Shown here: one piece after another, positions 1 to 64,000 of the stretch
Position numbering within the stretch: the stretch's first letter is position 1
How the letters are laid out: the number at the start of each line of letters is the position of its first letter
Source: Flavobacteriaceae bacterium
GTDB taxonomy: Bacteria; Bacteroidota; Bacteroidia; Flavobacteriales; Flavobacteriaceae
Direction: 5' to 3'
Assembly (NCBI GenBank): GCA_031277535.1
Contig: JAITMD010000005.1
Coordinates: forward strand, 124,001 to 188,000
Length of the DNA stretch: 64,000 nt
The notes under the pieces: generated by a model
The model's database searches: none
What the model saw: the letters and a program-made list of their open reading frames with translations, nothing else
What the model was told of the DNA's origin: nothing
Position numbers and translations under genes: made by a program

Positions 1-319
1 CAAGTTTAATTGTAGATGATACTGTGTTTTCCATGTTTATAAATTATTATAATAGAATGTTTACTTGTTTTTTGATACAACAAGTTATCTGATAAGCCCG
101 CTAAATTAGAGAAAACTTTAAATTAATTCCGTTAAATCAGAAGAAATACTTCTTAGTTGACTCTAAACTAAAAAAGAAAATAACTAATTTTCAAAAACAG
201 AAAAAATAGATCTTACTTATTGCAGAAATAGACAAAAAAGAACAAACGAATCTCTAATTATATTATTTACTTGTGATTCATAATTTTTTAAATAGATAAC
301 GCTTATTAATAAAACGATA
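1..319. other. Gene-free 5' edge upstream of kynureninase
   Basis: AT-rich, no open frame of useful length on either strand and no RNA gene recognised. It should hold the kynU promoter, but no clean TAnnTTTG element sits at the expected distance from the kynU start. Confidence 0.5.
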
Positions 320-1609
320 ATGGCAAATAAAAACTTTATAGCTGGAGTAGAACAGGCAAGAACTTTAGATCAACAAGATGTATTAGCTAAATTCAAAGAT
401 AGATTTTATCCTTTAGCTGATAATAAGATTTATATGGATGGGAATTCATTAGGATTAGCTTCTAAAGATGCTGAAGCTGCTTTATTAAAAGTAATGGAGA
501 TCTGGAAAAATGAAGGAATCTTAATTTGGAATGCAGAGAATGGACATTATTTTAACTATGGAAAAAATATTGGAGCTCGTGTAGCAAAGCTAATTAATGC
601 AGAAGCAAATGAAGTAATGATTACAGCAAATACCACTCTTAATATTCATCAAGCCATTGCTACTTTTTGGAAACCGACAAAAGAACGTTATAAAATTTTA
701 GTTGATGATCTAAACTTCCCAACAGATCGCTATGCTGTAGATAGTCAGATTGCATTAAAAGGAATGAAGGTAGAAGATGTCATTAAGATAGTAGAAAGTG
801 CTGATGGTATTTTCATTGATGAGGATGCTGTTATTGAAGCTATGACGGAGGATGTTGCTGTTATCTTATTACCTTCTGTATTGTACAGAAGCTCTCAACT
901 ATTAGATATGGAGCTCTTAACAAAAGAAGCACATCAAAGAGGAATCTATATTGGTTTCGATCTTTGTCATTCTATAGGGTCAGTACATCATAATTTTAAA
1001 TCAATTAATCCTGATTTTGCTGTTTGGTGTAACTATAAATATTTATCAGCAGGGCCAGGTGCTACTGCGGGTATGTTTGTCAATAAAAAACACTTTGCCA
1101 AAGAAGTTGGTTTAGCAGGATGGTTTGGGAATAAAGATGAGACTCAGTTTCAACTGAAACATCAATTTGATCAAGCAAGAGATGTAACAGCATATCAAAC
1201 AGGTACACCTAATATGTTTTCTATGGCACCATTAGAAGGTGTAATGAATATTTATGAAGAAGCTGGAATGGAAAATGTACGTGCAAAATCGTTAAATCTT
1301 ACAGCGTATATGATGTATTTAATTGATACACGATTAAATGAATATGGTTATTCTTATACTAATGAAACTGAAGATCACAAAAGGGGAGGGCATGTAGCTT
1401 TAGTACATGAAGAAGCTTATCGTATATGTATGGCTTTAAAGGCTCATAATATTATTCCTGATTATAGAGAACCTAATGTAATTCGTTTAGCACCTATTGC
1501 ATTATATAATTCTTATGAAGAAGTTTACCAATTAATAGACGCTTTAGAAAATATTGGAAAAAATAAAGAGTGGAATAACTTTAGTCAAGAGCGCACGATA
1601 GTTATCTAA
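320..1609 (+). CDS. kynU: Kynureninase
   Basis: A pyridoxal-phosphate enzyme that hydrolyses kynurenine (or 3-hydroxykynurenine) to (3-hydroxy)anthranilate and alanine, in tryptophan breakdown or de novo NAD synthesis. At 429 residues it has the family's normal length. Seen: the N-terminal YMDGNSLG stretch, a D-x-C-H region (FDLCHSIGSVHHN), and the motif NYKYLSAGPG in which K240 is the expected PLP Schiff-base lysine; the C-terminal IRLAPIALYNSYEE region is also typical. No other kynurenine-pathway gene is in the window, so its partners (dioxygenase, monooxygenase) must lie elsewhere. It is followed directly by a strong bidirectional terminator. Cytoplasmic. Assignment is firm; pathway direction is inference. 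Confidence 0.95.
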   Translation: MANKNFIAGVEQARTLDQQDVLAKFKDRFYPLADNKIYMDGNSLGLASKDAEAALLKVMEIWKNEGILIWNAENGHYFNYGKNIGARVAKLINAEANEVMITANTTLNIHQAIATFWKPTKERYKILVDDLNFPTDRYAVDSQIALKGMKVEDVIKIVESADGIFIDEDAVIEAMTEDVAVILLPSVLYRSSQLLDMELLTKEAHQRGIYIGFDLCHSIGSVHHNFKSINPDFAVWCNYKYLSAGPGATAGMFVNKKHFAKEVGLAGWFGNKDETQFQLKHQFDQARDVTAYQTGTPNMFSMAPLEGVMNIYEEAGMENVRAKSLNLTAYMMYLIDTRLNEYGYSYTNETEDHKRGGHVALVHEEAYRICMALKAHNIIPDYREPNVIRLAPIALYNSYEEVYQLIDALENIGKNKEWNNFSQERTIVI

Positions 1610-1620
1610 CAAATTAGAAT

Positions 1621-1665
1621 AAAAAATAGAGGGAAGACACTTGTTGTATCTTCCCTCTATTTTTT
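1621..1665. terminator. Bidirectional intrinsic terminator
   Basis: Perfect stem AATAGAGGGAAGA / TCTTCCCTCTATT flanked by A-run on the left and T-run on the right, so it works for kynU (+) and for the convergent aminopeptidase gene (-). Confidence 0.9.
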
Positions 1666-1676
1666 ATTTCATTGTA

Positions 1677-3455
1677 CTAAATAGCTTTTGTCTTTTCTTT
1701 TAGCCAACTTGCTTCTTCCGCTGTCAACTTTGGAGTTACTGAATCGTATACCCATTGATTATAATTATTTAACCAATCAATATGCTCTTTTCCTAATAAA
1801 GATTTTTCTATTAAATCGGTTGCAATATAACAGATAGTCAATGTTTCGAAGTCCATAAAGTCACCAAACTGATTTGATGCAAGATCTTTAGAAACTACTA
1901 AATTCTCTATACGAATACCATGTTTTCCTTCTCTATACAAACCTGGTTCAATAGAAGTTACCATACCTGGTTCAATAGCTATATCTGTAGCTGTACCATT
2001 AAACACATGTGGTCCTTCATGTACATTCAAGAAGAAACCAACACCATGTCCTGTTCCATGTCCATAATTACGCATAGTTGCCCAAATAGGTCTTCTTGTT
2101 ATTGCATCAATCTGATAACCTCTTGTCCCTTTTGTATAAATAGCCATAGAACCTTCTATAGTACCTTTTAATACAATCGTATAGTCTTCTTTTTCTTCTT
2201 GTGTTAGTTCTCCTAAAGAGATTACACGCGTAATATCTGTTGTACCTGTTTCATATTGACCTCCAGAATCAACCAATAATAAACCTCTTGGTTCTAATTG
2301 ATAGTTGCTGTGTTCTTCAGCTTTGTAATGAGGTAAAGCCCCGTGATCTTTATAACCAGCAATCGTATCAAAACTGATATCTTTAAAACCTGGTTGTGCT
2401 GCACGTAAGTCTTTCAAATAATCAGCAATGCTCATTTCAGATAAATTACCTGTGGCAACATTTTCTTCTACCCATTTGAAAAATTTAGTCATGGCTACAC
2501 CATCATTAATCATAGCTTGACGTTGGTGACTAATCTCTACTTCATTTTTAATTGCTTTCAACATAGTTGAAGGATTCATATCTTCTATAATTTCAACAGA
2601 AGTAGGAATAGAATCATAAGTAGCAAAACAAGTTCGTTTAGGATCAATTAAAATACGTTCTCCTGCAGGTAAAGCTCTTAAAGTTGTTTGTACCTCATTG
2701 TATCCTTTTAATGATACACCATAAGAAGCTAATTCAGCTTTAACTTCTTCACTCACTTTTACAGCATCGATAAATAATACAGCTGTTTCTGCTGTAATCA
2801 ATACAAAACCTAATGTTACAGGATTACATTTTACATCAGTCCCACGTACATTTAATACCCAAGCTAAATCATCTAAAGAAGATATTAAGTGGCAAGTAGC
2901 ACGTTTTGCTTTTAATGTTGCACGTACAGCTGTCAGTTTATCTATTGTGTTTTGTCCTGTAATAGATACAGGTAGAGTATAAGCAGGTTTAGTAGGTAAA
3001 GCAGGTCTACCTTCCCAAACTGGGTCTAATAAATCGTGATGTCCATTAATAACAAAACCGTGTGGTTCTAAAATTGATTTTACTGAATTAGCAACTGCTA
3101 AAGATGCTAAATTACCATCAAAAGCAACAGTTGCAGGTGCAGTAAATTGGTCTTTTATCCAAGTAACATATTCTGGTGCATGTTGTACTTTTAATTTTAC
3201 TAATTCGAATCCGCTATTTGCCAATTGCTCATTTGCTTGTACAAAGTAACGAGAGTCTGTCCAAAGGCCAGCAAAGTTTTGTGTAATTACTAAAGTACCT
3301 GCTGAACCTGTAAATCCAGAAGTCCAAGAAATACATCTATAATGACTTGGTAAATATTCACTGATATGTGGATCTGAAGAAGGAATAATATAAGCATCAA
3401 TTCCTTTTTCTTTCATTAAAGAACGTATCGCTGCTAATTTTTCTAAGTGTGTCAT
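1677..3455 (-). CDS. pepP: Xaa-Pro aminopeptidase (M24B, long form)
   Basis: A cytoplasmic metallo-aminopeptidase that removes an N-terminal residue preceding proline. The 592 residues have the three-part layout of eukaryotic-type aminopeptidase P: two creatinase-like N-terminal domains (to about residue 300), the M24 pita-bread catalytic domain and a C-terminal M24_C cap (WLNNYNQWVYDSVTPKLT). Metal ligands are visible: D396 in LLVDSGG, D407 in GTTDITR, the His of GTGHGVG, and two Glu in SIEPGLYREGKHGIRIEN. Monocistronic; it shares a terminator with kynU. A near-consensus -7 element (TACCTTTA on the minus strand, 3475-3482) lies just upstream of the ATG. The symbol is by family, not by orthology test. 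Confidence 0.93.
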   Translation of the reverse strand: MTHLEKLAAIRSLMKEKGIDAYIIPSSDPHISEYLPSHYRCISWTSGFTGSAGTLVITQNFAGLWTDSRYFVQANEQLANSGFELVKLKVQHAPEYVTWIKDQFTAPATVAFDGNLASLAVANSVKSILEPHGFVINGHHDLLDPVWEGRPALPTKPAYTLPVSITGQNTIDKLTAVRATLKAKRATCHLISSLDDLAWVLNVRGTDVKCNPVTLGFVLITAETAVLFIDAVKVSEEVKAELASYGVSLKGYNEVQTTLRALPAGERILIDPKRTCFATYDSIPTSVEIIEDMNPSTMLKAIKNEVEISHQRQAMINDGVAMTKFFKWVEENVATGNLSEMSIADYLKDLRAAQPGFKDISFDTIAGYKDHGALPHYKAEEHSNYQLEPRGLLLVDSGGQYETGTTDITRVISLGELTQEEKEDYTIVLKGTIEGSMAIYTKGTRGYQIDAITRRPIWATMRNYGHGTGHGVGFFLNVHEGPHVFNGTATDIAIEPGMVTSIEPGLYREGKHGIRIENLVVSKDLASNQFGDFMDFETLTICYIATDLIEKSLLGKEHIDWLNNYNQWVYDSVTPKLTAEEASWLKEKTKAI

Positions 3456-3746
3456 TGATTGAATTTATTTGAGATAAAGGTACGAAGTCTTTGTGATTTG
3501 GAATAGGAGAGGTTGTTAAAAAATTCTGTGAAGGAACAAGGTATAATATACTTTGAAAATATTTTCTAAAAAAACTCTTTCTCTTAAGAATGAAACCTAA
3601 CGTTATATTTGACAAAAGTCAATTATGTTGGGGGTTTTCTTAAATTTATTCAGTTAATTAGCTTCTGTTTTAAGTTGTACTGAGTCGAAACTTTTGTTTT
3701 CAACTTTATTCACTTGATAAAGCCTTGTTATGTTATCCAAAATGCT

Positions 3747-4424
3747 ATGAAAACAATTCTACAAATAATTTGTCTATTATTTTCAATATCCTCAATTGCA
3801 CAGAATTTACTATTTGTTAATTTTGAATCAAGTGAGAGTATAAACAGTGATTTTCATTTGTATACAAACGATTCTTTAATATATAAATACTGTGAATCGC
3901 AGAATAAAGAGGATAATCAACTTAATAACTTAGAAATAGGAGAGTATAAGATTTTATTTAATTCCATTAACGGAATTGATTCATTAAATGTTAGCTTCAG
4001 TGCTAATAAAGATTTTCAAATTATTGAACTTTTTACGGAGAGAATAGATTTTGAAAAAGTAAAAAAGACAGAATCTGTTATTGAGGGCTTAAAAAATGAT
4101 GAAAAGCTAACTCTGTTATATTCGAATATAAACTGTTATACACCAAAAGAGCTTAAATTAACAATTGTAAAAAAGAATGGTATCTATTACGAGCTAAAAA
4201 ATAACAAACAAAAAAGAATTAAAAATAGGGTTCTCACTTTCTTAATAAATTATGAGAAAATTATACGAACCGGAAGATTTGAAAACGATTTACATCCAGA
4301 ACTTGTTACAATTTCTACTGCATCAATAAATTATGAATTAGTAAAAAATAATAACACAATTTATTGTCGTAGAATATCTTCAAACTGGAAAGGTATCTAC
4401 GAAATTGAGAATTATTTATGGTAA
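3747..4424 (+). CDS. Secreted protein of unknown function
   Basis: Not recognised. The ORF track starts at 3714, but ATG at 3747 gives a clean signal peptide (MKTILQIICLLFSISSIAQ, cut after SIAQ), so that start is preferred (225 residues). The mature part is Asn/Lys/Glu-rich, mixed alpha/beta in appearance, with two Cys (NCYTPKEL and YCRRI) and no known motif. It stands alone between a minus-strand aminopeptidase and a convergent PTS-like gene. Expected to be periplasmic or exported; no T9SS C-terminal domain is visible. Confidence 0.7.
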   Translation: MKTILQIICLLFSISSIAQNLLFVNFESSESINSDFHLYTNDSLIYKYCESQNKEDNQLNNLEIGEYKILFNSINGIDSLNVSFSANKDFQIIELFTERIDFEKVKKTESVIEGLKNDEKLTLLYSNINCYTPKELKLTIVKKNGIYYELKNNKQKRIKNRVLTFLINYEKIIRTGRFENDLHPELVTISTASINYELVKNNNTIYCRRISSNWKGIYEIENYLW

Positions 4425-4466
4425 AAACATCTGTGAATAACACTCTTTCGATGGAGTTTCTATAAA

Positions 4467-5483
4467 CTAAAACAATTTCATATCCCCATCTTTGATCCAT
4501 TGCTTCTTTTTCATTACATAATAGATTAGATAAGATAAAATTGCAGGTAAGATGATCTGCAAGCTTAAAATGGCTAATAGGATATAAGAGGTAGAGTAGG
4601 AGTCTTTCATGGCATTAAAGGTTCCTATTTGCCCAACTAAGCCACAACTTCCCATTCCAGATTCTAAAGCAGTGTTCTGCATATCAAAAAATAAAATAGC
4701 TATTGGCCCTAATACGGCTGATGCTAAGGTTGGAGGGATCCATATTTTCCAATTCTTATAAATATTTGGTACTTGTAGCATACTGGTACCAATGCCTTGT
4801 GCTAGTACACCTTTTATACCATTGTCTCTATAGCTGATAGTAGCAAAACCGATCATTTGTGCACAACAACCTATAGTTGCTGCTCCTGCTGCCAAACCAT
4901 CTAATTGCAACATCAGACATAATGCAGCAGAGGAGATAGGTAAGGTCAGTACTATACCAACAATTACTGCTATAACAATTCCCATGATTAGGGGATTAGA
5001 TTCCGTAGAGAGTATAATAACTTGACCAATCCACTGCATCAACTGATTGACACTTGGCCCTATTAACTGTGCTAAAGCAACTCCAACTAAGACAGTCACT
5101 ATAGGGGTAACTACGATATCTATTCTTGTTTCCCCAGCTACAGCCTTTCCTATTTCTACCGCAATAATAGTTGCTATAAATACACCTAATGGGCCTCCTA
5201 ATTGATAAGCTGCTACACCTACTACTGCAGAAGAGAACAACACTAACTGTGGAGCGCGTAAACTATAGGCAACAGCAAGGGCTATTACTGGACCTGTAGC
5301 CTGATTAGCAAAAGGCCAAACGACTTCTTTTAAAAAGGAAACACTGAATTCTTCTCCTATTGTTTTAAGGATGGTTCCTACTAATAGCGTAGCAAATAAT
5401 CCATAAGCCATAGCTCCCATAGCATCAATAAAGTATCGCTTACTTGAGATTTGTATATCTTTTCTTAGAAGAAATTGTTTCAT
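4467..5483 (-). CDS. PTS-type sugar transporter subunit IIC (PTS_EIIC_2 family)
   Basis: An integral membrane protein of 338 residues, about 9-10 hydrophobic segments, starting RKDIQISSKRYFIDAMGAM and continuing with Gly-rich membrane segments (GPLGVFIATIIAVEIGKAVAG) characteristic of the stand-alone EIIC_2-like family (PF13303 type). Seen: only the membrane subunit; no EI, HPr, IIA or IIB gene lies nearby, and phosphotransferase systems are generally absent from this phylum. It may therefore transport by another mechanism. Substrate unknown. It converges on the secreted protein upstream (gap 42 bp). Confidence 0.8.
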   Translation of the reverse strand: MKQFLLRKDIQISSKRYFIDAMGAMAYGLFATLLVGTILKTIGEEFSVSFLKEVVWPFANQATGPVIALAVAYSLRAPQLVLFSSAVVGVAAYQLGGPLGVFIATIIAVEIGKAVAGETRIDIVVTPIVTVLVGVALAQLIGPSVNQLMQWIGQVIILSTESNPLIMGIVIAVIVGIVLTLPISSAALCLMLQLDGLAAGAATIGCCAQMIGFATISYRDNGIKGVLAQGIGTSMLQVPNIYKNWKIWIPPTLASAVLGPIAILFFDMQNTALESGMGSCGLVGQIGTFNAMKDSYSTSYILLAILSLQIILPAILSYLIYYVMKKKQWIKDGDMKLF

Positions 5484-5707
5484 TAATTGTGTTGATTAAG
5501 TAGAAAATATTAGGTCTGTTGTCGTTTATATCACAGTAAGACTAAACGGAGGCTAATTTATTAATAATTTAAGGAGGAATGGATTACTATTTAGTGTCAA
5601 TATTATTCTTAAATTAGTATTGTTTTTAACGAGAATAGAGTCTTATGATTTGCCATTGGTAAAGAATTTTTAATATCTATTCCATTAATAATCTAAAAGA
5701 AAATAGC

Positions 5708-6214
5708 ATGATAGTTAACATTGATAAAAAAATAAAAGAATGGAAAAGTGAAGCTGAATCTGCAGATGATTATATGTATGGTTTGGCAAATAATTTATTA
5801 GAGTTTAAAACAATAACGAATCTTGAAAAATATATCTCAGACGATGCTGAGAATTACTATGATACGGACTGTTATAAACAATTGCTTGAAAGTATAGCTG
5901 AAATTATACATCCTGAAATAGAAATATTTGATATTACAGCTATTAATTGGATGTTTAAATTCAAAATAAATGGAAAGGAAGTAGAGATTAAAATGAAAGA
6001 TCCTGAAACAGATTGGCTACAAGAAGAATTTATAGATCAGTTAAATGAATTAATAGGGACTACACAAACCAGTAAAAAATTAGAAAAGGTGTACGCTACA
6101 AGTGAAAGTAATGCTGATCAATGTTTTGATTTATGTTTTATCAGTAAGAAGACTCTTAATTTATTAATCAATAACGAACCAAGATATGCATTTAATAGTG
6201 CTGATTATAATTAA
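5708..6214 (+). CDS. Acidic hypothetical protein
   Basis: Not recognised. 168 residues, strongly acidic, no signal peptide or membrane segment, so probably cytoplasmic. Contains SADDYMYGLANNLLEF near the N-terminus and IHPEIEIFDITAINWMFKFKINGKEVEIKM in the middle. It lies 47 bp before a DUF2004-like gene that has its own promoter. Size, composition and neighbourhood resemble the small stand-alone proteins often found among immunity-type genes, but nothing in the sequence proves this. Confidence 0.65.
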   Translation: MIVNIDKKIKEWKSEAESADDYMYGLANNLLEFKTITNLEKYISDDAENYYDTDCYKQLLESIAEIIHPEIEIFDITAINWMFKFKINGKEVEIKMKDPETDWLQEEFIDQLNELIGTTQTSKKLEKVYATSESNADQCFDLCFISKKTLNLLINNEPRYAFNSADYN

Positions 6215-6225
6215 TCAAAATATTA

Positions 6226-6233
6226 TACTTTTG
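6226..6233 (+). promoter_or_regulatory. Putative sigma-A -7 element of the DUF2004-like gene
   Basis: TACTTTTG fits the Bacteroidota -7 consensus TAnnTTTG and lies 28 bp before the ATG at 6262. Confidence 0.6.
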
Positions 6234-6261
6234 GCAAGGTAAAAAGTTATATAACAAACAA

Positions 6262-6822
6262 ATGACAATAATCAAAAAACTCTACTCTTATTTATCTTCT
6301 TCAAAAGGTTCAGTTAAACAAATCACAAGTACTGAATTACCTTATTTTGGAGAAATTAACTATGCTCAACTTGATGAACACTACTCTACAGAGATAGAAT
6401 TTGATAGTTTTAGACTTAATCTTTATTTGGGCTTTAAGAGTAAAAACATACATAGGGAAGAGATTGAAAGTGTTAAAGAGTTTTTAGAGCATATTTCTGT
6501 ATTTGATATTCAGAATAGAATAGAAATCAATAATGATTTAAACAATGAAGGAGAAGCTAAAGAATATGTAGACTTTTATATTGATGAACTCGAAGAGGAG
6601 GAGTTAAGTGAGATTATAGATTATCATAATCTAAATGAATCAAAAGAACAGCAATTGATCAATAAACTCAGATTAGTAAGTATAGGTCTTTATTCTGATG
6701 ATAATCAGCATGATGGTGTTTTTGAATATTCTATTGAGATTGATGAAGTAATGAGTAATCAAGTATTAGTGATTTATACTGATATAAATGGAAACATAAA
6801 TCATATAAGTTGGGAAAGTTAA
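6262..6822 (+). CDS. DUF2004-like protein
   Basis: 186 residues, cytoplasmic, acidic. The opening ELPYFGEINY, the middle stretch EEELSEIIDYHNLNES and the ending FEYSIEIDE...LVIYTDINGNINHISWES match the general pattern I know for DUF2004 proteins (lpyFG...DYSI...LLVV...G....ES). Function unknown; the family commonly occurs as small single-domain proteins near toxin or immunity loci. It has its own TAnnTTTG promoter and is followed by a hairpin terminator at 6876-6903, so it is monocistronic. Family call is from memory of the pattern, not from a search. Confidence 0.7.
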   Translation: MTIIKKLYSYLSSSKGSVKQITSTELPYFGEINYAQLDEHYSTEIEFDSFRLNLYLGFKSKNIHREEIESVKEFLEHISVFDIQNRIEINNDLNNEGEAKEYVDFYIDELEEEELSEIIDYHNLNESKEQQLINKLRLVSIGLYSDDNQHDGVFEYSIEIDEVMSNQVLVIYTDINGNINHISWES

Positions 6823-6875
6823 TTTAATGAATAGTGTCCATTAATATATTTTGACCTTAATAACAATACAAATAA

Positions 6876-6903
6876 GGAGAGTGGAGTAGTTAACCACTCT
6901 TCC
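6876..6903 (+). terminator. Intrinsic terminator
   Basis: GGAGAGTGG / CCACTCTTC stem (one G-T pair) with an 9-nt loop, followed by CTATATTTTT; terminates the DUF2004-like gene. Confidence 0.65.
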
Positions 6904-6910
6904 TATATTT

Positions 6911-7252
6911 TTACTCACTTATACTAACTGTGTTAATAATCTTACCAATTCCTTGTATTTCCAGTTCTACTATATCATCATGCTGTAGTTTTTTGCCTAA
7001 TTAGATACCACAACAAGTACCTACCTTTCCTAAACTCCATACCTCACCAGCATGAATGGTTCTACCTTTACTAATACTAACGAGAATTTCTTCAAAGGAT
7101 TGAGAGTACTCATTAGTATTTCCTTCAGACCATAGTTATTTATTTACATTAGCTTTCATTTCACAATTATTGATATCTATTTCATCTTTTGTGACAATAC
7201 AAGGTCCTAAAGTAACAGACTGATCAAAGTCTTTAGCGGCGTTGTCAGCCTA
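6911..7252 (-). pseudogene. Fumarylacetoacetate-hydrolase family protein, C-terminal remnant
   Basis: Translating the minus strand in one frame gives about 110 codons that read as the C-terminal part of an FAH-family hydrolase: KDFDQSVTLGPCIVTKDEI, then LWSEGNTNEYSQSFEEIL, then ISKGRTIHAGEVWSLGKVGT, ending KLQHDDIVELEIQGIGKIIN and a normal stop at 6911. Two TAA stops interrupt it, at 7136-7138 and 7001-7003; both fall where homologues have Glu (N-G-E before LWSEGN, G-x-E-L-G before KKLQ), consistent with GAA to TAA changes. A third stop lies at 7250-7252 and no N-terminal half is left. Not in the ORF track because it is broken. Dead gene, catalytic domain truncated. Confidence 0.82.
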
Positions 7253-7367
7253 ACCTTTTCTACTAAGTACATATTTATTTCAATCTATATTTGATTTTTT
7301 TAGTAAGCAATAATCTTTTGTTTGTCTTTTTACGCAAATAGATTATATTATTTTATAAAAATTAACA

Positions 7368-7375
7368 TATATTTG
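7368..7375 (+). promoter_or_regulatory. Putative sigma-A -7 element of the lemA operon
   Basis: TATATTTG, a full TAnnTTTG match, 18 bp before the lemA-like ATG at 7394; implies a very short 5' leader. Confidence 0.65.
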
Positions 7376-7393
7376 TAGTAAATATTTATAAAA

Positions 7394-7921
7394 ATGGTGG
7401 TTATATATTTTGTAATTGTAGCGATTTTAATTGTTTGGTGGATAACAACTCATAATAGTTTTATTCAAAAAAAGAATAGAATTAAAGAATCTAATAGTGC
7501 TATATCAGTCATGTTAAAACAGAGAAGTAGTTTGATTCCCAATATAGTTGCTTCCATAAGCAAATATGTAGATCACGAAAGCGAAACACTTTATCGCGTT
7601 ACTAAAGCAAGAGGTAGTAGTATGGAAGGAGATAATGTAACTGAATTAAATATTCCATCTATCAAATTACTATCGGAACAATACCCTAATTTAAAGGCTG
7701 ATACACAATTTATAAAATTATTGGATTCTTTAGAGGAAATGGAGCTTCAGATTCAAGCCTCTCGTAGATCTTATAATGCTGCTGTTGTAGCTTACAACAA
7801 TTACGTGCAAATGTTTCCTTCTTCTATTATTGCCTATACAAATGGTTACAAGACAGAAGAACTCATCGAAATTACAGAAGAAGAAGCCGCTAATGTTAAT
7901 GTTAAATCCTTATTTAACTAA
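7394..7921 (+). CDS. lemA: LemA family protein
   Basis: 175 residues with one N-terminal transmembrane helix (VVIYFVIVAILIVWWITTH) followed by the LemA helical domain: NSFIQKKNRIKESNSAISVMLKQR, then SLIPNIVASISKYVDHESETL, and later SRRSYNAAVVAYNNYVQMFPSSIIA, all hallmark stretches of the family. LemA proteins are membrane-anchored helical-bundle proteins whose biochemical role is unsettled. First gene of a three-gene operon: its TAA overlaps the ATG of the DUF3137-like gene by one base (TAATG), which implies translational coupling. The family call is firm. Confidence 0.9.
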   Translation: MVVIYFVIVAILIVWWITTHNSFIQKKNRIKESNSAISVMLKQRSSLIPNIVASISKYVDHESETLYRVTKARGSSMEGDNVTELNIPSIKLLSEQYPNLKADTQFIKLLDSLEEMELQIQASRRSYNAAVVAYNNYVQMFPSSIIAYTNGYKTEELIEITEEEAANVNVKSLFN

Positions 7922-8967
7922 TGGATACAACAGAAATAGAAAAGCTTGAATTAGAACTGCAAAATGCATTATTTGAAATTAAAAAGAGAAGTAAAGTTCT
8001 TACTCTTTTTAGAGTACTTTCTTATGGAGGGAGTCTTATTTATTTTTTAGGTGTTCTTGTTGTTTTTAATATAGGTTTTCTAACAAACCCTAAATTAGTT
8101 AATGCAATAGATAACACAACTGTTTTATCCATAATAATTCCCCTTTTTATATTAATTACAATTGGTAGTGCTGGTTCAAGTTACTATTATTCCAAATATA
8201 TTTCTACAGAACAGGAAGCAATAATAAGAATTGTAAACAAGCTTTTTCCTGATGCTGAATATACTAATAGCACGGGATCATTTTCTGTCTCTAAACTAAT
8301 GCTAAGTAATCTTTTTGGCAATATGGAGCGTGAAAAGGTAAGTAGTTATTCTCATGGAACTCTTAAACTAAAAGGGGATCGTTCTCCAATAGTATTGAAC
8401 GATATTTCTGTTGGAAACAGTAAAATAGATTATTGGCTATTCAAAACTTCTATTGGAACTCTGTTGGTTGTTATGAAGTATATGTTTAAGGGAATGTTTT
8501 CTAAGCGATTAGAAAATCTTACTACTAATTTTAGAGGTGTTTTCAATGTTATAACTTTAAACAAAAAGGTAGAGGGTATAGTTATTATTGTACCAGATCA
8601 TTTAGAAAAACACATCGATTATTTGGCTAAGAGTATTCAGCAATTGAGTAATAGAGAAGGTATCAATCTTATTAAAATGGAAAATATTGATTTTGAACAC
8701 AAATTTTCTGTTTATACAACAGATGACATATTAGCACGCTATATTCTTACTCCTGCAAGGATGGATGAAATAGTAAAACTAAAAGGAGAGTATCACAGAG
8801 ATATGATGTTTTCTTATGCTTTTAATCAATTTTATATGGCTATAAGTATGCCTGAAGGACTTTTAGGATTAGATAGTGAGAAAATTAATAAGGACAATAG
8901 TGTAGCAGGTTTTTATGCTAATGTTTCTTTAGCAAAGAATGTAATAAATAATTTAAGTAATATATAA
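7921..8967 (+). CDS. DUF3137-type membrane protein
   Basis: 348 residues: an N-terminal coiled stretch, two transmembrane helices at about residues 40-62 and 72-98 (SYGGSLIYFLGVLVVFNIGF; VLSIIIPLFILITIGSAGSSYYY), then a long soluble domain. The soluble part, with a GDRSPIVLNDISVGN stretch and a later FKGMFSKRLENL...F.G.F region, resembles DUF3137 proteins, which typically neighbour lemA. Start codon overlaps the lemA stop. Function unknown; likely forms a membrane complex with LemA. Family assignment is moderate. Confidence 0.7.
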   Translation: MDTTEIEKLELELQNALFEIKKRSKVLTLFRVLSYGGSLIYFLGVLVVFNIGFLTNPKLVNAIDNTTVLSIIIPLFILITIGSAGSSYYYSKYISTEQEAIIRIVNKLFPDAEYTNSTGSFSVSKLMLSNLFGNMEREKVSSYSHGTLKLKGDRSPIVLNDISVGNSKIDYWLFKTSIGTLLVVMKYMFKGMFSKRLENLTTNFRGVFNVITLNKKVEGIVIIVPDHLEKHIDYLAKSIQQLSNREGINLIKMENIDFEHKFSVYTTDDILARYILTPARMDEIVKLKGEYHRDMMFSYAFNQFYMAISMPEGLLGLDSEKINKDNSVAGFYANVSLAKNVINNLSNI

Positions 8968-8978
8968 TAAAGAGTACT

Positions 8979-9542
8979 ATGAATAACAAGTATCACGAAA
9001 GTCTATTTGACTATTTTAAGTCAAAAAATGAAGAATTTGAAGAAAGAACTAATGTTCCAAAGAAAGTAATTGGAGGATTGCTTACAATTGGTTTTATTGT
9101 TTTAATCATATTTCCAGGTATTATAATGGAAGGTTGGTTAGTAAGAGGAGGAGCAATACTTTGTTTGCTTTTTGCTGCTGGTTACACTTTTTTAGGTGGA
9201 ACAGATATTTTTAGTAAAAAAACTGGAGGGAAGATTACTTCTATGGGAATGGTTAAGTTTGCTAATCCTGAACGAGGTACTGTTCCTTTTGATCCAGAAG
9301 ATATGCATATTATTAATATGTATAATAACAATGATTGGGCAGGTTTAGCAGATGAACCTACAGCTGATGATAGACCAATGCAATTAGAGATTCAAGAAGA
9401 TAAAAATAATAAAATACTTTATTTACTTTTGCGTAGATATGTCACATCTGCTCGTCTTGAAGGTGTAACAGAAGTTAAGGTAATTACTGAACCAGAATAT
9501 ACTCAAATAATTAAGTTATTTAGAAGTATGAAAAAGTATTAA
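8979..9542 (+). CDS. Two-TM membrane protein of the lemA operon, unknown function
   Basis: Not recognised. 187 residues with two adjacent transmembrane helices (about 28-48 GGLLTIGFIVLIIFPGIIM and 55-72 GGAILCLLFAAGYTFLGG) and a charged cytosolic C-terminal domain (about 75-187) containing MVKFANPERGTVPFDPEDMH and ARLEGVTEVKVI. It follows the DUF3137-like gene by 11 bp and ends before a strong terminator, so it is the third gene of the operon. The fixed arrangement suggests it works with LemA and the DUF3137 protein. Confidence 0.7.
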   Translation: MNNKYHESLFDYFKSKNEEFEERTNVPKKVIGGLLTIGFIVLIIFPGIIMEGWLVRGGAILCLLFAAGYTFLGGTDIFSKKTGGKITSMGMVKFANPERGTVPFDPEDMHIINMYNNNDWAGLADEPTADDRPMQLEIQEDKNNKILYLLLRRYVTSARLEGVTEVKVITEPEYTQIIKLFRSMKKY

Positions 9543-9563
9543 ATAGGTTTTTCTACAAAAAAA

Positions 9564-9600
9564 AATAACCCTGTAATCAAGATATGATTATAGGGTTATT
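9564..9600. terminator. Bidirectional intrinsic terminator
   Basis: AATAACCCTGTAATCA / TGATTATAGGGTTATT stem with loop AGATA, A-run to the left and T-run to the right; serves the lemA operon (+) and the convergent DUF7691-like gene (-). Confidence 0.88.
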
Positions 9601-9623
9601 TTTTTATAATGTAACATTATTGA

Positions 9624-10235
9624 CTAATGACAGAATGATACCATATCTAAATTATTATTAATACAGTAATCTATATTGTCAATAATCCCTTTTAGATGTT
9701 CATAAGCAAATTCTTTTTCATCTGGATCATCTTCTAATTCTTCTATTTGTTCCTCTGTAATATTAAGAGAAGAAAGTTTATGCTTTAGTTCCTGTAATTC
9801 TTGATTTTTAATCAGTCCAATAAGTGGCCAATCGTCTATCTTAGGTATAGGGAACGGATGTGGACTGTCTAAGAGAGTTTCTTCTATATTGATATCCTGT
9901 ATATCAAAGTCTTCAGTTAGTACTTTATTAATTAAATCTGTTTCATAACCCAATTTGATTTCTTGACCATACGGCAACTCTACTCCTAAAGTAGCACAAA
10001 TACCTATAAGGGCATAGCCATAAGCATAGTTTGATTTAGTATCAAAAGGTCTATTCTGAATGATGTCTATAAGAGCTTTATCAGGTGCAGTCTCAAAATC
10101 ATCAACTTCAAAATCATCATAATGTTTAAAAACTTTGTTCTTTTGAATTTGTTTCTCTAAGACATCATTCTTAGAACCAAAAGCATTTAGCACTTGATCT
10201 GTCTTGATACCATATGAAAAAATGTAATATCCCAT
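9624..10235 (-). CDS. DUF7691-like cytoplasmic protein
   Basis: 203 residues, very acidic, no signal or membrane segment. Opens MGYYIFSYGIKTDQVLNAFGS and contains SNYAYGYALIGICATLGVELPY, FPIPKIDDWPLIGLI and the closing IDYCINNNLDMVSFCH. I recognise this pattern as a conserved bacterial family of unknown function (I believe DUF7691), but have not been able to search it. The protein stands alone, convergent with the lemA operon. Such single-domain proteins are scattered among accessory genes, sometimes near toxin loci; function is not known. Confidence 0.7.
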   Translation of the reverse strand: MGYYIFSYGIKTDQVLNAFGSKNDVLEKQIQKNKVFKHYDDFEVDDFETAPDKALIDIIQNRPFDTKSNYAYGYALIGICATLGVELPYGQEIKLGYETDLINKVLTEDFDIQDINIEETLLDSPHPFPIPKIDDWPLIGLIKNQELQELKHKLSSLNITEEQIEELEDDPDEKEFAYEHLKGIIDNIDYCINNNLDMVSFCH

Positions 10236-10279
10236 GATTTAATTTTTTAGTTTTAACCTCTTAGAGGAAGTTTATAATA

Positions 10280-10499
10280 CTACTGAAAAGGTAGAGTATT
10301 TATTTGATTTTTAGGTAAATAATTTCAATTTTCCCTCAATCTATTCCATGCTTTTCAATCTATTTCTTTAGTAAAGGTATTAACTATTTTAAGATACTGA
10401 TTTAGATCTATTATAACTTCAGTACCTTGAGTAGATATTGCTTTACTTTATTGTTCTGTAGGTGCTGATTGTCCAATCTATCCTACAGGGACAGCCTCC
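10280..10499 (-). pseudogene. Possible decayed coding remnant (unidentified)
   Basis: Within the gene-free stretch 10236-10604 one minus-strand frame reads as protein-like sequence interrupted by stops: AVPVG*IGQSAPTEQ*SK, then AISTQGTEVIIDLNQYLKIV, then NTFTKEID*KAWNRLREN*. The 30-codon uninterrupted stretch in the middle has ordinary amino-acid composition. It sits between a DUF7691-like gene and a frameshifted gene, in a patch with other gene decay. Family not recognised; could also be chance. Confidence 0.3.
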
Positions 10500-10604
10500 T
10501 ATTACAAGCTGTTTGTTTTCATTAAGCTACATAGGTTGTTTATCATATTAGTCAATATTAGAATTAGTAATCTTTTATGAAAATACCTTATCTGAATTAA
10601 TAAC

Positions 10605-11047
10605 CTAAAACTTAGAGTTAATAGGAATATTAAAACGAATAGAGGTTGTAAATCCTTTGATGGGACGGTAGTCTGCTTTATCAGCAATAGGTAAACCATA
10701 TCCTAAGTCCACTTCAATAAAAGTAAGAAATGATAAACCTACTTTTGGAGTTATAGTGTAAGGTGTAATTTCTGCTCGTCCAAAAGAAGCGATGTAATAC
10801 ATTGTAGAGTAGTAGGTAAATGCAGCTTCTGGAATAACAGCATATTTATTTTGTATCCATGTAAAATTGGCTGTTGCATCTATCTTAATAAATTTATCTA
10901 ATGCTATTTCTGTTGCATAATAACCTCCTGTTTTACAATACTTCCCTTTTGATATTGATAACTTACAGAAGGCCCCCATAAACTACTTTGAGCCTGAAGA
11001 GTTAATGCATTTATAAACAGACATATAAAGGATAAAATAATTTTCAT
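10605..11047 (-). pseudogene. Frameshifted outer-membrane-type protein
   Basis: The track shows only the 3' part (10605-10979). In another frame just upstream, ATG at 11047 opens a proper signal peptide, MKIILSFICLFINALTLQAQ, followed by SSLWGPSVSYQYQKGSIVK and then a stop. Joining the two frames near 10935 (around the GTAAAACAGG run) gives one continuous product of about 147 residues: ...YQKGSIVK/TGGYYATEIALDKF... The rest has alternating beta-strand character (FTYYSTMYYIASFGRAEITP, EVDLGYGLPIADK) and ends SIRFNIPIN, as small outer-membrane barrels or porin-like proteins do. One single-base indel explains it: either a real frameshift mutation or a sequencing error. Confidence 0.72.
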
Positions 11048-11246
11048 AGTAATATTGTTTTATAGTTTGTAAAATAACTTATTAATTTTAGAAGATCATT
11101 TTTGTTTATAATAAATTACGGAATTTCACTTCCTTTTATCATTATCGCTACAACTACCTATTCCTAAAAAGTACTATAAGACTTCCCTAAAATAAGATAT
11201 CTATGCTTAAGATATATAAAGCAAGGGAATATTATTTAGTTTATTA

Positions 11247-11254
11247 TACTTTTG
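11247..11254 (+). promoter_or_regulatory. Putative sigma-A -7 element
   Basis: TACTTTTG (TAnnTTTG) 31 bp before the ATG of the small basic protein at 11285; probably also drives the WG-repeat gene after it. Confidence 0.6.
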
Positions 11255-11284
11255 CATCCGAATTCACAAGTTATACTTTATAAA

Positions 11285-11422
11285 ATGGGAAGAAATACAC
11301 CTGCTAATCGAAAAGCTGTTAAAGACAAAATCGACAAGAAGAAACAAAAAGAGCATGAGGCAGCTGTAAAGCGAAAAGCGCTTTTAAAGGAAATAGTTAA
11401 TCAGGTAAAGAATAAACAATAA
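11285..11422 (+). CDS. Small basic protein (45 aa)
   Basis: Too short for the ORF track. ATG at 11285 to TAA at 11420-11422 encodes MGRNTPANRKAVKDKIDKKK followed by a Lys/Glu/Ala-rich helix ending VNQVKNKQ. About one third of residues are Lys/Arg, typical of a nucleic-acid- or ribosome-associated peptide. It is preceded by a good TAnnTTTG promoter at a sensible distance and lies 8 bp before the WG-repeat gene, so it is probably translated. No family recognised; it is not ribosomal protein THX by sequence. Confidence 0.6.
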   Translation: MGRNTPANRKAVKDKIDKKKQKEHEAAVKRKALLKEIVNQVKNKQ

Positions 11423-11430
11423 CTCAAGAT

Positions 11431-12489
11431 ATGATCAGACGTTATCTAAAAATATTCATCATTGCACTTGGTTTAGGAGTATCTCTTACTAATTGTAATA
11501 GCTTGTCTAACAGCAATCTTTTAGTAAATACTATCGTTGAAGGTTCAGAAAAAACTATTCTTGTTCCTAAGAAGAATGAGGCAGGAGTATGGGGATATGT
11601 AGATGCTACTCAGAATTGGGTAATAGAACCTAAGTATAAGGATGCTTGGATGTTTAGTAAAGGAATGGGAGTAGTGCAAGTTAGCGAAGATAAATGTGGT
11701 TTGATTAATACTAAAGGGGAGTGGATAATAGAACCTAATTATCAATCTATATTGACTTTTGTAGACGCTAAAGGAGAGACTTACTTTAATGTAGAGAAAG
11801 ATAATGTGAATACACTCTTTGACGCTCAAGGTAAAGAGATATTTTCTTCTCCCGAAACAGTATTTTCATCAGAAGTTCTTTTTGATGAAGGACTATATAT
11901 GAGAACAGGTGACAATGGTCTTTTTGGTTTTATCAACAGTACTGGTAAATGGACAATATCACCAACCTATCTATATGGTTCTGATTTTTCAGATGGTGTC
12001 GCAAGTGTTAGTTTAGATGAAAAAACACGAGCGATTATAGATCATAAAGGCGATGTTATAACGAGATTTGCTAATGATATTGACTATGTAGGAGTATTTA
12101 GAAATGGACTTGCGCCTGCGCGTAAAAATGAAAAGTACGGTTACATCAATAAAAAAGGAGATACAGTAATAGAATTTAAATATCTTGACGCAAAGGAGTT
12201 TAATGAAGGGATTGCTTTTGTTACAGATAATAATGCTGATTTATGGAAATGTATCGATACTCAGGGTAATGTAGTTTTTGAGATCACCAGTAGTTTTATA
12301 GTACCTATGGGGCACGGTTATATACAGGCTCATAAAGAGGGTAAATTAGGAATAATCAATACTAAAGGAGAAATAGTATTGCCCTTTATCTATGACCTGA
12401 TTCTTAATATCGAACAACAGCGTTACGTAAAAGTGAAGTTAGGAAAGGAATATTACTATATAGACTTAACTAAAGGAACCAAATATTAG
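11431..12489 (+). CDS. WG-repeat lipoprotein
   Basis: 352 residues. The N-terminus is a lipoprotein signal peptide with lipobox (IALGLGVSLTNC, Cys at about 22). The rest is a chain of WG repeats of about 45-50 residues: GVWGYVDATQNWVIEPKY, LINTKGEWIIEPNYQ, LFGFINSTGKWTISPTY, YGYINKKGDTVIEFKY, LGIINTKGEIVLPFIY. WG repeats are beta-rich segments thought to mediate binding; the precise role here is unknown. Likely anchored in the outer membrane. It follows the small basic gene and is separated from the next gene by 4 bp. Confidence 0.88.
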   Translation: MIRRYLKIFIIALGLGVSLTNCNSLSNSNLLVNTIVEGSEKTILVPKKNEAGVWGYVDATQNWVIEPKYKDAWMFSKGMGVVQVSEDKCGLINTKGEWIIEPNYQSILTFVDAKGETYFNVEKDNVNTLFDAQGKEIFSSPETVFSSEVLFDEGLYMRTGDNGLFGFINSTGKWTISPTYLYGSDFSDGVASVSLDEKTRAIIDHKGDVITRFANDIDYVGVFRNGLAPARKNEKYGYINKKGDTVIEFKYLDAKEFNEGIAFVTDNNADLWKCIDTQGNVVFEITSSFIVPMGHGYIQAHKEGKLGIINTKGEIVLPFIYDLILNIEQQRYVKVKLGKEYYYIDLTKGTKY

Positions 12490-12493
12490 AGAT

Positions 12494-13330
12494 ATGTCAA
12501 GAGACTTTAAACAAATATTTAAAGATTATCAGAAGAAATATCATCTATGTCATTGGTTGGATAAAAATGAGCAAGTAGCAAGTAATGAAGGAGAAGTTTT
12601 CTGGCAATATTGTGGATTAATTGATGACTTTAAAGAAGAGTTAGTGAACACTATGATAGAAGCTTTTTTTAAAGATAAAGAATATCTCTATTTATGTATT
12701 TCTCCAAGTAAAACTGATTTAATTAATAAAGAATTAGTAGCAGGTCGAATAGCTGAACAATTGCATAAAAAAGATATTGGTATAACAGATGAGGCTTTTA
12801 ATAAGATGATACATTTTACTTCGTATGGTGTTTATAAAAAAGGGGTTAATCAAGATTTTGATAAAGTTAGGAAAAGACTTGATAATCAGGTTTTAAAAGT
12901 ATCTTTCTTTACTAATGTAATAGAAGAAAAAACAAAGTTAATCCCTTCTTATCTGAATGAGTATCTAAGATTAATTGAGAATGATTTGTACAAAAATTAT
13001 GGAGGTACAATGGAATCTCTGTGGATTGATATTGAATTAGTTGAAAAACAAGAACCATATCCCTTTAGATTTCAGAAAAGAGTAAATTGTCCATCTTCTT
13101 ATACAGATCCTTATACTTATAATGTTGGCCATTTTAGTATTAAACCTGATTTTAATCTGCTGGATAAACTTCAATCTAAAAATTTAATCTGTTTATATCT
13201 TATAGATTTATTATGCGAGTCCATAAATGAACTATCAAATAGGAAGAAAGCATTAGGAGATTTTGATTTTAGGGCTTTCCAATCTGATTTTATAGAAGCT
13301 TGTGAAAAAGTAAAGTATTTGTTAAAGTAA
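12494..13330 (+). CDS. Hypothetical cytoplasmic protein
   Basis: Not recognised. 278 residues, no signal peptide or membrane helix, mostly helical, rich in Lys, Asp, Glu and aromatic residues. Notable stretches: YHLCHWLDKNEQVASNEGEV, ESLWIDIELVEKQEPYPFRF and DPYTYNVGHFSIKPDF. It starts 4 bp after the WG-repeat gene, so the two are likely co-transcribed, which would pair a surface lipoprotein with a cytosolic protein. No catalytic motif seen. Confidence 0.7.
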   Translation: MSRDFKQIFKDYQKKYHLCHWLDKNEQVASNEGEVFWQYCGLIDDFKEELVNTMIEAFFKDKEYLYLCISPSKTDLINKELVAGRIAEQLHKKDIGITDEAFNKMIHFTSYGVYKKGVNQDFDKVRKRLDNQVLKVSFFTNVIEEKTKLIPSYLNEYLRLIENDLYKNYGGTMESLWIDIELVEKQEPYPFRFQKRVNCPSSYTDPYTYNVGHFSIKPDFNLLDKLQSKNLICLYLIDLLCESINELSNRKKALGDFDFRAFQSDFIEACEKVKYLLK

Positions 13331-13382
13331 ACTTGCTTTTTAATATAAATGTCTTTATTTTTAAGTAGTTAGCAATGCCTTA

Positions 13383-13435
13383 AATATTAGATAATAATCT
13401 TTCTATTATTATGAAGTTGCGAGCTATCTAATATT
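13383..13435. repeat. Nested inverted repeats before the TPR gene
   Basis: Outer arms AATATTAGATA (13383-13393) and TATCTAATATT (13425-13435) are perfect 11-bp inverted repeats. Inside, ATAATAAT (13391-13398) pairs with ATTATTAT (13405-13412). The two left arms share three bases, so the hairpins compete. The right outer arm ends 8 bp before the ATG at 13444. Could be an operator, an RNA leader structure or the upstream gene's terminator (no T-run seen). Confidence 0.5.
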
Positions 13436-13443
13436 GACTCTTT

Positions 13444-14556
13444 ATGAAGACTATTGTTACAACATTATTGCTTAGTGGAACTGTGTTTACTGCTTTCGCT
13501 CAAGATTCGATAGAAGCAAAATTAGTGCTTCTGAGTGAGGAGAATAAGTTTAAAGAAATAGCAGAAACTTACTTTAACAATTTAGATAAACTATCAGCCC
13601 AATCGTTATACTTTATCGCAAATGCTCATTATATGTTGGAAAATGATCAAGAGTGTTTAAAGTACTTAAATTTATCTATAGAGAAAGATAATTCAAAGTC
13701 AGCATCATACTTCTTAAAAGGAAATACACTAAATTATATAGGCCAATATACTGAAGCTATTGAAGCTTTTAATGAGGCACTTAAATTAGATCCTGATGAC
13801 GCGTTATTTTACAGTGGGATAGGAGATTCTTATAGCCAACTAAACCAGTATCAACAAGCTGTAGATGCATATAGTCAAGCTACAAAGATAGAAGGTTGTC
13901 CTACAAGGTCTTTTTATATGTTAGGACAGTTATATGTAAATTTACAGAATAACGATAAGGCTTTAGAAGCTTATTATGTAACGAAGAGTAAAATAGATTC
14001 TCAATCTCCGTATTATATAGACACAATGTTTAATATTGGGTTATTAGAACTTCTTGTAAAGAATTATAAAAAAGCAAAGTCAGTTTTTGAAGAGATTATT
14101 AAGGTTTCTCCTGCAGATCATCACTCTTATGCTAAGTTAACTCAAATCTATTATCACAATGAGCAGTATGAAGAAGCAGTTCCTTTAAAGGAAGTCTTGT
14201 ATAAAGCTTTTAAAGAAGGGAAGTTAGTTAATACTGATTTAGAAGATATGTTTTGTATTGACCAATATACTTGGAATAATAAAAAGATAATGGCTTTTGA
14301 ACGATATGAAGAAGGCGAAAAGAATTCTATTTATTATAAACATCTCTTTTATGTCTTAGATGATGCAGGCGAGCTTTTATTAAGGGTTCAGTCTGAGTAT
14401 TCACCATTTGCAGCCCAAACAAGTGATGTAAAATACCTTCTTTGTGCTTCTAAAGATTCTACACATTATAATTCTGGTATAGGCTTAAAAAAAAATTATG
14501 CTTATAAGGACCTAAAAGCATTAGCAATAAAAATGTTTGAGAACTATTCAGAATAA
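13444..14556 (+). CDS. Secreted TPR-repeat protein
   Basis: 370 residues with a signal peptide (MKTIVTTLLLSGTVFTAFAQ). Residues about 30-270 contain at least five tetratricopeptide repeats, e.g. ASYFLKGNTLNYIGQYTEAI followed by EAFNEALKLDPDD, FYSGIGDSYSQLNQYQQAV, and SYAKLTQIYYHNEQYEEAV. The C-terminal 100 residues (from about 270) are a different domain with IYYKHLFYVLDDAGELLLRV. TPR proteins mediate protein-protein contacts; partner unknown, location periplasmic or outer membrane. Preceded by nested inverted repeats and followed by a shared terminator. Confidence 0.82.
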   Translation: MKTIVTTLLLSGTVFTAFAQDSIEAKLVLLSEENKFKEIAETYFNNLDKLSAQSLYFIANAHYMLENDQECLKYLNLSIEKDNSKSASYFLKGNTLNYIGQYTEAIEAFNEALKLDPDDALFYSGIGDSYSQLNQYQQAVDAYSQATKIEGCPTRSFYMLGQLYVNLQNNDKALEAYYVTKSKIDSQSPYYIDTMFNIGLLELLVKNYKKAKSVFEEIIKVSPADHHSYAKLTQIYYHNEQYEEAVPLKEVLYKAFKEGKLVNTDLEDMFCIDQYTWNNKKIMAFERYEEGEKNSIYYKHLFYVLDDAGELLLRVQSEYSPFAAQTSDVKYLLCASKDSTHYNSGIGLKKNYAYKDLKALAIKMFENYSE

Positions 14557-14559
14557 ATA

Positions 14560-14595
14560 AACCCCACTGATAGAATGGTTATCGATGGGGTTTTT
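14560..14595. terminator. Bidirectional intrinsic terminator
   Basis: AAACCCCACTGATA / TATCGATGGGGTTT imperfect stem followed by T-run; lies between the TPR gene (+) and the convergent OmpA lipoprotein gene (-). Confidence 0.85.
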
Positions 14596-14600
14596 ACTTA

Positions 14601-15599
14601 TTACTTCATTCTCACTAATTCTACTCTTCTGTTTTTAGCTTTATTGCTATCAGAGTCATTAGCTACTAAAGGATTATCTGCCCCCAATCCTTTGGCAACT
14701 AAGCGACTTTTATCAATACCTTGACTAATCAAAGCAGTCATAACAGCATTAGCGCGCTCAGAAGAAAGCTTCTTATTGTGATTAGCCTCCCCAATATTGT
14801 CTGTATGTCCTTCTATAGAGATTTTTAAAGTACTATCTTTCTTTAAAGCAGCAGCAATCTCAGAGACTACCTCATTACCTTCTTTAGTAAGCGATGATTT
14901 ATCTGTATCAAAATTAATATATAAAATAGACTTTCCTTTCTGAGTTAGATTTTTTACAATGTCATCTGCAGTAATTTTAGTAATAGTCTGCTCTAAAGCT
15001 TCTTCTTGTAAGATATTCAGTTTCCCACCAGCATTGTTAGCAGTGTACTGTATATAGATATTACCTTGTTTGTGTGTTTTGATAACATACATTTTTATCA
15101 CTTCACCTGCGTAACCTATATCTCCATCAGCACCTTTGTTAGGATCCTGCTTATTATAGCGATCATATTCTTCTTGTGTTATTTCTCCATCGTATACTTT
15201 ATACGCTCCAATAGAAGTTAAGTAATCTTCTAAGCTTTTCTCAAAATAACGTTGAGAGAATTCTTCTCCTTGTACAGCAGTTACGTTTGTCTTATATAGT
15301 TTCCCTTCTATAGGTGTCATTATCCCTTCAATAGGGAAGTAGCATACATCAAAGTTCTTTTGTAGAGGCTTATTCATTTCTTGTAATCCTTTAGGTAGAG
15401 TAAAGAAAGGAAAAGCGCCTATCTCAGCTTCGCTATAAGGGATATTTTCAATCTTAAAACTTGTCGATTCTTTTATAGGCTCTTCTGTAGTAGTTGAACT
15501 CTGCTCAGCAGGAGTATTTGCTGTATCAGTCTCTTTATTTTTCTGGTTACAAGCCATTACAAGTAATGCACTTGCTAATAGAAAGGTTATTCTTTTCAT
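14601..15599 (-). CDS. OmpA-family lipoprotein
   Basis: 332 residues. Lipoprotein signal (TFLLASALLVMAC, Cys at about 17), then a Thr/Glu-rich linker, a unique middle domain (about 45-210), and a C-terminal OmpA peptidoglycan-binding domain: ILYINFDTDKSSLTKEGNEV, then SIEGHTDNIGEANHNKKLSS, then ERANAVMTALISQG and NRRVELVRMK. The GHTD and NRRVE motifs contain the Asp and Arg that bind diaminopimelate in peptidoglycan. It tethers the outer membrane to the cell wall; the middle domain is unassigned. Monocistronic. Confidence 0.9.
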   Translation of the reverse strand: MKRITFLLASALLVMACNQKNKETDTANTPAEQSSTTTEEPIKESTSFKIENIPYSEAEIGAFPFFTLPKGLQEMNKPLQKNFDVCYFPIEGIMTPIEGKLYKTNVTAVQGEEFSQRYFEKSLEDYLTSIGAYKVYDGEITQEEYDRYNKQDPNKGADGDIGYAGEVIKMYVIKTHKQGNIYIQYTANNAGGKLNILQEEALEQTITKITADDIVKNLTQKGKSILYINFDTDKSSLTKEGNEVVSEIAAALKKDSTLKISIEGHTDNIGEANHNKKLSSERANAVMTALISQGIDKSRLVAKGLGADNPLVANDSDSNKAKNRRVELVRMK

Positions 15600-15803
15600 A
15601 CTTTGGTCATTTAGATATGGTTATTGTTGTTTTTGCCTTTTTATGACCGTACTAAATTCGGTAAAAAAACATTATCTATTACAGATAGAGCATAAATTAA
15701 ATGAATTAGGGGGTAAAACAAATCCCTATTAATAGAAATAGAAGGAAATCATCTGTCAAAAAAATATGTACTTATATACTCAATTAAAAAAAACTCCTTG
15801 AGT

Positions 15804-15842
15804 AATAAACCATTATGGACTGAAAGTCCATAATGGTTTATT
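15804..15842 (-). terminator. Intrinsic terminator of the esterase gene
   Basis: AATAAACCATTATGGAC / GTCCATAATGGTTTATT, 17-bp perfect stem with loop TGAAA, overlapping the TAA of the minus-strand esterase gene by one base; the A-run on its left reads as a T-run on the minus strand. Confidence 0.8.
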
Positions 15843-17518
15843 TATAAATTTATCTTGATTTCATTTATCCATACTTGCTCTCTATCTTTATTCTTTTGAA
15901 AATTCTTAAGCATAAAATCTCTATTGTAATATACATATTCATTAAAGTAAAGTTTACCATTTATATATACCTTTACTTTTTCTTTCAGATTGACCATCTC
16001 AGGAGATATATTAATAACAAAGGATTTAATACGTGAAGTCTCTACAGTAAATACATTGTTATTATATACAGCTTTTATCATACCTGATTGTCTTGGGAAA
16101 TCAAAGGCATTTTTGTCAACATCAATTGTCTTTAATTCATCCTTATCATCATATTCAAGCCATTTAGTTATTTTGAAATTTAGTTCCTTATGCCATTTTG
16201 CTTTTGGTATTAGAGTATCTAATTTAGAGTTGTTTATCCAATCAGTACTTCCATAGTTATTATCATCAAACTCCCATGTAATCTCTTTGGGAAAAGGATT
16301 ACGCTCACGCTTCTTTATATCCTCAAATAGTATTTGATATGCAGGTTCTGATTCATTAAATTGTGGAAACCAATGTGGGAAACCATTATAGCGATACTCT
16401 TTATAATCAGCTTTAATATTTTTCATCATTGCAGTAAAATCATCATTAGCATTAGGAGGATAATAATAATCTAAGTCTGTAGAGAAATTAATAAAAGAGC
16501 GATTCAGTATATTTTCTACAAAAGTACCTCCTGTATTAACCATAGGTTCAGTATTAAAACCATAAAAACCCGCAAAATCAGTAGATTGTTTCATCAAATA
16601 TGAAAAGGAACCTGTTGCTCCATTAGAATGCCCACAAATAAAAACTTTATTATCATCTATGTTTATACATTTTTTTATCATTCTAACAATTTTAGGAACC
16701 ATAAAAAATCCCTCATCTGGTGTCATCCAATTATACTCTTTACTTCCTCTTGGAAATACCATTATTACCTCATTTAAATCCGCATATTTAGTATAAAATC
16801 TATTCCAAGCTTCTAAATTTATCTCTGCTGTTTGGTAATCTAATAATCTACTATGTCGGACTGCTCCATGTAAGAAAAAAAGTAAAGAATATTTTTTAGT
16901 AGGAGTATAATTTTTAGGTAAATGAATAAAGAACGAAGTCTGTAGGGTATCATTAATAGGAAGAGATATAGAATAATTTTTTTGTTTCTTTTCTATATAA
17001 GGAGCATTTTGTTTAATTGCTTTATATAATTCTACATTAGTTTTACTATTTTTTAAAGAGGATTTTTTTACTTTATAAAACTCCTTTTCGCTTTTGAGTA
17101 ATGCTTCATAAAAATGTTTTTGCTTCTTTAAGACAGTATTAGTTAAAGTTTCCCACCTTGGATCTTGAAGTAAGTTTTTAAAATCCTCATATATATCTTT
17201 ATCTAAAATAGGACGCCAAGCAGGAAACCCATATTCTCCTTTTGAACTGTTAGATAATATTTGTAAATACGTAAATGCTTTATCTTTTTCTTTTAATCGA
17301 GAATATAGTTTGGATATTTCATATAATCCAAAAGCATTAATACTATCTGGATATTGTTTAAAGGCCTGTTCATATAGTCTTAATGCTTTGTTATAGTCAC
17401 TATCTTCTTTGGCATTAGACACAATATCATCAGCTTTTTCTGTTAAAGTAACATAGTTCTCTTGTGCCATTATAATAGTTGAGAACAGCATTGCTAACCA
17501 TGTAAGATATCTATTCAT
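15842..17518 (-). CDS. TPR-alpha/beta hydrolase (putative esterase)
   Basis: The track begins at 17536, but ATG at 17518 places the signal peptide at the start (MNRYLTWLAMLFSTIIMAQ), giving 558 residues. Residues about 25-120 hold TPR-like helices (ALRLYEQAFKQYPDSINAFG). A hydrolase domain follows: YSLLFFLHGAVRHSR (oxyanion region), VMVFPRGSKEYNWM and the nucleophile elbow ICGHSNGATGSF, as in PHB-depolymerase/feruloyl-esterase-like enzymes. NGFPHWFPQFN may supply the catalytic His. The C-terminal 140 residues are beta-rich. Exported; substrate unknown. An AraC regulator lies 65 bp upstream in the same direction. Confidence 0.8.
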   Translation of the reverse strand: MNRYLTWLAMLFSTIIMAQENYVTLTEKADDIVSNAKEDSDYNKALRLYEQAFKQYPDSINAFGLYEISKLYSRLKEKDKAFTYLQILSNSSKGEYGFPAWRPILDKDIYEDFKNLLQDPRWETLTNTVLKKQKHFYEALLKSEKEFYKVKKSSLKNSKTNVELYKAIKQNAPYIEKKQKNYSISLPINDTLQTSFFIHLPKNYTPTKKYSLLFFLHGAVRHSRLLDYQTAEINLEAWNRFYTKYADLNEVIMVFPRGSKEYNWMTPDEGFFMVPKIVRMIKKCINIDDNKVFICGHSNGATGSFSYLMKQSTDFAGFYGFNTEPMVNTGGTFVENILNRSFINFSTDLDYYYPPNANDDFTAMMKNIKADYKEYRYNGFPHWFPQFNESEPAYQILFEDIKKRERNPFPKEITWEFDDNNYGSTDWINNSKLDTLIPKAKWHKELNFKITKWLEYDDKDELKTIDVDKNAFDFPRQSGMIKAVYNNNVFTVETSRIKSFVINISPEMVNLKEKVKVYINGKLYFNEYVYYNRDFMLKNFQKNKDREQVWINEIKINL

Positions 17519-17582
17519 AATTATTGTTTTAATCAAATAAAATTATGAAAAATCCAAATTTTAAAATTGTAAAAAAGGAACA

Positions 17583-18395
17583 TTACTCTTTAAAATGCCA
17601 AAATGTATCTCTATTACCTAATTTAGTACCTTTATCAAAAAAGTTTTTAGGAGACATTAAAGTAAATGTTTTGTAAATCTTGTTAAAGTGAGACTGATCA
17701 CTAAAGTTAAATTGGTGAGCTAATTCAGTTAAACTTTCTTCTGAAGTACAATGAATTTTTTTATTAATGGTCTGTCTAAATCTATAGATATCAGCAAATC
17801 TTTTAGCAGACACACCTAAATGTAACTTAAACAATCTATTGATGTGTTGCCTGCTGATTCCCATATGTTCTGATAAAGATTCTACAGAAAAGTCACTATC
17901 TCGATAATAAATATATTGAATTCCTTCCTCCAAGATAGGATGATTAAACACCTTAAACCTTTTTCTTAAGGAGTTATCCAGTAGCTCAGTTAAAGTCTCT
18001 ATCTCAAAGGTCTTAAATATTTCTTCTAATTCATTTCGACTTAGGAAATCGAAATCCTTGATAGAAGCCCCGAAGTTTAGCCCATCGTAGAATTGCTGAA
18101 TACCTAAAGGATGAAAGACTATGACAATTCGATGTACTTTTCCTATTTGTTTTACAGTAAGGACTTGTTCTCGTATAGGAGTAAATATTTGACAAGCATC
18201 AGCATTTTCTTTATATTCCACATTATCATTCTCATTTAGAATATGTGATTTATAAATAGAAATCGTATTGTTATAATGAGGAAAACATTGATACTCCTTA
18301 AGTTCATTATAAGGTTTTATATCTAAGTAATAGTAATCAACATATTGCTTAATGATAGGGTGTATAGGGCTAAAAGTTTGAAATGTATCTAACAT
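17583..18395 (-). CDS. AraC-family transcriptional regulator
   Basis: 270 residues. The N-terminal 150 residues resemble DUF6597-type sensor domains (HPIIKQYVDYYYLDIKPYNE; GKVHRIVIVFHPLGIQQFY). The C-terminal domain is a double helix-turn-helix of the AraC family: SVESLSEHMGISRQHINRLF, KLHLGVSAKRFADIYRFRQ, and LTELAHQFNFSDQSHFNKIY ending SPKNFF. It is probably co-transcribed with, and may control, the TPR-esterase downstream (65 bp gap). Inducer not deducible. Confidence 0.9.
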   Translation of the reverse strand: MLDTFQTFSPIHPIIKQYVDYYYLDIKPYNELKEYQCFPHYNNTISIYKSHILNENDNVEYKENADACQIFTPIREQVLTVKQIGKVHRIVIVFHPLGIQQFYDGLNFGASIKDFDFLSRNELEEIFKTFEIETLTELLDNSLRKRFKVFNHPILEEGIQYIYYRDSDFSVESLSEHMGISRQHINRLFKLHLGVSAKRFADIYRFRQTINKKIHCTSEESLTELAHQFNFSDQSHFNKIYKTFTLMSPKNFFDKGTKLGNRDTFWHFKE

Positions 18396-18828
18396 ACCAT
18401 TAATAAGTAATCAGATTAGTAGTTATTTTGTAGTTGGTGCTACATTCACTCATCTATCAAAAATAACAATAAATAAAGAAGTGAATATAGTTAAATAATG
18501 TGTTGATTGCACCACAAATTAGAATATTCTATTTAGTTACTTTAGCTAAATAACCAAAATATAATGAAGCAATAAAGACTATAGTAATAGCTAATATAGC
18601 ATTGCATCTCTTTAGAAGTCTTTAAGAGGTACTATGTTTATTCTTACTTGTCAATAAATGATAAAGACAGATAAACTAATGTGCAACTACTAATAAATTA
18701 TAAAGAAACGTAATGTAGGAAAGATAATTCCAAAGCATAGTAATGGTTAATAGATTATTATATACATTTACTAAGATAACAACATCTTTACTCATTATAT
18801 CTAAGGTTATGGAAAACAAATATCTAAT
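18396..18828. other. Intergenic region, divergent
   Basis: 433 bp between the AraC gene (-) and a small membrane protein (+). No gene of convincing size. A minus-strand stretch at 18529-18617 reads LLKRCNAILAITIVFIASLY then FGYLAKVTK and a stop, like the last transmembrane helix of a lost membrane protein, but only 29 codons are open. Both flanking genes need promoters here; no exact TAnnTTTG at the right distance was found. Confidence 0.4.
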
Positions 18829-19182
18829 ATGCCAGAACATTTCTTTTTTTACTTAGGATTGACATTTATATTAATGCATGAGATGGATGCCATACGTTGT
18901 AAAGAGTGGCGTATATTTCCAGGACTTTCTTTTTTAAGTGAGAGTAAAGGGAAGTTGATATTTATAATAGTTCACTTTCCTTTATTCTTAGCTTTATTAA
19001 TTGGTTTACAAACAATAAATATAGCAACTTTTAGTTTCTATGGTAATTTGTTTATGATAATACACTTTGTATTGCATTTACTGTTTTTAAGACATAAAAA
19101 TAATGAGTTTAAAGATGCATTATCATGGATCATTATAATTGGCTCAGCATTATGTGGGATGATAGATTTGATTGTTTTATAG
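18829..19182 (+). CDS. Small integral membrane protein (DUF6713-like)
   Basis: 117 residues with four hydrophobic segments. The conserved opening FYLGLTFILMHEMDAIRCKE with WRIFPGL is the signature I associate with DUF6713; HEMDAIRCKEW supplies polar residues (His, Glu, Asp, Arg, Cys) within or near the first helix. Related to HXXEE-like membrane proteins in appearance. Function unknown. Monocistronic, convergent with the DUF1801 gene. Confidence 0.7.
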   Translation: MPEHFFFYLGLTFILMHEMDAIRCKEWRIFPGLSFLSESKGKLIFIIVHFPLFLALLIGLQTINIATFSFYGNLFMIIHFVLHLLFLRHKNNEFKDALSWIIIIGSALCGMIDLIVL

Positions 19183-19344
19183 TATTTGTATGGATTATTT
19201 AAGTTAAAATATTTGTTTATAGTTAGTTGTTGTTATATACATAGTAGTCAATCTGATGATTACTTCTCTACCATTCTTTAACTGTACCATATGAGAAAGA
19301 AATAGTATGATTTTTTGAATTTAAAAATAAGAAATAGTATACAC

Positions 19345-19770
19345 CTATTCATAGGTATGATTTTCTTTAAGATAAACAATAGATTCCCTACACAACAGCT
19401 CTAATACTTCAAGATTAATATCTGCCAGTTTTTTTATGTATATACAAGCTTTTCCCATTTTATACTTACCTAAAGTTTCAAGTGCTTTTCGACTCTTTTC
19501 TGTTTCAGAAAAAACATAAAGAGAAAATTTATCTTTTCTTGGAGAAAACCCTAAAATAGGAGCACTACCTTCATGTCCACTTGCATATTTATAGTGATAA
19601 ATACCAAAACCTATAATAGTAGGTCCCCACATTTTTGGTTCAAAACCAGACCACTTAGAGAAAAGATCAAGTAGAGCCAAACTGTCTATTTTCTTTTGCT
19701 CCGTATCTACATATGAATCTATAAATTCTGAAACATTTTGTTCCGTATATGTCGTTTTTGCTTTGGTCAT
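19345..19770 (-). CDS. DUF1801 domain protein
   Basis: 141 residues, cytoplasmic. Seen: the N-terminal SEFIDSYVDTEQKKIDSLAL, the central GFEPKMWGPTIIGFGIYHYK with YASGHEGSAPILGFSPRKDK, and the C-terminal GKACIYIKKLADINLEVLEL, which together cover the whole DUF1801 (YdhG/YdeI-like) fold. The family is implicated in iron or intracellular-protein handling in other bacteria, but the molecular role is not established. Single gene. Confidence 0.88.
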   Translation of the reverse strand: MTKAKTTYTEQNVSEFIDSYVDTEQKKIDSLALLDLFSKWSGFEPKMWGPTIIGFGIYHYKYASGHEGSAPILGFSPRKDKFSLYVFSETEKSRKALETLGKYKMGKACIYIKKLADINLEVLELLCRESIVYLKENHTYE

Positions 19771-20190
19771 TATGCTGAGACTTATTAAGTGGTTAAAATA
19801 ATAAATATATTAATACAAAGTTCTTTAGAGGTAAAATCAATGGAAAGAATTTTATGTACGTTTTGTATAGAAATAAGAATTAATATCCATTTATAATTCT
19901 TGAGATACTTTTAGATACGAAAGATTGAATGTAAGTAGAGAAGACAATACTTAAACTTTAATGTGTACGAATCTTATTCATAATTAAATCTTGCAGGCTT
20001 AATTTGGACAATAATTGTAAGAAGTGGAACAGATTATAAATTCACTCTAACAAATAAACAAAATCACCAAACGATAGAAAAATAAAAAACGGATACCACT
20101 GGGGGTATCCGTTTGATTCAATAAGCGTGTACTTATTGAGGAGTAATATAGAGTTATGTTTGTTTATATTAATCTGATAAGATTCATCAA
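19771..20190. other. Intergenic region between DUF1801 gene and pst operon
   Basis: 420 bp with no gene seen. It contains the promoter region of the DUF1801 gene (left) and the pst terminator (20087-20114), plus a smaller hairpin CAATAAG/CTTATTG at 20119-20138. Confidence 0.5.
20087..20114 (-). terminator. Terminator of the pst operon
   Basis: AAACGGATACC / GGTATCCGTTT stem; the A-rich run on its left (AAAAATAAA) reads as a U-tract on the minus strand, downstream of pstB. Confidence 0.8.
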
Positions 20191-20937
20191 TTAACCAAAT
20201 ACACCATTGATATAATTCTTTGTCATTTCGTTTTTAGGGTTCTCAAAAATATCCTGAGTAGAACCACTTTCTTTCACCTCTCCTAAATACATAAAATAGG
20301 TGTGATCAGCGATACGCTGTGCCTGTTGCATATTATGAGTTACAATAGCAATTGTATATTTTTCTTTTAAGTGAAGAATTAACTCCTCAATCTTGATTGT
20401 ACTTACAGGGTCAAGTGCCGAACATGGCTCATCCATTAAGATAACTTCTGGACGTAAGGCTACAGCTCTTGCAATACACAAACGTTGTTGTTGACCTCCA
20501 GATAGACGGTGAGCAGGCATTTTTAAATCATCTTTTACTTCGTCCCATAAGAAAGCCTCTGTTAGAGCCTTCTCAATAACGCTTTTATCATGAGGTAGAT
20601 TATTAATCTTTAAACCATAAGCAATATTTTCATAAATACTCTTAGGGAAAGGGTTTGCTTTTTGAAACACCATTCCAATGCGCTTTCTAATTTCTGTTAC
20701 AGGGACATTCTTAGAGTAAATATCCATATCTTCTAACTTTAAAGAACCTTGTATTTTAGCGTAAGGAATTAAGTCATGCATACGGTTAAAACTTCTCAAT
20801 AGTGTGCTTTTTCCACATCCAGAAGGTCCGATAAGGGCAGTTATTTTATTCTCTTCGAATTCTACATTTACATTCTTTAAAACTTGTTTGCTTGCAAAGC
20901 TAATATTTAAGTTTTCAGCAGATAATTTAGTTTTCAT
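20191..20937 (-). CDS. pstB: Phosphate ABC transporter ATP-binding protein PstB
   Basis: 248 residues, the ATPase that powers high-affinity phosphate import. Walker A GPSGCGKSTLLRSFNRMHDL, signature LSGGQQQRLCIARAVA, Walker B VILMDEPCSALDPVS and the His switch IVTHNMQQAQR are all present; the FNRM and MVFQKANPFPKSIYEN stretches are specific to PstB. Last gene of pstS-C-A-B: its ATG overlaps the pstA stop by 11 bp. Cytoplasmic face of the inner membrane. No phoU or phoBR gene is in the window. Confidence 0.97.
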   Translation of the reverse strand: MKTKLSAENLNISFASKQVLKNVNVEFEENKITALIGPSGCGKSTLLRSFNRMHDLIPYAKIQGSLKLEDMDIYSKNVPVTEIRKRIGMVFQKANPFPKSIYENIAYGLKINNLPHDKSVIEKALTEAFLWDEVKDDLKMPAHRLSGGQQQRLCIARAVALRPEVILMDEPCSALDPVSTIKIEELILHLKEKYTIAIVTHNMQQAQRIADHTYFMYLGEVKESGSTQDIFENPKNEMTKNYINGVFG

Positions 20938-21784
20938 TTTTTCTGAATTTATAACGGATATAAAATGCGCTTAGGTTTAATAAAAACACCACTAAGATTA
21001 AGACTAATGCAGTACCATAGGCAATAGGTCTTACTTCTTCAATAGCCTGGTGTTGTGTTGATAACATATATAAATGGTAGGGTAGAGCCATAAACTCTTG
21101 ATTCATGTATCCATTAGTATCACTGATATAGAAAGCTGCTCCTGTAAATAGGATAGGGGCTGTTTCTCCAGCTGCTCTTGATAGCGTTAATACAACTCCC
21201 GTAAGAATACCTGGTATTGCAGAAGGAATCACCACATCTTTGATTGTTTCAAATTTAGTAGCCCCTACAGCTAAGGCTGCTTCTCTTGTGCTATTAGGTA
21301 TTTGCATTAGTGCCTCTTCTGTTGTCGTAATAATATAAGGAAGCGATAGTAACCCTAATGTTAACCCAGCTGCAATAAGCGATGTTCCTAATTGAAGTGT
21401 TTGTACAAATAAGGCCAATCCAAACAATCCATAGATAATTGATGGTACTCCTGATAAGTTACGTATGGCAGCACGTATTGTTTTTGTTAGCCAATTGTTT
21501 TCTGCATATTCATTTAAGTAAATGGCACAGAATACACCAAACGGAATACTGAATGCTGCTGTAATTAAAGTGATTAATACAGTACCTATAATTGGTGTAA
21601 GAATACCTCCTTTAGTCATTCCCTCTTTAGGAATTGTAGAGATAAACTCCCATGATAGGCTTCCTATTCCTTTTGTTACTATTTCTAAAATAATGACAAC
21701 AAGGAAAAAACATACAATAAGAGTTGTTCCTACTAATGTTCCCCATTCTACAATAGAGGATAATTTTAGTTTATTATGCTGCAT
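20927..21784 (-). CDS. pstA: Phosphate ABC transporter permease PstA
   Basis: 285 residues, six transmembrane helices of the inner-membrane phosphate channel. Characteristic stretches: GGILTPIIGTVLITLITAAF, FGVFCAIYLNEYAENN, NLSGVPSIIYGLFGLALFV and the ABC-permease EAA-type loop EEALMQIPNSTREAALAVGA followed by TRAAGETAPIL-like SRAAGETAPILFTGAAFY. Overlaps pstC upstream and pstB downstream by 11 bp each, so expression is tightly coupled. Confidence 0.96.
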   Translation of the reverse strand: MQHNKLKLSSIVEWGTLVGTTLIVCFFLVVIILEIVTKGIGSLSWEFISTIPKEGMTKGGILTPIIGTVLITLITAAFSIPFGVFCAIYLNEYAENNWLTKTIRAAIRNLSGVPSIIYGLFGLALFVQTLQLGTSLIAAGLTLGLLSLPYIITTTEEALMQIPNSTREAALAVGATKFETIKDVVIPSAIPGILTGVVLTLSRAAGETAPILFTGAAFYISDTNGYMNQEFMALPYHLYMLSTQHQAIEEVRPIAYGTALVLILVVFLLNLSAFYIRYKFRKNEN

Positions 21785-22664
21785 GGTATTTTCTTAGTCT
21801 GTTAATGAAATATTCTCCTACAAGATTTGCGATAAGTGTCATAAAGAATAACACAGTTGCCAAAGCGTATAATCCGTAGTAGTGTGTTGTTTGATAGGGT
21901 ACTTCTCCCATTTCAATTGCAATCGTAGCTGTCATTGTTTTTACAGAGTCAAAGAAACCTGTAGGAATAAGAGCTGCGTTACCAGTAGCCATAAGCACAG
22001 TCATTGTTTCACCAATAGCACGTCCTACACCTAACATTACTGCTGAGATGATACCTGGAGCTGCAGCAGGGATAATAACCTTGCGAAGTGTTTGCCACTT
22101 GGTAGCTCCAACACCATAACTTGCCTCTTTATACATTTTAGGTACTGCGTGTATTGCATCTTCTGCTATAGTAATAATAGTAGGTAAGGCCATTACCGCT
22201 AATAATATGGCACCATTTAAGGCATTTAATCCATTTGGCAATCCAGCCAAATCTGCTATTTCAGGACTTAATACTACAATTCCCAAGAAACCAATCACTA
22301 CTGATGGTACAGCGGCTAACATTTCGATTGCTGGTTTCAAGATATTCTTTAATCGTGTACCTGCATACTCAGAGATAAAAGCAGCCGTTCCTATTCCTAA
22401 AGGAATAGCTATAAACATCGCTCCAAACGTAACAAGTGTTGTACTAAGTATTAAAGGTAACATCCCATAAGCAGGGCTTTTAGCAGTAGGATTCCATTCC
22501 ATTCCAGTTATAAAGTCAAGTGGCTTTACATCCATGAAAAAAGAAATAGAGTTATAGATTAACATGGCTAAGATTCCACCTAATAAACAAAGTACTAATA
22601 ATCCGGTGGCTTTAAAGATGTACTTAAATGTAACATCTAATCCAATTCTAACGTTATATTTCAT
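21774..22664 (-). CDS. pstC: Phosphate ABC transporter permease PstC
   Basis: 296 residues, six transmembrane helices. Family stretches: YGMLPLILSTTLVTFGAMFI, PAIEMLAAVPSVVIGFLGIV, the EAA loop EDAIHAVPKMYKEASYGVGA and GRAIGETMTVLMATGNAALI. Forms the transmembrane pore with PstA. Its start overlaps the pstS 3' end by 11 bp. Confidence 0.96.
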   Translation of the reverse strand: MKYNVRIGLDVTFKYIFKATGLLVLCLLGGILAMLIYNSISFFMDVKPLDFITGMEWNPTAKSPAYGMLPLILSTTLVTFGAMFIAIPLGIGTAAFISEYAGTRLKNILKPAIEMLAAVPSVVIGFLGIVVLSPEIADLAGLPNGLNALNGAILLAVMALPTIITIAEDAIHAVPKMYKEASYGVGATKWQTLRKVIIPAAAPGIISAVMLGVGRAIGETMTVLMATGNAALIPTGFFDSVKTMTATIAIEMGEVPYQTTHYYGLYALATVLFFMTLIANLVGEYFINRLRKYHAA

Positions 22665-23529
22665 CTTGTGGTCGTTCTATAATATAATACCCATGTTCTT
22701 TAATCAAATGCTTTCCTTTTTCGCTTCGTTCAAAATCGATAAAAGGTTTTACTTTTTCCCAAGAATCTTCTAATACAAATTGATATAAAGGTCTTTGAAA
22801 GAAGTATAAACTGCTATTAATAGCCTTAGGATCTATTGGAGAATAAGCCTCAGATGTAGGTGTTTCTTTGATACTTAGAATTTTCACAGTAGGATTAGCT
22901 GCTGTTTCATGTGAGATGTATCCAGCACCAACATAACCAATACCAGATTTATCAGCTTTTACACCTTCTAATATTTGAGCATTACCTGTCATTTCTTTAG
23001 CGGCATTAGAAAACTCAATCTTAAGTTTCTTTTTGATAAACGAATGCGTTCCAGAACTACTTTGACGGCCATATATATTAATTGGAAGATCTATAGAAGT
23101 AATCTCTTTCCAATTGGTAATTTCACCTTTCATAATTTTGCCAAGTGTTTCAATATCCAAAGCATCAATTGGAATATCTTTATGAACTACAAAAGCAGTA
23201 GCATCCTCAGCAAAAATAACAGTATGTAGTTTAATGTTTTTCTCTTCAAACTGTGCAATTTCTTTATCAGATAAAGGACGGGAAGAGTTTGCAATGTCTG
23301 CTTGACCATTCAACAAAGAGGTGATACCAATACCTGAACCACCCCCTGAAATAGCAATACTGAAGCCAGAGTCTTCTAATGTATATTGCTCTGCAAGGTT
23401 CACTGCTAAGTTTACCTCAGTATCAGAACCTTTCATTTTGATTGAATGATTCTTATTTCCGCAAGCAAAAAGAAGTAAGGAAGAAAAAATAACTATACTT
23501 TTTCTAACAAATAAATAGTGTCTTTTCAT
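22654..23529 (-). CDS. pstS: Phosphate-binding lipoprotein PstS
   Basis: The track's first codon (23538) is TTG; the first ATG, at 23529, gives MKRHYLFVRKSIVIFSSLLL with lipobox LLFAC, so that start is preferred (291 residues). It is the phosphate-capture component of the Pst importer: KGSDTEVNLAVNLAEQY, ISGGGSGIGITSLLNGQADI and GRQSSSGTHSFIKKKL are the Thr/Ser/Gly loops that bind phosphate in the PBP-like 2 fold. In Gram-negative bacteria PstS is usually a soluble periplasmic protein; a lipid anchor is common in this phylum. First gene of the operon. Confidence 0.94.
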   Translation of the reverse strand: MKRHYLFVRKSIVIFSSLLLFACGNKNHSIKMKGSDTEVNLAVNLAEQYTLEDSGFSIAISGGGSGIGITSLLNGQADIANSSRPLSDKEIAQFEEKNIKLHTVIFAEDATAFVVHKDIPIDALDIETLGKIMKGEITNWKEITSIDLPINIYGRQSSSGTHSFIKKKLKIEFSNAAKEMTGNAQILEGVKADKSGIGYVGAGYISHETAANPTVKILSIKETPTSEAYSPIDPKAINSSLYFFQRPLYQFVLEDSWEKVKPFIDFERSEKGKHLIKEHGYYIIERPQDEI

Positions 23530-24038
23530 TGAAGACAAAGAACTAATGTATTTGTAATGTATAAGTTACTGATGTGTTACTAAAACATTAATTGAAAATA
23601 ATTAAGAACATAATCGTTTGTATAGTAAATAAACAAATAGATTCTTTTAAAACCACAACAATTAATTAGTTATTGATAAAAATTTAAGAGAGTTACTCTT
23701 TTTGTTTAATAAAGTACTAATCCTATATATAAGGCCTAATGTTATTAAGGTGTTAAGTCAATACATCACTTAATAAATAATTAAAGTGTAAACTAAAATA
23801 AAAAGCATTAGAATTACTTATCAAAAATGCTAATTCCTTACACCATTCCTGCGCCTTTGTTGCACAAACAGGAAACAAACCCAGTAAAAGTGCAACAATC
23901 CTGAAAGAATACTGCAAGAAATTAGACAGTTATAAATTCTTTGTCTATCCTATATATTTTTAAAGCAAGAGCTACTTAATAAGTATTGAAGAATAGATGA
24001 ATAACTCCATTTATATTAAAGCTCTTAGTTGATAAAAA
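23530..24038. other. Intergenic region upstream of pstS
   Basis: About 510 bp, no coding capacity seen. Holds the pst promoter region and a spaced inverted repeat (23857-23898). A phosphate-starvation operator (Pho-box-like direct repeats) was not recognised. Confidence 0.5.
23857..23898. repeat. Spaced 9-bp inverted repeat
   Basis: TTGTTGCAC (23857-23865) and GTGCAACAA (23890-23898) are perfect inverted repeats 24 bp apart, flanked by imperfect further complementarity (ATTCCTGC.. against ..CTGAAAGAAT). The stretch is noticeably richer in G+C than its surroundings. Function unknown: RNA hairpin, operator, or trace of a small mobile repeat. Confidence 0.5.
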
Positions 24039-24938
24039 CTATTTTATATTTTTAGGTTTAGCACCTATGTGTTTCCATCGCTTATGTGTCCAAAAATAAT
24101 ACTCTGGAGCTTCATGCAACTGTTTTTCTAATTCTTTTAAGAAACGATTAGTCAATTCGTAATTTGGAACCTCTTTTACATTTTCTCCTTCTTTTAATAA
24201 TGGCACAAAAGTAGCTTGATAATGACCACGTTTTACATATTCCACTTTTAAATACATCGGAACCATCCCAAATTTCTTACACAAAGCTTCTCCTCCTGTA
24301 AATACAGGTACTTCGTGCCCCATAAAATCTTGCCAATAATTAGCATCTGATACCATAGGAGATTGATCACTAATAAAAGCATACGCACTATGTCTTTTAT
24401 CTACTTCATTTTGTCTAATTGTGCGGATAGTTTGTTTCATTTCTATCAACTTGGTATCAAAACGACTGCGTATCCTATTAAATAACTCATTAAAATAAGG
24501 ATTATTAATTTCCTTATACACAGCATAGCTTTCATTGGTCAAAGAGCGATCCAAAATAATCATCCATTCCCAATTTGCGTAATGTGCACAGAACAATAAA
24601 ACACTTTTATTCTGCTTTTCAACTTCTAAAATAGTATCTATATTAGTAAAAACAAAACGCTTCTTTAACTCTTGTTCCGGAATCGTAATTGTTTTTATCA
24701 TCTCTAAAAATATATCACATAAATGCTTATAAGATGCTTTTACCACTCTTTTTGTTTCTTCTTCGGATAAATTAGGCATCGTAAGTTTTATATTATTATA
24801 TACTACTCTGCGTCTATATCTTACAATATGATATAGTAAAACATAGAACATATCTGAAATCAAGTAAAAAAGAGGAAAAGGTAATTTTGAGACTATCCAT
24901 AAAATAGGATAGGCAATTAAATATATGATATAATTCAT
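24039..24938 (-). CDS. Lipid A biosynthesis acyltransferase (LpxL/HtrB family)
   Basis: 299 residues, one N-terminal membrane segment (YLIAYPILWIVSKLPFPLFY). Inner-membrane enzyme that transfers a secondary acyl chain to lipid A precursor. The catalytic HX4(D/E) motif is present as HYANWE in LLFCAHYANWEWMI; SDQSPM and WQDFMGHEVPVFTGGEAL are also conserved family stretches, and the C-terminal YYFWTHKRWKH is typical. Which acyl position it serves cannot be told. Single gene with a clear promoter. Confidence 0.92.
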   Translation of the reverse strand: MNYIIYLIAYPILWIVSKLPFPLFYLISDMFYVLLYHIVRYRRRVVYNNIKLTMPNLSEEETKRVVKASYKHLCDIFLEMIKTITIPEQELKKRFVFTNIDTILEVEKQNKSVLLFCAHYANWEWMIILDRSLTNESYAVYKEINNPYFNELFNRIRSRFDTKLIEMKQTIRTIRQNEVDKRHSAYAFISDQSPMVSDANYWQDFMGHEVPVFTGGEALCKKFGMVPMYLKVEYVKRGHYQATFVPLLKEGENVKEVPNYELTNRFLKELEKQLHEAPEYYFWTHKRWKHIGAKPKNIK

Positions 24939-24962
24939 GTTGACATTTCTATTTTGAGGCTA

Positions 24963-24970
24963 CAAATATA
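24963..24970 (-). promoter_or_regulatory. Putative sigma-A -7 element of the lipid A acyltransferase gene
   Basis: CAAATATA on the plus strand reads TATATTTG (TAnnTTTG) on the minus strand, 25 bp before the ATG. Confidence 0.65.
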
Positions 24971-25048
24971 GTCTATTCTTGTTTATTAAATCTTAAATGT
25001 ACTTAGATGTAACCTAACATTTTCTATATTTATCCAAAATATAATTTT

Positions 25049-25690
25049 ATGGATATACAACCAATTATTTTAATAATTATGGGGCTAACAGCCTTGATTA
25101 CATACCAAGGATTAAATGATTATACTTTTTTCAACAAGTATAATTTTGATATTTATGGTGTTAAGCAAGGACAATTTTGGAGATTTTTAACCTCTGGTTT
25201 TCTTCACGTAGATTGGCAACACTTTATCTTTAATATGATTACTTTGTATTTTTTTGGTAGTAATGTAGTGGATGTTGTCGGACCTTTTTACTTTATTCTT
25301 ATCTATATTGTAAGTTTGCTGGCAGGTAATGTACTAACTTATCAATTGTATCACAATGATTTAGCTTACAGAGCCGTAGGGGCATCTGGTGCAATTATGG
25401 GGGTGTTGTATTCTTTTGTAATTATGTTTCCTACACAAACTATTTATTTATTAGTTATTCCTATCCCAGGATTTGTATTTGCCATAGGTTATTTGTTGTA
25501 CTCTATTTATGGTATGCGAAAAAGAATGGATAATATAGGACATGCTGCACATTTTGGAGGAGCAATAGGGGGGCTATTATTAATTCTTTTAAAGTTCCCT
25601 GCTTTAATACAAGAAAGATTGTATCTTATTGGTATTCTGTTAATCCCAATATTACTCTTAATTGTTATGGCTAAAAAAGGAAAAATATAG
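25049..25690 (+). CDS. Rhomboid-family intramembrane serine protease
   Basis: 213 residues with six transmembrane helices. The catalytic dyad is visible: Ser113 in AVGASGAIMGV and His168 in GHAAHFGGAIGG. The N-terminal LTSGFLHVDWQHFIFNMITL contains the conserved His/Asn of the family. Such proteases cut transmembrane substrates inside the inner membrane; the substrate is unknown. It is divergent from the lipid A acyltransferase gene. Confidence 0.92.
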   Translation: MDIQPIILIIMGLTALITYQGLNDYTFFNKYNFDIYGVKQGQFWRFLTSGFLHVDWQHFIFNMITLYFFGSNVVDVVGPFYFILIYIVSLLAGNVLTYQLYHNDLAYRAVGASGAIMGVLYSFVIMFPTQTIYLLVIPIPGFVFAIGYLLYSIYGMRKRMDNIGHAAHFGGAIGGLLLILLKFPALIQERLYLIGILLIPILLLIVMAKKGKI

Positions 25691-25747
25691 GCGGTTAAAT
25701 CTATCTTAAAATAAATACTGAAAACGGAGTTCATATTTGAATTTAGA

Positions 25748-25755
25748 TATATTTG
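25748..25755 (+). promoter_or_regulatory. Putative sigma-A -7 element of the SIMPL gene
   Basis: TATATTTG, 31 bp before the ATG at 25787. Confidence 0.6.
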
Positions 25756-25786
25756 TCGATATAAAATTTGAAAAACAAGATTAATT

Positions 25787-26482
25787 ATGAAAAAGAGTTC
25801 AATATTGTTTGCGTCACTATTAATGGCTACTACAGCTGCTATTGCGCAAACAGGTTCAGGGCAAATTGTGCCACAAATACAAGTAAATGGAATTGGTAAA
25901 GTAAATGTAACTCCGGACAAAGTAACTATTCAGTTAGGAGTAGAAAATAAAGCAGATCAAGCAGATCAAGCTAAAAAAGCAAATGATGAAGCTATCGCTA
26001 AAGTTTTGAAATTTATCAAAGGAATGAAGATTGATGATAAAGATGTTCAAACACAACGTGTTAGTTTATACAAGACTCGTGATTACGAAGAGAAAAAGGA
26101 TTATTTCCAAGCGTCTCAATCAATTACAGTTGTCATAAAAGACATCTCTAAATATGAATCATTTATGACAGGGGTAATGAATGCTGGAATTAATAAAATA
26201 GATGGCGTTTCTTTTGAAAGTTCAAAAGTTGCAAGTTATGAAACAGAAGCACGTACTTTGGCTGTAAAAGATGCTAAACAAAAGGCAACTGATTACGCAA
26301 ATGCTTTAGGACAAAAAGCAGGAAAAGCTGTTTTAGTAACAGATGGTAGTTCATATGCTCCACCTGTCGTTCGCCCAATGTATATGATGAAAGGTGCAGC
26401 AGCAGATATGAATGAACAAACACTTGCTGTGGGAGAGATTGAGGTAATATCTAATGTCTCAATTAGTTTTTCTTTAGAGTAG
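25787..26482 (+). CDS. SIMPL-domain (DUF541) exported protein
   Basis: 231 residues: signal peptide MKKSSILFASLLMATTAAIA, then the SIMPL domain from about residue 30, opening IQVNGIGKVNVTPDKVTIQL and containing the conserved VQTQRVSLYKTRDYEEKKDY and DYANALGQKAGKAVLVTDGS. Related proteins (E. coli YggE, mouse SIMPL) are periplasmic and linked to oxidative-stress tolerance, mechanism unclear. Own promoter and own terminator. Confidence 0.9.
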   Translation: MKKSSILFASLLMATTAAIAQTGSGQIVPQIQVNGIGKVNVTPDKVTIQLGVENKADQADQAKKANDEAIAKVLKFIKGMKIDDKDVQTQRVSLYKTRDYEEKKDYFQASQSITVVIKDISKYESFMTGVMNAGINKIDGVSFESSKVASYETEARTLAVKDAKQKATDYANALGQKAGKAVLVTDGSSYAPPVVRPMYMMKGAAADMNEQTLAVGEIEVISNVSISFSLE

Positions 26483-26508
26483 TTTAAAAGTTAGAATAAA
26501 GTTCTTTT

Positions 26509-26539
26509 GAAAGCCTTTGAAATATTTTCAAAGGCTTTC
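26509..26539 (+). terminator. Intrinsic terminator of the SIMPL gene
   Basis: GAAAGCCTTTGAAA / TTTCAAAGGCTTTC stem followed by TTTTTT. It covers the start that the ORF track gives for the next gene, which argues for the later ATG at 26582. Confidence 0.9.
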
Positions 26540-26581
26540 TTTTTTATATATATTTGGAGCTTTTACGTTAATACTTTAACA

Positions 26582-28336
26582 ATGAACAACACGAAAATAA
26601 AAACAAACTATCCTGCCCTTTACACTTTAGTAACTGTATTCTTTTTTTGGGGATTTTTTGGTGCAGGAAATAGTATTTTTATTCCATTTTGCAAGGCATT
26701 CTTTCACTTAGATCAATTTCAATCACAGCTTATTGATTTTGCCTTTTACACAGCTTATTATTCAGGAGCACTTATTTTATTTTTAGCAAGCACATTAAAA
26801 GGTAGAGATATTGTAACATTTCATGGATACAAAAAATCGATAGTCTTTGGACTATTATTTTCAGCAATAGGAGCAGGCGTAATGATTTGGGCAGTTAATG
26901 TCAGTATTTACACAGCCTTGTTAATTGGGCTATTTATTGTAGCTTTAGGTTTTTCACTGCAACAGATTGCTGCAAATCCTTTAGTTATTTCAGTAGGAGA
27001 TCCTAAAACAGGGACGAGTAGAGTAAGTTTAGGAGGAGCAATTAATTCCTTAGGAGGAACCATAGGCCCTTTGCTAATGGCTTTTGCTCTTTTTGGATCT
27101 ACTAAAGCCTTAACAGATGACCAAATTCAGCATCTTAGCTTAGATAGTATGACTGCTTTGTACACAGGTGTGGGGATACTTTTCATTATAGCAGCAATGC
27201 TTTTTTGCTTCTCAAAAAAGATTCCTGATGGCATAAGTATTGAACCTATGGAACCTGCAAAAAAAGCAATTAAAACGCTTGTAGTAATGACAGTATTGTT
27301 AATTACTATTTATATTCCGGTTTTTGGAACTTACAGCAACGAATCAATTGATCGCATTGAAGTAATTAAAAAAGAAAGAGATACGATTAGTAATACTATT
27401 AAAATTACTATTGATCAGCAAAAGAAAGAAGAATTAGAAAAGGATAGAGCCAATCTGGATAGAGAGTCTCAACAATTAACAGAATCATTAGACAACACCC
27501 GTATAGGTTTATTAGGTTCTGCCTTACTTGTAATAGGTGGTTCTATTGCTTTTGCGTACAATAGAAGTAGAAAAAATAAAGAAGGATGGGGAGCTATGCA
27601 ATACCCTCAATTGTTGTTGGGGATGTTTGGAATTTTTGCTTACGTTGGAGTAGAAGTAGGAATAGGGAGTAATTTAGGCGAACTTTTAAAACTAAAAGAA
27701 TTTGGAGAATTGCAATCTTCAGAAATAACACCTTATATATCGATGTACTGGGGAAGTTTAATGATAGGTAGATGGGCTGGAGCAGTAAGTGTCTTTAACT
27801 TATCAGCAATACAACGTCATTTAGCAATGATTATAGTTCCTTTTTTAGCTTATTTTGCTGTATTAGGTGCAAATCATTTAGCTGGAAACGATGTTACACC
27901 CCTTTATTATTATGCTATTTGTGTTGTGATTCAAATAGGGTTAACTTATTGGACTAAAGATAAATCAGCTAAAACAATGATTATATTTAGTCTATTTGGT
28001 TTACTTGCAATGCTTACAGGTTTATTTACATCTGGAATGGTAGCAATCTATGCTTTCTTAGCTGGAGGATTAGCTTGTAGCGTTTTATGGCCTGCTATTT
28101 TTAATATTGCAATTATCGGATTAGGGAAATATACGGCACAAGGATCTTCTTTACTAATCATGATGATTCTGGGAGGAGGAATAATACCACCTATTCAAGG
28201 AAAAATAGCTGATATAATAGGGATTCATCAATCGTATATAGTTAGCTTATTATGTTTTGTTTATTTACTGTTATTTGGGATTGTTGCAAAAAGAGTTTTA
28301 AAGGAACAACAGATTAATATTGATGATATCGATTAA
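26582..28336 (+). CDS. FucP-like sugar MFS transporter with extra membrane/coiled-coil insert
   Basis: The track starts at 26507 inside a terminator; ATG at 26582 (MNNTKIKTNYPALYTLVTVF) is the right start, giving 584 residues. It belongs to the FHS branch of the major facilitator superfamily (sugar/proton symport): FFFWGFFGAGNSIFIPFCKA, QQIAANPLVISVGDPKTGTS, LGGAINSLGGTIGPLLM and YPQLLLGMFGIFAYVGVEVG are signatures. Between the two six-helix halves lie two additional hydrophobic helices separated by a charged coiled-coil of about 55 residues (ERDTISNTIKITIDQQKKEE ...). That makes it about 150 residues longer than FucP. Substrate unknown. Confidence 0.85.
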   Translation: MNNTKIKTNYPALYTLVTVFFFWGFFGAGNSIFIPFCKAFFHLDQFQSQLIDFAFYTAYYSGALILFLASTLKGRDIVTFHGYKKSIVFGLLFSAIGAGVMIWAVNVSIYTALLIGLFIVALGFSLQQIAANPLVISVGDPKTGTSRVSLGGAINSLGGTIGPLLMAFALFGSTKALTDDQIQHLSLDSMTALYTGVGILFIIAAMLFCFSKKIPDGISIEPMEPAKKAIKTLVVMTVLLITIYIPVFGTYSNESIDRIEVIKKERDTISNTIKITIDQQKKEELEKDRANLDRESQQLTESLDNTRIGLLGSALLVIGGSIAFAYNRSRKNKEGWGAMQYPQLLLGMFGIFAYVGVEVGIGSNLGELLKLKEFGELQSSEITPYISMYWGSLMIGRWAGAVSVFNLSAIQRHLAMIIVPFLAYFAVLGANHLAGNDVTPLYYYAICVVIQIGLTYWTKDKSAKTMIIFSLFGLLAMLTGLFTSGMVAIYAFLAGGLACSVLWPAIFNIAIIGLGKYTAQGSSLLIMMILGGGIIPPIQGKIADIIGIHQSYIVSLLCFVYLLLFGIVAKRVLKEQQINIDDID

Positions 28337-28396
28337 ATATTTGAATATCGTACGTAAAAAGTAATTTTTCACTTGGAGTAATAATTAGTGATTTAT

Positions 28397-28404
28397 TACA
28401 TTTG
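28397..28404 (+). promoter_or_regulatory. Putative sigma-A -7 element of the cysteine desulfurase gene
   Basis: TACATTTG (TAnnTTTG), 75 bp before the ATG at 28480, implying a leader of about 65 nt. Confidence 0.55.
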
Positions 28405-28479
28405 TACATTAACAACAGAAAAACTGATTATTTAATTTGACAGATTATACTAATTAATCTGGAAACAATAATTTTAACA

Positions 28480-29607
28480 ATGACAAAACAAGTATATCTT
28501 GATAATGCTGCTACTACTTCAGTACGTCCAGAAGTGATTGATGAGATGGTGAAAGTATTGAGAAATGATTATGGTAATCCTTCTTCAACTTATGCAATCG
28601 GGCGTCATGCCAAAGCATTAATTGAGAATGCAAGAAAAATAATTGCAAAACAACTTAATGCAACTTCTTCTGAAATTATTTTCACTTCATGTGGAACAGA
28701 AGGGAATAACTGGATTTTGCGTTCTGCCGTAAGGGACTTAGGAGTAAAGAGAATTATTTCTTCTAAATTAGAACACCATGCTGTATTAAATACAATCAAA
28801 CAATTACAAGCAGAATTCGGAATAGAAGTAGAGTTTTTAGACATTTTGGCAAGCAGTGAAATTGATTATGAACAATTAGCTACACTATTAGCTGATGAAA
28901 AACCTACATTAGTAAGTTTAATGCACGTTAATAATGAAGTAGGTACTATATTAGATTTAAAACGTGTGTGTGACTTATGTCAAGCTCATCAAGCTTTATT
29001 TCATTGTGATACAGTACAATCTATAGGTAAAACAGTAATTGATTTATCTGTTTATCCAATAGATTTCATCGTTGCAAGTGCTCATAAATTTCACGGTCCA
29101 AAAGGAATTGGTTTTGCCTTTATTCGTAAAAAGAATGTTTTGAAACCTGTTATCTTTGGAGGAGAGCAAGAAAAAGGATTAAGAGCAGGAACAGAAGGTG
29201 TGCACCAAGTTGTAGGTATGGCAAAAGCTTTAGAAATGGCTTATGAGTTATTAGATAAAGAAAGTGCACATATCAAAGCTTTGAAAGAATACTGTAAAGA
29301 AAAAATATCTACTGTATTTCCGGAAGCTAAGTACAATGGAAATGAAGTTGGATTTTACAATATCGTGAATGTCTTGCTTCCTTTATCAGAAGAGAAAGCA
29401 GCAATGATGTTGTTCCAATTAGATATGAAAGGGATTGCAGTATCAAGAGGAAGTGCTTGTCAATCTGGTAGTCAAAAACCTTCACATGTATTATCTCAAT
29501 TCTTGTGTGAATCAGATTTAAAGAAACCAAGTTTAAGAATCTCTTTCAGTCATGAAAATACGAAAGAAGACATTGATCTCTTGATTGATGTTCTTCAAAC
29601 AATATAA
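28480..29607 (+). CDS. Cysteine desulfurase (NifS/IscS-like)
   Basis: 375 residues, a class V aminotransferase-fold PLP enzyme that takes sulfur from cysteine to form alanine and a protein persulfide for Fe-S cluster or thio-nucleoside synthesis. Seen: YLDNAATTSVRPEVIDEM at the N-terminus, PLP lysine K203 in ASAHKFHGPKG, and active-site Cys327 in SRGSACQSGSQKPSHVL on the mobile loop. The short loop and no neighbouring iscU or sufE leave open whether it serves Fe-S assembly or tRNA thiolation. Own promoter and terminator. Confidence 0.93.
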   Translation: MTKQVYLDNAATTSVRPEVIDEMVKVLRNDYGNPSSTYAIGRHAKALIENARKIIAKQLNATSSEIIFTSCGTEGNNWILRSAVRDLGVKRIISSKLEHHAVLNTIKQLQAEFGIEVEFLDILASSEIDYEQLATLLADEKPTLVSLMHVNNEVGTILDLKRVCDLCQAHQALFHCDTVQSIGKTVIDLSVYPIDFIVASAHKFHGPKGIGFAFIRKKNVLKPVIFGGEQEKGLRAGTEGVHQVVGMAKALEMAYELLDKESAHIKALKEYCKEKISTVFPEAKYNGNEVGFYNIVNVLLPLSEEKAAMMLFQLDMKGIAVSRGSACQSGSQKPSHVLSQFLCESDLKKPSLRISFSHENTKEDIDLLIDVLQTI

Positions 29608-29614
29608 AACTAAG

Positions 29615-29637
29615 AATCTACCCCAATAGGGTAGATT
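29615..29637 (+). terminator. Intrinsic terminator of the cysteine desulfurase gene
   Basis: AATCTACCC / GGGTAGATT stem, loop CAATA, followed by TTTTTG. Confidence 0.88.
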
Positions 29638-29813
29638 TTTTGTTATTCCTTTATCACTTTTGCAGTAGAATAATAAACAAATTGTTAAAAGATTTAAACA
29701 TCAATAGCTTCTTCTTTTCTATTCCAAAGCAGAAGTAGTAACTACCAAACTAAACACAAGTAAATTAACTAAAAATGTTATGCAATTTGATTGCTTAGCT
29801 AAAACATTAGGTT

Positions 29814-29821
29814 TAAATTTG
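29814..29821 (+). promoter_or_regulatory. Putative sigma-A promoter of purM-ruvX
   Basis: TAAATTTG (-7), with TTG at 29791 about 20 bp upstream as -33 element; 20 bp before the purM ATG. Confidence 0.65.
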
Positions 29822-29840
29822 CGCAAACAACACACAATTT

Positions 29841-31013
29841 ATGAATTCGAATAACAGATATGCACAACGTGGCGTTTCAGCAGAGAAAGAAGACGTACAT
29901 AATGCAATTAAAAACATAGACAAAGGTCTATTCCCAAAAGCTTTTTGTAAAATAGTTCCTGATTATTTAAGTGGTGATGACAATTACTGTTTGATTATGC
30001 ACGCAGATGGAGCAGGTACAAAATCTTCTTTAGCTTACATGTATTGGAAAGAAACAGGGGATATCAGTGTATGGAAAGGTATTGCACAAGATGCTCTAAT
30101 CATGAATATTGATGATTTACTTTGTGTAGGAGCTACAGATAATATCATGTTGTCGAGTACAATAGGACGTAATAAAAACTTAGTACCAGGAGAGGTAATT
30201 TCTGCAATTATCAATGGTACAGAAGAACTTATAACTGAATTAAAAGAATTTGGTGTTACTATTCACTCTACTGGAGGAGAAACAGCAGATGTTGGAGACT
30301 TAGTACGAACTATTATTGTTGATTCAACAGTTACTGCTCGCATGAAGAGAAGCGATGTGATAGACAATGCTAATATTGAAGCTGGAGATGTAATTGTTGG
30401 ATTAGAATCTTTCGGACAGGCTACTTACGAGAAGAAATATAATGGAGGAATGGGAAGTAATGGATTAACTTCTGCACGTCATGATGTTTTTGATCATTCG
30501 TTAGCAAAAAAATACCCAGAAAGCTTTGATCCATCAGTTCCAGAAGAACTTATCTACTCAGGTAAAGTACAGCTGACAGACCAAGTTGAGGGATCACCAA
30601 TAGATGCTGGACAATTGGTTTTATCTCCAACAAGAACATACGCACCTATTATCAAAGCTATTTTAAGTAAATACTCTTCAGACAGTGTACATGGGATGGT
30701 GCATTGCAGTGGAGGTGCTCAAACTAAAATACTTCATTTTATAGATAATTTACACATTGTAAAAGATAATTTATTTGATGTACCACCTTTATTCCAATTA
30801 ATACAAGAGCAATCAAATACAGATTGGCGAGAAATGTATCAAGTGTTTAATTGTGGGCACAGAATGGAATTATATGTTAAACCGGAAGTAGCAGCAGATA
30901 TTATTGCTATCTCTGAATCGTTTAATGTAAAAGCACAAATAGTAGGTCGAGTAGAGGCTTCTGAAACAAAAAAACTAACAATAGAATCAAAGAACGGTAC
31001 GTTTACGTATTAG
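29841..31013 (+). CDS. purM: Phosphoribosylformylglycinamidine cyclo-ligase (AIR synthase)
   Basis: 390 residues, longer than the roughly 345 of the E. coli enzyme, as is usual in Bacteroidota. Makes aminoimidazole ribotide from FGAM with ATP, step five of purine synthesis. N-terminal RYAQRGVSAEKEDVHNAI, MHADGAGTKSSLAYMYW (the DGxGTK nucleotide loop), IAQDALIMNIDDLLCVGA, HSTGGETADVGDLVRTI and SGGAQTKILHF are conserved AIRS motifs. Cytoplasmic. Followed by ruvX after 15 bp, so co-transcribed. Confidence 0.9.
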   Translation: MNSNNRYAQRGVSAEKEDVHNAIKNIDKGLFPKAFCKIVPDYLSGDDNYCLIMHADGAGTKSSLAYMYWKETGDISVWKGIAQDALIMNIDDLLCVGATDNIMLSSTIGRNKNLVPGEVISAIINGTEELITELKEFGVTIHSTGGETADVGDLVRTIIVDSTVTARMKRSDVIDNANIEAGDVIVGLESFGQATYEKKYNGGMGSNGLTSARHDVFDHSLAKKYPESFDPSVPEELIYSGKVQLTDQVEGSPIDAGQLVLSPTRTYAPIIKAILSKYSSDSVHGMVHCSGGAQTKILHFIDNLHIVKDNLFDVPPLFQLIQEQSNTDWREMYQVFNCGHRMELYVKPEVAADIIAISESFNVKAQIVGRVEASETKKLTIESKNGTFTY

Positions 31014-31028
31014 TTTAAATAAAAAGGC

Positions 31029-31436
31029 ATGGCAAGGTTATTATCAATTGATTACGGAAAAAAAAGAACAGGTATAGCTGTTTCTGATGAATTGCAAATT
31101 ATAGCTTCAGGCTTAACAACTGTAGACACAGATCAGTTACTTGACTTTTTAAAAAAATACTTTGCTGCCGAAAAAGTAGAAAAAATTATCGTAGGAGAGC
31201 CTAAACGTCTAAACAATGAACCTTCTGAAGTGGTTCCTTTGATAGACGCTTTTATTGAAAAGTTTAGTAAACTATTTCCTTCAATGCCTATAGAGCGAAT
31301 GGATGAAAGATTTACTTCTAAAATGGCTTTTCAAACTATGATAGACAGTGGTTTGAAGAAAAAACAGCGTCAAAATAAAGCTCTGATTGATGAGATTGCC
31401 GCTACAATAATTCTTCAAGACTATATGAACAAATAA
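31029..31436 (+). CDS. ruvX: Holliday junction resolvase-like / pre-16S rRNA nuclease YqgF
   Basis: 135 residues, RNase H-like fold. Catalytic acidic residues appear in the typical places: the Asp of LSIDYGKKRTGIAVSD, the Glu of IIVGEPKRLN and the C-terminal Asp in ALIDEIAATIILQDY; MDERFTSKMA is also conserved. In E. coli YqgF matures the 5' end of 16S rRNA. Second gene of the purM transcription unit. Confidence 0.92.
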   Translation: MARLLSIDYGKKRTGIAVSDELQIIASGLTTVDTDQLLDFLKKYFAAEKVEKIIVGEPKRLNNEPSEVVPLIDAFIEKFSKLFPSMPIERMDERFTSKMAFQTMIDSGLKKKQRQNKALIDEIAATIILQDYMNK

Positions 31437-31496
31437 TTACGAAGTGCTTTTAGAAAATTTCTAAGAATATAAACGCACTTTTAAGTTATTATAGAT

Positions 31497-31504
31497 TAAT
31501 TTTG
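31497..31504 (+). promoter_or_regulatory. Putative sigma-A -7 element of mqo
   Basis: TAATTTTG (TAnnTTTG), 21 bp before the mqo ATG at 31526. Confidence 0.6.
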
Positions 31505-31525
31505 TAAAAAAATAAATCCGATATA

Positions 31526-33025
31526 ATGTCAAGTATACAAAAATCAGAGGCTGACGTTGTTTTAATAGGAGCCGGTATTATGAGTGCCACTTTAGGTGTA
31601 ATGTTAAAAGAGCTGAAACCAAACCTAACAATTGAGGTTATTGAGCGTCTCGACAGTCCGGCTGCCGAAAGTTCTGATGCAATGAATAATGCAGGAACTG
31701 GACACTCTGCGTTTTGTGAATTAAACTATACGCCTGAAAAAGCAGACGGTTCAGTCGATGCTACTAAGGCGATAAACATTGTGGAACAATTCGAAGTTTC
31801 ACGTCAATTTTGGTCTTATTTAGTAAATAAGAACATAATTAAAGATCCTAAAGCTTTTATCCATACAGTACCTCACATGAGCTTTGTTTGGGGAAAAGAT
31901 AATGTAAGTTTCTTAAGAAAAAGATTTGAGGAGTTACAAAAATACCCACTATTTTCACAAATGGAATTTTCTGATAATCCAGAAAAAATCAAAGAATGGG
32001 CTCCTTTATTAATGGAAGGTAGAAAGTTAGACGATTCGTACGCTGCAACTCATATGATGTTAGGTACTGATGTAAACTTTGGTAACTTGACAAAGCAATT
32101 ATTTGATCATTTGAAAAGTACAAATGGAGTACACTTAACATTTAATACACAAGTAGTAGATATTAAACGTCAAGGAAAAAGATGGCAAGTAGTTTCTAAA
32201 GATTTAAAAACAGGAACGAAAAAAGTTGTAAATACTAATTTTGTATTTGTTGGTGCCGGAGGTGGTGCGATTTTGTTATTACAAAAAGCAGATATCCCAG
32301 AAAGTAAAGGATTTGGTGGTTTTCCAGTAGGTGGACAATGGCTTGTTTGTAACAATCCTGAGATTGTAAATAAACATATGGCTAAAGTGTACGGAAAAGC
32401 ATCTGTGGGTGCCCCACCGATGTCTGTACCTCACTTAGATACTCGTTATATCGATGGTAAGCTATCTTTATTATTTGGTCCTTATGCAGGTTTTTCTACA
32501 AAATTTTTAAAACAAGGATCATATGCTGACTTGTTCAAATCTTTAGAAGCAAATAATATCGGGCCAATGCTTGGTGTAGGAATGCGCAATATGGATTTGA
32601 CTAAATATTTGATTGGACAAGTATTACAATCTGATAAAGCTCGCGTAGAGGCATTAAAAGATTATTTCCCAGATGCTAAAGCGGAAGATTGGAAAATAGA
32701 GATTGCAGGACAAAGAGTACAGGTAATTAAAAAAGATAAAGAGGGTAAAGGGATTTTGCAATTTGGTACAGAAGTAGTAAATGCTGCAGATGGTTCTATT
32801 GCTGCTTTATTAGGAGCTTCTCCAGGAGCTTCTACAGCAACACCTATTATGCTAAAGTTACTTGCTAAATGTTTTAAAGATGAGTTTAATTCAACGGAAT
32901 GGCAAACGAAGTTTAAAGAGATGATTCCTTCTTTTGGACTTAAATTGAATGAACACCCAGAATTAGTAGCAGAAGTAAGAGATAATACTTCAAAAACATT
33001 GAAGATTTATCCAAACAATAAATAA
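31526..33025 (+). CDS. mqo: Malate:quinone oxidoreductase
   Basis: 499 residues, a membrane-associated FAD enzyme that oxidises malate to oxaloacetate and passes electrons to menaquinone, replacing or supplementing soluble malate dehydrogenase in the TCA cycle. N-terminal dinucleotide fold DVVLIGAGIMSATLGVMLKE, then NNAGTGHSAFCELNYTPEK, VGAGGGAILLLQKADIPE, GGFPVGGQWLVCNNPE and the C-terminal LLGASPGASTATPIM, all Mqo hallmarks. Own promoter and terminator. Confidence 0.96.
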   Translation: MSSIQKSEADVVLIGAGIMSATLGVMLKELKPNLTIEVIERLDSPAAESSDAMNNAGTGHSAFCELNYTPEKADGSVDATKAINIVEQFEVSRQFWSYLVNKNIIKDPKAFIHTVPHMSFVWGKDNVSFLRKRFEELQKYPLFSQMEFSDNPEKIKEWAPLLMEGRKLDDSYAATHMMLGTDVNFGNLTKQLFDHLKSTNGVHLTFNTQVVDIKRQGKRWQVVSKDLKTGTKKVVNTNFVFVGAGGGAILLLQKADIPESKGFGGFPVGGQWLVCNNPEIVNKHMAKVYGKASVGAPPMSVPHLDTRYIDGKLSLLFGPYAGFSTKFLKQGSYADLFKSLEANNIGPMLGVGMRNMDLTKYLIGQVLQSDKARVEALKDYFPDAKAEDWKIEIAGQRVQVIKKDKEGKGILQFGTEVVNAADGSIAALLGASPGASTATPIMLKLLAKCFKDEFNSTEWQTKFKEMIPSFGLKLNEHPELVAEVRDNTSKTLKIYPNNK

Positions 33026-33028
33026 AAA

Positions 33029-33060
33029 AATAGGATGACTATAATTGGTCATCCTATTTT
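33029..33060 (+). terminator. Intrinsic terminator of mqo
   Basis: AATAGGATGAC / GTCATCCTATT stem, followed by TTTTATT. Confidence 0.88.
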
Positions 33061-33075
33061 TTATTACTATACTCT

Positions 33076-33114
33076 AAAAGAAATGGCAAACTAAATTAGT
33101 TTGCCATTTCTTTT
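33076..33114 (-). terminator. Terminator of the DUF1456 gene
   Basis: AAAAGAAATGGCAAACTAA / TTAGTTTGCCATTTCTTTT, near-perfect palindrome of 39 bp between mqo and the convergent DUF1456 gene; usable in both directions. Confidence 0.85.
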
Positions 33115-33127
33115 ATATTGTGAAAGA

Positions 33128-33556
33128 TTATTTATCTTTTTTCTTTCCGTTTTTAAATTTAATTCCTGCAATTGGAGATTCCTTTTTACTTTTAAAGTTT
33201 GTTCCTTTTTTAAAAGCTGGTTTAGAGGTAGTTTTAGGCTTTTTCTCTTCAGTAACCTCTCTTAGTACTTCTTTTTTCTTTTGTTGCGCTAAATTAGCTT
33301 TATTAGCCGCTAAAACATCCATTGGATTTTTAGGTTCTTCTTTAGTTCCTCTTAAATAGATTACTAAACCATTTAAAAAGTTACGTAGAATCTGATCACC
33401 ACATTCAACATACTTTGGATGATCTGCATTTCTAAAGAAGTTACCGATTTCTCCTTTAGAGATTTTAAAATCTACTAACTCTAAGATTTCTACTATTTGA
33501 TCATCTCTCAATTGTAAAGCTACTCTAAGCTTTTTAAATATATCGTTATTTGTCAT
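33128..33556 (-). CDS. DUF1456 (YehS-like) protein with basic tail
   Basis: 142 residues. The first 70 are one DUF1456 module: NNDIFKKLRVALQLRDDQIV, EILELVDFKISKGEIGNFFR, LRNFLNGLVIYLRG. E. coli YehS (about 156 residues) has two modules in tandem; here the second is missing and is replaced by a Lys-rich, probably disordered tail (KPAFKKGTNFKSKKESPIAG ... GKKKDK). The tail suggests nucleic-acid or ribosome contact. Function unknown. Confidence 0.87.
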   Translation of the reverse strand: MTNNDIFKKLRVALQLRDDQIVEILELVDFKISKGEIGNFFRNADHPKYVECGDQILRNFLNGLVIYLRGTKEEPKNPMDVLAANKANLAQQKKKEVLREVTEEKKPKTTSKPAFKKGTNFKSKKESPIAGIKFKNGKKKDK

Positions 33557-33575
33557 ATTCTAAAGTATTATGGGG

Positions 33576-33583
33576 CAAATGTA
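33576..33583 (-). promoter_or_regulatory. Putative sigma-A -7 element of the DUF1456 gene
   Basis: Plus-strand CAAATGTA reads TACATTTG on the minus strand, 20 bp before the ATG. Confidence 0.6.
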
Positions 33584-33596
33584 CTATTAAAAGCTA

Positions 33597-35582
33597 TTAT
33601 ATCTTTTCTTTTAATACATTAATTTCATCTCGCAGTCTCGCAGCATTTATAAAGTCTAAGTTTTTAGCAGCTTTCTCCATTTCTTTTCTTTTCTCTCGAA
33701 TCATTTTTTCAATATCTGCTTTAGAACTATATTTAATCTGCGCTTCAGCTGCTTTTATTAATTGTTCTTGTTGTAAATCGTCATAAGAAGGTTTAATAAG
33801 ATCATTACCTATTTTCTTATTTAGATTAGTAGGAGTAATGTTATTTTTTTCGTTGTAAGCCATCTGTTTACTTCTACGATAAGATGTTTCATCTATTGTT
33901 TTCTGCATACTATCTGTTATTTTATCAGCATACATTATCGCTTTTCCATTGACGTTACGAGCAGCACGTCCTACAGTTTGTGTTAATGAACGATGACTTC
34001 TCAAAAAACCTTCTTTATCTGCATCCAAAATAGCAACCAATGAAACTTCTGGTAAATCCAATCCTTCACGCAATAAGTTTACTCCAATAAGTACATCAAA
34101 CAACCCTTTTCTTAGGTCTTGCATGATTTCTACTCGTTCTAAAGTATCTACATCTGAGTGTACATATCTACAACGTATACCTACACGTGTAAAGTACTTT
34201 GCCAATTCCTCAGCCATACGTTTTGTTAGAGTAGTAACTAAAATACGCTCATCAACTTCTACCCGTTTGTGAATCTCTTCAATTAAATCATCTATTTGAT
34301 TTTCTGTTGGTCTTATTTCTATAACAGGGTCCAACAAACCTGTTGGGCGAATCAATTGCTCAACAACAATTCCTTCTGATTTTTGAAGCTCATAATCAGC
34401 AGGAGTTGCAGAAACATAGATAACCTGATTTTGCATAGTTTCAAACTCTTCAAATTTCAGAGGTCTATTATCTAATGCAGCAGGTAAACGGAAACCATAT
34501 TCTACTAAATTTTCTTTACGTGAACGATCGCCTCCATACATGGCATGTACTTGTGATATGGTAACGTGACTTTCATCAACAACCATTAAATAGTCATCAG
34601 GAAAGTAATCTAATAAGCAGAAAGGACGGGTACCTGCTTCACGACCATCTAAATAACGTGAATAGTTTTCTATACCAGAACAATATCCTAATTCTCGAAT
34701 CATTTCTAAATCAAAATTAGTACGTTCTTCTAAGCGTTTTGCCTCTAAGTGTTTTCCTACTTCTTTAAAGTAGTCTACTTGTTTGACTAAGTCTTGCTGT
34801 ATTTCCCATATTGCTTTTTGTAGTACATCAGGAGATGTTACAAACATATTTGCAGGATAAATATTCAACTTCGTAAACTTTTCTATTACTTGAGCATTTG
34901 TAGGATCAAATACTTCAATATCTTCTATTTCATCTCCAAAAAAGTGAATTCTAAAAGGATTGTCTGCATAACTTGGAAAAACTTCAACAGTATCTCCTTT
35001 AATACGGAAATTACCTGGACCGAAGTCAGCCTCTGTACGAGAATATAAACTTTGTACTAAACGATGGAGTAGCTTTGTGCGACTTATTTGCTGATCCAAT
35101 TCCAAAGAGATAACATTCTTTTGAAATTCAGTAGGATTACCAATACCATATAAACAAGAAACAGAAGCAACAACAAGAATATCTCTTCTACCTGATAAAA
35201 GGGCAGAGGAGGTGCTTAAACGCATTTTCTCTAATTCCTCGTTAATAGATAAGTCTTTTTCAATATACTGTCCTGTAACAGGTAAAAATGCCTCAGGCTG
35301 ATAATAATCATAGTAAGAAACAAAGTATTCTACAGCATTATTTGGGAAAAAGTTTTTAAACTCTGTATAAAGTTGAGCTGCAAGTGTTTTATTATGTGCC
35401 AAAACTAACGTTGGACGTTGAACTTCTTGAATAACATTTGCAACAGTAAAAGTTTTACCTGAACCAGTAACTCCTACCAATGTTTGGAATTGATCACCTG
35501 CAAGCACGCCTTCACTAAGCTCTTTTATAGCCTGTGGCTGATCTCCTGTAGGTTGATAATCTGATTTAATTTCAAAATTCAT
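33597..35582 (-). CDS. uvrB: Excinuclease ABC subunit B
   Basis: 661 residues, the damage-verifying helicase-like subunit of nucleotide excision repair. Walker A LVGVTGSGKTFTVANVI at about residue 38, beta-hairpin region YFVSYYDYYQPEAFLP, DEAD-like LMVVDESHVTISQ, ILVTTLTKRMAEELAKY, and helicase motif VI QTVGRAARN; the C-terminal UVR domain (ADIEKMIREKRKEMEKAAKN) binds UvrC. Its partner uvrA lies at 60.5 kb, not in the same operon. Own TAnnTTTG promoter. Confidence 0.97.
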   Translation of the reverse strand: MNFEIKSDYQPTGDQPQAIKELSEGVLAGDQFQTLVGVTGSGKTFTVANVIQEVQRPTLVLAHNKTLAAQLYTEFKNFFPNNAVEYFVSYYDYYQPEAFLPVTGQYIEKDLSINEELEKMRLSTSSALLSGRRDILVVASVSCLYGIGNPTEFQKNVISLELDQQISRTKLLHRLVQSLYSRTEADFGPGNFRIKGDTVEVFPSYADNPFRIHFFGDEIEDIEVFDPTNAQVIEKFTKLNIYPANMFVTSPDVLQKAIWEIQQDLVKQVDYFKEVGKHLEAKRLEERTNFDLEMIRELGYCSGIENYSRYLDGREAGTRPFCLLDYFPDDYLMVVDESHVTISQVHAMYGGDRSRKENLVEYGFRLPAALDNRPLKFEEFETMQNQVIYVSATPADYELQKSEGIVVEQLIRPTGLLDPVIEIRPTENQIDDLIEEIHKRVEVDERILVTTLTKRMAEELAKYFTRVGIRCRYVHSDVDTLERVEIMQDLRKGLFDVLIGVNLLREGLDLPEVSLVAILDADKEGFLRSHRSLTQTVGRAARNVNGKAIMYADKITDSMQKTIDETSYRRSKQMAYNEKNNITPTNLNKKIGNDLIKPSYDDLQQEQLIKAAEAQIKYSSKADIEKMIREKRKEMEKAAKNLDFINAARLRDEINVLKEKI

Positions 35583-35600
35583 ATTCTATACAATCTTTAG

Positions 35601-35608
35601 CAAAGGTA
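35601..35608 (-). promoter_or_regulatory. Putative sigma-A -7 element of uvrB
   Basis: Plus-strand CAAAGGTA reads TACCTTTG on the minus strand, 19 bp before the uvrB ATG. Confidence 0.6.
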
Positions 35609-35620
35609 AAGATAAAAAAC

Positions 35621-35653
35621 AAAGAAAGCACGAGCTATGCCCGTGCTTTCTTT
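35621..35653 (-). terminator. Terminator of the P60/OmpA gene
   Basis: AAAGAAAGCACG / CGTGCTTTCTTT stem, with GTTTTTTATC following on the minus strand; separates ompA-like gene from uvrB. Confidence 0.87.
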
Positions 35654-35681
35654 TGTTTATAGAAATAAATTATCTACTAAA

Positions 35682-36920
35682 TTATTTTACTAAGAAAAGT
35701 ACTTTTCTTGCAGTTTTTCTTGCCATATCTGAATCTTTAGAAGCAGAAGTGTCCATTCCTTTTCCTTTAGCAGAAACTCTTGAAGCGCTAACTCCTGATT
35801 TCACTAAAATATTTTTAACTGTATTAGCACGTTTCTCAGACAATTTATCATTGTAAGATTTGTTACCAATTGCATCAGCATATCCTATTACTTCTACAGT
35901 AGCGTTTGGATTTTGCTTCATGTAAGTATTAATGAAGTTGATTCCATCTACAGAAGAAGGTTGAGATTTGTTGAAATCAAAGTAAACAGCAACGAAACCA
36001 TTGTTGATTAAGTCTTTGATAGCATTTGGATCAGCTTTAGCAGCAGTTCCTTTATCTCCACCGAAGTTTTGTTCGAAGTAGTTTTCAATGTTATCAGCGA
36101 TACCGTTTTTGTTAGCATCGATAATAGCACGTCCTTTAGTGTCAACCATAGCACCTGCTGGAGTATTTGGCTCTTGATCTAAGTAATCAGCAACACCATC
36201 TCCGTCAGTATCAACTAATTTACCTTCAACAGCAGCTAAACGATCTTCTAATTCAGCTAATTTATTTACTGTGTTAGACTCTTCAGAATACCAGTCAGCA
36301 TGTTGAGCTTGTTTACCTAAATAGATAGAGATACCCATTGTAGCGTTAAACATAGTTCCTTGGAAAACAGACTTAGTAGTTACTGATTGTCCATCCCAGT
36401 TTTGGTTTTGTTGTGTATTTTGAATAACTGTAAAGTCAGCATTCAAAGCTACTCTTTTATGTAATTTAATTTGTCCTGTTAACCCAGCCATTAAGTGACC
36501 CATGTTATCAGTTCCGTCAAATGATCCACGTAACCAAGAGTATCCCCCCCCAGCGTGAGCTTGTACGTTTAAAACACTTGTCCAGTTTTCAAAGTTTAAA
36601 ATACGTCCTAAGTTTACAACTCCTTCTAAGCTAGTTCTGTAGTATTCAGCTTTCACATCTTGGTTGTTAGTCCAACTATCAAGTTTGTCATAACCAAAAG
36701 ATCCTTTAACTCCGAATTTGTTGTTTAAACTATAACGAACTCCTCCGTCTAAATGTAAGTTTTCAAATGTTTCAGCACTGAAACCAGGTGTAAGAGTACG
36801 AGCAGGTTTAGCTAAACCACCATTTAAATCAACAGCCCATCTGTTGTAGTTTTTTTCTTGGGCATTAGCAACGTTAATTGCAAGCACTGCTGTTAACAAT
36901 GCAACAGAAACTTTCTTCAT
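35682..36920 (-). CDS. Major outer membrane protein, OmpA/P60 family
   Basis: 412 residues. Signal peptide MKKVSVALLTAVLAINVANA; residues about 22-205 an eight-stranded barrel-like domain (WAVDLNGGLAKPARTLTPGF ... NATMGISIYLGKQ); a coiled linker; a calcium-binding-type repeat DTDGDGVADYLDQEPNTPAG; and a C-terminal OmpA domain (VAVYFDFNKSQPSSVDGINF, VIGYADAIGNKSYNDKLSEK). The peptidoglycan motif is YAD instead of HTD, and the usual NRRV is ARKV, as in flavobacterial P60 proteins. Codon use is that of a highly expressed gene (few rare codons by eye). Leader about 60 nt. Confidence 0.92.
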   Translation of the reverse strand: MKKVSVALLTAVLAINVANAQEKNYNRWAVDLNGGLAKPARTLTPGFSAETFENLHLDGGVRYSLNNKFGVKGSFGYDKLDSWTNNQDVKAEYYRTSLEGVVNLGRILNFENWTSVLNVQAHAGGGYSWLRGSFDGTDNMGHLMAGLTGQIKLHKRVALNADFTVIQNTQQNQNWDGQSVTTKSVFQGTMFNATMGISIYLGKQAQHADWYSEESNTVNKLAELEDRLAAVEGKLVDTDGDGVADYLDQEPNTPAGAMVDTKGRAIIDANKNGIADNIENYFEQNFGGDKGTAAKADPNAIKDLINNGFVAVYFDFNKSQPSSVDGINFINTYMKQNPNATVEVIGYADAIGNKSYNDKLSEKRANTVKNILVKSGVSASRVSAKGKGMDTSASKDSDMARKTARKVLFLVK

Positions 36921-36988
36921 CTTATTTTTTTTAAATTACTAAATAAAATGATTCCTTTAACGAATCATCTAAAATTGCTTTTCTTATG

Positions 36989-36996
36989 CAAATATA
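36989..36996 (-). promoter_or_regulatory. Putative sigma-A -7 element of the P60/OmpA gene
   Basis: Plus-strand CAAATATA reads TATATTTG on the minus strand, about 70 bp before the ATG, leaving an unusually long leader for this genome (possible post-transcriptional control). Confidence 0.6.
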
Positions 36997-37027
36997 TAGC
37001 TTATTCAAAATTCTACAAGAAATAATT

Positions 37028-37035
37028 TAATTTTG
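37028..37035 (+). promoter_or_regulatory. Putative sigma-A -7 element of the Nudix gene
   Basis: TAATTTTG; the start given by the ORF track (37035) falls inside it, which supports the ATG at 37080. Confidence 0.6.
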
Positions 37036-37079
37036 TGGCCACATTTTGTGATTTATTACTCAAATTAAAATTTTTAAAG

Positions 37080-37496
37080 ATGAAATACGTGTCTAAAATA
37101 TTTGTAACAGTAGATGTTGTTCTTGTTAAAGAGGAGAATAATATTGAAAAAATTTTACTTATCAAGAGAAAAAATGATCCTTTTAAAGACTCTTGGGCCT
37201 TACCTGGAGGCTTTGTTGATGAAAATGAAGACTTAGAAATAGCAGCAAAACGCGAATTGGAAGAAGAAACTTGTATAAAATGTACTAAACTTAAACAAGT
37301 AGGAGCCTATGGAAAACCTTTTAGAGATCCAAGATCACATGTGGTAAGCATTGCTTATAAAGGGGTAGTTACAGCTGATACTATTGGAAAAGCAGCTGAT
37401 GATGCAAAAGAATTAGCTTGGTTTGCTGTAAATGAACTCCCTTCTTTAGCGTTTGACCATATAGATATAATTACTGATGCCTTAAGTAAAGCATAA
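37080..37496 (+). CDS. Nudix hydrolase
   Basis: 138 residues from the ATG at 37080 (MKYVSKIFVTVDVVLVKEE); the longer track ORF would begin inside the promoter. The Nudix box is intact: GGFVDENEDLEIAAKRELEEETCI, with the REL-EE metal-binding Glu residues. The DPFKDSWALPGG stretch and the later RDPRSHVVSIAYKGVV are typical of ADP-ribose/NADH-type Nudix enzymes, but substrate cannot be fixed. Cytoplasmic. Shares a bidirectional terminator with the DUF3817 gene. Confidence 0.9.
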   Translation: MKYVSKIFVTVDVVLVKEENNIEKILLIKRKNDPFKDSWALPGGFVDENEDLEIAAKRELEEETCIKCTKLKQVGAYGKPFRDPRSHVVSIAYKGVVTADTIGKAADDAKELAWFAVNELPSLAFDHIDIITDALSKA

Positions 37497-37497
37497 C

Positions 37498-37532
37498 AAA
37501 AAAGCCTTATAAATTAGATTATAAGGCTTTTT
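37498..37532. terminator. Bidirectional intrinsic terminator
   Basis: AAAAAAGCCTTATAA / TTATAAGGCTTTTTT stem between the Nudix gene (+) and the DUF3817 gene (-). Confidence 0.92.
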
Positions 37533-37533
37533 T

Positions 37534-37821
37534 TTATTCTATTGTTTTATTTTTAAGCATTTTGGCTTCCATATAAAAAGTTCCAAAAGGAACGATGGAA
37601 GCTACACATACTAAAAGATAATCTTTTACAGTCCATTTCATATCTCCCTTAATTACTGTCGCAAAAACAATATAGGCAATAAATAATACACCATGTGCTG
37701 TACCAACTGGACGAATTAAAAAGGGCATATCTGCTAAATACTTCATAGGCATTGCTACAAAAAACAATAATAGCAATGATAAACCTTCGAGAAGGGCAAT
37801 AAACTTAAATAACTTAAGCAT
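37534..37821 (-). CDS. DUF3817 small membrane protein
   Basis: The track starts at 37866; ATG at 37821 (MLKLFKFIALLEGLSLLLLF) fits the family start better and gives 95 residues. Three hydrophobic helices. The stretch FKFIALLEGLSLLLLFFVAM, followed by PVGTAHGVLFIAYIV and VASIVPFGTFYME, is the DUF3817 (YdzA-like) signature. Integral inner-membrane protein of unknown function. Confidence 0.87.
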   Translation of the reverse strand: MLKLFKFIALLEGLSLLLLFFVAMPMKYLADMPFLIRPVGTAHGVLFIAYIVFATVIKGDMKWTVKDYLLVCVASIVPFGTFYMEAKMLKNKTIE

Positions 37822-37963
37822 AATGATTTGTTTTGAGTTTGGGCTAAAATAGAATATTAAATTCAAATAAGAAAGATTCTAATTTACTCAAAAGCAATAT
37901 TCACAAATAGTTAACTAAAATACGCACTTTGTACATAGTGTATTAGACTTATGTAAAACAAAA

Positions 37964-37990
37964 AAGCACATACTATTTGAGTATATGCTT
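37964..37990 (-). terminator. Terminator of the thioredoxin lipoprotein gene
   Basis: AAGCACATACT / AGTATATGCTT stem with one non-Watson-Crick pair; A-rich left flank (AAACAAAA) is the U-tract on the minus strand. Confidence 0.7.
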
Positions 37991-38004
37991 CTTCATTATT
38001 GTTT

Positions 38005-39147
38005 TTATTTTAAAACTTCTTTCAGTTTTTCTTCCAATTTCTCTCCTCTAAGATTCTTAGCAATTACAACACCATTAGCATCTACTAAGAAAGTAGCAGG
38101 AATACTTGTTACTCCATATAGTTTTGCAATTGGCTCTTCCCAATGCTGTAAATTAGAAATTTGGTTCCATGTCAATTGATCTTGAGCAATTGCTTGTTTC
38201 CATTTATTAGCATCTTTGTCTAAAGAAACACCTATGATATTAAATCCTTTGTCATGGTATTTTTTGTACATCGCTACCACATTAGGATTCTCTTCTCTAC
38301 ATGGTCCACACCAAGAAGCCCAGAAATCAATAAGTGTTACTTTTCCTAATGATTCTTTTAAACTAATCTCTTTTCCATCAGGTGATTTTGCTGAGAATTC
38401 AGGTGCCTTTAATCCTACTTTAACTGGAGAATCAGGAATCTGATCTATCATTGTTTTGATAGCCTTAGCTATACTTGATTTTTTATATGCTTCATCAAAT
38501 TTATTAAAAGAAGCTACTATATCATCTTTTTCTAACTCTCCACTTTGCATTACATTAGTAAACAAAATTAAAGCCACAAAGCTCTTTGCATTCTTTTCAG
38601 TAAATTCTTTTATGTACTTATCCTTATTCTCTTGCATTACTTCATAAGGTCCAGTAATTGTTTTTATTGCTGCTTCATCATTTGCTTGCATAGCTTTCAT
38701 ATAAGCTTCCTGATTAGCTCCTTGATAAGTTAGCATTTGCTTTGTTAACTCCTCATTCTTTTTGTTGTACTCAGTAAATAAGTCATTATTAGTTGTACCA
38801 GAAGCATAACTTGTTGCTAAATCACTTTTATTGTAAACTAATTTTATATCACCTGCTTCAAGAATCAAAGGAATTCTACCTTGTTCACCTTTTAAGTATA
38901 CGAAAGCAAGATCCGGGTATTCAACATTACCTTTAAACAAAAAGGCATTAGACTTAACGTCTGTAGAATCTTTTACTACAAAACCTCCTGTTGCAGGATC
39001 AATAAGATCTAAGTATATTTTTGTTCCGTCCGCAATTTCTTTTGCTTCTCCTGTAACTGTATATTCTCCAGCTACATCATTTGTTGTTTTCTTTCCACAA
39101 GCAGCAAAAAGTGCAAGAGCACCTGCTATTACTAAAATTTTTTTCAT
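38005..39147 (-). CDS. DUF4369-thioredoxin lipoprotein (TlpA/ResA-like)
   Basis: 380 residues. Lipobox at LALFAAC; an N-terminal DUF4369 domain (about 25-130: GEYTVTGEAKEIADGTKIYL); a helical middle; and a C-terminal thioredoxin domain (about 245-380) with the redox motif FWASWCGPCREENP and a cis-Pro loop (TSIPATFLVD). Periplasmic membrane-anchored thiol-disulfide reductase, probably reducing cytochrome c apoproteins or disulfides of exported proteins. This architecture is common and multi-copy in Bacteroidota. Own promoter and terminator. Confidence 0.92.
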   Translation of the reverse strand: MKKILVIAGALALFAACGKKTTNDVAGEYTVTGEAKEIADGTKIYLDLIDPATGGFVVKDSTDVKSNAFLFKGNVEYPDLAFVYLKGEQGRIPLILEAGDIKLVYNKSDLATSYASGTTNNDLFTEYNKKNEELTKQMLTYQGANQEAYMKAMQANDEAAIKTITGPYEVMQENKDKYIKEFTEKNAKSFVALILFTNVMQSGELEKDDIVASFNKFDEAYKKSSIAKAIKTMIDQIPDSPVKVGLKAPEFSAKSPDGKEISLKESLGKVTLIDFWASWCGPCREENPNVVAMYKKYHDKGFNIIGVSLDKDANKWKQAIAQDQLTWNQISNLQHWEEPIAKLYGVTSIPATFLVDANGVVIAKNLRGEKLEEKLKEVLK

Positions 39148-39182
39148 TGAGTAATTTGTTGATAATTATAATCGATTTAATT

Positions 39183-39190
39183 CAAAGATA
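39183..39190 (-). promoter_or_regulatory. Putative sigma-A -7 element of the thioredoxin lipoprotein gene
   Basis: Plus-strand CAAAGATA reads TATCTTTG on the minus strand, 36 bp before the ATG. Confidence 0.55.
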
Positions 39191-39233
39191 TACAAAAATA
39201 TATTCAATTTGATTTTTCTTTACAGAAGTCATT

Positions 39234-39617
39234 TTATTTTACAAAAAACGAATATAAAAGCATAAACCAACCACCTACTAATAATAAGCCTCCAATAGGA
39301 GTAATAGGGCCAAACAGCTTAATCTTTTTCCCAAAAGTAGCACTCAAGCATAGTCCATAAATACTAAATGAAAAAAGAATAGTTCCTATAAGTATTAGAT
39401 TTACAATCAAATTAGTGAAGTCACTTAAAGATAGTATTGAAATAAAACATAGCAAAAGAGCGTGATACATTTGATAACGAACACCTGTTTCAAAACTAAC
39501 CAATAGTTCTGCTGACATTCTCTTTTTTAAGGCATGTGCTCCAAAAGCACCAAATATTACAGCCAACATACCCAATGTACTTCCTGCTATAATAGCCAAC
39601 TGATTCTGTATTTCCAT
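39234..39617 (-). CDS. DUF423 membrane protein
   Basis: 127 residues, four transmembrane helices. Opens IIAGSTLGMLAVIFGAFGAH, the DUF423 (YgdD) signature, followed by ALKKRMSAELLVSFETGVRY and QMYHALLL; ends PITPIGGLLLVGGWFML. Inner-membrane protein of unknown function. Its start lies 1 bp after the stop of the transglutaminase-like gene, so the two are probably co-transcribed. Confidence 0.9.
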   Translation of the reverse strand: MEIQNQLAIIAGSTLGMLAVIFGAFGAHALKKRMSAELLVSFETGVRYQMYHALLLCFISILSLSDFTNLIVNLILIGTILFSFSIYGLCLSATFGKKIKLFGPITPIGGLLLVGGWFMLLYSFFVK

Positions 39618-39618
39618 T

Positions 39619-40572
39619 CTAATTACTTAAAGTTAATTGTCCTAATATTTCTTTAGACATAAAAGGGCCTCCTGGATACTGAGCTGTATAATCAAGATTT
39701 AACCATATTTGTCCACGCTCATCTACGTGATAAGCTATTTCTTTTCCTTTTGCTTCTTCTTTAAATAAAACTTCTTTAATCAAATAAACTACTTGTTCAA
39801 ACTGTGCCTTATTTTCAATAAGCATTTCAGGATACATGTGTTCTTTTGTATGAATAAGACGGGGAGTACCTCCAATAGCCCTAATACAAGCTGCCATTAA
39901 TATAGAATAGTCATCACAATCCCCAGAAAAATGTATTAATGATTCAGTAGCAGTGGCTATGTATTCTCTTCCTTTAGGGTCATTTACATAATTCCAACGA
40001 GTCTTTATTTCTTTAAAAATAGCTAAACACTGAATAACTTGTCTATTTTGATGATATCCTGGAACATTTGTAAAGTGCTTTGTCGTAGCCATCAAAGCAA
40101 AGTTTCTTACTTTCGGATTGTCATATTCTATTGCGTTTATAACTTTTGCTTTATTAGGGAAAGGTAATAATTTAGCAATAATTACATCTTGAGGAGCAGA
40201 ATCATCTGCCATTGCATAAATCATTACTTTATAGTCATCTATAATTTTGTCATAACCATATCCTCCTGTAAATGTTCCCCATACCAATACAATCAAATAA
40301 ATGAAAATCAACACCAATAGTAGTTTCTTCATTTTTTGAAGTATGAATTGCAACAATCCTACAATAGCAATAAAAAGAATTATACGATCTAATTGTAATG
40401 GCCAATTGGGATCAATAATATTTTGGTGAATAATTATAAATATAGGGATAGTAATTAATACATTAAGTACCAGTATAATGATATTATCCCAAGGTGAAGG
40501 CACCTTGAGTTTACTATACCATTTTTTTATTTCTGGTAAAACATCCTTATTTATATTCGTCTTATTTGGCAC
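39619..40572 (-). CDS. Transglutaminase-like membrane protein
   Basis: 317 residues with three to four N-terminal transmembrane helices (to about residue 100) and a transglutaminase-like cysteine protease fold at about 180-310. The core HFSGDCDDYSILMAACIRAI with GGTPRLIHT carries the candidate catalytic Cys; the His may be in TKEHMYPEM and an Asp in WLNLDYTAQYPGG. The catalytic domain probably faces the periplasm. Substrate unknown; related domains occur in peptide-processing or peptidoglycan-linked proteins. Likely co-transcribed with DUF423 downstream and possibly the binding protein upstream (24 bp). Confidence 0.78.
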   Translation of the reverse strand: MPNKTNINKDVLPEIKKWYSKLKVPSPWDNIIILVLNVLITIPIFIIIHQNIIDPNWPLQLDRIILFIAIVGLLQFILQKMKKLLLVLIFIYLIVLVWGTFTGGYGYDKIIDDYKVMIYAMADDSAPQDVIIAKLLPFPNKAKVINAIEYDNPKVRNFALMATTKHFTNVPGYHQNRQVIQCLAIFKEIKTRWNYVNDPKGREYIATATESLIHFSGDCDDYSILMAACIRAIGGTPRLIHTKEHMYPEMLIENKAQFEQVVYLIKEVLFKEEAKGKEIAYHVDERGQIWLNLDYTAQYPGGPFMSKEILGQLTLSN

Positions 40573-40596
40573 TTAGAAGGCAGCTTTTAAAATCTT

Positions 40597-41442
40597 TTAT
40601 AGAATAATTGTTTCGTAAGTAAGTTTTGATTCTATTAATCCTAACTCAACTAATTGGTCTTGTACTTTATTAAAATCTTTTAACTTTAAAGTTTTCTGAG
40701 ACCACTGTGTTAGTTTCAACCACTCTTGAATCTGTTCTATTCTTAACTCATATTTGGAAGCTAATGTTCTATCAATGCTTGGAATTAATTTGAATTCACT
40801 TGTTGTAGCATTAATTACTTCCAAAAGATAATCTATTGTAGCTTTATTTTCTTTAATAAATTCATTAGTTGCTACAATGACAAAAGAAGGCCAAGGAGTA
40901 GGGCATTCGCCAATTCTTCTAAATATATTTTGATCAACAATAGGTTGAGTCATGAAGCGTTCCCACATAAAATAATCTGCTTCATTGTTTTGAAGTGCAT
41001 TTACAGCGCCATCCAGTGTATTAACAACTACAAATTCTAATTCATCAATAGGCCAATTCATTTGTTTGGCATGTACAATAGCCATTAAATGAGATCCTGA
41101 ACCAAATCGGCTAATAGCAACTCTTTTTCCTTTTAAATCATCAACAGATTTAAAAGTAGAAGGTTCAGCAACGTGTATTCCCCAAAGTAGAGGAGACCCT
41201 ACATACTGCTGTATAATAGTAGATTCGTTTCCTGCTGCAATATCTCGAACGATTCCTTCTGTAAGAATAACAGCTAAGTCTGTTTTTTTCTCTCTCAATA
41301 ATTGACACATTTTTCCAGTACCTTCAGGTACATCTTGCCATTTTAAATCGATACCCACATCGCTAAATTCCCCATTTTCAATACATAAGTGCCATGGAAG
41401 ATTGAAGTGTTCTGGAACGCCAACTATTGTAATTTCTTTCAT
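40597..41442 (-). CDS. NMT1/THI5-like substrate-binding protein without signal peptide
   Basis: 281 residues of a type 2 periplasmic-binding-protein fold: VPEHFNLPWHLCIENGEFSD, then CQLLREKKTDLAVILTEGIV, then LKGKRVAISRFGSGSHLMAI and NNEADYFMWERFMTQPI. This is the pattern of SsuA/NMT1-like binding proteins. There is no signal peptide or lipobox, and no ABC permease or ATPase nearby, so it may be a cytosolic ligand-binding protein or a pathway enzyme rather than a transporter part. Ligand unknown. Confidence 0.8.
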   Translation of the reverse strand: MKEITIVGVPEHFNLPWHLCIENGEFSDVGIDLKWQDVPEGTGKMCQLLREKKTDLAVILTEGIVRDIAAGNESTIIQQYVGSPLLWGIHVAEPSTFKSVDDLKGKRVAISRFGSGSHLMAIVHAKQMNWPIDELEFVVVNTLDGAVNALQNNEADYFMWERFMTQPIVDQNIFRRIGECPTPWPSFVIVATNEFIKENKATIDYLLEVINATTSEFKLIPSIDRTLASKYELRIEQIQEWLKLTQWSQKTLKLKDFNKVQDQLVELGLIESKLTYETIIL

Positions 41443-41517
41443 TTTAAAGTCCTATCATTATTAGGCTAAGATAACAAAATCAATCAAGTTGAAATGAGAA
41501 TAAAACGCAAAAAATAA

Positions 41518-41552
41518 AAAAAACTCTACAAGTAAATTTTGTAGAGTTTTTT
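41518..41552 (-). terminator. Terminator of the CoA-transferase gene
   Basis: AAACTCTACAA / TTGTAGAGTTT stem with A-run on the left (U-tract on the minus strand) and T-run on the right. Confidence 0.88.
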
Positions 41553-41561
41553 TATAAAAGA

Positions 41562-43070
41562 TTATTTTTTCATCGAACCTGTTTCTGCAAATCTTTGATG
41601 AAATTTGAAAGCTTCACCTAACAAGTGTGGTGTATGTCCACCTTTCTCCAAAGCACGAGAATAATAGTCTCTTAGCTCATCTTTATAATCCGGATGAGCA
41701 CAGTTTTCTATAATAACTTCTGCTCTTTCTCTTGGAGATAAACCTCTTAAATCAGCAAGCCCTTGATCTGTAACTAAAATATCAACATCATGCTCCGTGT
41801 GATCCACATGCGATACCATAGGTAATACATGCGAAATAACATTGTTCTCTTTTGAAGCTGCTTGTGTAACGAAAATACTTAAATAAGCATTACGCGCAAA
41901 ATCTCCAGAACCTCCAATACCATTCATAATTTTTGTACCACTAATATGTGTTGAATTTACATTTCCATAAATATCAAATTCAATAGCAGTATTAATAGCA
42001 ATAATTCCCAAACGTCTAATTACTTCTGGAGCATTACTTATATTTTGTGGACGCAAAACTAATTTATCTTTGTATTGATCAAAGTTTTTCAACAAACGCT
42101 CATAACATTCTTCTGTTACTGTAATAGATGAACCAGAAGCAAATGTCATTTTTCCTGAATCGATCAAATCAAAAGTACTATCTTGTAATACTTCAGAGTA
42201 CATAGTTAAATTCTCAAATGGACCATCAATAAATCCAGTAAGTACAGCATTAGCTACTTTTCCGATACCCGCTTGTATAGGTAATAAAGAATAAGTCAAT
42301 TTCCCTTTTTTCACTTCATCTTCAAAGAATTTAAGTAAGTGCTGAGAAATAGCTGTTGTTTTTACATCTGGCTCAGGTAATAGAGCAGGAGTATCCTCAA
42401 TGCTTGAGTACACAATTCCAACTACATTGTCTGGATTCAATCGAATAAAAGGTTCTCCTATGCGATCTTCAACAGAATGAATTGGAATAGATTCTCTTCT
42501 TGGTTGTTGTAAAGGAACACAGTTGTCGTGTATTCCCACTACACTATATGGAATAGCAGTATTTACTTCTACTAAAATTTTCTTTGCAACACTTGCAAAA
42601 TAAGCAGAGTTACCAATTGAAGTAGTTGGAATAATAAAACCATTTTCATCAATATATGTAGCTTCAATAATCGCAACATCTACTTGAGGAATATGTCCTT
42701 CTTGCAACTGTTCAATGGTTTCACTCAAATGTTGATCCATGTATTTCACTTTCCCTTCATTGATGCTTTTTCTCAATATAGAATCTGCTTGGAAAGGCAT
42801 ACGTCTAATCAACGCATTATTATTTGCTAAGTCAGCATCCGTAGTTTGTCCTAATGAAGCACCTGTTATTAAGGTAATCGCTACATTCTCATTTGCTGCA
42901 CGTTGAGCAAAAGCGGGTAAAATTGATTTACTATCTCCTGCTTTTGTAAACCCACTTGCTCCTACAATCGCTTTGTCTGGAATTAATAAGGCAGCTTCCT
43001 CTGCTGAGATGATTCTCTCACGATAAGGAGCATATTTAATCCTATCTAATTTCGAGTCTTCGTTCGTCAT
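41562..43070 (-). CDS. Succinate/acetate CoA-transferase (acetyl-CoA hydrolase family)
   Basis: 502 residues, class I CoA-transferase of the acetyl-CoA hydrolase/transferase family, here most like succinyl-CoA:acetate CoA-transferase. Seen: the N-terminal AAEEAALLIPDKAIVGASGFT-like stretch, QAGIGKVANAVLTGF, the glycine-rich GIGGSGDFARNAYLSIFVT, and VTDQGLADLRGLSPRERAEV with IIENCAHPDYKDEL. The expected active-site Glu lies in the AIEFDIYGNVNSTH region. In organisms with mqo it can close a variant TCA cycle by converting succinyl-CoA to succinate. Monocistronic with strong terminator. Confidence 0.88.
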   Translation of the reverse strand: MTNEDSKLDRIKYAPYRERIISAEEAALLIPDKAIVGASGFTKAGDSKSILPAFAQRAANENVAITLITGASLGQTTDADLANNNALIRRMPFQADSILRKSINEGKVKYMDQHLSETIEQLQEGHIPQVDVAIIEATYIDENGFIIPTTSIGNSAYFASVAKKILVEVNTAIPYSVVGIHDNCVPLQQPRRESIPIHSVEDRIGEPFIRLNPDNVVGIVYSSIEDTPALLPEPDVKTTAISQHLLKFFEDEVKKGKLTYSLLPIQAGIGKVANAVLTGFIDGPFENLTMYSEVLQDSTFDLIDSGKMTFASGSSITVTEECYERLLKNFDQYKDKLVLRPQNISNAPEVIRRLGIIAINTAIEFDIYGNVNSTHISGTKIMNGIGGSGDFARNAYLSIFVTQAASKENNVISHVLPMVSHVDHTEHDVDILVTDQGLADLRGLSPRERAEVIIENCAHPDYKDELRDYYSRALEKGGHTPHLLGEAFKFHQRFAETGSMKK

Positions 43071-43394
43071 TTTAAATTAAAATTTTAAGCTGTTACAATT
43101 TATATAGAATAAAATGAATTTTGAAAATAAAAAAGCATACAAAACAAATAAAAACAGAAAGAAAGTCTTTTTTATTAAAAAATTAAATAAATGCACAATA
43201 TTTTAAGATATAAAAATACTTCAAATATTGTATTCTTATTTATACAAAAAAAGAAAAAGTTCATTTTTTACTACTTCATATTAAAAAAAGATAGTTTGCA
43301 AAAATTATACTAAAGAAAAGAGGACAATTATTCAGAAAGTCCTCTCCTCAGTACTTAAAAAAGTATTTTTAAAAGTCAAAACTCAAACATTTAC
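43071..43394. other. Intergenic region upstream of the CoA-transferase gene
   Basis: 324 bp, extremely AT-rich, no coding frame of note; contains the terminator of the gene at 43395 (43319-43345). An exact TAnnTTTG was not found for the CoA-transferase gene. Confidence 0.45.
43319..43345 (-). terminator. Terminator of the small helical-protein gene
   Basis: AGAGGAC / GTCCTCT stem; on the minus strand it is followed by TTTTCTTT. Confidence 0.75.
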
Positions 43395-43784
43395 CTAATA
43401 CATATTTTGATATAAACGAAGCATACGATGTTGTTGTATTGAAGAGGAGATTTTATCTATTTCACCTACATATATATTTAGTAATTCCAAATTCATGAAT
43501 TTTTTATTGTATGCTTTCTTTAAATAAGTCTTTACTTCATACAGATAAACTAAAGAAATTGACATCTCTTTTAAATATTCATCAAAATTCTCTAATTGGG
43601 AAGCATAAGCGATTTTAGTAGGTATAAGTACTAATTTATCTTTCAGATCTCGAAGAAAATTATCATTGTCATCGTAGGTGTCATCTACAGATTCAAATTT
43701 GACTGCTAATCTAAATAATATTGTACTAAGCCTTACTGAATCAATCCAGGCATTGAAACTTTTAAAATCTTCCATAACATTCAT
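43395..43784 (-). CDS. Small helical protein, possible divergent four-helix-bundle family member
   Basis: The track's first codon (43811) is GTG; ATG at 43784 (MNVMEDFKSFNAWIDSVRLS) or at 43775 is more likely, giving 126-129 residues. All-helical in appearance. RDLKDKLVLIPTKIAYASQL followed by EYLKEMSISLVYLYEVKTYL loosely follows the pattern of 23S-rRNA-intervening-sequence four-helix-bundle proteins (IPSNIAEG...EF..FL.IA.GS..EL.T.L), without its EG motif. Cytoplasmic; function unknown. Single gene with terminator. Confidence 0.55.
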   Translation of the reverse strand: MNVMEDFKSFNAWIDSVRLSTILFRLAVKFESVDDTYDDNDNFLRDLKDKLVLIPTKIAYASQLENFDEYLKEMSISLVYLYEVKTYLKKAYNKKFMNLELLNIYVGEIDKISSSIQQHRMLRLYQNMY

Positions 43785-44365
43785 TTTTAAACAATTAATT
43801 TCATTTAACACACTTCAAAAGATATGCCTAATTAAATTAACTACGTGAAAGTATTTCAAATAAATTAAATTATTTCACACATTCAATGAATTATTAAAAT
43901 ATTAAGGTATTATTGTTTGAATATTTTACACAATTAATTAAGTTCCATAATTGTCCTCTGTAAATTGAATAGTAAAAAGTCCTTTTGTCAACTATTCTAT
44001 ATTAAATAAAGTGATATGTAATTGAAAATACCTACCATGTCATCCATTTAACAGAGTAGGAATAAGCTCATGTACCTTTTTACTTTTATAAATCTATACA
44101 CTCCTAAAAAAACAAACTCCTTTTTTTATATTAGCACTTATAAAAGGATTAAAATAGTTAGGTATAAGAAAAATAGATAGTTTTTTTTATAAACAAAGGG
44201 GGAATTATACTTTTATGTAGTTCTTTTTCAAAAAAAACATGATCTATTTTTTTAGAGACAAAAAATATAAAATACTAAAATTCAAATACATAATTATTTT
44301 TTACATTTTATATTCTATTTCGCTTATTATTTTAATCTCCCTATTTACAAGTGTTAGTTTACTAT

Positions 44366-44480
44366 CCTTGGGAAATTCTTTGGGTATTCTTGGGGTATTC
44401 GTAGGGAATGATTGGGTAGAACACCTGTTTGTCGAACAAAACTGCACGTATTCCCCAAGTAATCCCCTCCAAAAACAAAG
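44366..44480. other. GC-richer structured segment
   Basis: Contains TTGGGGTATTCG (about 44391) facing CGTATTCCCCAA (about 44448), an imperfect 12-bp inverted repeat with two mismatches, and TTTGT/ACAAA around CGA inside it. Composition and structure differ from flanks; may be an RNA element or a decayed insertion. Confidence 0.35.
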
Positions 44481-44589
44481 GATACTCCTGTAAAAAGTGT
44501 TAGACCTCCTATAATAGTATTTAGATAGAAACCAAAAATTATACAACAACTATATAAAATCATATAACAATTTCTTCATTTGTGTATAG

Positions 44590-44597
44590 TACTTTTG
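44590..44597 (+). promoter_or_regulatory. Putative sigma-A -7 element of the metal-efflux cluster
   Basis: TACTTTTG, 19 bp before the ATG at 44609; the ORF-track start at 44582 lies upstream of it, so the later ATG is preferred. Confidence 0.65.
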
Positions 44598-44608
44598 GCG
44601 GAGAGATT

Positions 44609-45022
44609 ATGAAAAAACTATTCGTCATATTATTCGCACTTTTGTACACAGCACTGGCTTCAGGCTTTAGTACATATCAGCACATCTGTAAGGGATTAGT
44701 GCAACAGACGAGTATGACTAACACTCAGTCAGACGATAGTAGCTGTGGTTTCTGTTCTAAAAAAGGGAATACAGTAAAAGAACCAAAGAAAAACTGTTGC
44801 AAAGAAAAAGTTGAAGTAGTAAAAGTAAAATCAGAAGTTCAAAATAGTTCCTTTAAAATTCTAAAAATAGCATTCTTTACAGATGCTATCTTACACCGCT
44901 ACTTTGGAGCAGTATATGAAGTAGTAGCTACAGTAAAAGACAACTTCACTACTTATACTTATTACTTATACAAGGTCAAAGCAGTACCTCTGTATATCAA
45001 GAATTGCGTTTATAGACTTTGA
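44609..45022 (+). CDS. Cys-rich exported protein (HYC_CC_PP-like)
   Basis: From ATG at 44609 (MKKLFVILFALLYTALASGF), 137 residues with a signal peptide. Cysteine pattern: H-x-C in YQHICKG, CGFC in SCGFCSKKG, and CC in KNCCKEKVEVVKV, then a long C-terminal part with VPLYIKNC. This resembles the small exported Cys-rich proteins (HYC_CC_PP type) that open RND-metal clusters in Bacteroidota. Likely a periplasmic copper- or similar metal-binding protein; metal binding is inference. First gene of a six-gene cluster on one strand. Confidence 0.72.
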   Translation: MKKLFVILFALLYTALASGFSTYQHICKGLVQQTSMTNTQSDDSSCGFCSKKGNTVKEPKKNCCKEKVEVVKVKSEVQNSSFKILKIAFFTDAILHRYFGAVYEVVATVKDNFTTYTYYLYKVKAVPLYIKNCVYRL

Positions 45023-45097
45023 TTAAATACAATATAACAAACCCCTATCTATAGTGGGTACACGTCTCATATTGTATAATTAATCACAACATTTCAC

Positions 45098-46489
45098 ATG
45101 AAAATTAATAGGATAGCACTGTTTGTCCTATTGGGTTCAGTATCTATATCTTATGCTCAGGAGCTAAAGTTAGATGCTGCACTAAAACAGGCTATAGAAC
45201 GATACGACCTTATTAAGGTTAAAGAAGCGAGACTTGCTGCTTCTCAAGAAAATACAATCAATCAAAAAGGAAACTACTTTCCAGACTTAACATTCGGTGC
45301 CCAACAAAGCTACGGTACCATTAACGCGCAGAACGGTCCTTTATACGCTTATGGAGGATTGGGATCAGCAGCTACCTCTATGCCCTTAGCAGAGCAAAAT
45401 TGGAATGCGGCTTTTGGTTCATTATATTTTGCTAATGTCAATTGGAATATCTTCTCTTTTGGTAAAATAAAAGAAGGGGTGAACATGGCAAAGGCTCAAC
45501 AGGAGGTTAACCTTAAGGATTTAGAACAAGAGATTTTTCAACAACAAGTAAAAGTAAGTGCTACCTACTTAAATCTATTAGCAGCTCAGCGTATTAAATA
45601 TGTGCAACAAAAGAATTTAGAACGCGCCAAAGTATTCCATGATGTTACAGCTGCTAAAGCTAAGAGTGGTTTGTTACCTCAAGTAGATGAGCGTTTGGCA
45701 ATGGCTGAAGTGGCTAATGCAGAAGCGCTACATATTAAATCTTATGACAAAGAGATAGAGTTCAATAAGCAACTGGCTGTTCTATTAGATGAACAGACTA
45801 AAACATATACATTAGACAATGTTTTTGTGTCTGAGAAACCTCTAATAGTAGAGGAGACTGTTAGATCTATAGATCAACATCCTATTTTACAATTACAGGA
45901 AAGTAAAATAGCACAAAGCGAATCGATGGAGCGCTTAGTAACTAAGGGAAGTTTACCTACACTTAACGGCTTTGGAGTATTGCAAGGAAGAGGATCTGGT
46001 TTTGACTGGAATTATGTTCAAGATAACAGTGCATACTCTACTGCTTATGGCAAGGGGGTAGGTATCGATAGAGGAAACTACTTAGTGGGGCTTCAATTGA
46101 CATGGAATATATCTAATTATTTTAGAACAACCTATAAGCGTAAACAACAAGAATATACAACAAAGAGTTTTGTGTATGAATTATCTCAGATGGATAAAGA
46201 GTTGACTAATCAAGTTGCTTTGACTAAAGAGAAATACAACAATGCTCAGGCAGTGTGGGCACAGTCCAAAATACAGTTAGAAGCAGCAGATGTCGCTTTT
46301 AAACAGCAGAAAGCTTTATATGACAATGGGTTGAGCAACTTAGTTGATTTTACCCAAGCTTTGTACACTTTACAACGTGCAGAGATTGACTATGAAATAG
46401 CTCAAAACAATGTGTGGCAATCACTATTGTTACAAGCTTCTGCCTACGGAGATATTCAATATTTGTTAAACGCTATTCCCCTAAAATAA
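45098..46489 (+). CDS. TolC-family outer membrane factor
   Basis: 463 residues: signal peptide MKINRIALFVLLGSVSISYA, then two repeated outer-membrane-efflux-protein domains with long coiled helices (ELKLDAALKQAIERYDLIKV; QVKVSATYLNLLAAQRIKYV; QKALYDNGLSNLVDFTQALY followed by LQRAEIDY). Forms the trimeric outer-membrane exit duct of a tripartite pump. Next gene (RND permease) begins 6 bp later, so they are co-transcribed; equivalent to CusC in copper-efflux systems. Confidence 0.93.
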   Translation: MKINRIALFVLLGSVSISYAQELKLDAALKQAIERYDLIKVKEARLAASQENTINQKGNYFPDLTFGAQQSYGTINAQNGPLYAYGGLGSAATSMPLAEQNWNAAFGSLYFANVNWNIFSFGKIKEGVNMAKAQQEVNLKDLEQEIFQQQVKVSATYLNLLAAQRIKYVQQKNLERAKVFHDVTAAKAKSGLLPQVDERLAMAEVANAEALHIKSYDKEIEFNKQLAVLLDEQTKTYTLDNVFVSEKPLIVEETVRSIDQHPILQLQESKIAQSESMERLVTKGSLPTLNGFGVLQGRGSGFDWNYVQDNSAYSTAYGKGVGIDRGNYLVGLQLTWNISNYFRTTYKRKQQEYTTKSFVYELSQMDKELTNQVALTKEKYNNAQAVWAQSKIQLEAADVAFKQQKALYDNGLSNLVDFTQALYTLQRAEIDYEIAQNNVWQSLLLQASAYGDIQYLLNAIPLK

Positions 46490-46495
46490 GATCGT

Positions 46496-49400
46496 ATGAA
46501 TTTAATTCGATTTGCCTTGCGCAAGCCTATATCTATTATGGTATTGGTAATAGGACTATTGTTCTTTGGAATAAAATCTTCTAAAGAAATTCCTGTAGAT
46601 ATACTTCCTGAGATGAATCTCCCTGTGGTTTATATTGCCCATTCATTTAATGGATATACACCACAACAGATGGAAGGTTACTTCACAAAGATGTATGTAA
46701 ATATGATGCTTTTTGCCAATGGGATAAAAAGTATCGACACTAAAAATACACAAGGGTTAACCCTGATGAAGATAGAGTTTTACGAAGGTACAGATATGGG
46801 AGAGGCTATTGCGTCTATCTCAGCACTTTCTAACCGTTCGGTAATCTTCTTACCACCAGGAGCACCACCACCGTTTATTATTCGTTTTGACGCTTCTTCT
46901 CAACCAGTTGGGCAGTTAGTATTCCGTTCAGAAACAAAGACGAATAATGAACTACAAGATATTGCCAACTTTGCCGCACGTCCTTTCTTGATTAAGATAC
47001 CAGGACTAACAACAGCACCGCCATTTGGAGGATCACCACGTACGATAGAGATCAACATTGATCCTAATAAGCTACGCACACACCATATTAGCCCAGAACA
47101 AGTGGTTGAGGCAATCAGCAGACAAAACGTAACAATGCCTTCTGGTAATGTATATGTAGGGGATAAAAACTATCTAACACCAACTAATAATACGTTAAAA
47201 ACAGTAGAAGAGTTTGGCAATATTCCTTTGTTTAAAGGACAAGTGGACAACGTGTTTATTCGAGATGTTGCTACCGTAAAAGATGGAGCAGATATCACGA
47301 CAGGATATGCCTTAGTAGATGGAAAGCGATCAGTATACATTAATATTGCTAAGTCTGGTAAAGCATCTACTTATGATGTGGTAGAAAAGTTAAAAGAGTC
47401 ATTGCCAATGATTCAAAACAACTTGCCAGATGATGTAAAGATATCATACGAGTTTGACCAATCAGTCAATGTAATTAACGCTGTTAAGAGTTTAATTGTA
47501 GAAGGAGTATTAGGAGCTTTGTTAACAGGATTAATGGTAATGCTGTTCTTAAGAAATCCAAGAGGAGCGCTTATCGTAATTATGACTATCCCGATTGCTA
47601 TTATTTCTGCTGTACTGTTTTTAAAGATGTTCGGTCAGACGATCAACATTATGACTTTGTCAGGATTAGCATTAGCGATTGGTATTTTGGTAGATGAGAG
47701 TACGGTAACTATTGAAAATATACACCAGCACTTTGCCCTCGGTAAGACTAAAGTACAGGCTATATGGGATGCGTGTAAGGAGATTGCCTTCCCTAAGTTA
47801 CTGATCTTATTCAGCATCTTGGCTGTATTTGCACCAGCCTTTATGATGACAGGTATTCCAGGAGCATTATTTATGCCGTTGGCAATGGCTATTGGATTTG
47901 CGATGACTGTATCATTCTTATTATCGCAGACATTTGTGCCTATTATGGCAAACTGGTTAATGAAGTACACCCCAGAGAAACACGCTATTCCTGAAGAAGC
48001 AAAAGGATTTGACAAGTTTAAGAATAGAGTAGTCGCTGGTATTGAAAAAGTGATGCCAATGAAGAAGATGATTGTGATAGGTTCTATTGTATTAGCCCTG
48101 TTGTCTGTTGGATTTATGTATCAGAATATTGGTAAAGACGTATTGCCAACAATAAACTCAAGCCAAGTACAGATGCGTATTACTGCTCCAGAAGGGACGC
48201 GTATAGAGCATACAGAAATGAAAGTGAAGAAGCTATTAACGGAGTTAGAAGATTTGTTTGGAAAAGAGAAAATCGCCATTTCATCTGCCTTTGTAGGACA
48301 ACACCCTTCTTCATTTGCGGTAAGCCCGATTTACTTGTATAACGCTGGCCCGCATGAAGCGTCTATGCAGATCGCATTCAAAGACTTTAGTGGTAATACA
48401 GATGAGTTAAAAGATCAGATACGAGAGCGCATAAAAGAGAAATTACCTGAACTAAAAATAACTTTTGAGCCAATTGAATTAACAGAGAAGATTCTAAGTC
48501 AAGGGACGAATACACCTATTGAGATTAGAGTATCTGGCATGATGCGTAAGATGAATATGATGACGGCTAATAAATTATTAGCTAAGTTAAATGAGTTGGA
48601 TTATATGCGTGATGTAAAAATGCCTATTTCTATGAATTATCCTTCTTATGAGATTAATATTGATAGAGTACGTGCAGCACAGTTAGGATTAGATGCGATG
48701 GACATTGCTAAATCAATGGTAGCGACTACAGCTTCATCAAGATATACGAATCGAAATATGTGGGTAGGAGGTATGATGGGTATCGCTTATGATGTACAGG
48801 TACAGATGCCACAGAATCAATTGGGGAGTAAAGAGGAGTTAGAGAATATTCCATTGAGCAAGAATGCTGATAGACCAGTGCTTAGTGATGTTGCTACAAT
48901 AACTGAGGGTAAGGCACTTGCAGAGAGTTATAATGAAGGAACGATGGGGTATGTAACTGTAATTGCCAATGTACATAAAACAGATTTGAATAGAGCCAAA
49001 GAAGATGTGCAAAAGGCAATAGCAGAATTAGGAGAGTTGCCTAAAGGGGTAAATGTGGAGCTTAAAGGTATGGCACCAGTATTAGATGATACAATGAAGA
49101 GTTTAGCTAATGGTTTATTGATTGCTGTTGTTGTTATCTTCTTGATGTTAACTGCTAACTTCCAATCGTTTAAAGTATCATTTGTGATCTTAACGACAGT
49201 GCCTTTCGTAATGTTAGGATCACTATTGTTATTAAAAGCGACTGGATCTACAGTGAACTTACAGTCTTATATGGGAATTATCATGTCTGTAGGGGTATCC
49301 ATAGCTAATGCGGTACTGCTAATTAACAATGCAGAGACACTGCGCAAAACAGGTTGGACATCTACAGCTGCGGCAATAGAAGCAACGAGATTACGTCTAA

Positions 49401-49654
49401 GACCAATTGCTATGACAACGATAGCGATGATAGCAGGTATGTTGCCTATGGCTATAGGACATGGAGAGGGAAGTGAGCAAGTAGCTCCTTTAGGACGTGC
49501 AGTAATTGGAGGACTATTAGCTTCTACAGTTTCAGTTCTTATTATTCTACCTATGGTATTTGCTTGGGTGATGAATAAAGTAACAAGAAACTCTCCGTCA
49601 TTGGATCCAGAAGACACAGAAAGCATTCACTATTTACCTACTGAAAACAAATAA
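46496..49654 (+). CDS. RND efflux permease (AcrB/CusA superfamily)
   Basis: 1052 residues, 12 transmembrane helices and two large periplasmic loops: full-length RND pump. N-terminus NLIRFALRKPISIMVLVIGL, porter domain SNRSVIFLPPGAPPPFIIRF, TM4 segment LALAIGILVDESTVTIENIH, TM10 segment MSVGVSIANAVLLINNAETL and RLRPIAMTTIAMIAGMLPMA. The proton-relay pair is D400-E401 instead of Asp-Asp, and the TM10 lysine of AcrB is replaced by Ala, so proton coupling differs from AcrB; the CusA/CzcA motif DFGxxVDGA is absent. Substrate is suggested by neighbours (metal) rather than by its own sequence. Confidence 0.93.
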   Translation: MNLIRFALRKPISIMVLVIGLLFFGIKSSKEIPVDILPEMNLPVVYIAHSFNGYTPQQMEGYFTKMYVNMMLFANGIKSIDTKNTQGLTLMKIEFYEGTDMGEAIASISALSNRSVIFLPPGAPPPFIIRFDASSQPVGQLVFRSETKTNNELQDIANFAARPFLIKIPGLTTAPPFGGSPRTIEINIDPNKLRTHHISPEQVVEAISRQNVTMPSGNVYVGDKNYLTPTNNTLKTVEEFGNIPLFKGQVDNVFIRDVATVKDGADITTGYALVDGKRSVYINIAKSGKASTYDVVEKLKESLPMIQNNLPDDVKISYEFDQSVNVINAVKSLIVEGVLGALLTGLMVMLFLRNPRGALIVIMTIPIAIISAVLFLKMFGQTINIMTLSGLALAIGILVDESTVTIENIHQHFALGKTKVQAIWDACKEIAFPKLLILFSILAVFAPAFMMTGIPGALFMPLAMAIGFAMTVSFLLSQTFVPIMANWLMKYTPEKHAIPEEAKGFDKFKNRVVAGIEKVMPMKKMIVIGSIVLALLSVGFMYQNIGKDVLPTINSSQVQMRITAPEGTRIEHTEMKVKKLLTELEDLFGKEKIAISSAFVGQHPSSFAVSPIYLYNAGPHEASMQIAFKDFSGNTDELKDQIRERIKEKLPELKITFEPIELTEKILSQGTNTPIEIRVSGMMRKMNMMTANKLLAKLNELDYMRDVKMPISMNYPSYEINIDRVRAAQLGLDAMDIAKSMVATTASSRYTNRNMWVGGMMGIAYDVQVQMPQNQLGSKEELENIPLSKNADRPVLSDVATITEGKALAESYNEGTMGYVTVIANVHKTDLNRAKEDVQKAIAELGELPKGVNVELKGMAPVLDDTMKSLANGLLIAVVVIFLMLTANFQSFKVSFVILTTVPFVMLGSLLLLKATGSTVNLQSYMGIIMSVGVSIANAVLLINNAETLRKTGWTSTAAAIEATRLRLRPIAMTTIAMIAGMLPMAIGHGEGSEQVAPLGRAVIGGLLASTVSVLIILPMVFAWVMNKVTRNSPSLDPEDTESIHYLPTENK

Positions 49655-49658
49655 AAAG

Positions 49659-50750
49659 ATGAAAAGAATATATATAGCATTAGTAAGCCTTGTAGTATTA
49701 ACAGCTTGTGCAGATAAGAAAACAGCTAAATCAACTGAAAAGAAAGAGGAGAAGACAGGAATGAACATGATGATGAATAAGATGGAGACTATTCCTTTAG
49801 AAAAGATAAATCCTACTGTTCCACTTCAGTTGCCAGGAGAATTAAGAGCAGATCAGCGTACAGAGATATTTGCTAAAGTGAACAGTTATGTAACTGATCT
49901 AAAAGTGGACATCGGAAGTGTAGTAAAGAAAGGACAAGTACTAATGATATTGGATGCTCCAGAAATACAAGCTCAGGTAGCTAATGCCCAAGCTAAATGG
50001 AAAGCACAAGAAGCTATCTATGTTGCTACAAAGGCAACTTATGATCGTACGATAAAGGCTAATCAGACAGAAGGAACTATAGCACCGGATTATTTAGAAC
50101 AGATAACAGCTAAGATGTTGGCAGATAAAGCTCAAGTAGCTTCGGCTAAGTCAGCTTATGAAGAGACGAGAAATATAGATCAGTATTTGGTTATCAGAGC
50201 ACCATTTGATGGAGTGATAACAGATAGACAAGTGGACAAAGGGGCTTATGTAGGGCCAATGAGTAAACTTCCCTTATTGACAGTAGAAGATACAAGAACA
50301 TTGAGATTAAAGTTGTCTATTTCGGAGGCGAATACACCTTATGTAAAGGAAGGTGATACGGTGAAGTTTAAAGTGCGTACACTACCTCAAAAAGAGTTTA
50401 CAGGGGTAGTAACACGTAAGGCAGGAAGTTTAGACTTAAAGCTTAGATCAGAGCAGATACAAGCTGATATCAACAATGCAGAACATTTATTAAAGCCAAA
50501 TATGATAGCTGATGCAACTGTCAATCTGAAAGGGGCAGAGCCGAGTTTCTTTGTTCCTAAATCTGCATTAGTAGATAGCAATCTTGGAATGTATGTGATA
50601 GAGGTAAAAAACGGAATAGCATATCACCGAAAAATCACTAAAGGGCGTGTAAACGGAATGATGATAGAAGTATTTGGAGACCTAACAGTAGGAGCTAAAA
50701 TATTAAAGATGGCTACTGAAGAAATAATGAATGAACAAAAATTAATGTAA
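49659..50750 (+). CDS. RND periplasmic adaptor lipoprotein (membrane fusion protein)
   Basis: 363 residues: lipoprotein signal (LVSLVVLTAC), then a short Lys/Met-rich linker (KTGMNMMMNKMETIP; Met clusters can bind Cu(I)), barrel-sandwich hybrid (LRADQRTEIFAKVNSYVTDL, VGSVVKKGQVLMILDAPEIQ-like), alpha-hairpin (ANAQAKWKAQEAIYVATKAT), beta-barrel (LRLKLSISEANTPYVKEGDT) and membrane-proximal domain. Links the RND permease with the outer-membrane duct. Four bp after the permease gene. The Met-rich segment supports a copper role but is short. Confidence 0.92.
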   Translation: MKRIYIALVSLVVLTACADKKTAKSTEKKEEKTGMNMMMNKMETIPLEKINPTVPLQLPGELRADQRTEIFAKVNSYVTDLKVDIGSVVKKGQVLMILDAPEIQAQVANAQAKWKAQEAIYVATKATYDRTIKANQTEGTIAPDYLEQITAKMLADKAQVASAKSAYEETRNIDQYLVIRAPFDGVITDRQVDKGAYVGPMSKLPLLTVEDTRTLRLKLSISEANTPYVKEGDTVKFKVRTLPQKEFTGVVTRKAGSLDLKLRSEQIQADINNAEHLLKPNMIADATVNLKGAEPSFFVPKSALVDSNLGMYVIEVKNGIAYHRKITKGRVNGMMIEVFGDLTVGAKILKMATEEIMNEQKLM

Positions 50751-50754
50751 TAAA

Positions 50755-51219
50755 ATGAGATTGAACATTATTAAAATAATTACTATAATAAGTATTACAC
50801 TTTTTATAGTTGCCTGTGGAAAAACCAAAAATGAGATTGAACCTGCTGCAAAACAAGGATTAGAACAATCTATGCAAGAGGCTCAACAGGTTGTTGAAAA
50901 AGAAAGAAAAGAAACAGGAACTTCTCAATATAAAAAAGGAGATAGTATACCTAAAGAACTGGTTTGCATGGTAAATGATGCTTTTATGGGGACAGAGCAA
51001 CTACTTGTAGAGTTTGAAGGTAAACAGTACTATGGTTGTTGTGAAATGTGCAAGGCGCGAATTCCAGAAGATAAAACAGTTCGTGTAGCTCTTGATCCCT
51101 ATACACTTAAAGAAGTAGATAAAGCAGAAGCATACATTGTAATGATAGGAAACAAAGGAGAAGTAGCATACTTTGCAAATGAAGATAATTATAAAAAATT
51201 CTTAGCTGAAGGTAAATAA
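50755..51219 (+). CDS. Cys-rich (TRASH-like) lipoprotein of the metal cluster
   Basis: 154 residues with lipobox (ITLFIVAC). The C-terminal half reads ELVCMVNDAFMGTEQLLVEF, then GKQYYGCCEMCKARIPEDKT, VRVALDPYTLKEVDKAEAYI. The Cys spacing (C-x23-C-x3-C) is close to the TRASH metal-binding motif (C-x19-22-C-x3-C). Probably a periplasmic metal chaperone or sensor for copper or a similar thiophilic ion; the function is inferred from Cys pattern and position right after the adaptor gene (4 bp). Confidence 0.72.
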   Translation: MRLNIIKIITIISITLFIVACGKTKNEIEPAAKQGLEQSMQEAQQVVEKERKETGTSQYKKGDSIPKELVCMVNDAFMGTEQLLVEFEGKQYYGCCEMCKARIPEDKTVRVALDPYTLKEVDKAEAYIVMIGNKGEVAYFANEDNYKKFLAEGK

Positions 51220-51239
51220 GATTAATTTGTATAATCAGG

Positions 51240-51266
51240 GTGTGCTACAATTTATGTGTAGCACAC
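51240..51266. repeat. Perfect hairpin between lipoprotein and regulator genes
   Basis: GTGTGCTAC / GTAGCACAC, 9-bp perfect stem with a 9-nt loop, 21 bp before the regulator's ATG. No T-run follows, so it is a candidate operator or mRNA control element rather than a standard terminator. Confidence 0.6.
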
Positions 51267-51287
51267 TCATTAAAAAAACGGGCAAAT

Positions 51288-51863
51288 ATGAAGTACTCAA
51301 CAACCTTATATATAAAAAACATGGTTTGCCACCGTTGTGTTTTAATGATAGAACAAGAAGTTAGTAAACTTGGTATTTTAGAAGCTGTTGTTTCATTAGG
51401 GGAGATTCATTTTAAGAATGAACTATCTTCAGAAAACACATTAAAGTTAAAAGAACAAATAGAACAATTAGGGTTTGAATTGTTAATACAAAAACAAGAT
51501 ATACTTATTGAGCGTATCAAGCAATTGATTATAGAGCTTGTTCAACAAGATAAAAAACTAACCACAAATTTATCCTATTTAATTTCTGAGACATTAGCCA
51601 TGGACTATAGCTATGCCAGTAAACTATTTTCAGAACGTGAACTACTTACTATTGAAAAATATTATATCTATCAACGCATAGAACGCGTCAAGGAATATAT
51701 ATCATATGGAGAACTAACACTTGTAGAAATAGCTAATACAATGTATTATAATGATCTAAGCCATCTAAGCAAACAGTTTAAAAGTGTAATGGGAGTCTCT
51801 CCATCTCAATATAAAAAAGAGCAGAACTATAATAGAAACTATATAGATAAAATTATTACTTAG
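51288..51863 (+). CDS. HMA-AraC fusion regulator (predicted metal sensor)
   Basis: Start moved from 51240 to ATG 51288 (MKYSTTLYIKNMVCHRCVLM), because the longer reading would pass through the hairpin; 191 residues. N-terminal heavy-metal-associated domain (about 1-65) with the metal-binding CxxC at C14-C17 (MVCHRC), followed by a linker and an AraC-type double HTH domain (about 95-185): SYASKLFSERELLTIEKYYI, then TLVEIANTMYYNDLSHLSKQ and FKSVMGVSPSQYKKEQ. Normally HMA domains are on copper chaperones and P-type ATPases. The fusion implies Cu(I)-type metal binding directly controls DNA binding, likely of this cluster. Confidence 0.85.
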   Translation: MKYSTTLYIKNMVCHRCVLMIEQEVSKLGILEAVVSLGEIHFKNELSSENTLKLKEQIEQLGFELLIQKQDILIERIKQLIIELVQQDKKLTTNLSYLISETLAMDYSYASKLFSERELLTIEKYYIYQRIERVKEYISYGELTLVEIANTMYYNDLSHLSKQFKSVMGVSPSQYKKEQNYNRNYIDKIIT

Positions 51864-51913
51864 TTTACAAGACTATGTTGGTGAGAGAACATAGCGTTAT
51901 TTTTTTTGTACTT

Positions 51914-51946
51914 AAGAGAGAGTAATGTAAAAACTGCTCTCTCTTT
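51914..51946 (+). terminator. Intrinsic terminator of the metal cluster
   Basis: AAGAGAGAG / CTCTCTCTT stem with 14-nt loop, followed by TTT. Confidence 0.82.
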
Positions 51947-52264
51947 TTATTAAAATACATTCGTTCATTTAAGAAAAGTAAATAATGCCACTAATAGACA
52001 ATATTGTTTCAAAAAAACAGTTAATTATTACCAACAAAAACAAATTTTCTTATACAATTGTAGTGTTATTTCATTTATTACAAATAAAATAAGTAATAAC
52101 TGTTTAATATATTAAAATTATATACAATAATCTTAGTTTGTCTTTTTAGTAAATAAAATAATTAATCATTTTTACTAAATTTAACAAACATTAAATCATA
52201 AAGTATTCTAAAATTATTCATTTTTAATAAATGCGATTTAAAAACAACAAATTTCCTATTTAAG

Positions 52265-52295
52265 CAAGCCAAAGTGTGTTTTACACTTTGGCTTG
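52265..52295 (+). terminator. Isolated terminator-like hairpin
   Basis: CAAGCCAAAGTGT / ACACTTTGGCTTG perfect 13-bp stem with loop GTTTT; T-run weak (TTGCTTTATATT). No gene ends just before it, so it may terminate an unannotated short RNA. Confidence 0.5.
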
Positions 52296-52418
52296 TTGCT
52301 TTATATTACCTTTTAAACAAGAAATACTGTATTTAATTGTTAGTTGTAACTAATCTACCTTGATATCCTATAAAAAATAGTACTTTTACTTTTAAAATAA
52401 TCAAAAAAGATAACAGAC

Positions 52419-52877
52419 ATGATAACATTAAATATAGGAGATAAAGCTCCTAATTTCTCTGGAATTGACCAAACTGGTAAAAAACATACATTAAAGGACT
52501 ATGAGGGTAAAAAATTAGTAGTATTCTTTTATCCTAAAGCAAGCACGCCTGGATGTACTTGGGAAGCGTGTAATTTAAGAGATAATTATGCCGAACTACA
52601 AGCAAAGGGATATGAATTATTAGGAGTTAGTGCTGATTCTGCTACTAAACAACAAAAATTTATAGAAAAGAACCACTTGCCATTTCCTCTACTTGCAGAT
52701 GAGAACAAAGAGGTAGTAAATGCTTTTGGGGTTTGGGGGCCAAAAAAATTTATGGGAAGAACCTATGATGGTATTCACAGAACAACTTTTGTGATAGATG
52801 AAGATGGAATGCTTTCTAATATTATTACTAAAGTAAAAACAAAAGATCATGCTTCTCAAATCTTAGAGAACTCTTAG
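52419..52877 (+). CDS. bcp: Thiol peroxidase BCP (AhpC/TSA family)
   Basis: 152 residues, thioredoxin-dependent peroxiredoxin that reduces peroxides in the cytoplasm. Opens LNIGDKAPNFSGIDQTGKKH; peroxidatic Cys46 in FYPKASTPGCTWEACNLRD, with C51 five residues later as the typical resolving Cys; the YDGIHRTTFVIDEDG C-terminal stretch is BCP-specific. It is followed 12 bp later by the DUF2157 gene, so may be co-transcribed with that membrane module. Confidence 0.93.
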   Translation: MITLNIGDKAPNFSGIDQTGKKHTLKDYEGKKLVVFFYPKASTPGCTWEACNLRDNYAELQAKGYELLGVSADSATKQQKFIEKNHLPFPLLADENKEVVNAFGVWGPKKFMGRTYDGIHRTTFVIDEDGMLSNIITKVKTKDHASQILENS

Positions 52878-52889
52878 TCAAAAGTAGTT

Positions 52890-53870
52890 ATGAAAAAAAA
52901 GTTTGACAAAGAAGATCTCTTTCATTTATATCACTGTAGTGATTTAGGTAAAGGTGAATTAACTACAATTTTAAAAGAAGATGTCTATAGTAATAAAAAA
53001 GATTGGACTACTTTTATGGAAATACTCTTCCTTATTTTAGGAAGTGGATTATTAGTAATAGGTGTTTTATTTTTCTTTGCTTATAATTGGACTGCATTAC
53101 ATACCTTTTTAAAATTTGGTATTATAGGAGCAATTTTGACAATTGCTGTTTGCTGTTCAGTTTATAACAAAATTCCTATTCTGTATAGAAGAATAGCCTT
53201 GCTATGTGCTTCTTTACTTATTGGAATACTATATGCTGTTTTTGGTCAAGAATACCAAACAGGAGCTAATGCTTATGATTTCTTTTTGGCTTGGTTGATG
53301 TCAATAACGATATGGACCTTAACCTCTAAATTTCCTTTCCAATGGTTAATGTATGGCCTATTAGGTAATGCTACTTTAATGCTTTGCTTTGGCCAAGTAT
53401 TTGATTCAGAAAGCGTATTTACCTATTTATTAGGTTTATTAATCACTAATATTATGCTTTTTATTGTTCCAAATAGCATATCATATTTTCGAAAGAATAC
53501 TATAGTACCCCAGTGGTATAATAAAATTTATATTACTGTTGTAACTTTAATTTCAACTCAGGATATTATTGTAACGATTTTTTCTACAGACTTTCTGAGA
53601 TATAATGAATCAAGAGCTAATTTAGTGATAACCCTCTGCATTAGTCTTGGATGGATTGGAGGATTACTATGGAGAGCTATAGTTACAAAAACGTTTTATT
53701 ACTATAGCACTGCAATTGTAAGTTGTTTCTTTATTCTATTGGGATTATTAGTCAAAATATTTGACTTTACTATATTCTCAACTTTACTCTATGCTATTTA
53801 CTTTATTGGAGGAACTTTTGGTGTAGTCAATTACTTAATGAAAACCTTTAAAAAATGGCAAGATGAATAG
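52890..53870 (+). CDS. DUF2157 membrane protein
   Basis: 326 residues, about ten transmembrane helices after a soluble N-terminal helix-turn (KKFDKEDLFHLYHCSDLGKG). The first TM region FLILGSGLLVIGVLFFFAYN followed by W is the DUF2157 signature. Integral inner-membrane protein, function unknown. First of the DUF2157-DUF4401-GDYXXLXY gene trio; its stop overlaps the start of the DUF4401 gene by 8 bp. Confidence 0.88.
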   Translation: MKKKFDKEDLFHLYHCSDLGKGELTTILKEDVYSNKKDWTTFMEILFLILGSGLLVIGVLFFFAYNWTALHTFLKFGIIGAILTIAVCCSVYNKIPILYRRIALLCASLLIGILYAVFGQEYQTGANAYDFFLAWLMSITIWTLTSKFPFQWLMYGLLGNATLMLCFGQVFDSESVFTYLLGLLITNIMLFIVPNSISYFRKNTIVPQWYNKIYITVVTLISTQDIIVTIFSTDFLRYNESRANLVITLCISLGWIGGLLWRAIVTKTFYYYSTAIVSCFFILLGLLVKIFDFTIFSTLLYAIYFIGGTFGVVNYLMKTFKKWQDE

Positions 53871-54945
53871 TATAGAAAACTTTAAAGTTCTGAAAGATTC
53901 TCTTGTTGCAAGAGGAGGAACTATCAATGAAGAACTATTGATAGAAGTAAACAAGAAAAAACCTTTAAAAACAACCTTAATATTAGTTTTATCAGTAATA
54001 GGAGGAATCTTAGGTATCGCTTCTTTTATCGCATTTATTGCCTTAGTTACTGAAGCGAATCAAATAGAAAATTTAATTGTTTTTTTTGGTATCGTTTTTT
54101 TAATTATATCATTCTTTTGGAGTAGAAAAGCAGAGACACCTTCCACTGAAGGTTTAGGAATATCTTTATATGTTTCTGGAGGTATTTCAATTGTATTAGG
54201 TATTGCCTTTTCTAATAATCCTTCCAATAATATACTAATCTCCCTTAGTGTATTAATTGGTCTTTTGGGGATTCTATTCTTTAAATCAAGAATTATTACC
54301 TTTTTAGGTGTGCTAACAATTTTAATAAGTTTGCATTGCCTTGCAGTAAATAATGAACTTAATGAAGCAGTATATATCTTACTGATTTTTTGTATGTATT
54401 GTATTATTGCTTTATATATTTTCGAAGTTAAAATTAGAACCAGAAGTTTGTTCCTTTCTGAATTATATCTTCCTATTCGCTCTGCTATTATTTTGTACAC
54501 ATTGGTATCTGCTATTATTTGTTCTACCTTAAAATGGGTCGATTACTATGGAACTGATACAGTTACTTTACCACTGATCTTATGTGTTAGTTTAAGTATT
54601 GCACTAATGTACACGATATATGAAATCTTTAAAATAGTATCAATTCAATCTTTACTAATAAAAATAGTTTTATTTATTATTTCTTTAGCTTCTTTTATTC
54701 TAATTGGATTATATTATCCAGCTTTTAGTATTGGTTTATTAGTTACTTTTTGGGCTTTTAAAGAATATGATTTAAAAGGTGTAGCAAAAGGCTCTGTTGT
54801 ATTTTTATGGGCATTGGGAATGTTTTATTACGACTTAACTTATACATTACTTATTAAATCAATATTATTAATAGGGGTTGGTTCCCTTTTATTAATTGCT
54901 TTTTATTTAATCAAGAAAGGAGGGAAGGTATATGAAATTAAGTAA
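53863..54945 (+). CDS. DUF4401 membrane protein
   Basis: 360 residues with about eleven transmembrane helices in closely spaced hydrophobic blocks. N-terminal soluble part (LKDSLVARGGTINEELLIEV) then TTLILVLSVIGGILGIASFI, the usual opening of DUF4401; ends with two helices KSILLIGVGSLLLIAFYLIK. Function unknown; always partnered with DUF2157 and GDYXXLXY proteins. Starts inside the DUF2157 gene (8-bp overlap) and overlaps the next gene by 14 bp, so the three are translated as a coupled set. Confidence 0.85.
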   Translation: MNSIENFKVLKDSLVARGGTINEELLIEVNKKKPLKTTLILVLSVIGGILGIASFIAFIALVTEANQIENLIVFFGIVFLIISFFWSRKAETPSTEGLGISLYVSGGISIVLGIAFSNNPSNNILISLSVLIGLLGILFFKSRIITFLGVLTILISLHCLAVNNELNEAVYILLIFCMYCIIALYIFEVKIRTRSLFLSELYLPIRSAIILYTLVSAIICSTLKWVDYYGTDTVTLPLILCVSLSIALMYTIYEIFKIVSIQSLLIKIVLFIISLASFILIGLYYPAFSIGLLVTFWAFKEYDLKGVAKGSVVFLWALGMFYYDLTYTLLIKSILLIGVGSLLLIAFYLIKKGGKVYEIK

Positions 54946-55450
54946 AACATCAATAACAATACTTATCGCTTTTGTATTAAGTAGTTTCTTTTTTATAAAA
55001 GCAGTAATTGATAAAGAACATACAATTGCTAAAGGTCAATTAATTTACTTAGAATTAGCTCCTGTTGATCCCCGATCATTAATGCAAGGTGACTATATGA
55101 ATTTAAACTATGCCATACAAGGTAATCGCTGGCAGTTTGATGAAACAGGTCAAACAGATACTTTAAAATTACCACCAAGAGGATATGTCTTAGTAGAAGT
55201 AGATTCATCTAAAGTAGCGAAATTTATTAGTAGAGGGGCAATTAAAAACTCTCCTAAAAAAAGCCAACTCTACATTAAATATTTTAATGGAAGTGAGTGG
55301 AGTTATAACATAGGAGCAGAGAGTTACTTTTTTCAAGAAGGTCATGCTAAAAAATATGAAAAGGCTAAATATGGAGGACTAAGAGTAGATGAAAAAGGAA
55401 ATAGCGTCTTAATTGGTTTGTTTGACAAAGACTTAAAACTTATTCAATAA
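54932..55450 (+). CDS. GDYXXLXY-domain exported protein
   Basis: 172 residues: an N-terminal anchor helix (TSITILIAFVLSSFFFIKAV) and a single extracytoplasmic domain. The signature GDYMNLNY occurs in DPRSLMQGDYMNLNYAI, matching GDYXXLXY exactly; LKLPPRGYVLVEVD and GAIKNSPKKSQLYIKYFNG follow. The family accompanies DUF2157/DUF4401 membrane proteins as a third component; molecular role unknown. The domain likely sits in the periplasm next to the two membrane partners. Confidence 0.9.
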   Translation: MKLSKTSITILIAFVLSSFFFIKAVIDKEHTIAKGQLIYLELAPVDPRSLMQGDYMNLNYAIQGNRWQFDETGQTDTLKLPPRGYVLVEVDSSKVAKFISRGAIKNSPKKSQLYIKYFNGSEWSYNIGAESYFFQEGHAKKYEKAKYGGLRVDEKGNSVLIGLFDKDLKLIQ

Positions 55451-55456
55451 CATAAC

Positions 55457-55494
55457 AATAAAGGGAATTAAATGGACTTTTAATTCCCTTTATT
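55457..55494 (+). terminator. Intrinsic terminator of the DUF2157 operon
   Basis: AATAAAGGGAATTAAA / TTTAATTCCCTTTATT stem then TATTTCT. Confidence 0.85.
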
Positions 55495-55569
55495 ATTTCT
55501 AATAATCTATTTAGAATACTATGGTAAAAAATGTCTTTGATTTAGAGGTTAGAAGTAGGTTAGTTTTCC

Positions 55570-55577
55570 TACCTTTG
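55570..55577 (+). promoter_or_regulatory. Putative sigma-A -7 element
   Basis: TACCTTTG, 27 bp before the ATG at 55605. Confidence 0.6.
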
Positions 55578-55604
55578 TACTTCAAGTTTTAACGCAGTAT
55601 AGAA

Positions 55605-56672
55605 ATGAATAAACAGACGTCTTTTGGATTAATTACTACAGTAGAAGTACCTGGTGCATTAAACTTTAAAAGTAGCTGCTGGAATGAGAATGGTCTTTTA
55701 ATAGCAAATTATATAGTTGATGACAAACAAGCAACCTCTGAGTATAAGATTGTATATTCTCTAATAAATCAAAAAGGAGAAGTTAGTAATGTAGACTCTA
55801 ATGAAGGAGCTTTGCCTATTCTATTTTCTAATAGCAAAGGAGAACCTTTTGTCTACTATACTAAAGGAACTTCTAATGATTTAAAAGCTATTATTGAGAC
55901 TGTAAATATAAAAGGGGAGAAGGAAAGGAGTCAAACTAATGTAGATGCCTTTCAAGGTCGTTTTGTAGGATGTACTAACGAAAGTTCTATTTTCTACCAC
56001 GTTGATATTTGGCAAGAGAATGAAAAAGATACAATAACAATTTTACGCTTTGATAATCAAAATAAGGTTACACAAAAGCAATTAGAAATTCCTCTTCCTA
56101 AAGCAAATAAAATATTTGTAGAAAATGGAGAAATTCATTTAATAACAGAAATGGAAGAAGGGTGGTTGCACCGCCAAATAGATGAAGAAGGAAAAGAGTT
56201 GAAGAGACGTATTTTAGATTTCGATTTTCCATTTGTACACGAAGCAATTTCTCTTTCTTTTCAGAAAAAATCATATTTATTGTGTGAAGAAAATGGAGAA
56301 ATTGGAGTAGTAGAAATTGAAATAAATGGCGACTGTCTTTATGCGGATCTATTCAATATTGGAGATGAATTTTTTGGAACTTGGCACCCGCAAATAATAG
56401 GAGAAGGAAAAGCAGCTGTACAATTTACTACTGAGTTTGGCAATGGTTGGTTAACTATTCAAGAAGACGAATTGATTGAATTATTCTATAACAAGAATAA
56501 AAAAGGATATAAAAATCTTTTAACAAAAGAAACATTAGAAATAGATACAAACGACTTAGCTTTGGGATCAATTAATAAAGTTAATGAAAACACTTTTGGT
56601 TTAGTGTTCTATCCACGTAAACAGCGTAAAGAAACATATAATAAAGTTTTTATTCTACAACATAGTTTTTAA
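55605..56672 (+). CDS. Hypothetical protein, possibly beta-propeller-like
   Basis: Not recognised. 355 residues, no signal peptide or membrane segment, so cytoplasmic by sequence. Rich in short beta-strand-turn units (YKIVYSLINQKGEVSNVDSN, EIHLITEMEEGWLHRQIDEE, KSYLLCEENGEIGVVEIEIN), which repeat loosely, suggesting a propeller-like or other all-beta fold. Own promoter and terminator, so a single-gene unit. No motif indicates a reaction. Confidence 0.7.
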   Translation: MNKQTSFGLITTVEVPGALNFKSSCWNENGLLIANYIVDDKQATSEYKIVYSLINQKGEVSNVDSNEGALPILFSNSKGEPFVYYTKGTSNDLKAIIETVNIKGEKERSQTNVDAFQGRFVGCTNESSIFYHVDIWQENEKDTITILRFDNQNKVTQKQLEIPLPKANKIFVENGEIHLITEMEEGWLHRQIDEEGKELKRRILDFDFPFVHEAISLSFQKKSYLLCEENGEIGVVEIEINGDCLYADLFNIGDEFFGTWHPQIIGEGKAAVQFTTEFGNGWLTIQEDELIELFYNKNKKGYKNLLTKETLEIDTNDLALGSINKVNENTFGLVFYPRKQRKETYNKVFILQHSF

Positions 56673-56688
56673 CTATAAGATACTACAT

Positions 56689-56726
56689 AAAAAACTGCTT
56701 TTATATATTTATATAAAAGCAGTTTT
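56689..56726 (+). terminator. Intrinsic terminator
   Basis: AAAACTGCTTTTATATA / TATATAAAAGCAGTTTT stem then TTTTAAT. Confidence 0.9.
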
Positions 56727-56798
56727 TTTTAATGAATACACAATATCATTGAATAGAAATAGTTATATAATAAAGTAATCCATAATCTAAGTATTCCA

Positions 56799-57278
56799 AT
56801 GAGAAAGAGTTTTTTTCTTTTAACTTTAATAGGCTTTCTAACTGTTGGTTGTAAAAAACAAGAACAGATTAAAGGAAATGACAAGGAACCTGATGTAATC
56901 ACTCATTATTCCAGTAAGCCAATAGATTACTTAATTGCAGATAATTATACTTTAAATAACGAATTCAAAACGTCTAAAGGTTTAAATTTGAAAATAACAT
57001 CGCAAGAGCAATTTGATAAATACTTTAAAGATATTCAAGAAACAAAAGCGAATACTATTGACTTTAAAAAGTATTTCGTTCTTGCTTTTATAGGGATTAC
57101 AAGTAAAACAGAAACCTCTTTTAAAGTAGAAAGTATCAATGACAAAAACAATAAATTGGAGATCAAATATTGTATTAATGAAATTGAAAAGCCTTTGAAA
57201 GAAGCTGTTTATCCTTATAGTATTATACTAATTGACAAAAAATTTAAAACAAAAGACATCCATTTTGTAATACATTAA
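56799..57278 (+). CDS. Small lipoprotein of unknown function
   Basis: 159 residues. Lipobox in FLLTLIGFLTVGC with Cys at about 18. The mature part is polar; SQEQFDKYFKDIQETKANTI followed by DFKKYFVLAFIGITS has the look of the 'PrcB/DUF4850-like' small beta proteins often attached to the outer membrane, but no family is claimed. Convergent with the DMT transporter gene. Confidence 0.7.
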   Translation: MRKSFFLLTLIGFLTVGCKKQEQIKGNDKEPDVITHYSSKPIDYLIADNYTLNNEFKTSKGLNLKITSQEQFDKYFKDIQETKANTIDFKKYFVLAFIGITSKTETSFKVESINDKNNKLEIKYCINEIEKPLKEAVYPYSIILIDKKFKTKDIHFVIH

Positions 57279-57309
57279 TTAAGTTTATTCTATCTTAATT
57301 AGATATAAG

Positions 57310-58203
57310 CTATGCTTTCTGTGTCAATAAGATTAAAGTAACTGCAACTAAAGCTAATCCTAATCCTAAAATATTCTTCTTAGTCATTTTTTCATTAAAA
57401 TAAAAGTATCCTATTAGGGTTCCTAATAATATCACACCAAAATTCATTCCTGCAAAAACAGTAGTTGGACTTGTAGCAAATGCTTTATGAGCTTTCATAT
57501 AACAAACAATATTTATAAAGTTTAATAATCCTAAAGGAATACCCAAAAGCAAAGTTTTTAAACTAAATGTAGTCCTATTACACTTCTTAAGATAAAGAAT
57601 CAAATTAATAATGATTGAAACAATAAAAGCTGCTCCAAAAACATAAAATAGGGAAGAAGTATAAGGTATAGTGCTATAAAGTGCTAATTGCTTAAAAAAT
57701 ATATCAATTACTCCAAAACCAATAAAAACTATCAAAGGATAAAATGTTTTATTTTTCGTCCTACTAATTCCATTAATATTAGTATCTAAAGATCTATCAA
57801 GTATAAAATAGATAGCAATTAATCCAATCGCTAAAGCAAGATACCTCAGATTTGAAATATCTTCCTTAAAAATAAAAATAGCTGCAAGAATAGGAATAAA
57901 TAATGATAATCGTTGAGCAATATCTGTTTTTATAATTCCTGCATATTTTATAGAATTATACTGAGCCATAAATATTGTAGGTAACAGTATAGCTAAACTT
58001 ATAATTGTTATAATTGGAAAATTTGATGGAATAACAGAATAACTTAGATCAAAAAAAAAGTATGAACAAAACATAGTAACTATATAGTTGATACTAATCA
58101 TTTGAAAAATAGAGACTTTAAACTTTTTTACAATTTTTAAATAAATACCAACAGTTACACTTCCTAAAATACTTAAAATAAGAAATAGCATAAATAATAA
58201 CAA
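57310..58203 (-). CDS. EamA-like (DMT superfamily) transporter
   Basis: 297 residues with ten transmembrane helices in two five-helix halves, the usual size of the drug/metabolite transporter superfamily. Helix boundaries: LFMLFLILSILGSVTVGIYL at the N-terminus; second half ends MTKKNILGLGLALVAVTLIL, the typical EamA ending. FAGMNFGVILLGTLIGYFYF is the conserved ninth helix. Substrate unknown. The N-terminal half is less typical of the family. Monocistronic. Confidence 0.75.
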   Translation of the reverse strand: MLLFMLFLILSILGSVTVGIYLKIVKKFKVSIFQMISINYIVTMFCSYFFFDLSYSVIPSNFPIITIISLAILLPTIFMAQYNSIKYAGIIKTDIAQRLSLFIPILAAIFIFKEDISNLRYLALAIGLIAIYFILDRSLDTNINGISRTKNKTFYPLIVFIGFGVIDIFFKQLALYSTIPYTSSLFYVFGAAFIVSIIINLILYLKKCNRTTFSLKTLLLGIPLGLLNFINIVCYMKAHKAFATSPTTVFAGMNFGVILLGTLIGYFYFNEKMTKKNILGLGLALVAVTLILLTQKA

Positions 58204-58400
58204 ATATTGTTTTAGATTGCTAATGTAAATATTATTGTATTTAAACTAAAGGAAAATTATTCTAATCAGTTAAATTATTCTAAGAGTTTCTTAAAGGTAG
58301 TAGTTATTCAAAAAAAAATCTATTTTACATAATATTCATTACAAAATAAAGAGATACTAAAAAAAGAAGCATTGTATAGTTGTTAAACCGAGGAATTGTT

Positions 58401-58408
58401 TACTTTTG
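58401..58408 (+). promoter_or_regulatory. Putative sigma-A -7 element
   Basis: TACTTTTG, 31 bp before the GTG start at 58439. Confidence 0.6.
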
Positions 58409-58438
58409 CAAATATAAGTTTTACTAAAATTTTTTACT

Positions 58439-58813
58439 GTGGAAAACACTAATGCTTTAAAATTAATCAAGAAAATCCAATCTGACTTAATCGCCAATGG
58501 TTTAGTTGTGGATAATATTGTAACTGATTTAAAAAAATTAAGAGAATTTGCTTTACTTGAAGAAAAACCTGTTCTTGTAAAAGGTATTCGCTTAGCCTAT
58601 GAGCACCTTTTAGCAAATGAAGCTTTCTTAATTAGCATTCCTTCTGACGAACCAATTGAAGATGAATTTGAAAATGAAGAAATTAATGATGAACCTAAAA
58701 ATGATTTAGAAAGCTTACAATATCTATTATCTTTATTTAAAGATGCAGATAATAAACATAATCTATCTGATTTACGTGAGTACAACGCAAAATTACAATC
58801 TTTTAAAGCATAA
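58439..58813 (+). CDS. Small acidic hypothetical protein
   Basis: 124 residues, starting at GTG (no ATG precedes it in frame after the promoter). Two halves: a helical N-terminal part (NALKLIKKIQSDLIANGLVV, REFALLEEKPVLVKGIRLAY) and an acidic linker (EPIEDEFENEEINDEPKNDL) followed by a helix. Cytoplasmic. I recognise it only as a flavobacterial-type conserved hypothetical. Strong promoter and terminator, so expressed as a single gene. Confidence 0.72.
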   Translation: MENTNALKLIKKIQSDLIANGLVVDNIVTDLKKLREFALLEEKPVLVKGIRLAYEHLLANEAFLISIPSDEPIEDEFENEEINDEPKNDLESLQYLLSLFKDADNKHNLSDLREYNAKLQSFKA

Positions 58814-58844
58814 CCATAAACTTGCTTTAGAAAAATGATAAACT

Positions 58845-58887
58845 AAAAAAACTGATAGATCTAATATTAGATCTATCAGTTTTTTTA
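58845..58887 (+). terminator. Intrinsic terminator
   Basis: AAAAAACTGATAGATCTAAT / ATTAGATCTATCAGTTTTTT perfect palindrome followed by T-run. Confidence 0.93.
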
Positions 58888-58893
58888 GTTTAA

Positions 58894-58923
58894 AAGCCTC
58901 TCTGCAAAATTACAGTGAGACTT
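58894..58923 (-). terminator. Terminator of fabV
   Basis: On the minus strand AGTCTCACTG / CAGAGAGGCT (with a G-T pair and mismatch) followed by TTTTA; downstream of fabV. Confidence 0.6.
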
Positions 58924-58943
58924 TTTATATTTTCAAAAAGACT

Positions 58944-60137
58944 CTATTCTTTTATACTCTCAACATTTACTAATTCATTAGTATCTGCGTCATAATTAAT
59001 TGCATCAAATTCGAATCCAAATAAATTAAAGAAATCTTTGCGGTACCCTGCTAAGTCAGAAATAGCTTCAATATTATCTGTTGTAACTTCATTCCACAAT
59101 TTAGCTACCTCTGCTTGAACGTCTTCTCTCATTTCCCAATCATCTACACGGATTCTTCCTACATCATCTAATTTTACATCTTTACCAAACAACCTGTCTG
59201 CAAATAAACGTTGCATTTGCTCAATACATCCTTCGTGAATTCCCTTTTCCTTCATTACTTTATATAACAAAGATATGTATAATGGAACTACTGGAATCGC
59301 TGAACTTGATTGTGTAACCAATGCTTTATTTACAGAAACATAAGAAATACCTTTTAAGTCACTTAGTAAGTTATTAATTGTAGGAACAGTAGCTTCTAAA
59401 TCATTTTTAGCCATACCAATTGTTCCGTTTCTATAAATAGGATAAGTTAGTTCAGGTCCTATATATGAATAAGCGACTGTTTTAACACCTTCTGCTAAAA
59501 CTCCTGCAGCCTTTAAATCTTCTATCCAAAATAACCAATCTTCACCTCCCATTACTGCTATTGTATTATCAATATCAGCTTGTTCTTTTACTGGATCAAT
59601 TGTAATATCCGAAACTACTCCTGTATGGAAATCAACTGTTTTGTTTGAGAATGGTACATCAATAGGTTTTAAAACAGATGCATACGCTACTCCTGTTTTT
59701 GGATGTGTTCTACGTGGCGATGCTAAACTATATACAACTAAATCAATTTGACCTAAATCTTGTTTTATTAAATCAATTGTTTGTTGTTTAATCTCATCAG
59801 AGAAAGCATCTCCATTAATACTTTTTGCGTATAAACCTGCTGCGTGAGCTTCTTTCTCAAAAGCTGCAGAATTATACCAACCTGCAGTTCCAGGACGTCC
59901 TTCAGTAGCTGGTTTTTCAAAAAAAACTCCAATTGTTGAAGCATTAGAACCAAAAGCTGCCGTTATACGAGAAGCTAATCCAAAACCTGTTGAAGCCCCA
60001 ATAACTAAAACTTTTTTAGCTCCTTCAATTACTCCTTTTGACTTTACGTAAGAAATTTGCTGTTTTACATTTTCAGCACATCCCTCAGGATGAGATGTTA
60101 AACAAATAAAACCTCTTGTTCTTGGCTGTATAATCAT
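58944..60137 (-). CDS. fabV: Enoyl-ACP reductase FabV (trans-2-enoyl-CoA reductase family)
   Basis: 397 residues, NADH-dependent reductase for the last step of the fatty acid elongation cycle. Opens IIQPRTRGFICLTSHPEGC, then the nucleotide-binding GASTGFGLASRITAAFG (the GxxxGxG variant), LVYSLASPRRTHPKTG, and the catalytic Y-x8-K pair at Y235 and K244 (IYRNGTIGMAKND), the FabV spacing rather than the FabI Y-x6-K. FabV is intrinsically insensitive to triclosan, a known family property. Monocistronic, divergent from uvrA. Confidence 0.95.
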   Translation of the reverse strand: MIIQPRTRGFICLTSHPEGCAENVKQQISYVKSKGVIEGAKKVLVIGASTGFGLASRITAAFGSNASTIGVFFEKPATEGRPGTAGWYNSAAFEKEAHAAGLYAKSINGDAFSDEIKQQTIDLIKQDLGQIDLVVYSLASPRRTHPKTGVAYASVLKPIDVPFSNKTVDFHTGVVSDITIDPVKEQADIDNTIAVMGGEDWLFWIEDLKAAGVLAEGVKTVAYSYIGPELTYPIYRNGTIGMAKNDLEATVPTINNLLSDLKGISYVSVNKALVTQSSSAIPVVPLYISLLYKVMKEKGIHEGCIEQMQRLFADRLFGKDVKLDDVGRIRVDDWEMREDVQAEVAKLWNEVTTDNIEAISDLAGYRKDFFNLFGFEFDAINYDADTNELVNVESIKE

Positions 60138-60490
60138 TTATATTACTATTTAGAAAATTCAACATTTATTAATCTGCAAATTAATCATTTTATTATTATG
60201 AAAACTATTTTTAAATGAGTATTTTTTTGTTATAATCTTAGTGCACTTATTCTTATTTTTTTTAATAATACAAATTCAGTTTATCTAATAAAACCATAAA
60301 TAGATACTCCTTTTTAATATATTAAACATCCCCTACTCTACTTTAAATATACTATACATTAAACAGACTTTCTATTTAGATCATATTTTGCTAATTTTTA
60401 TAGCATTTTGTATTATACATCTACCTATTCCCTTAATAGACGCATCTATAAAAGCAGAGAAATGCTTATATTTGTTTTTTTATAGTTAAC
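60138..60490. other. Divergent intergenic region fabV/uvrA
   Basis: About 350 bp, very AT-rich, no gene. Holds both promoters; only the uvrA one (60467-60474) fits the consensus. Confidence 0.5.
60467..60474 (+). promoter_or_regulatory. Putative sigma-A -7 element of uvrA
   Basis: TATATTTG, 16 bp before the uvrA ATG at 60491. Confidence 0.65.
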
Positions 60491-63319
60491 ATGTCTAAAA
60501 CAGAAGAATCGATAGAAGTATTAGGTGCACGAGTTCATAACTTAAAGAACATCGATGTAATAATTCCAAGAGAAAAATTAGTTGTTATCACAGGTCTTTC
60601 AGGTTCAGGAAAGTCTTCTTTGGCTTTTGATACCATATATGCTGAAGGACAAAGAAGATATATTGAAACTTTTTCTGCCTATGCAAGACAATTCTTAGGA
60701 GGTTTAGAACGTCCTGATGTAGACAAAATTGATGGCTTGTCTCCAGTAATTGCTATTGAACAAAAAACTACAAATAAAAGTCCTCGTTCTACAGTAGGTA
60801 CAATTACAGAAATTTATGATTTTCTAAGGTTACTTTATGCCAGAGCAGCAGATGCTTTCAGTTACAATACAGGAGAGCAAATGGTAAGCTATTCTGATGA
60901 ACAAATCATAGATTTAATAATCCAAGACTTTTCGGGGAAAAGAATCAGCATATTAGCTCCTGTAATTCGCTCCAGAAAAGGACATTACAGAGAGTTGTTT
61001 GAATCAATAGCTAAACAAGGATTCGTAAAAGTAAGAATTGATGGTTCTATCCAAGATATTGAGTATGGAATGAAATTAGACCGTTACAAAACTCATGATA
61101 TCGAAATTGTAATTGATAGACTTTTAATTAGTGACGATGAACAAATTAAAAGCCGTTTGATTGAAAGTATCAAAGTAGCAATGTACCATGGAGATGAAAT
61201 TATGATGCTAACAGAACAAGAAACAAACGAAACACGTTTCTTCAGTCGCCATTTAATGTGTCCTACAACTGGTATTTCATATCCTAAACCAGAACCTAAT
61301 AATTTTTCATTTAATTCACCTAAAGGTGCTTGTGAACATTGTAATGGCTTAGGAATAGTCAATGAGATTAATTTAAAGAAAATAATTCCAGACAATAAAA
61401 TTTCAATAGCCGCAGGAGGTTTAGCACCTGTTGCTGAGAAGAAAAGTTGGATATACAAACAACTTGAAGTAATAGCACAACGTTATGACTTTAAATTAAC
61501 TGATTCTATTGAAAATATTCCTACAGAAGCTATGGATATTATTTTAAATGGAGGAAAGGAAAGTTTTACTGTTTCTCATAAAGCTGCAGGAATTTCAAAA
61601 ACATACAATATAGATTTTGAAGGTATATCAAGCTTTATAAAGAATCAATTTGAAGAAAGTGAAAGTGCAACTATTAAGAGATGGGCTAAAGAGTTTATGG
61701 ACGAAATTGATTGCCCAACTTGTCATGGTACTCGCTTAAAACGAGAAGCATTATACTTCAAAATCGCAGAGAAAAATATAGGAGAATTAATTCAATTAGA
61801 CATTGAAAATTTAATCGAATGGTTTAATACGATTGATGGCAAATTATCTACCAAACAACAAAGTATTGCTGCCGAAATTATAAAAGAAATTCGTACACGA
61901 TTATCTTTTCTAAAAGATGTTGGACTAACTTATCTTTCTCTAAACAGAAGCTCAAAAACACTATCTGGAGGAGAAGCACAACGGATTCGTTTAGCAACAC
62001 AGATAGGTTCTCAATTAGTAGGAGTCTTATATATTTTAGATGAACCAAGTATAGGTTTACATCAAAGAGACAATGAGCGATTAATTAAATCATTAGAATC
62101 TCTAAGAGATATTGGTAATTCTGTTTTAGTTGTTGAACATGACAGAGATATGATAGAACGTGCTGACTATGTAATTGATATTGGTCCACGTGCCGGACGC
62201 TTTGGTGGAGAAATTATTTCTGCAGGTACACCAAAAGATTTATTGAAAGAACATACACTTACTGCACAATATATCAATGGTGAACGAAAAATCGAAATTC
62301 CAACAGAAAGAAGAAAAGGAAATGGTAAAAAACTAATACTTGAAGGTGCTACTGGAAACAATTTAAAAGATGTATCTATCAGTATTCCTTTAGGAACACT
62401 TACATGTGTTACAGGAGTTTCAGGTTCTGGTAAATCTACTTTAATTAACGGTACACTCTACCCTATTTTAAATACACATTTCTTTAATGCAGTTGCTAAA
62501 CCACAACCTTACAAAAAGATTAAAGGAATAGAGCATATAGATAAAGTTATTTGTATTGATCAAAGTCCAATTGGTAGAACACCACGTTCTAACCCTGCAA
62601 CTTATACAGAAGTTTTTTCAGACATTAGAAATCTTTACGCTCAAACTACTGAAGCTTCAATAAGAGGATATAAACCAGGGCGTTTCAGTTTTAATGTTAG
62701 TGGAGGTCGTTGTGATACTTGTGAAGGTTCAGCTGTTCGAACAATAGAAATGGGTTTTTTACCTGATGTATATGTTGAATGCGAAACCTGTCAAGGGAAA
62801 CGATTTAATAGAGAGACTTTAGAAATTCGTTATAAAGGCAAATCTATTTCTGATGTATTAGAGATGACAATTAGTGATGCTGTAGTTTTTTTTGAAAATA
62901 TTCCAAAAATATATCGTAAATTGAAAACTATTAATGAAGTAGGTTTAGGTTATCTTACTTTGGGACAACAGAGTACTACTCTTTCTGGTGGAGAAGCACA
63001 AAGAATTAAATTAGCCACAGAATTGTCAAAAAAAGATACAGGTAATACCTTCTATATTTTAGATGAACCAACAACAGGTCTCCATTTTGAAGACATACGT
63101 GTATTAATGGAAGTAATAAATACCTTAGTAGAAAAAGGAAACACTATTTTGATTATAGAACACAACTTAGATGTAGTCAAATTAGCAGATTACATTATTG
63201 ATGTTGGATATGAAGGTGGTAAGAATGGAGGACAGATAGTCGCAACAGGAACTCCAGAAGAAATTATTAAAAACAAGAAAAGTTACACTGCTCAATTCTT
63301 AAAGAATGAGCTTAAATAA
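60491..63319 (+). CDS. uvrA: Excinuclease ABC subunit A
   Basis: 942 residues, the DNA-damage recognition ATPase of nucleotide excision repair, with two ABC domains: Walker [21 protein letters not shown] at about residue 33 and [20 protein letters not shown], signatures [20 protein letters not shown] and [20 protein letters not shown], Walker B regions [17 protein letters not shown] and [17 protein letters not shown]. The C-terminal zinc finger is intact ([12 protein letters not shown] ... [10 protein letters not shown]). The first zinc finger reads [14 protein letters not shown]...[10 protein letters not shown]: one of its four Cys is Thr. LOG-family gene follows after 10 bp. Confidence 0.97.
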
Positions 63320-63329
63320 TAAATAGAAT

Positions 63330-64000
63330 ATGAAAGATGTTTTTGAAAACGAAGATGAAATGATCCAAGACAAGTTTAAGCAAAAATCTTGGAATGAAAT
63401 TAAAACAAACGATTCATGGGCAATCTTCAAAATTATGTCAGAATTTGTTGACGGTTATGAGAAGATGGGAAGAATTGGACCATGTGTATCTATATTCGGT
63501 TCAGCACGAACAAAAAAAGAAGATCCTTATTATAAATTAGCTGAAGAAATAGCTTTTAAAATCAGTAAAGCTGGTTATGGTGTTATTACAGGTGGAGGAC
63601 CTGGAATAATGGAAGCAGGTAATAAAGGAGCACATACTGGACAAGGAATATCAGTTGGTTTAAATATTGAATTACCTTTTGAGCAACATTTCAACCCTTA
63701 TATTGACCATGATAAGAACTTACAATTTGATTATTTTTTTGTTAGAAAAGTGATGTTTGTAAAATATTCTCAAGGGTTTGTTGTAATGCCTGGTGGTTTT
63801 GGAACTTTAGATGAACTATTTGAAGCTATTACATTAATTCAAACAAAAAAGATTGCTAAGTTTCCAATTGTATTAGTTGGATCTGAATTTTGGGGAGGTC
63901 TATTTGAGTGGGTTAAAAAAGTCTTGTTAGACAAACATAATAATATATCTGAAAAAGATATGGATTTAATTAAAATTGTAGACACGGCTGATGATGTAGT
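63330..64000 (+). CDS. LOG-family protein (cytokinin riboside 5'-monophosphate phosphoribohydrolase-like), 5' part
   Basis: Runs off the window end, so it is absent from the ORF track; ATG at 63330, at least 223 codons. Reads MKDVFENEDEMIQDKFKQKS, then GPCVSIFGSARTKKEDPYYK, the LOG nucleotide-binding stretch VITGGGPGIMEAGNKGAHTG, and the catalytic PGGFGTLDELFEAITLIQT, i.e. the PGGxGTxxE signature of the LOG/TIGR00730 family. Members split nucleoside 5'-monophosphates into base and ribose 5-phosphate. Co-directional with uvrA (10 bp gap). Confidence 0.9.
   Translation, partial: MKDVFENEDEMIQDKFKQKSWNEIKTNDSWAIFKIMSEFVDGYEKMGRIGPCVSIFGSARTKKEDPYYKLAEEIAFKISKAGYGVITGGGPGIMEAGNKGAHTGQGISVGLNIELPFEQHFNPYIDHDKNLQFDYFFVRKVMFVKYSQGFVVMPGGFGTLDELFEAITLIQTKKIAKFPIVLVGSEFWGGLFEWVKKVLLDKHNNISEKDMDLIKIVDTADDV

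Follow-up and report, generated by a model that had tools for sequence, protein, structure and literature searches.

HMA-AraC proteins as predicted copper-responsive activators in Bacteroidota, with a shared operator and a conserved Met-rich RND cassette

Proteins in which an HMA domain is fused to an AraC-type DNA-binding domain (HMA-AraC) are likely to be cytosolic Cu(I)/Ag(I)-responsive activators of Bacteroidota. In the genome that contains the 64,000-nucleotide stretch analyzed here (the window, part of a 426-kb contig in a genome of 3.77 Mb), the predicted regulon consists of copA, genes for a CopZ-like protein and a multicopper oxidase, and a five-gene efflux cassette. More broadly, and with a little more reserve, HMA-AraC proteins probably form a new structural class of copper metalloregulator that serves many Bacteroidota as a general sensor-activator, controlling CopA, CopZ, multicopper oxidase, and an undescribed Met-rich RND cassette from an operator with 21-bp-spaced half-sites at a fixed distance from a TAnnTTTG element. 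The gene set, its conservation, the operator box, the repeat geometry, the promoter spacing, and the links of the box to HMA-AraC genes and copper operons were computed; from these we infer the identity of the metal, DNA binding, activation rather than repression, the pump substrate, and the assignment of paralogs to boxes. The earlier note on this DNA had proposed a copper-type efflux unit with a cytosolic metal sensor of the AraC type, and that proposal is well supported computationally by the box, the copper-operon context, the predicted folds, and the conservation of Met and Cys residues.

According to the proposed model, excess cytosolic Cu(I) or Ag(I) would be bound by the HMA cysteines of an MVCxRC motif, and the AraC domain, which probably dimerizes, would occupy the 21-bp-spaced direct repeat. 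The downstream half-site would replace the −33 element, such that RNA polymerase would be recruited to the TAnnTTTG −7 box of a promoter that has no good −33 element. The output would be CopA, the CopZ-like chaperone, a Cys-rich exported protein together with the multicopper oxidase, and the RND pump; the cassette would export copper-type ions from the periplasm via a Met-rich RND-TolC pump, assisted by Cys/Met-rich exported proteins. Counting against this model are the Pfam HMA score, which falls below the cut-off, the branches of the family that have lost C14 or the whole motif, the 12 of 46 cassette promoters that carry no box, one copA that has the box in a genome with no detected HMA-AraC, and the lack of a conserved CusA Met triad.

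The gene cluster and the HMA-AraC regulator

The six co-directional genes that the earlier note had listed were all recovered by ORF calls and profile searches, each on the forward strand. The first (44609 to 45022) encodes an exported Cys-rich protein of 137 amino acids (aa) that belongs to the HYC_CC_PP family (NF047658; 33.3 bits, cut-off of 28). It is followed by genes for a TolC-type outer-membrane factor of 463 aa (45098 to 46489; PF02321, E = 7e-34), a Met-rich RND permease of 1,052 aa (46496 to 49654; PF00873, E = 1e-189) that scores under the cut-off of the CusA/CzcA model TIGR00914, and a periplasmic adaptor lipoprotein of 363 aa with an N-terminal Met cluster (49659 to 50750; TIGR01730, 174.7 bits, cut-off of 94.9; HlyD_D23). 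The presence of PF00873, TIGR01730, and PF02321 in one operon identifies a tripartite RND efflux system. The fifth gene (50755 to 51219) encodes a TRASH/YHS-like lipoprotein of 154 aa, and the sixth (51288 to 51863) encodes the HMA-AraC regulator of 191 aa. The best start of the regulator is the ATG at 51288; the ORF from 51240 merely has a longer GTG start.

The DNA-binding domain of the regulator (residues 95 to 178; 51570 to 51821) was recognized by HTH_18 (PF12833; 51.9 bits, cut-off of 33.6) and HTH_AraC, and the top Foldseek matches of the protein were AraC-family DNA-binding domains. A MerR-type HTH was not found; Pfam gave an AraC-type HTH and HMA alone. The HMA domain (residues 5 to 66; 51300 to 51485) is divergent, scoring 21.7 bits (E = 2.7e-4) against a PF00403 gathering cut-off of 24.8, or 23.4 bits in a six-frame search. 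In the AlphaFold2 model (mean pLDDT of 89.8), these residues have the ferredoxin-like secondary structure beta-alpha-beta-beta-alpha-beta of an HMA-like fold at a pLDDT of about 90, and the model continues with a long helix (residues 69 to 86) and the helical AraC domain. Atx1 copper chaperones were aligned to the N-terminal part by Foldseek (TM score of 0.74 by target; E = 0.4). An MxCxxC motif is present on this fold as MVCHRC (residues 12 to 17), with C14 (51327 to 51329) and C17 (51336 to 51338) at the positions given earlier. M12, V13, R16, and C17 show no variation among 34 aligned HMA-AraC members, at least 90% of which keep C14.

HMA-AraC is a widespread family in Flavobacteriaceae and usually lies beside copper ATPases. 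Of 121 genomes sampled from this taxonomic family, 103 gave matches at an E value of ≤0.001, a count that includes plain AraC matches; the HMA-AraC-encoding set used below consists of 62 genomes that we selected for a strong match (E of about 1e-15 or better). Neighboring genes encode copper-type P-type ATPases, CusA/CusB-like RND proteins, and clusters with MerT-HMA-like proteins. In 10 loci (L057 to L061, L064, L068, L069, L073, and L077), the HMA-AraC gene is part of a large metal cluster that also encodes MerT-HMA-like fusions and small conserved proteins; these surroundings suggest an additional role of the family in mercury or mixed-metal clusters.

A predicted operator and its regulon

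The predicted HMA-AraC operator lies ahead of the cassette at 44536–44570 on the forward strand. It is a direct repeat of AATNNTRYAA with half-sites at 44537 to 44546 and 44558 to 44567, that is, with a spacing of 21 bp (AAATTATACAAC-N9-AAAATnnTATAACA), and 19 bp separate it from a predicted −7 promoter element of Bacteroidota, TACTTTTG (TAnnTTTG; 44590 to 44597, forward strand), which follows the operator at a fixed spacing across sites. With a start codon at 44609, the transcript would have a very short leader. Two regions, at 44.4 to 44.6 kb and at 51.24 kb, had been singled out as candidate regulatory DNA; the first contains the predicted operator, but none was found near the second, and regulation from the 51.24-kb region was rejected because no box was found upstream of the HMA-AraC gene of the window. 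The regions upstream of the HYC gene in nine Myroides-type loci have AATTATACAA...TATAAcA in common, and cassettes of other genera, which have no adjacent HMA-AraC gene, are preceded by the same box arrangement.

A loose search of the window's own genome, allowing three mismatches, gave 131 matches compared to 136 in the control and was replaced by an exact degenerate pattern, which gave four matches genome-wide compared to two in the control. All four are upstream of, and oriented toward, copper-type genes. Besides the site before the cassette, boxes were located before copA (C2:69557; a CopA-type ATPase with HMA and HMBD domains), before the gene for a copZ-like HMA protein of 65 aa (C10:44795), and before the gene for a Cys-rich exported protein of 115 aa that is followed by an 831-aa multicopper oxidase (C10:106467). 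Since the operator is shared with these other copper genes, the cassette is one branch of a regulon, and the description of the cluster as "self-contained" could not be upheld. In most other genomes the cassette carries this operator but has no HMA-AraC next to it, the regulator being encoded elsewhere. The promoter box offers a means of regulon prediction in many genomes. The 115-aa protein, encoded between the predicted operator and the multicopper oxidase gene (L210:4534-4881; G000:C10:106533-106880), had no Pfam or NCBIfam match. A peroxiredoxin gene (AhpC/TSA family) at 52419 to 52877 in the window, 555 bp past the regulator, has no box ahead of it.

The same genome encodes a second HMA-AraC paralog (G000:C16:184059; 186 aa, MVCARC) with neither a box nor a recognized copper gene beside it. 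It is possible, if somewhat unlikely, that this paralog and not the HMA-AraC of the window drives the cassette and copA here: in most genomes the cassette is box controlled with no adjacent HMA-AraC, and, of the two HMA-AraC proteins, the paralog, which belongs to an ortholog group kept in Myroides, resembles most CopA-adjacent regulators more closely (44 to 55%). The regulator of the window, however, is the sixth gene in 8 of 8 other Myroides loci, with which it groups in one supported clade, and this favors its assignment to the cassette.

Conservation and probable substrate of the RND cassette

Searching species-representative genomes with the RND permease as the query retrieved 52 loci. 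The order HYC-TolC-RND-adaptor-TRASH is kept in most of them; some are broken by contig ends or are without the last gene. In the HYC protein, H25, C27, C46, C49, C63, and C64 are invariant in 46 orthologs and C133 is kept in 45, and in the lipoprotein motif VCMVNDAFMG...YYGCCEMC, residues C71, M72, M78, C95, C96, and C99 are invariant in 38 orthologs and M98 is kept in 37. Because the first five genes recur in most of the loci and because the Cys residues of both small proteins are invariant or nearly so, the gene order reflects more than chance, and the HYC_CC_PP, TolC, RND, adaptor, and TRASH-like lipoprotein genes constitute a five-gene cassette conserved across Bacteroidota. The lipoprotein is called only TRASH/YHS "like" because it scores below both Pfam cut-offs (YHS, 20.2 bits with a cut-off of 30.3; archaeal TRASH, 16 with a cut-off of 27).

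Cassette-bearing genera include Flavobacterium, Empedobacter, Chryseobacterium, Sphingobacterium, Pedobacter, and Sediminibacterium. The RND identity ranges from 73 to 97% among Bacteroidota loci, with Myroides marinus as the closest named match (97%), and is 65% in Myxococcota. This match and the grouping of the regulator with those of the other Myroides loci point to a Myroides-type flavobacterium as the likely source of the DNA. Apart from the window, an HMA-AraC gene directly 3′ of the cassette was found only in one Weeksellaceae genome (L111) and in the other Myroides loci, eight in number; the idea that cassette and HMA-AraC always travel together was ruled out, as most cassette loci have no adjacent HMA-AraC. 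In the Myxococcota loci L141, L142, and L152, the same RND occurs with TolC and mostly with the adaptor; the HYC, TRASH lipoprotein, and HMA-AraC genes are absent, and conserved genes of other families lie 5′ of TolC.

The RND permease contains 57 Met residues (5.4%), compared to 2.5 to 3.2% in ten other RND proteins of the fetched loci, and many of these, including Met 66, 70, 71, 682, 760, 761, and 817, are invariant in 49 orthologs. The adaptor N terminus is likewise Met rich (e.g., MPMMMM and MGMGMGMM), a feature kept in the Bacteroidota orthologs shown. A further amendment to the earlier interpretation is that the pump, although unusually Met rich, is not a curated CusA/CzcA-type permease: the score with the HME-RND model TIGR00914 was 379 bits (cut-off of 701), and the CusA Met triad (M573, M623, and M672) is not kept. 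CusA M573 aligns to M560 of the RND, a position occupied by Val in 35 of 49 orthologs; M672 is paired with Ile; and M623 falls near the invariant H620-E621, in a partly ambiguous part of the alignment. This score and the missing triad residues led us to reject the HME-RND label. Judged by its context, the permease may work like a copper pump, and the cassette is best read as a Met-rich exporter, probably of copper-type ions, that does not belong to the curated CusA/CzcA family. This RND cassette, which is highly conserved throughout the phylum, is not identified as a metal pump by the family models used.

If the regulator and the box act as described, the cassette might still export mercury, zinc, or organic compounds, with copper merely the inducer. 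Such a substrate would fit the 537 bits that the permease scores with a multidrug-type RND model, which is above its CusA/CzcA score although likewise under the cut-off, as well as the lack of a conserved triad and the location of other HMA-AraC genes beside clusters with MerT-HMA-like proteins. It is nevertheless unlikely given the invariant Met/Cys sets, the Met-rich permease and adaptor N terminus, the operator common to the CopA, CopZ-like, and multicopper oxidase genes, and the several other genomes in which CopA adjoins the cassette.

Promoter architecture, linkage of box and regulator, and known systems

A 35-position matrix was trained on cassette promoters alone, with no copA sites in the training set. 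It scored ≥19 in 34 of 46 cassette promoters, the other 12 having no box, and 99% of shuffled regions scored below 3.1; most of the 34 box-bearing loci have no adjacent HMA-AraC. The matrix holds no information on the TAnnTTTG element. Even so, 95 of the 109 unique sites have a match to 5 or more of its 6 bases at an offset of 18 or 19 past the 35-mer. In promoters with class II activators, the downstream half-site is found at the −33 region, at a constant distance from the −7 box. A site so close to the promoter could also serve a repressor or a dual regulator, but the downstream half-site lies in the −33 region at a constant 18 to 19 bp from the −7 box, which is the class II layout; repression or dual control by HMA-AraC is therefore improbable, and activation is the preferred reading.

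Using the cassette-trained matrix, a box was found in 30 of 31 gaps between HMA-AraC and copA (shuffle P ≤ 0.02 each) and in 19 of 43 other gaps downstream of HMA-AraC. The exact pattern matched 82 times in the 62 genomes, and 30 of these matches are no more than 6 kb away from an HMA-AraC gene, compared to 0.48 expected; the binomial P value of about 2e-45 assumes independent sites and is overstated because related genomes and neighboring sites are not independent, and the 60-fold excess itself is hard to explain otherwise. The exact counts alone (82 versus 36 in the control for genomes with HMA-AraC and 43 versus 28 for genomes without it) separate the two sets only weakly; it is the position relative to genes that carries the signal. 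The copA promoters had a box score above 11 in 11 of 30 cases in HMA-AraC genomes and in 1 of 22 in genomes without it (Fisher P = 0.006), and the sole box-bearing copA from a genome with no detected HMA-AraC is about 335 bp away from the end of its contig. Moreover, HMA-AraC is encoded in 35 of 35 Bacteroidota cassette genomes tested and in 0 of 3 Myxococcota. That another regulator binds the box and HMA-AraC is just co-located, as the predicted nature of the site and the many cassette genomes with no adjacent HMA-AraC might suggest, is very improbable in view of the near-universal box before HMA-AraC-linked copA, the clustering of boxes around HMA-AraC genes, the fit of a direct repeat two helical turns apart to the sites typical of the AraC family, and a C-to-T change that both half-sites share in those Myroides whose regulator is divergent.

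CueR, a MerR family protein, is a cytosolic Cu(I) sensor that controls the CopA ATPase and a multicopper oxidase (copA and cueO). The predicted role of HMA-AraC is the same, but CueR uses a MerR palindrome in a long spacer rather than a 21-bp-spaced direct repeat overlapping −33, and the HMA sensor domain has a fold unlike that of CueR. With CusCBA, the cassette shares an RND protein, adaptor, and outer-membrane factor, a Met-rich adaptor N terminus, and associated exported metal-binding proteins; it differs in its RND score and triad, in its HYC_CC_PP and TRASH-like proteins, and in its predicted AraC-type control in place of CusRS. Like AraC, MelR, and SoxS/MarA, HMA-AraC combines a C-terminal two-HTH domain with a direct repeat two helical turns apart, the promoter-proximal half-site of which is at the −35/−33 region, but its N-terminal sensor differs: the usual ligand-binding domain is replaced by an HMA metal-binding domain of 60 residues. 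The MxCxxC loop on a ferredoxin-like fold is shared with the CopZ/Atx1 chaperones, but here the HMA domain is fused to a DNA-binding domain and is divergent enough to fall below the Pfam cut-off.

Taken singly, AraC regulators, HMA domains, and RND pumps are all well known. In the open-access literature searched, we found no precedent for a copper sensor of the AraC family that uses an HMA domain and has a defined operator and regulon, and no description of HMA-AraC, of AraC-type copper regulators in Bacteroidota, or of HYC_CC_PP, although such absence is not proof. In the genome of Bizionia argentinensis (Flavobacteriaceae), one study looked for the copper sensor among known families, detected neither a MerR nor a CopY homolog with a copper site, and turned to ArsR proteins instead; AraC is not mentioned in its text (PMC11213822). 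Cytosolic copper sensing in Bacteroidota thus appears to be an open question, for which the present results offer a candidate sensor family, operator, and regulon. Because the HMA domain scores under the Pfam cut-off, annotation pipelines are likely to label them simply as AraC-type regulators, which may explain why these proteins were missed.

Several members of the family depart from the pattern described above. In one branch (L062, L066, L072, L074, L078, L080, and L081), the sequence at the motif is IKYMVSLRC, in which Ser replaces the first Cys (C14), and the gene often adjoins another of about 110 aa; weak box-like sites were seen 5′ of the next gene in L066 and L072. This branch may sense another signal or bind metal differently. 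A divergent member without the MxCxxC motif is encoded at L083:7961-8527 (G098:C1), and divergent members (L083, G062, G024, G111:C29, G013:C18, and G022:C93) have box matches 2 to 4 kb away that adjoin genes other than copA. As some members of the branches without C14 or without the motif still have box-like sites nearby, the box tracks the AraC domain rather than the metal site itself. Lastly, L207 and L209 each carry a tandem HMA-AraC pair with a box in between, possibly reflecting cross-regulation of the paralogs.
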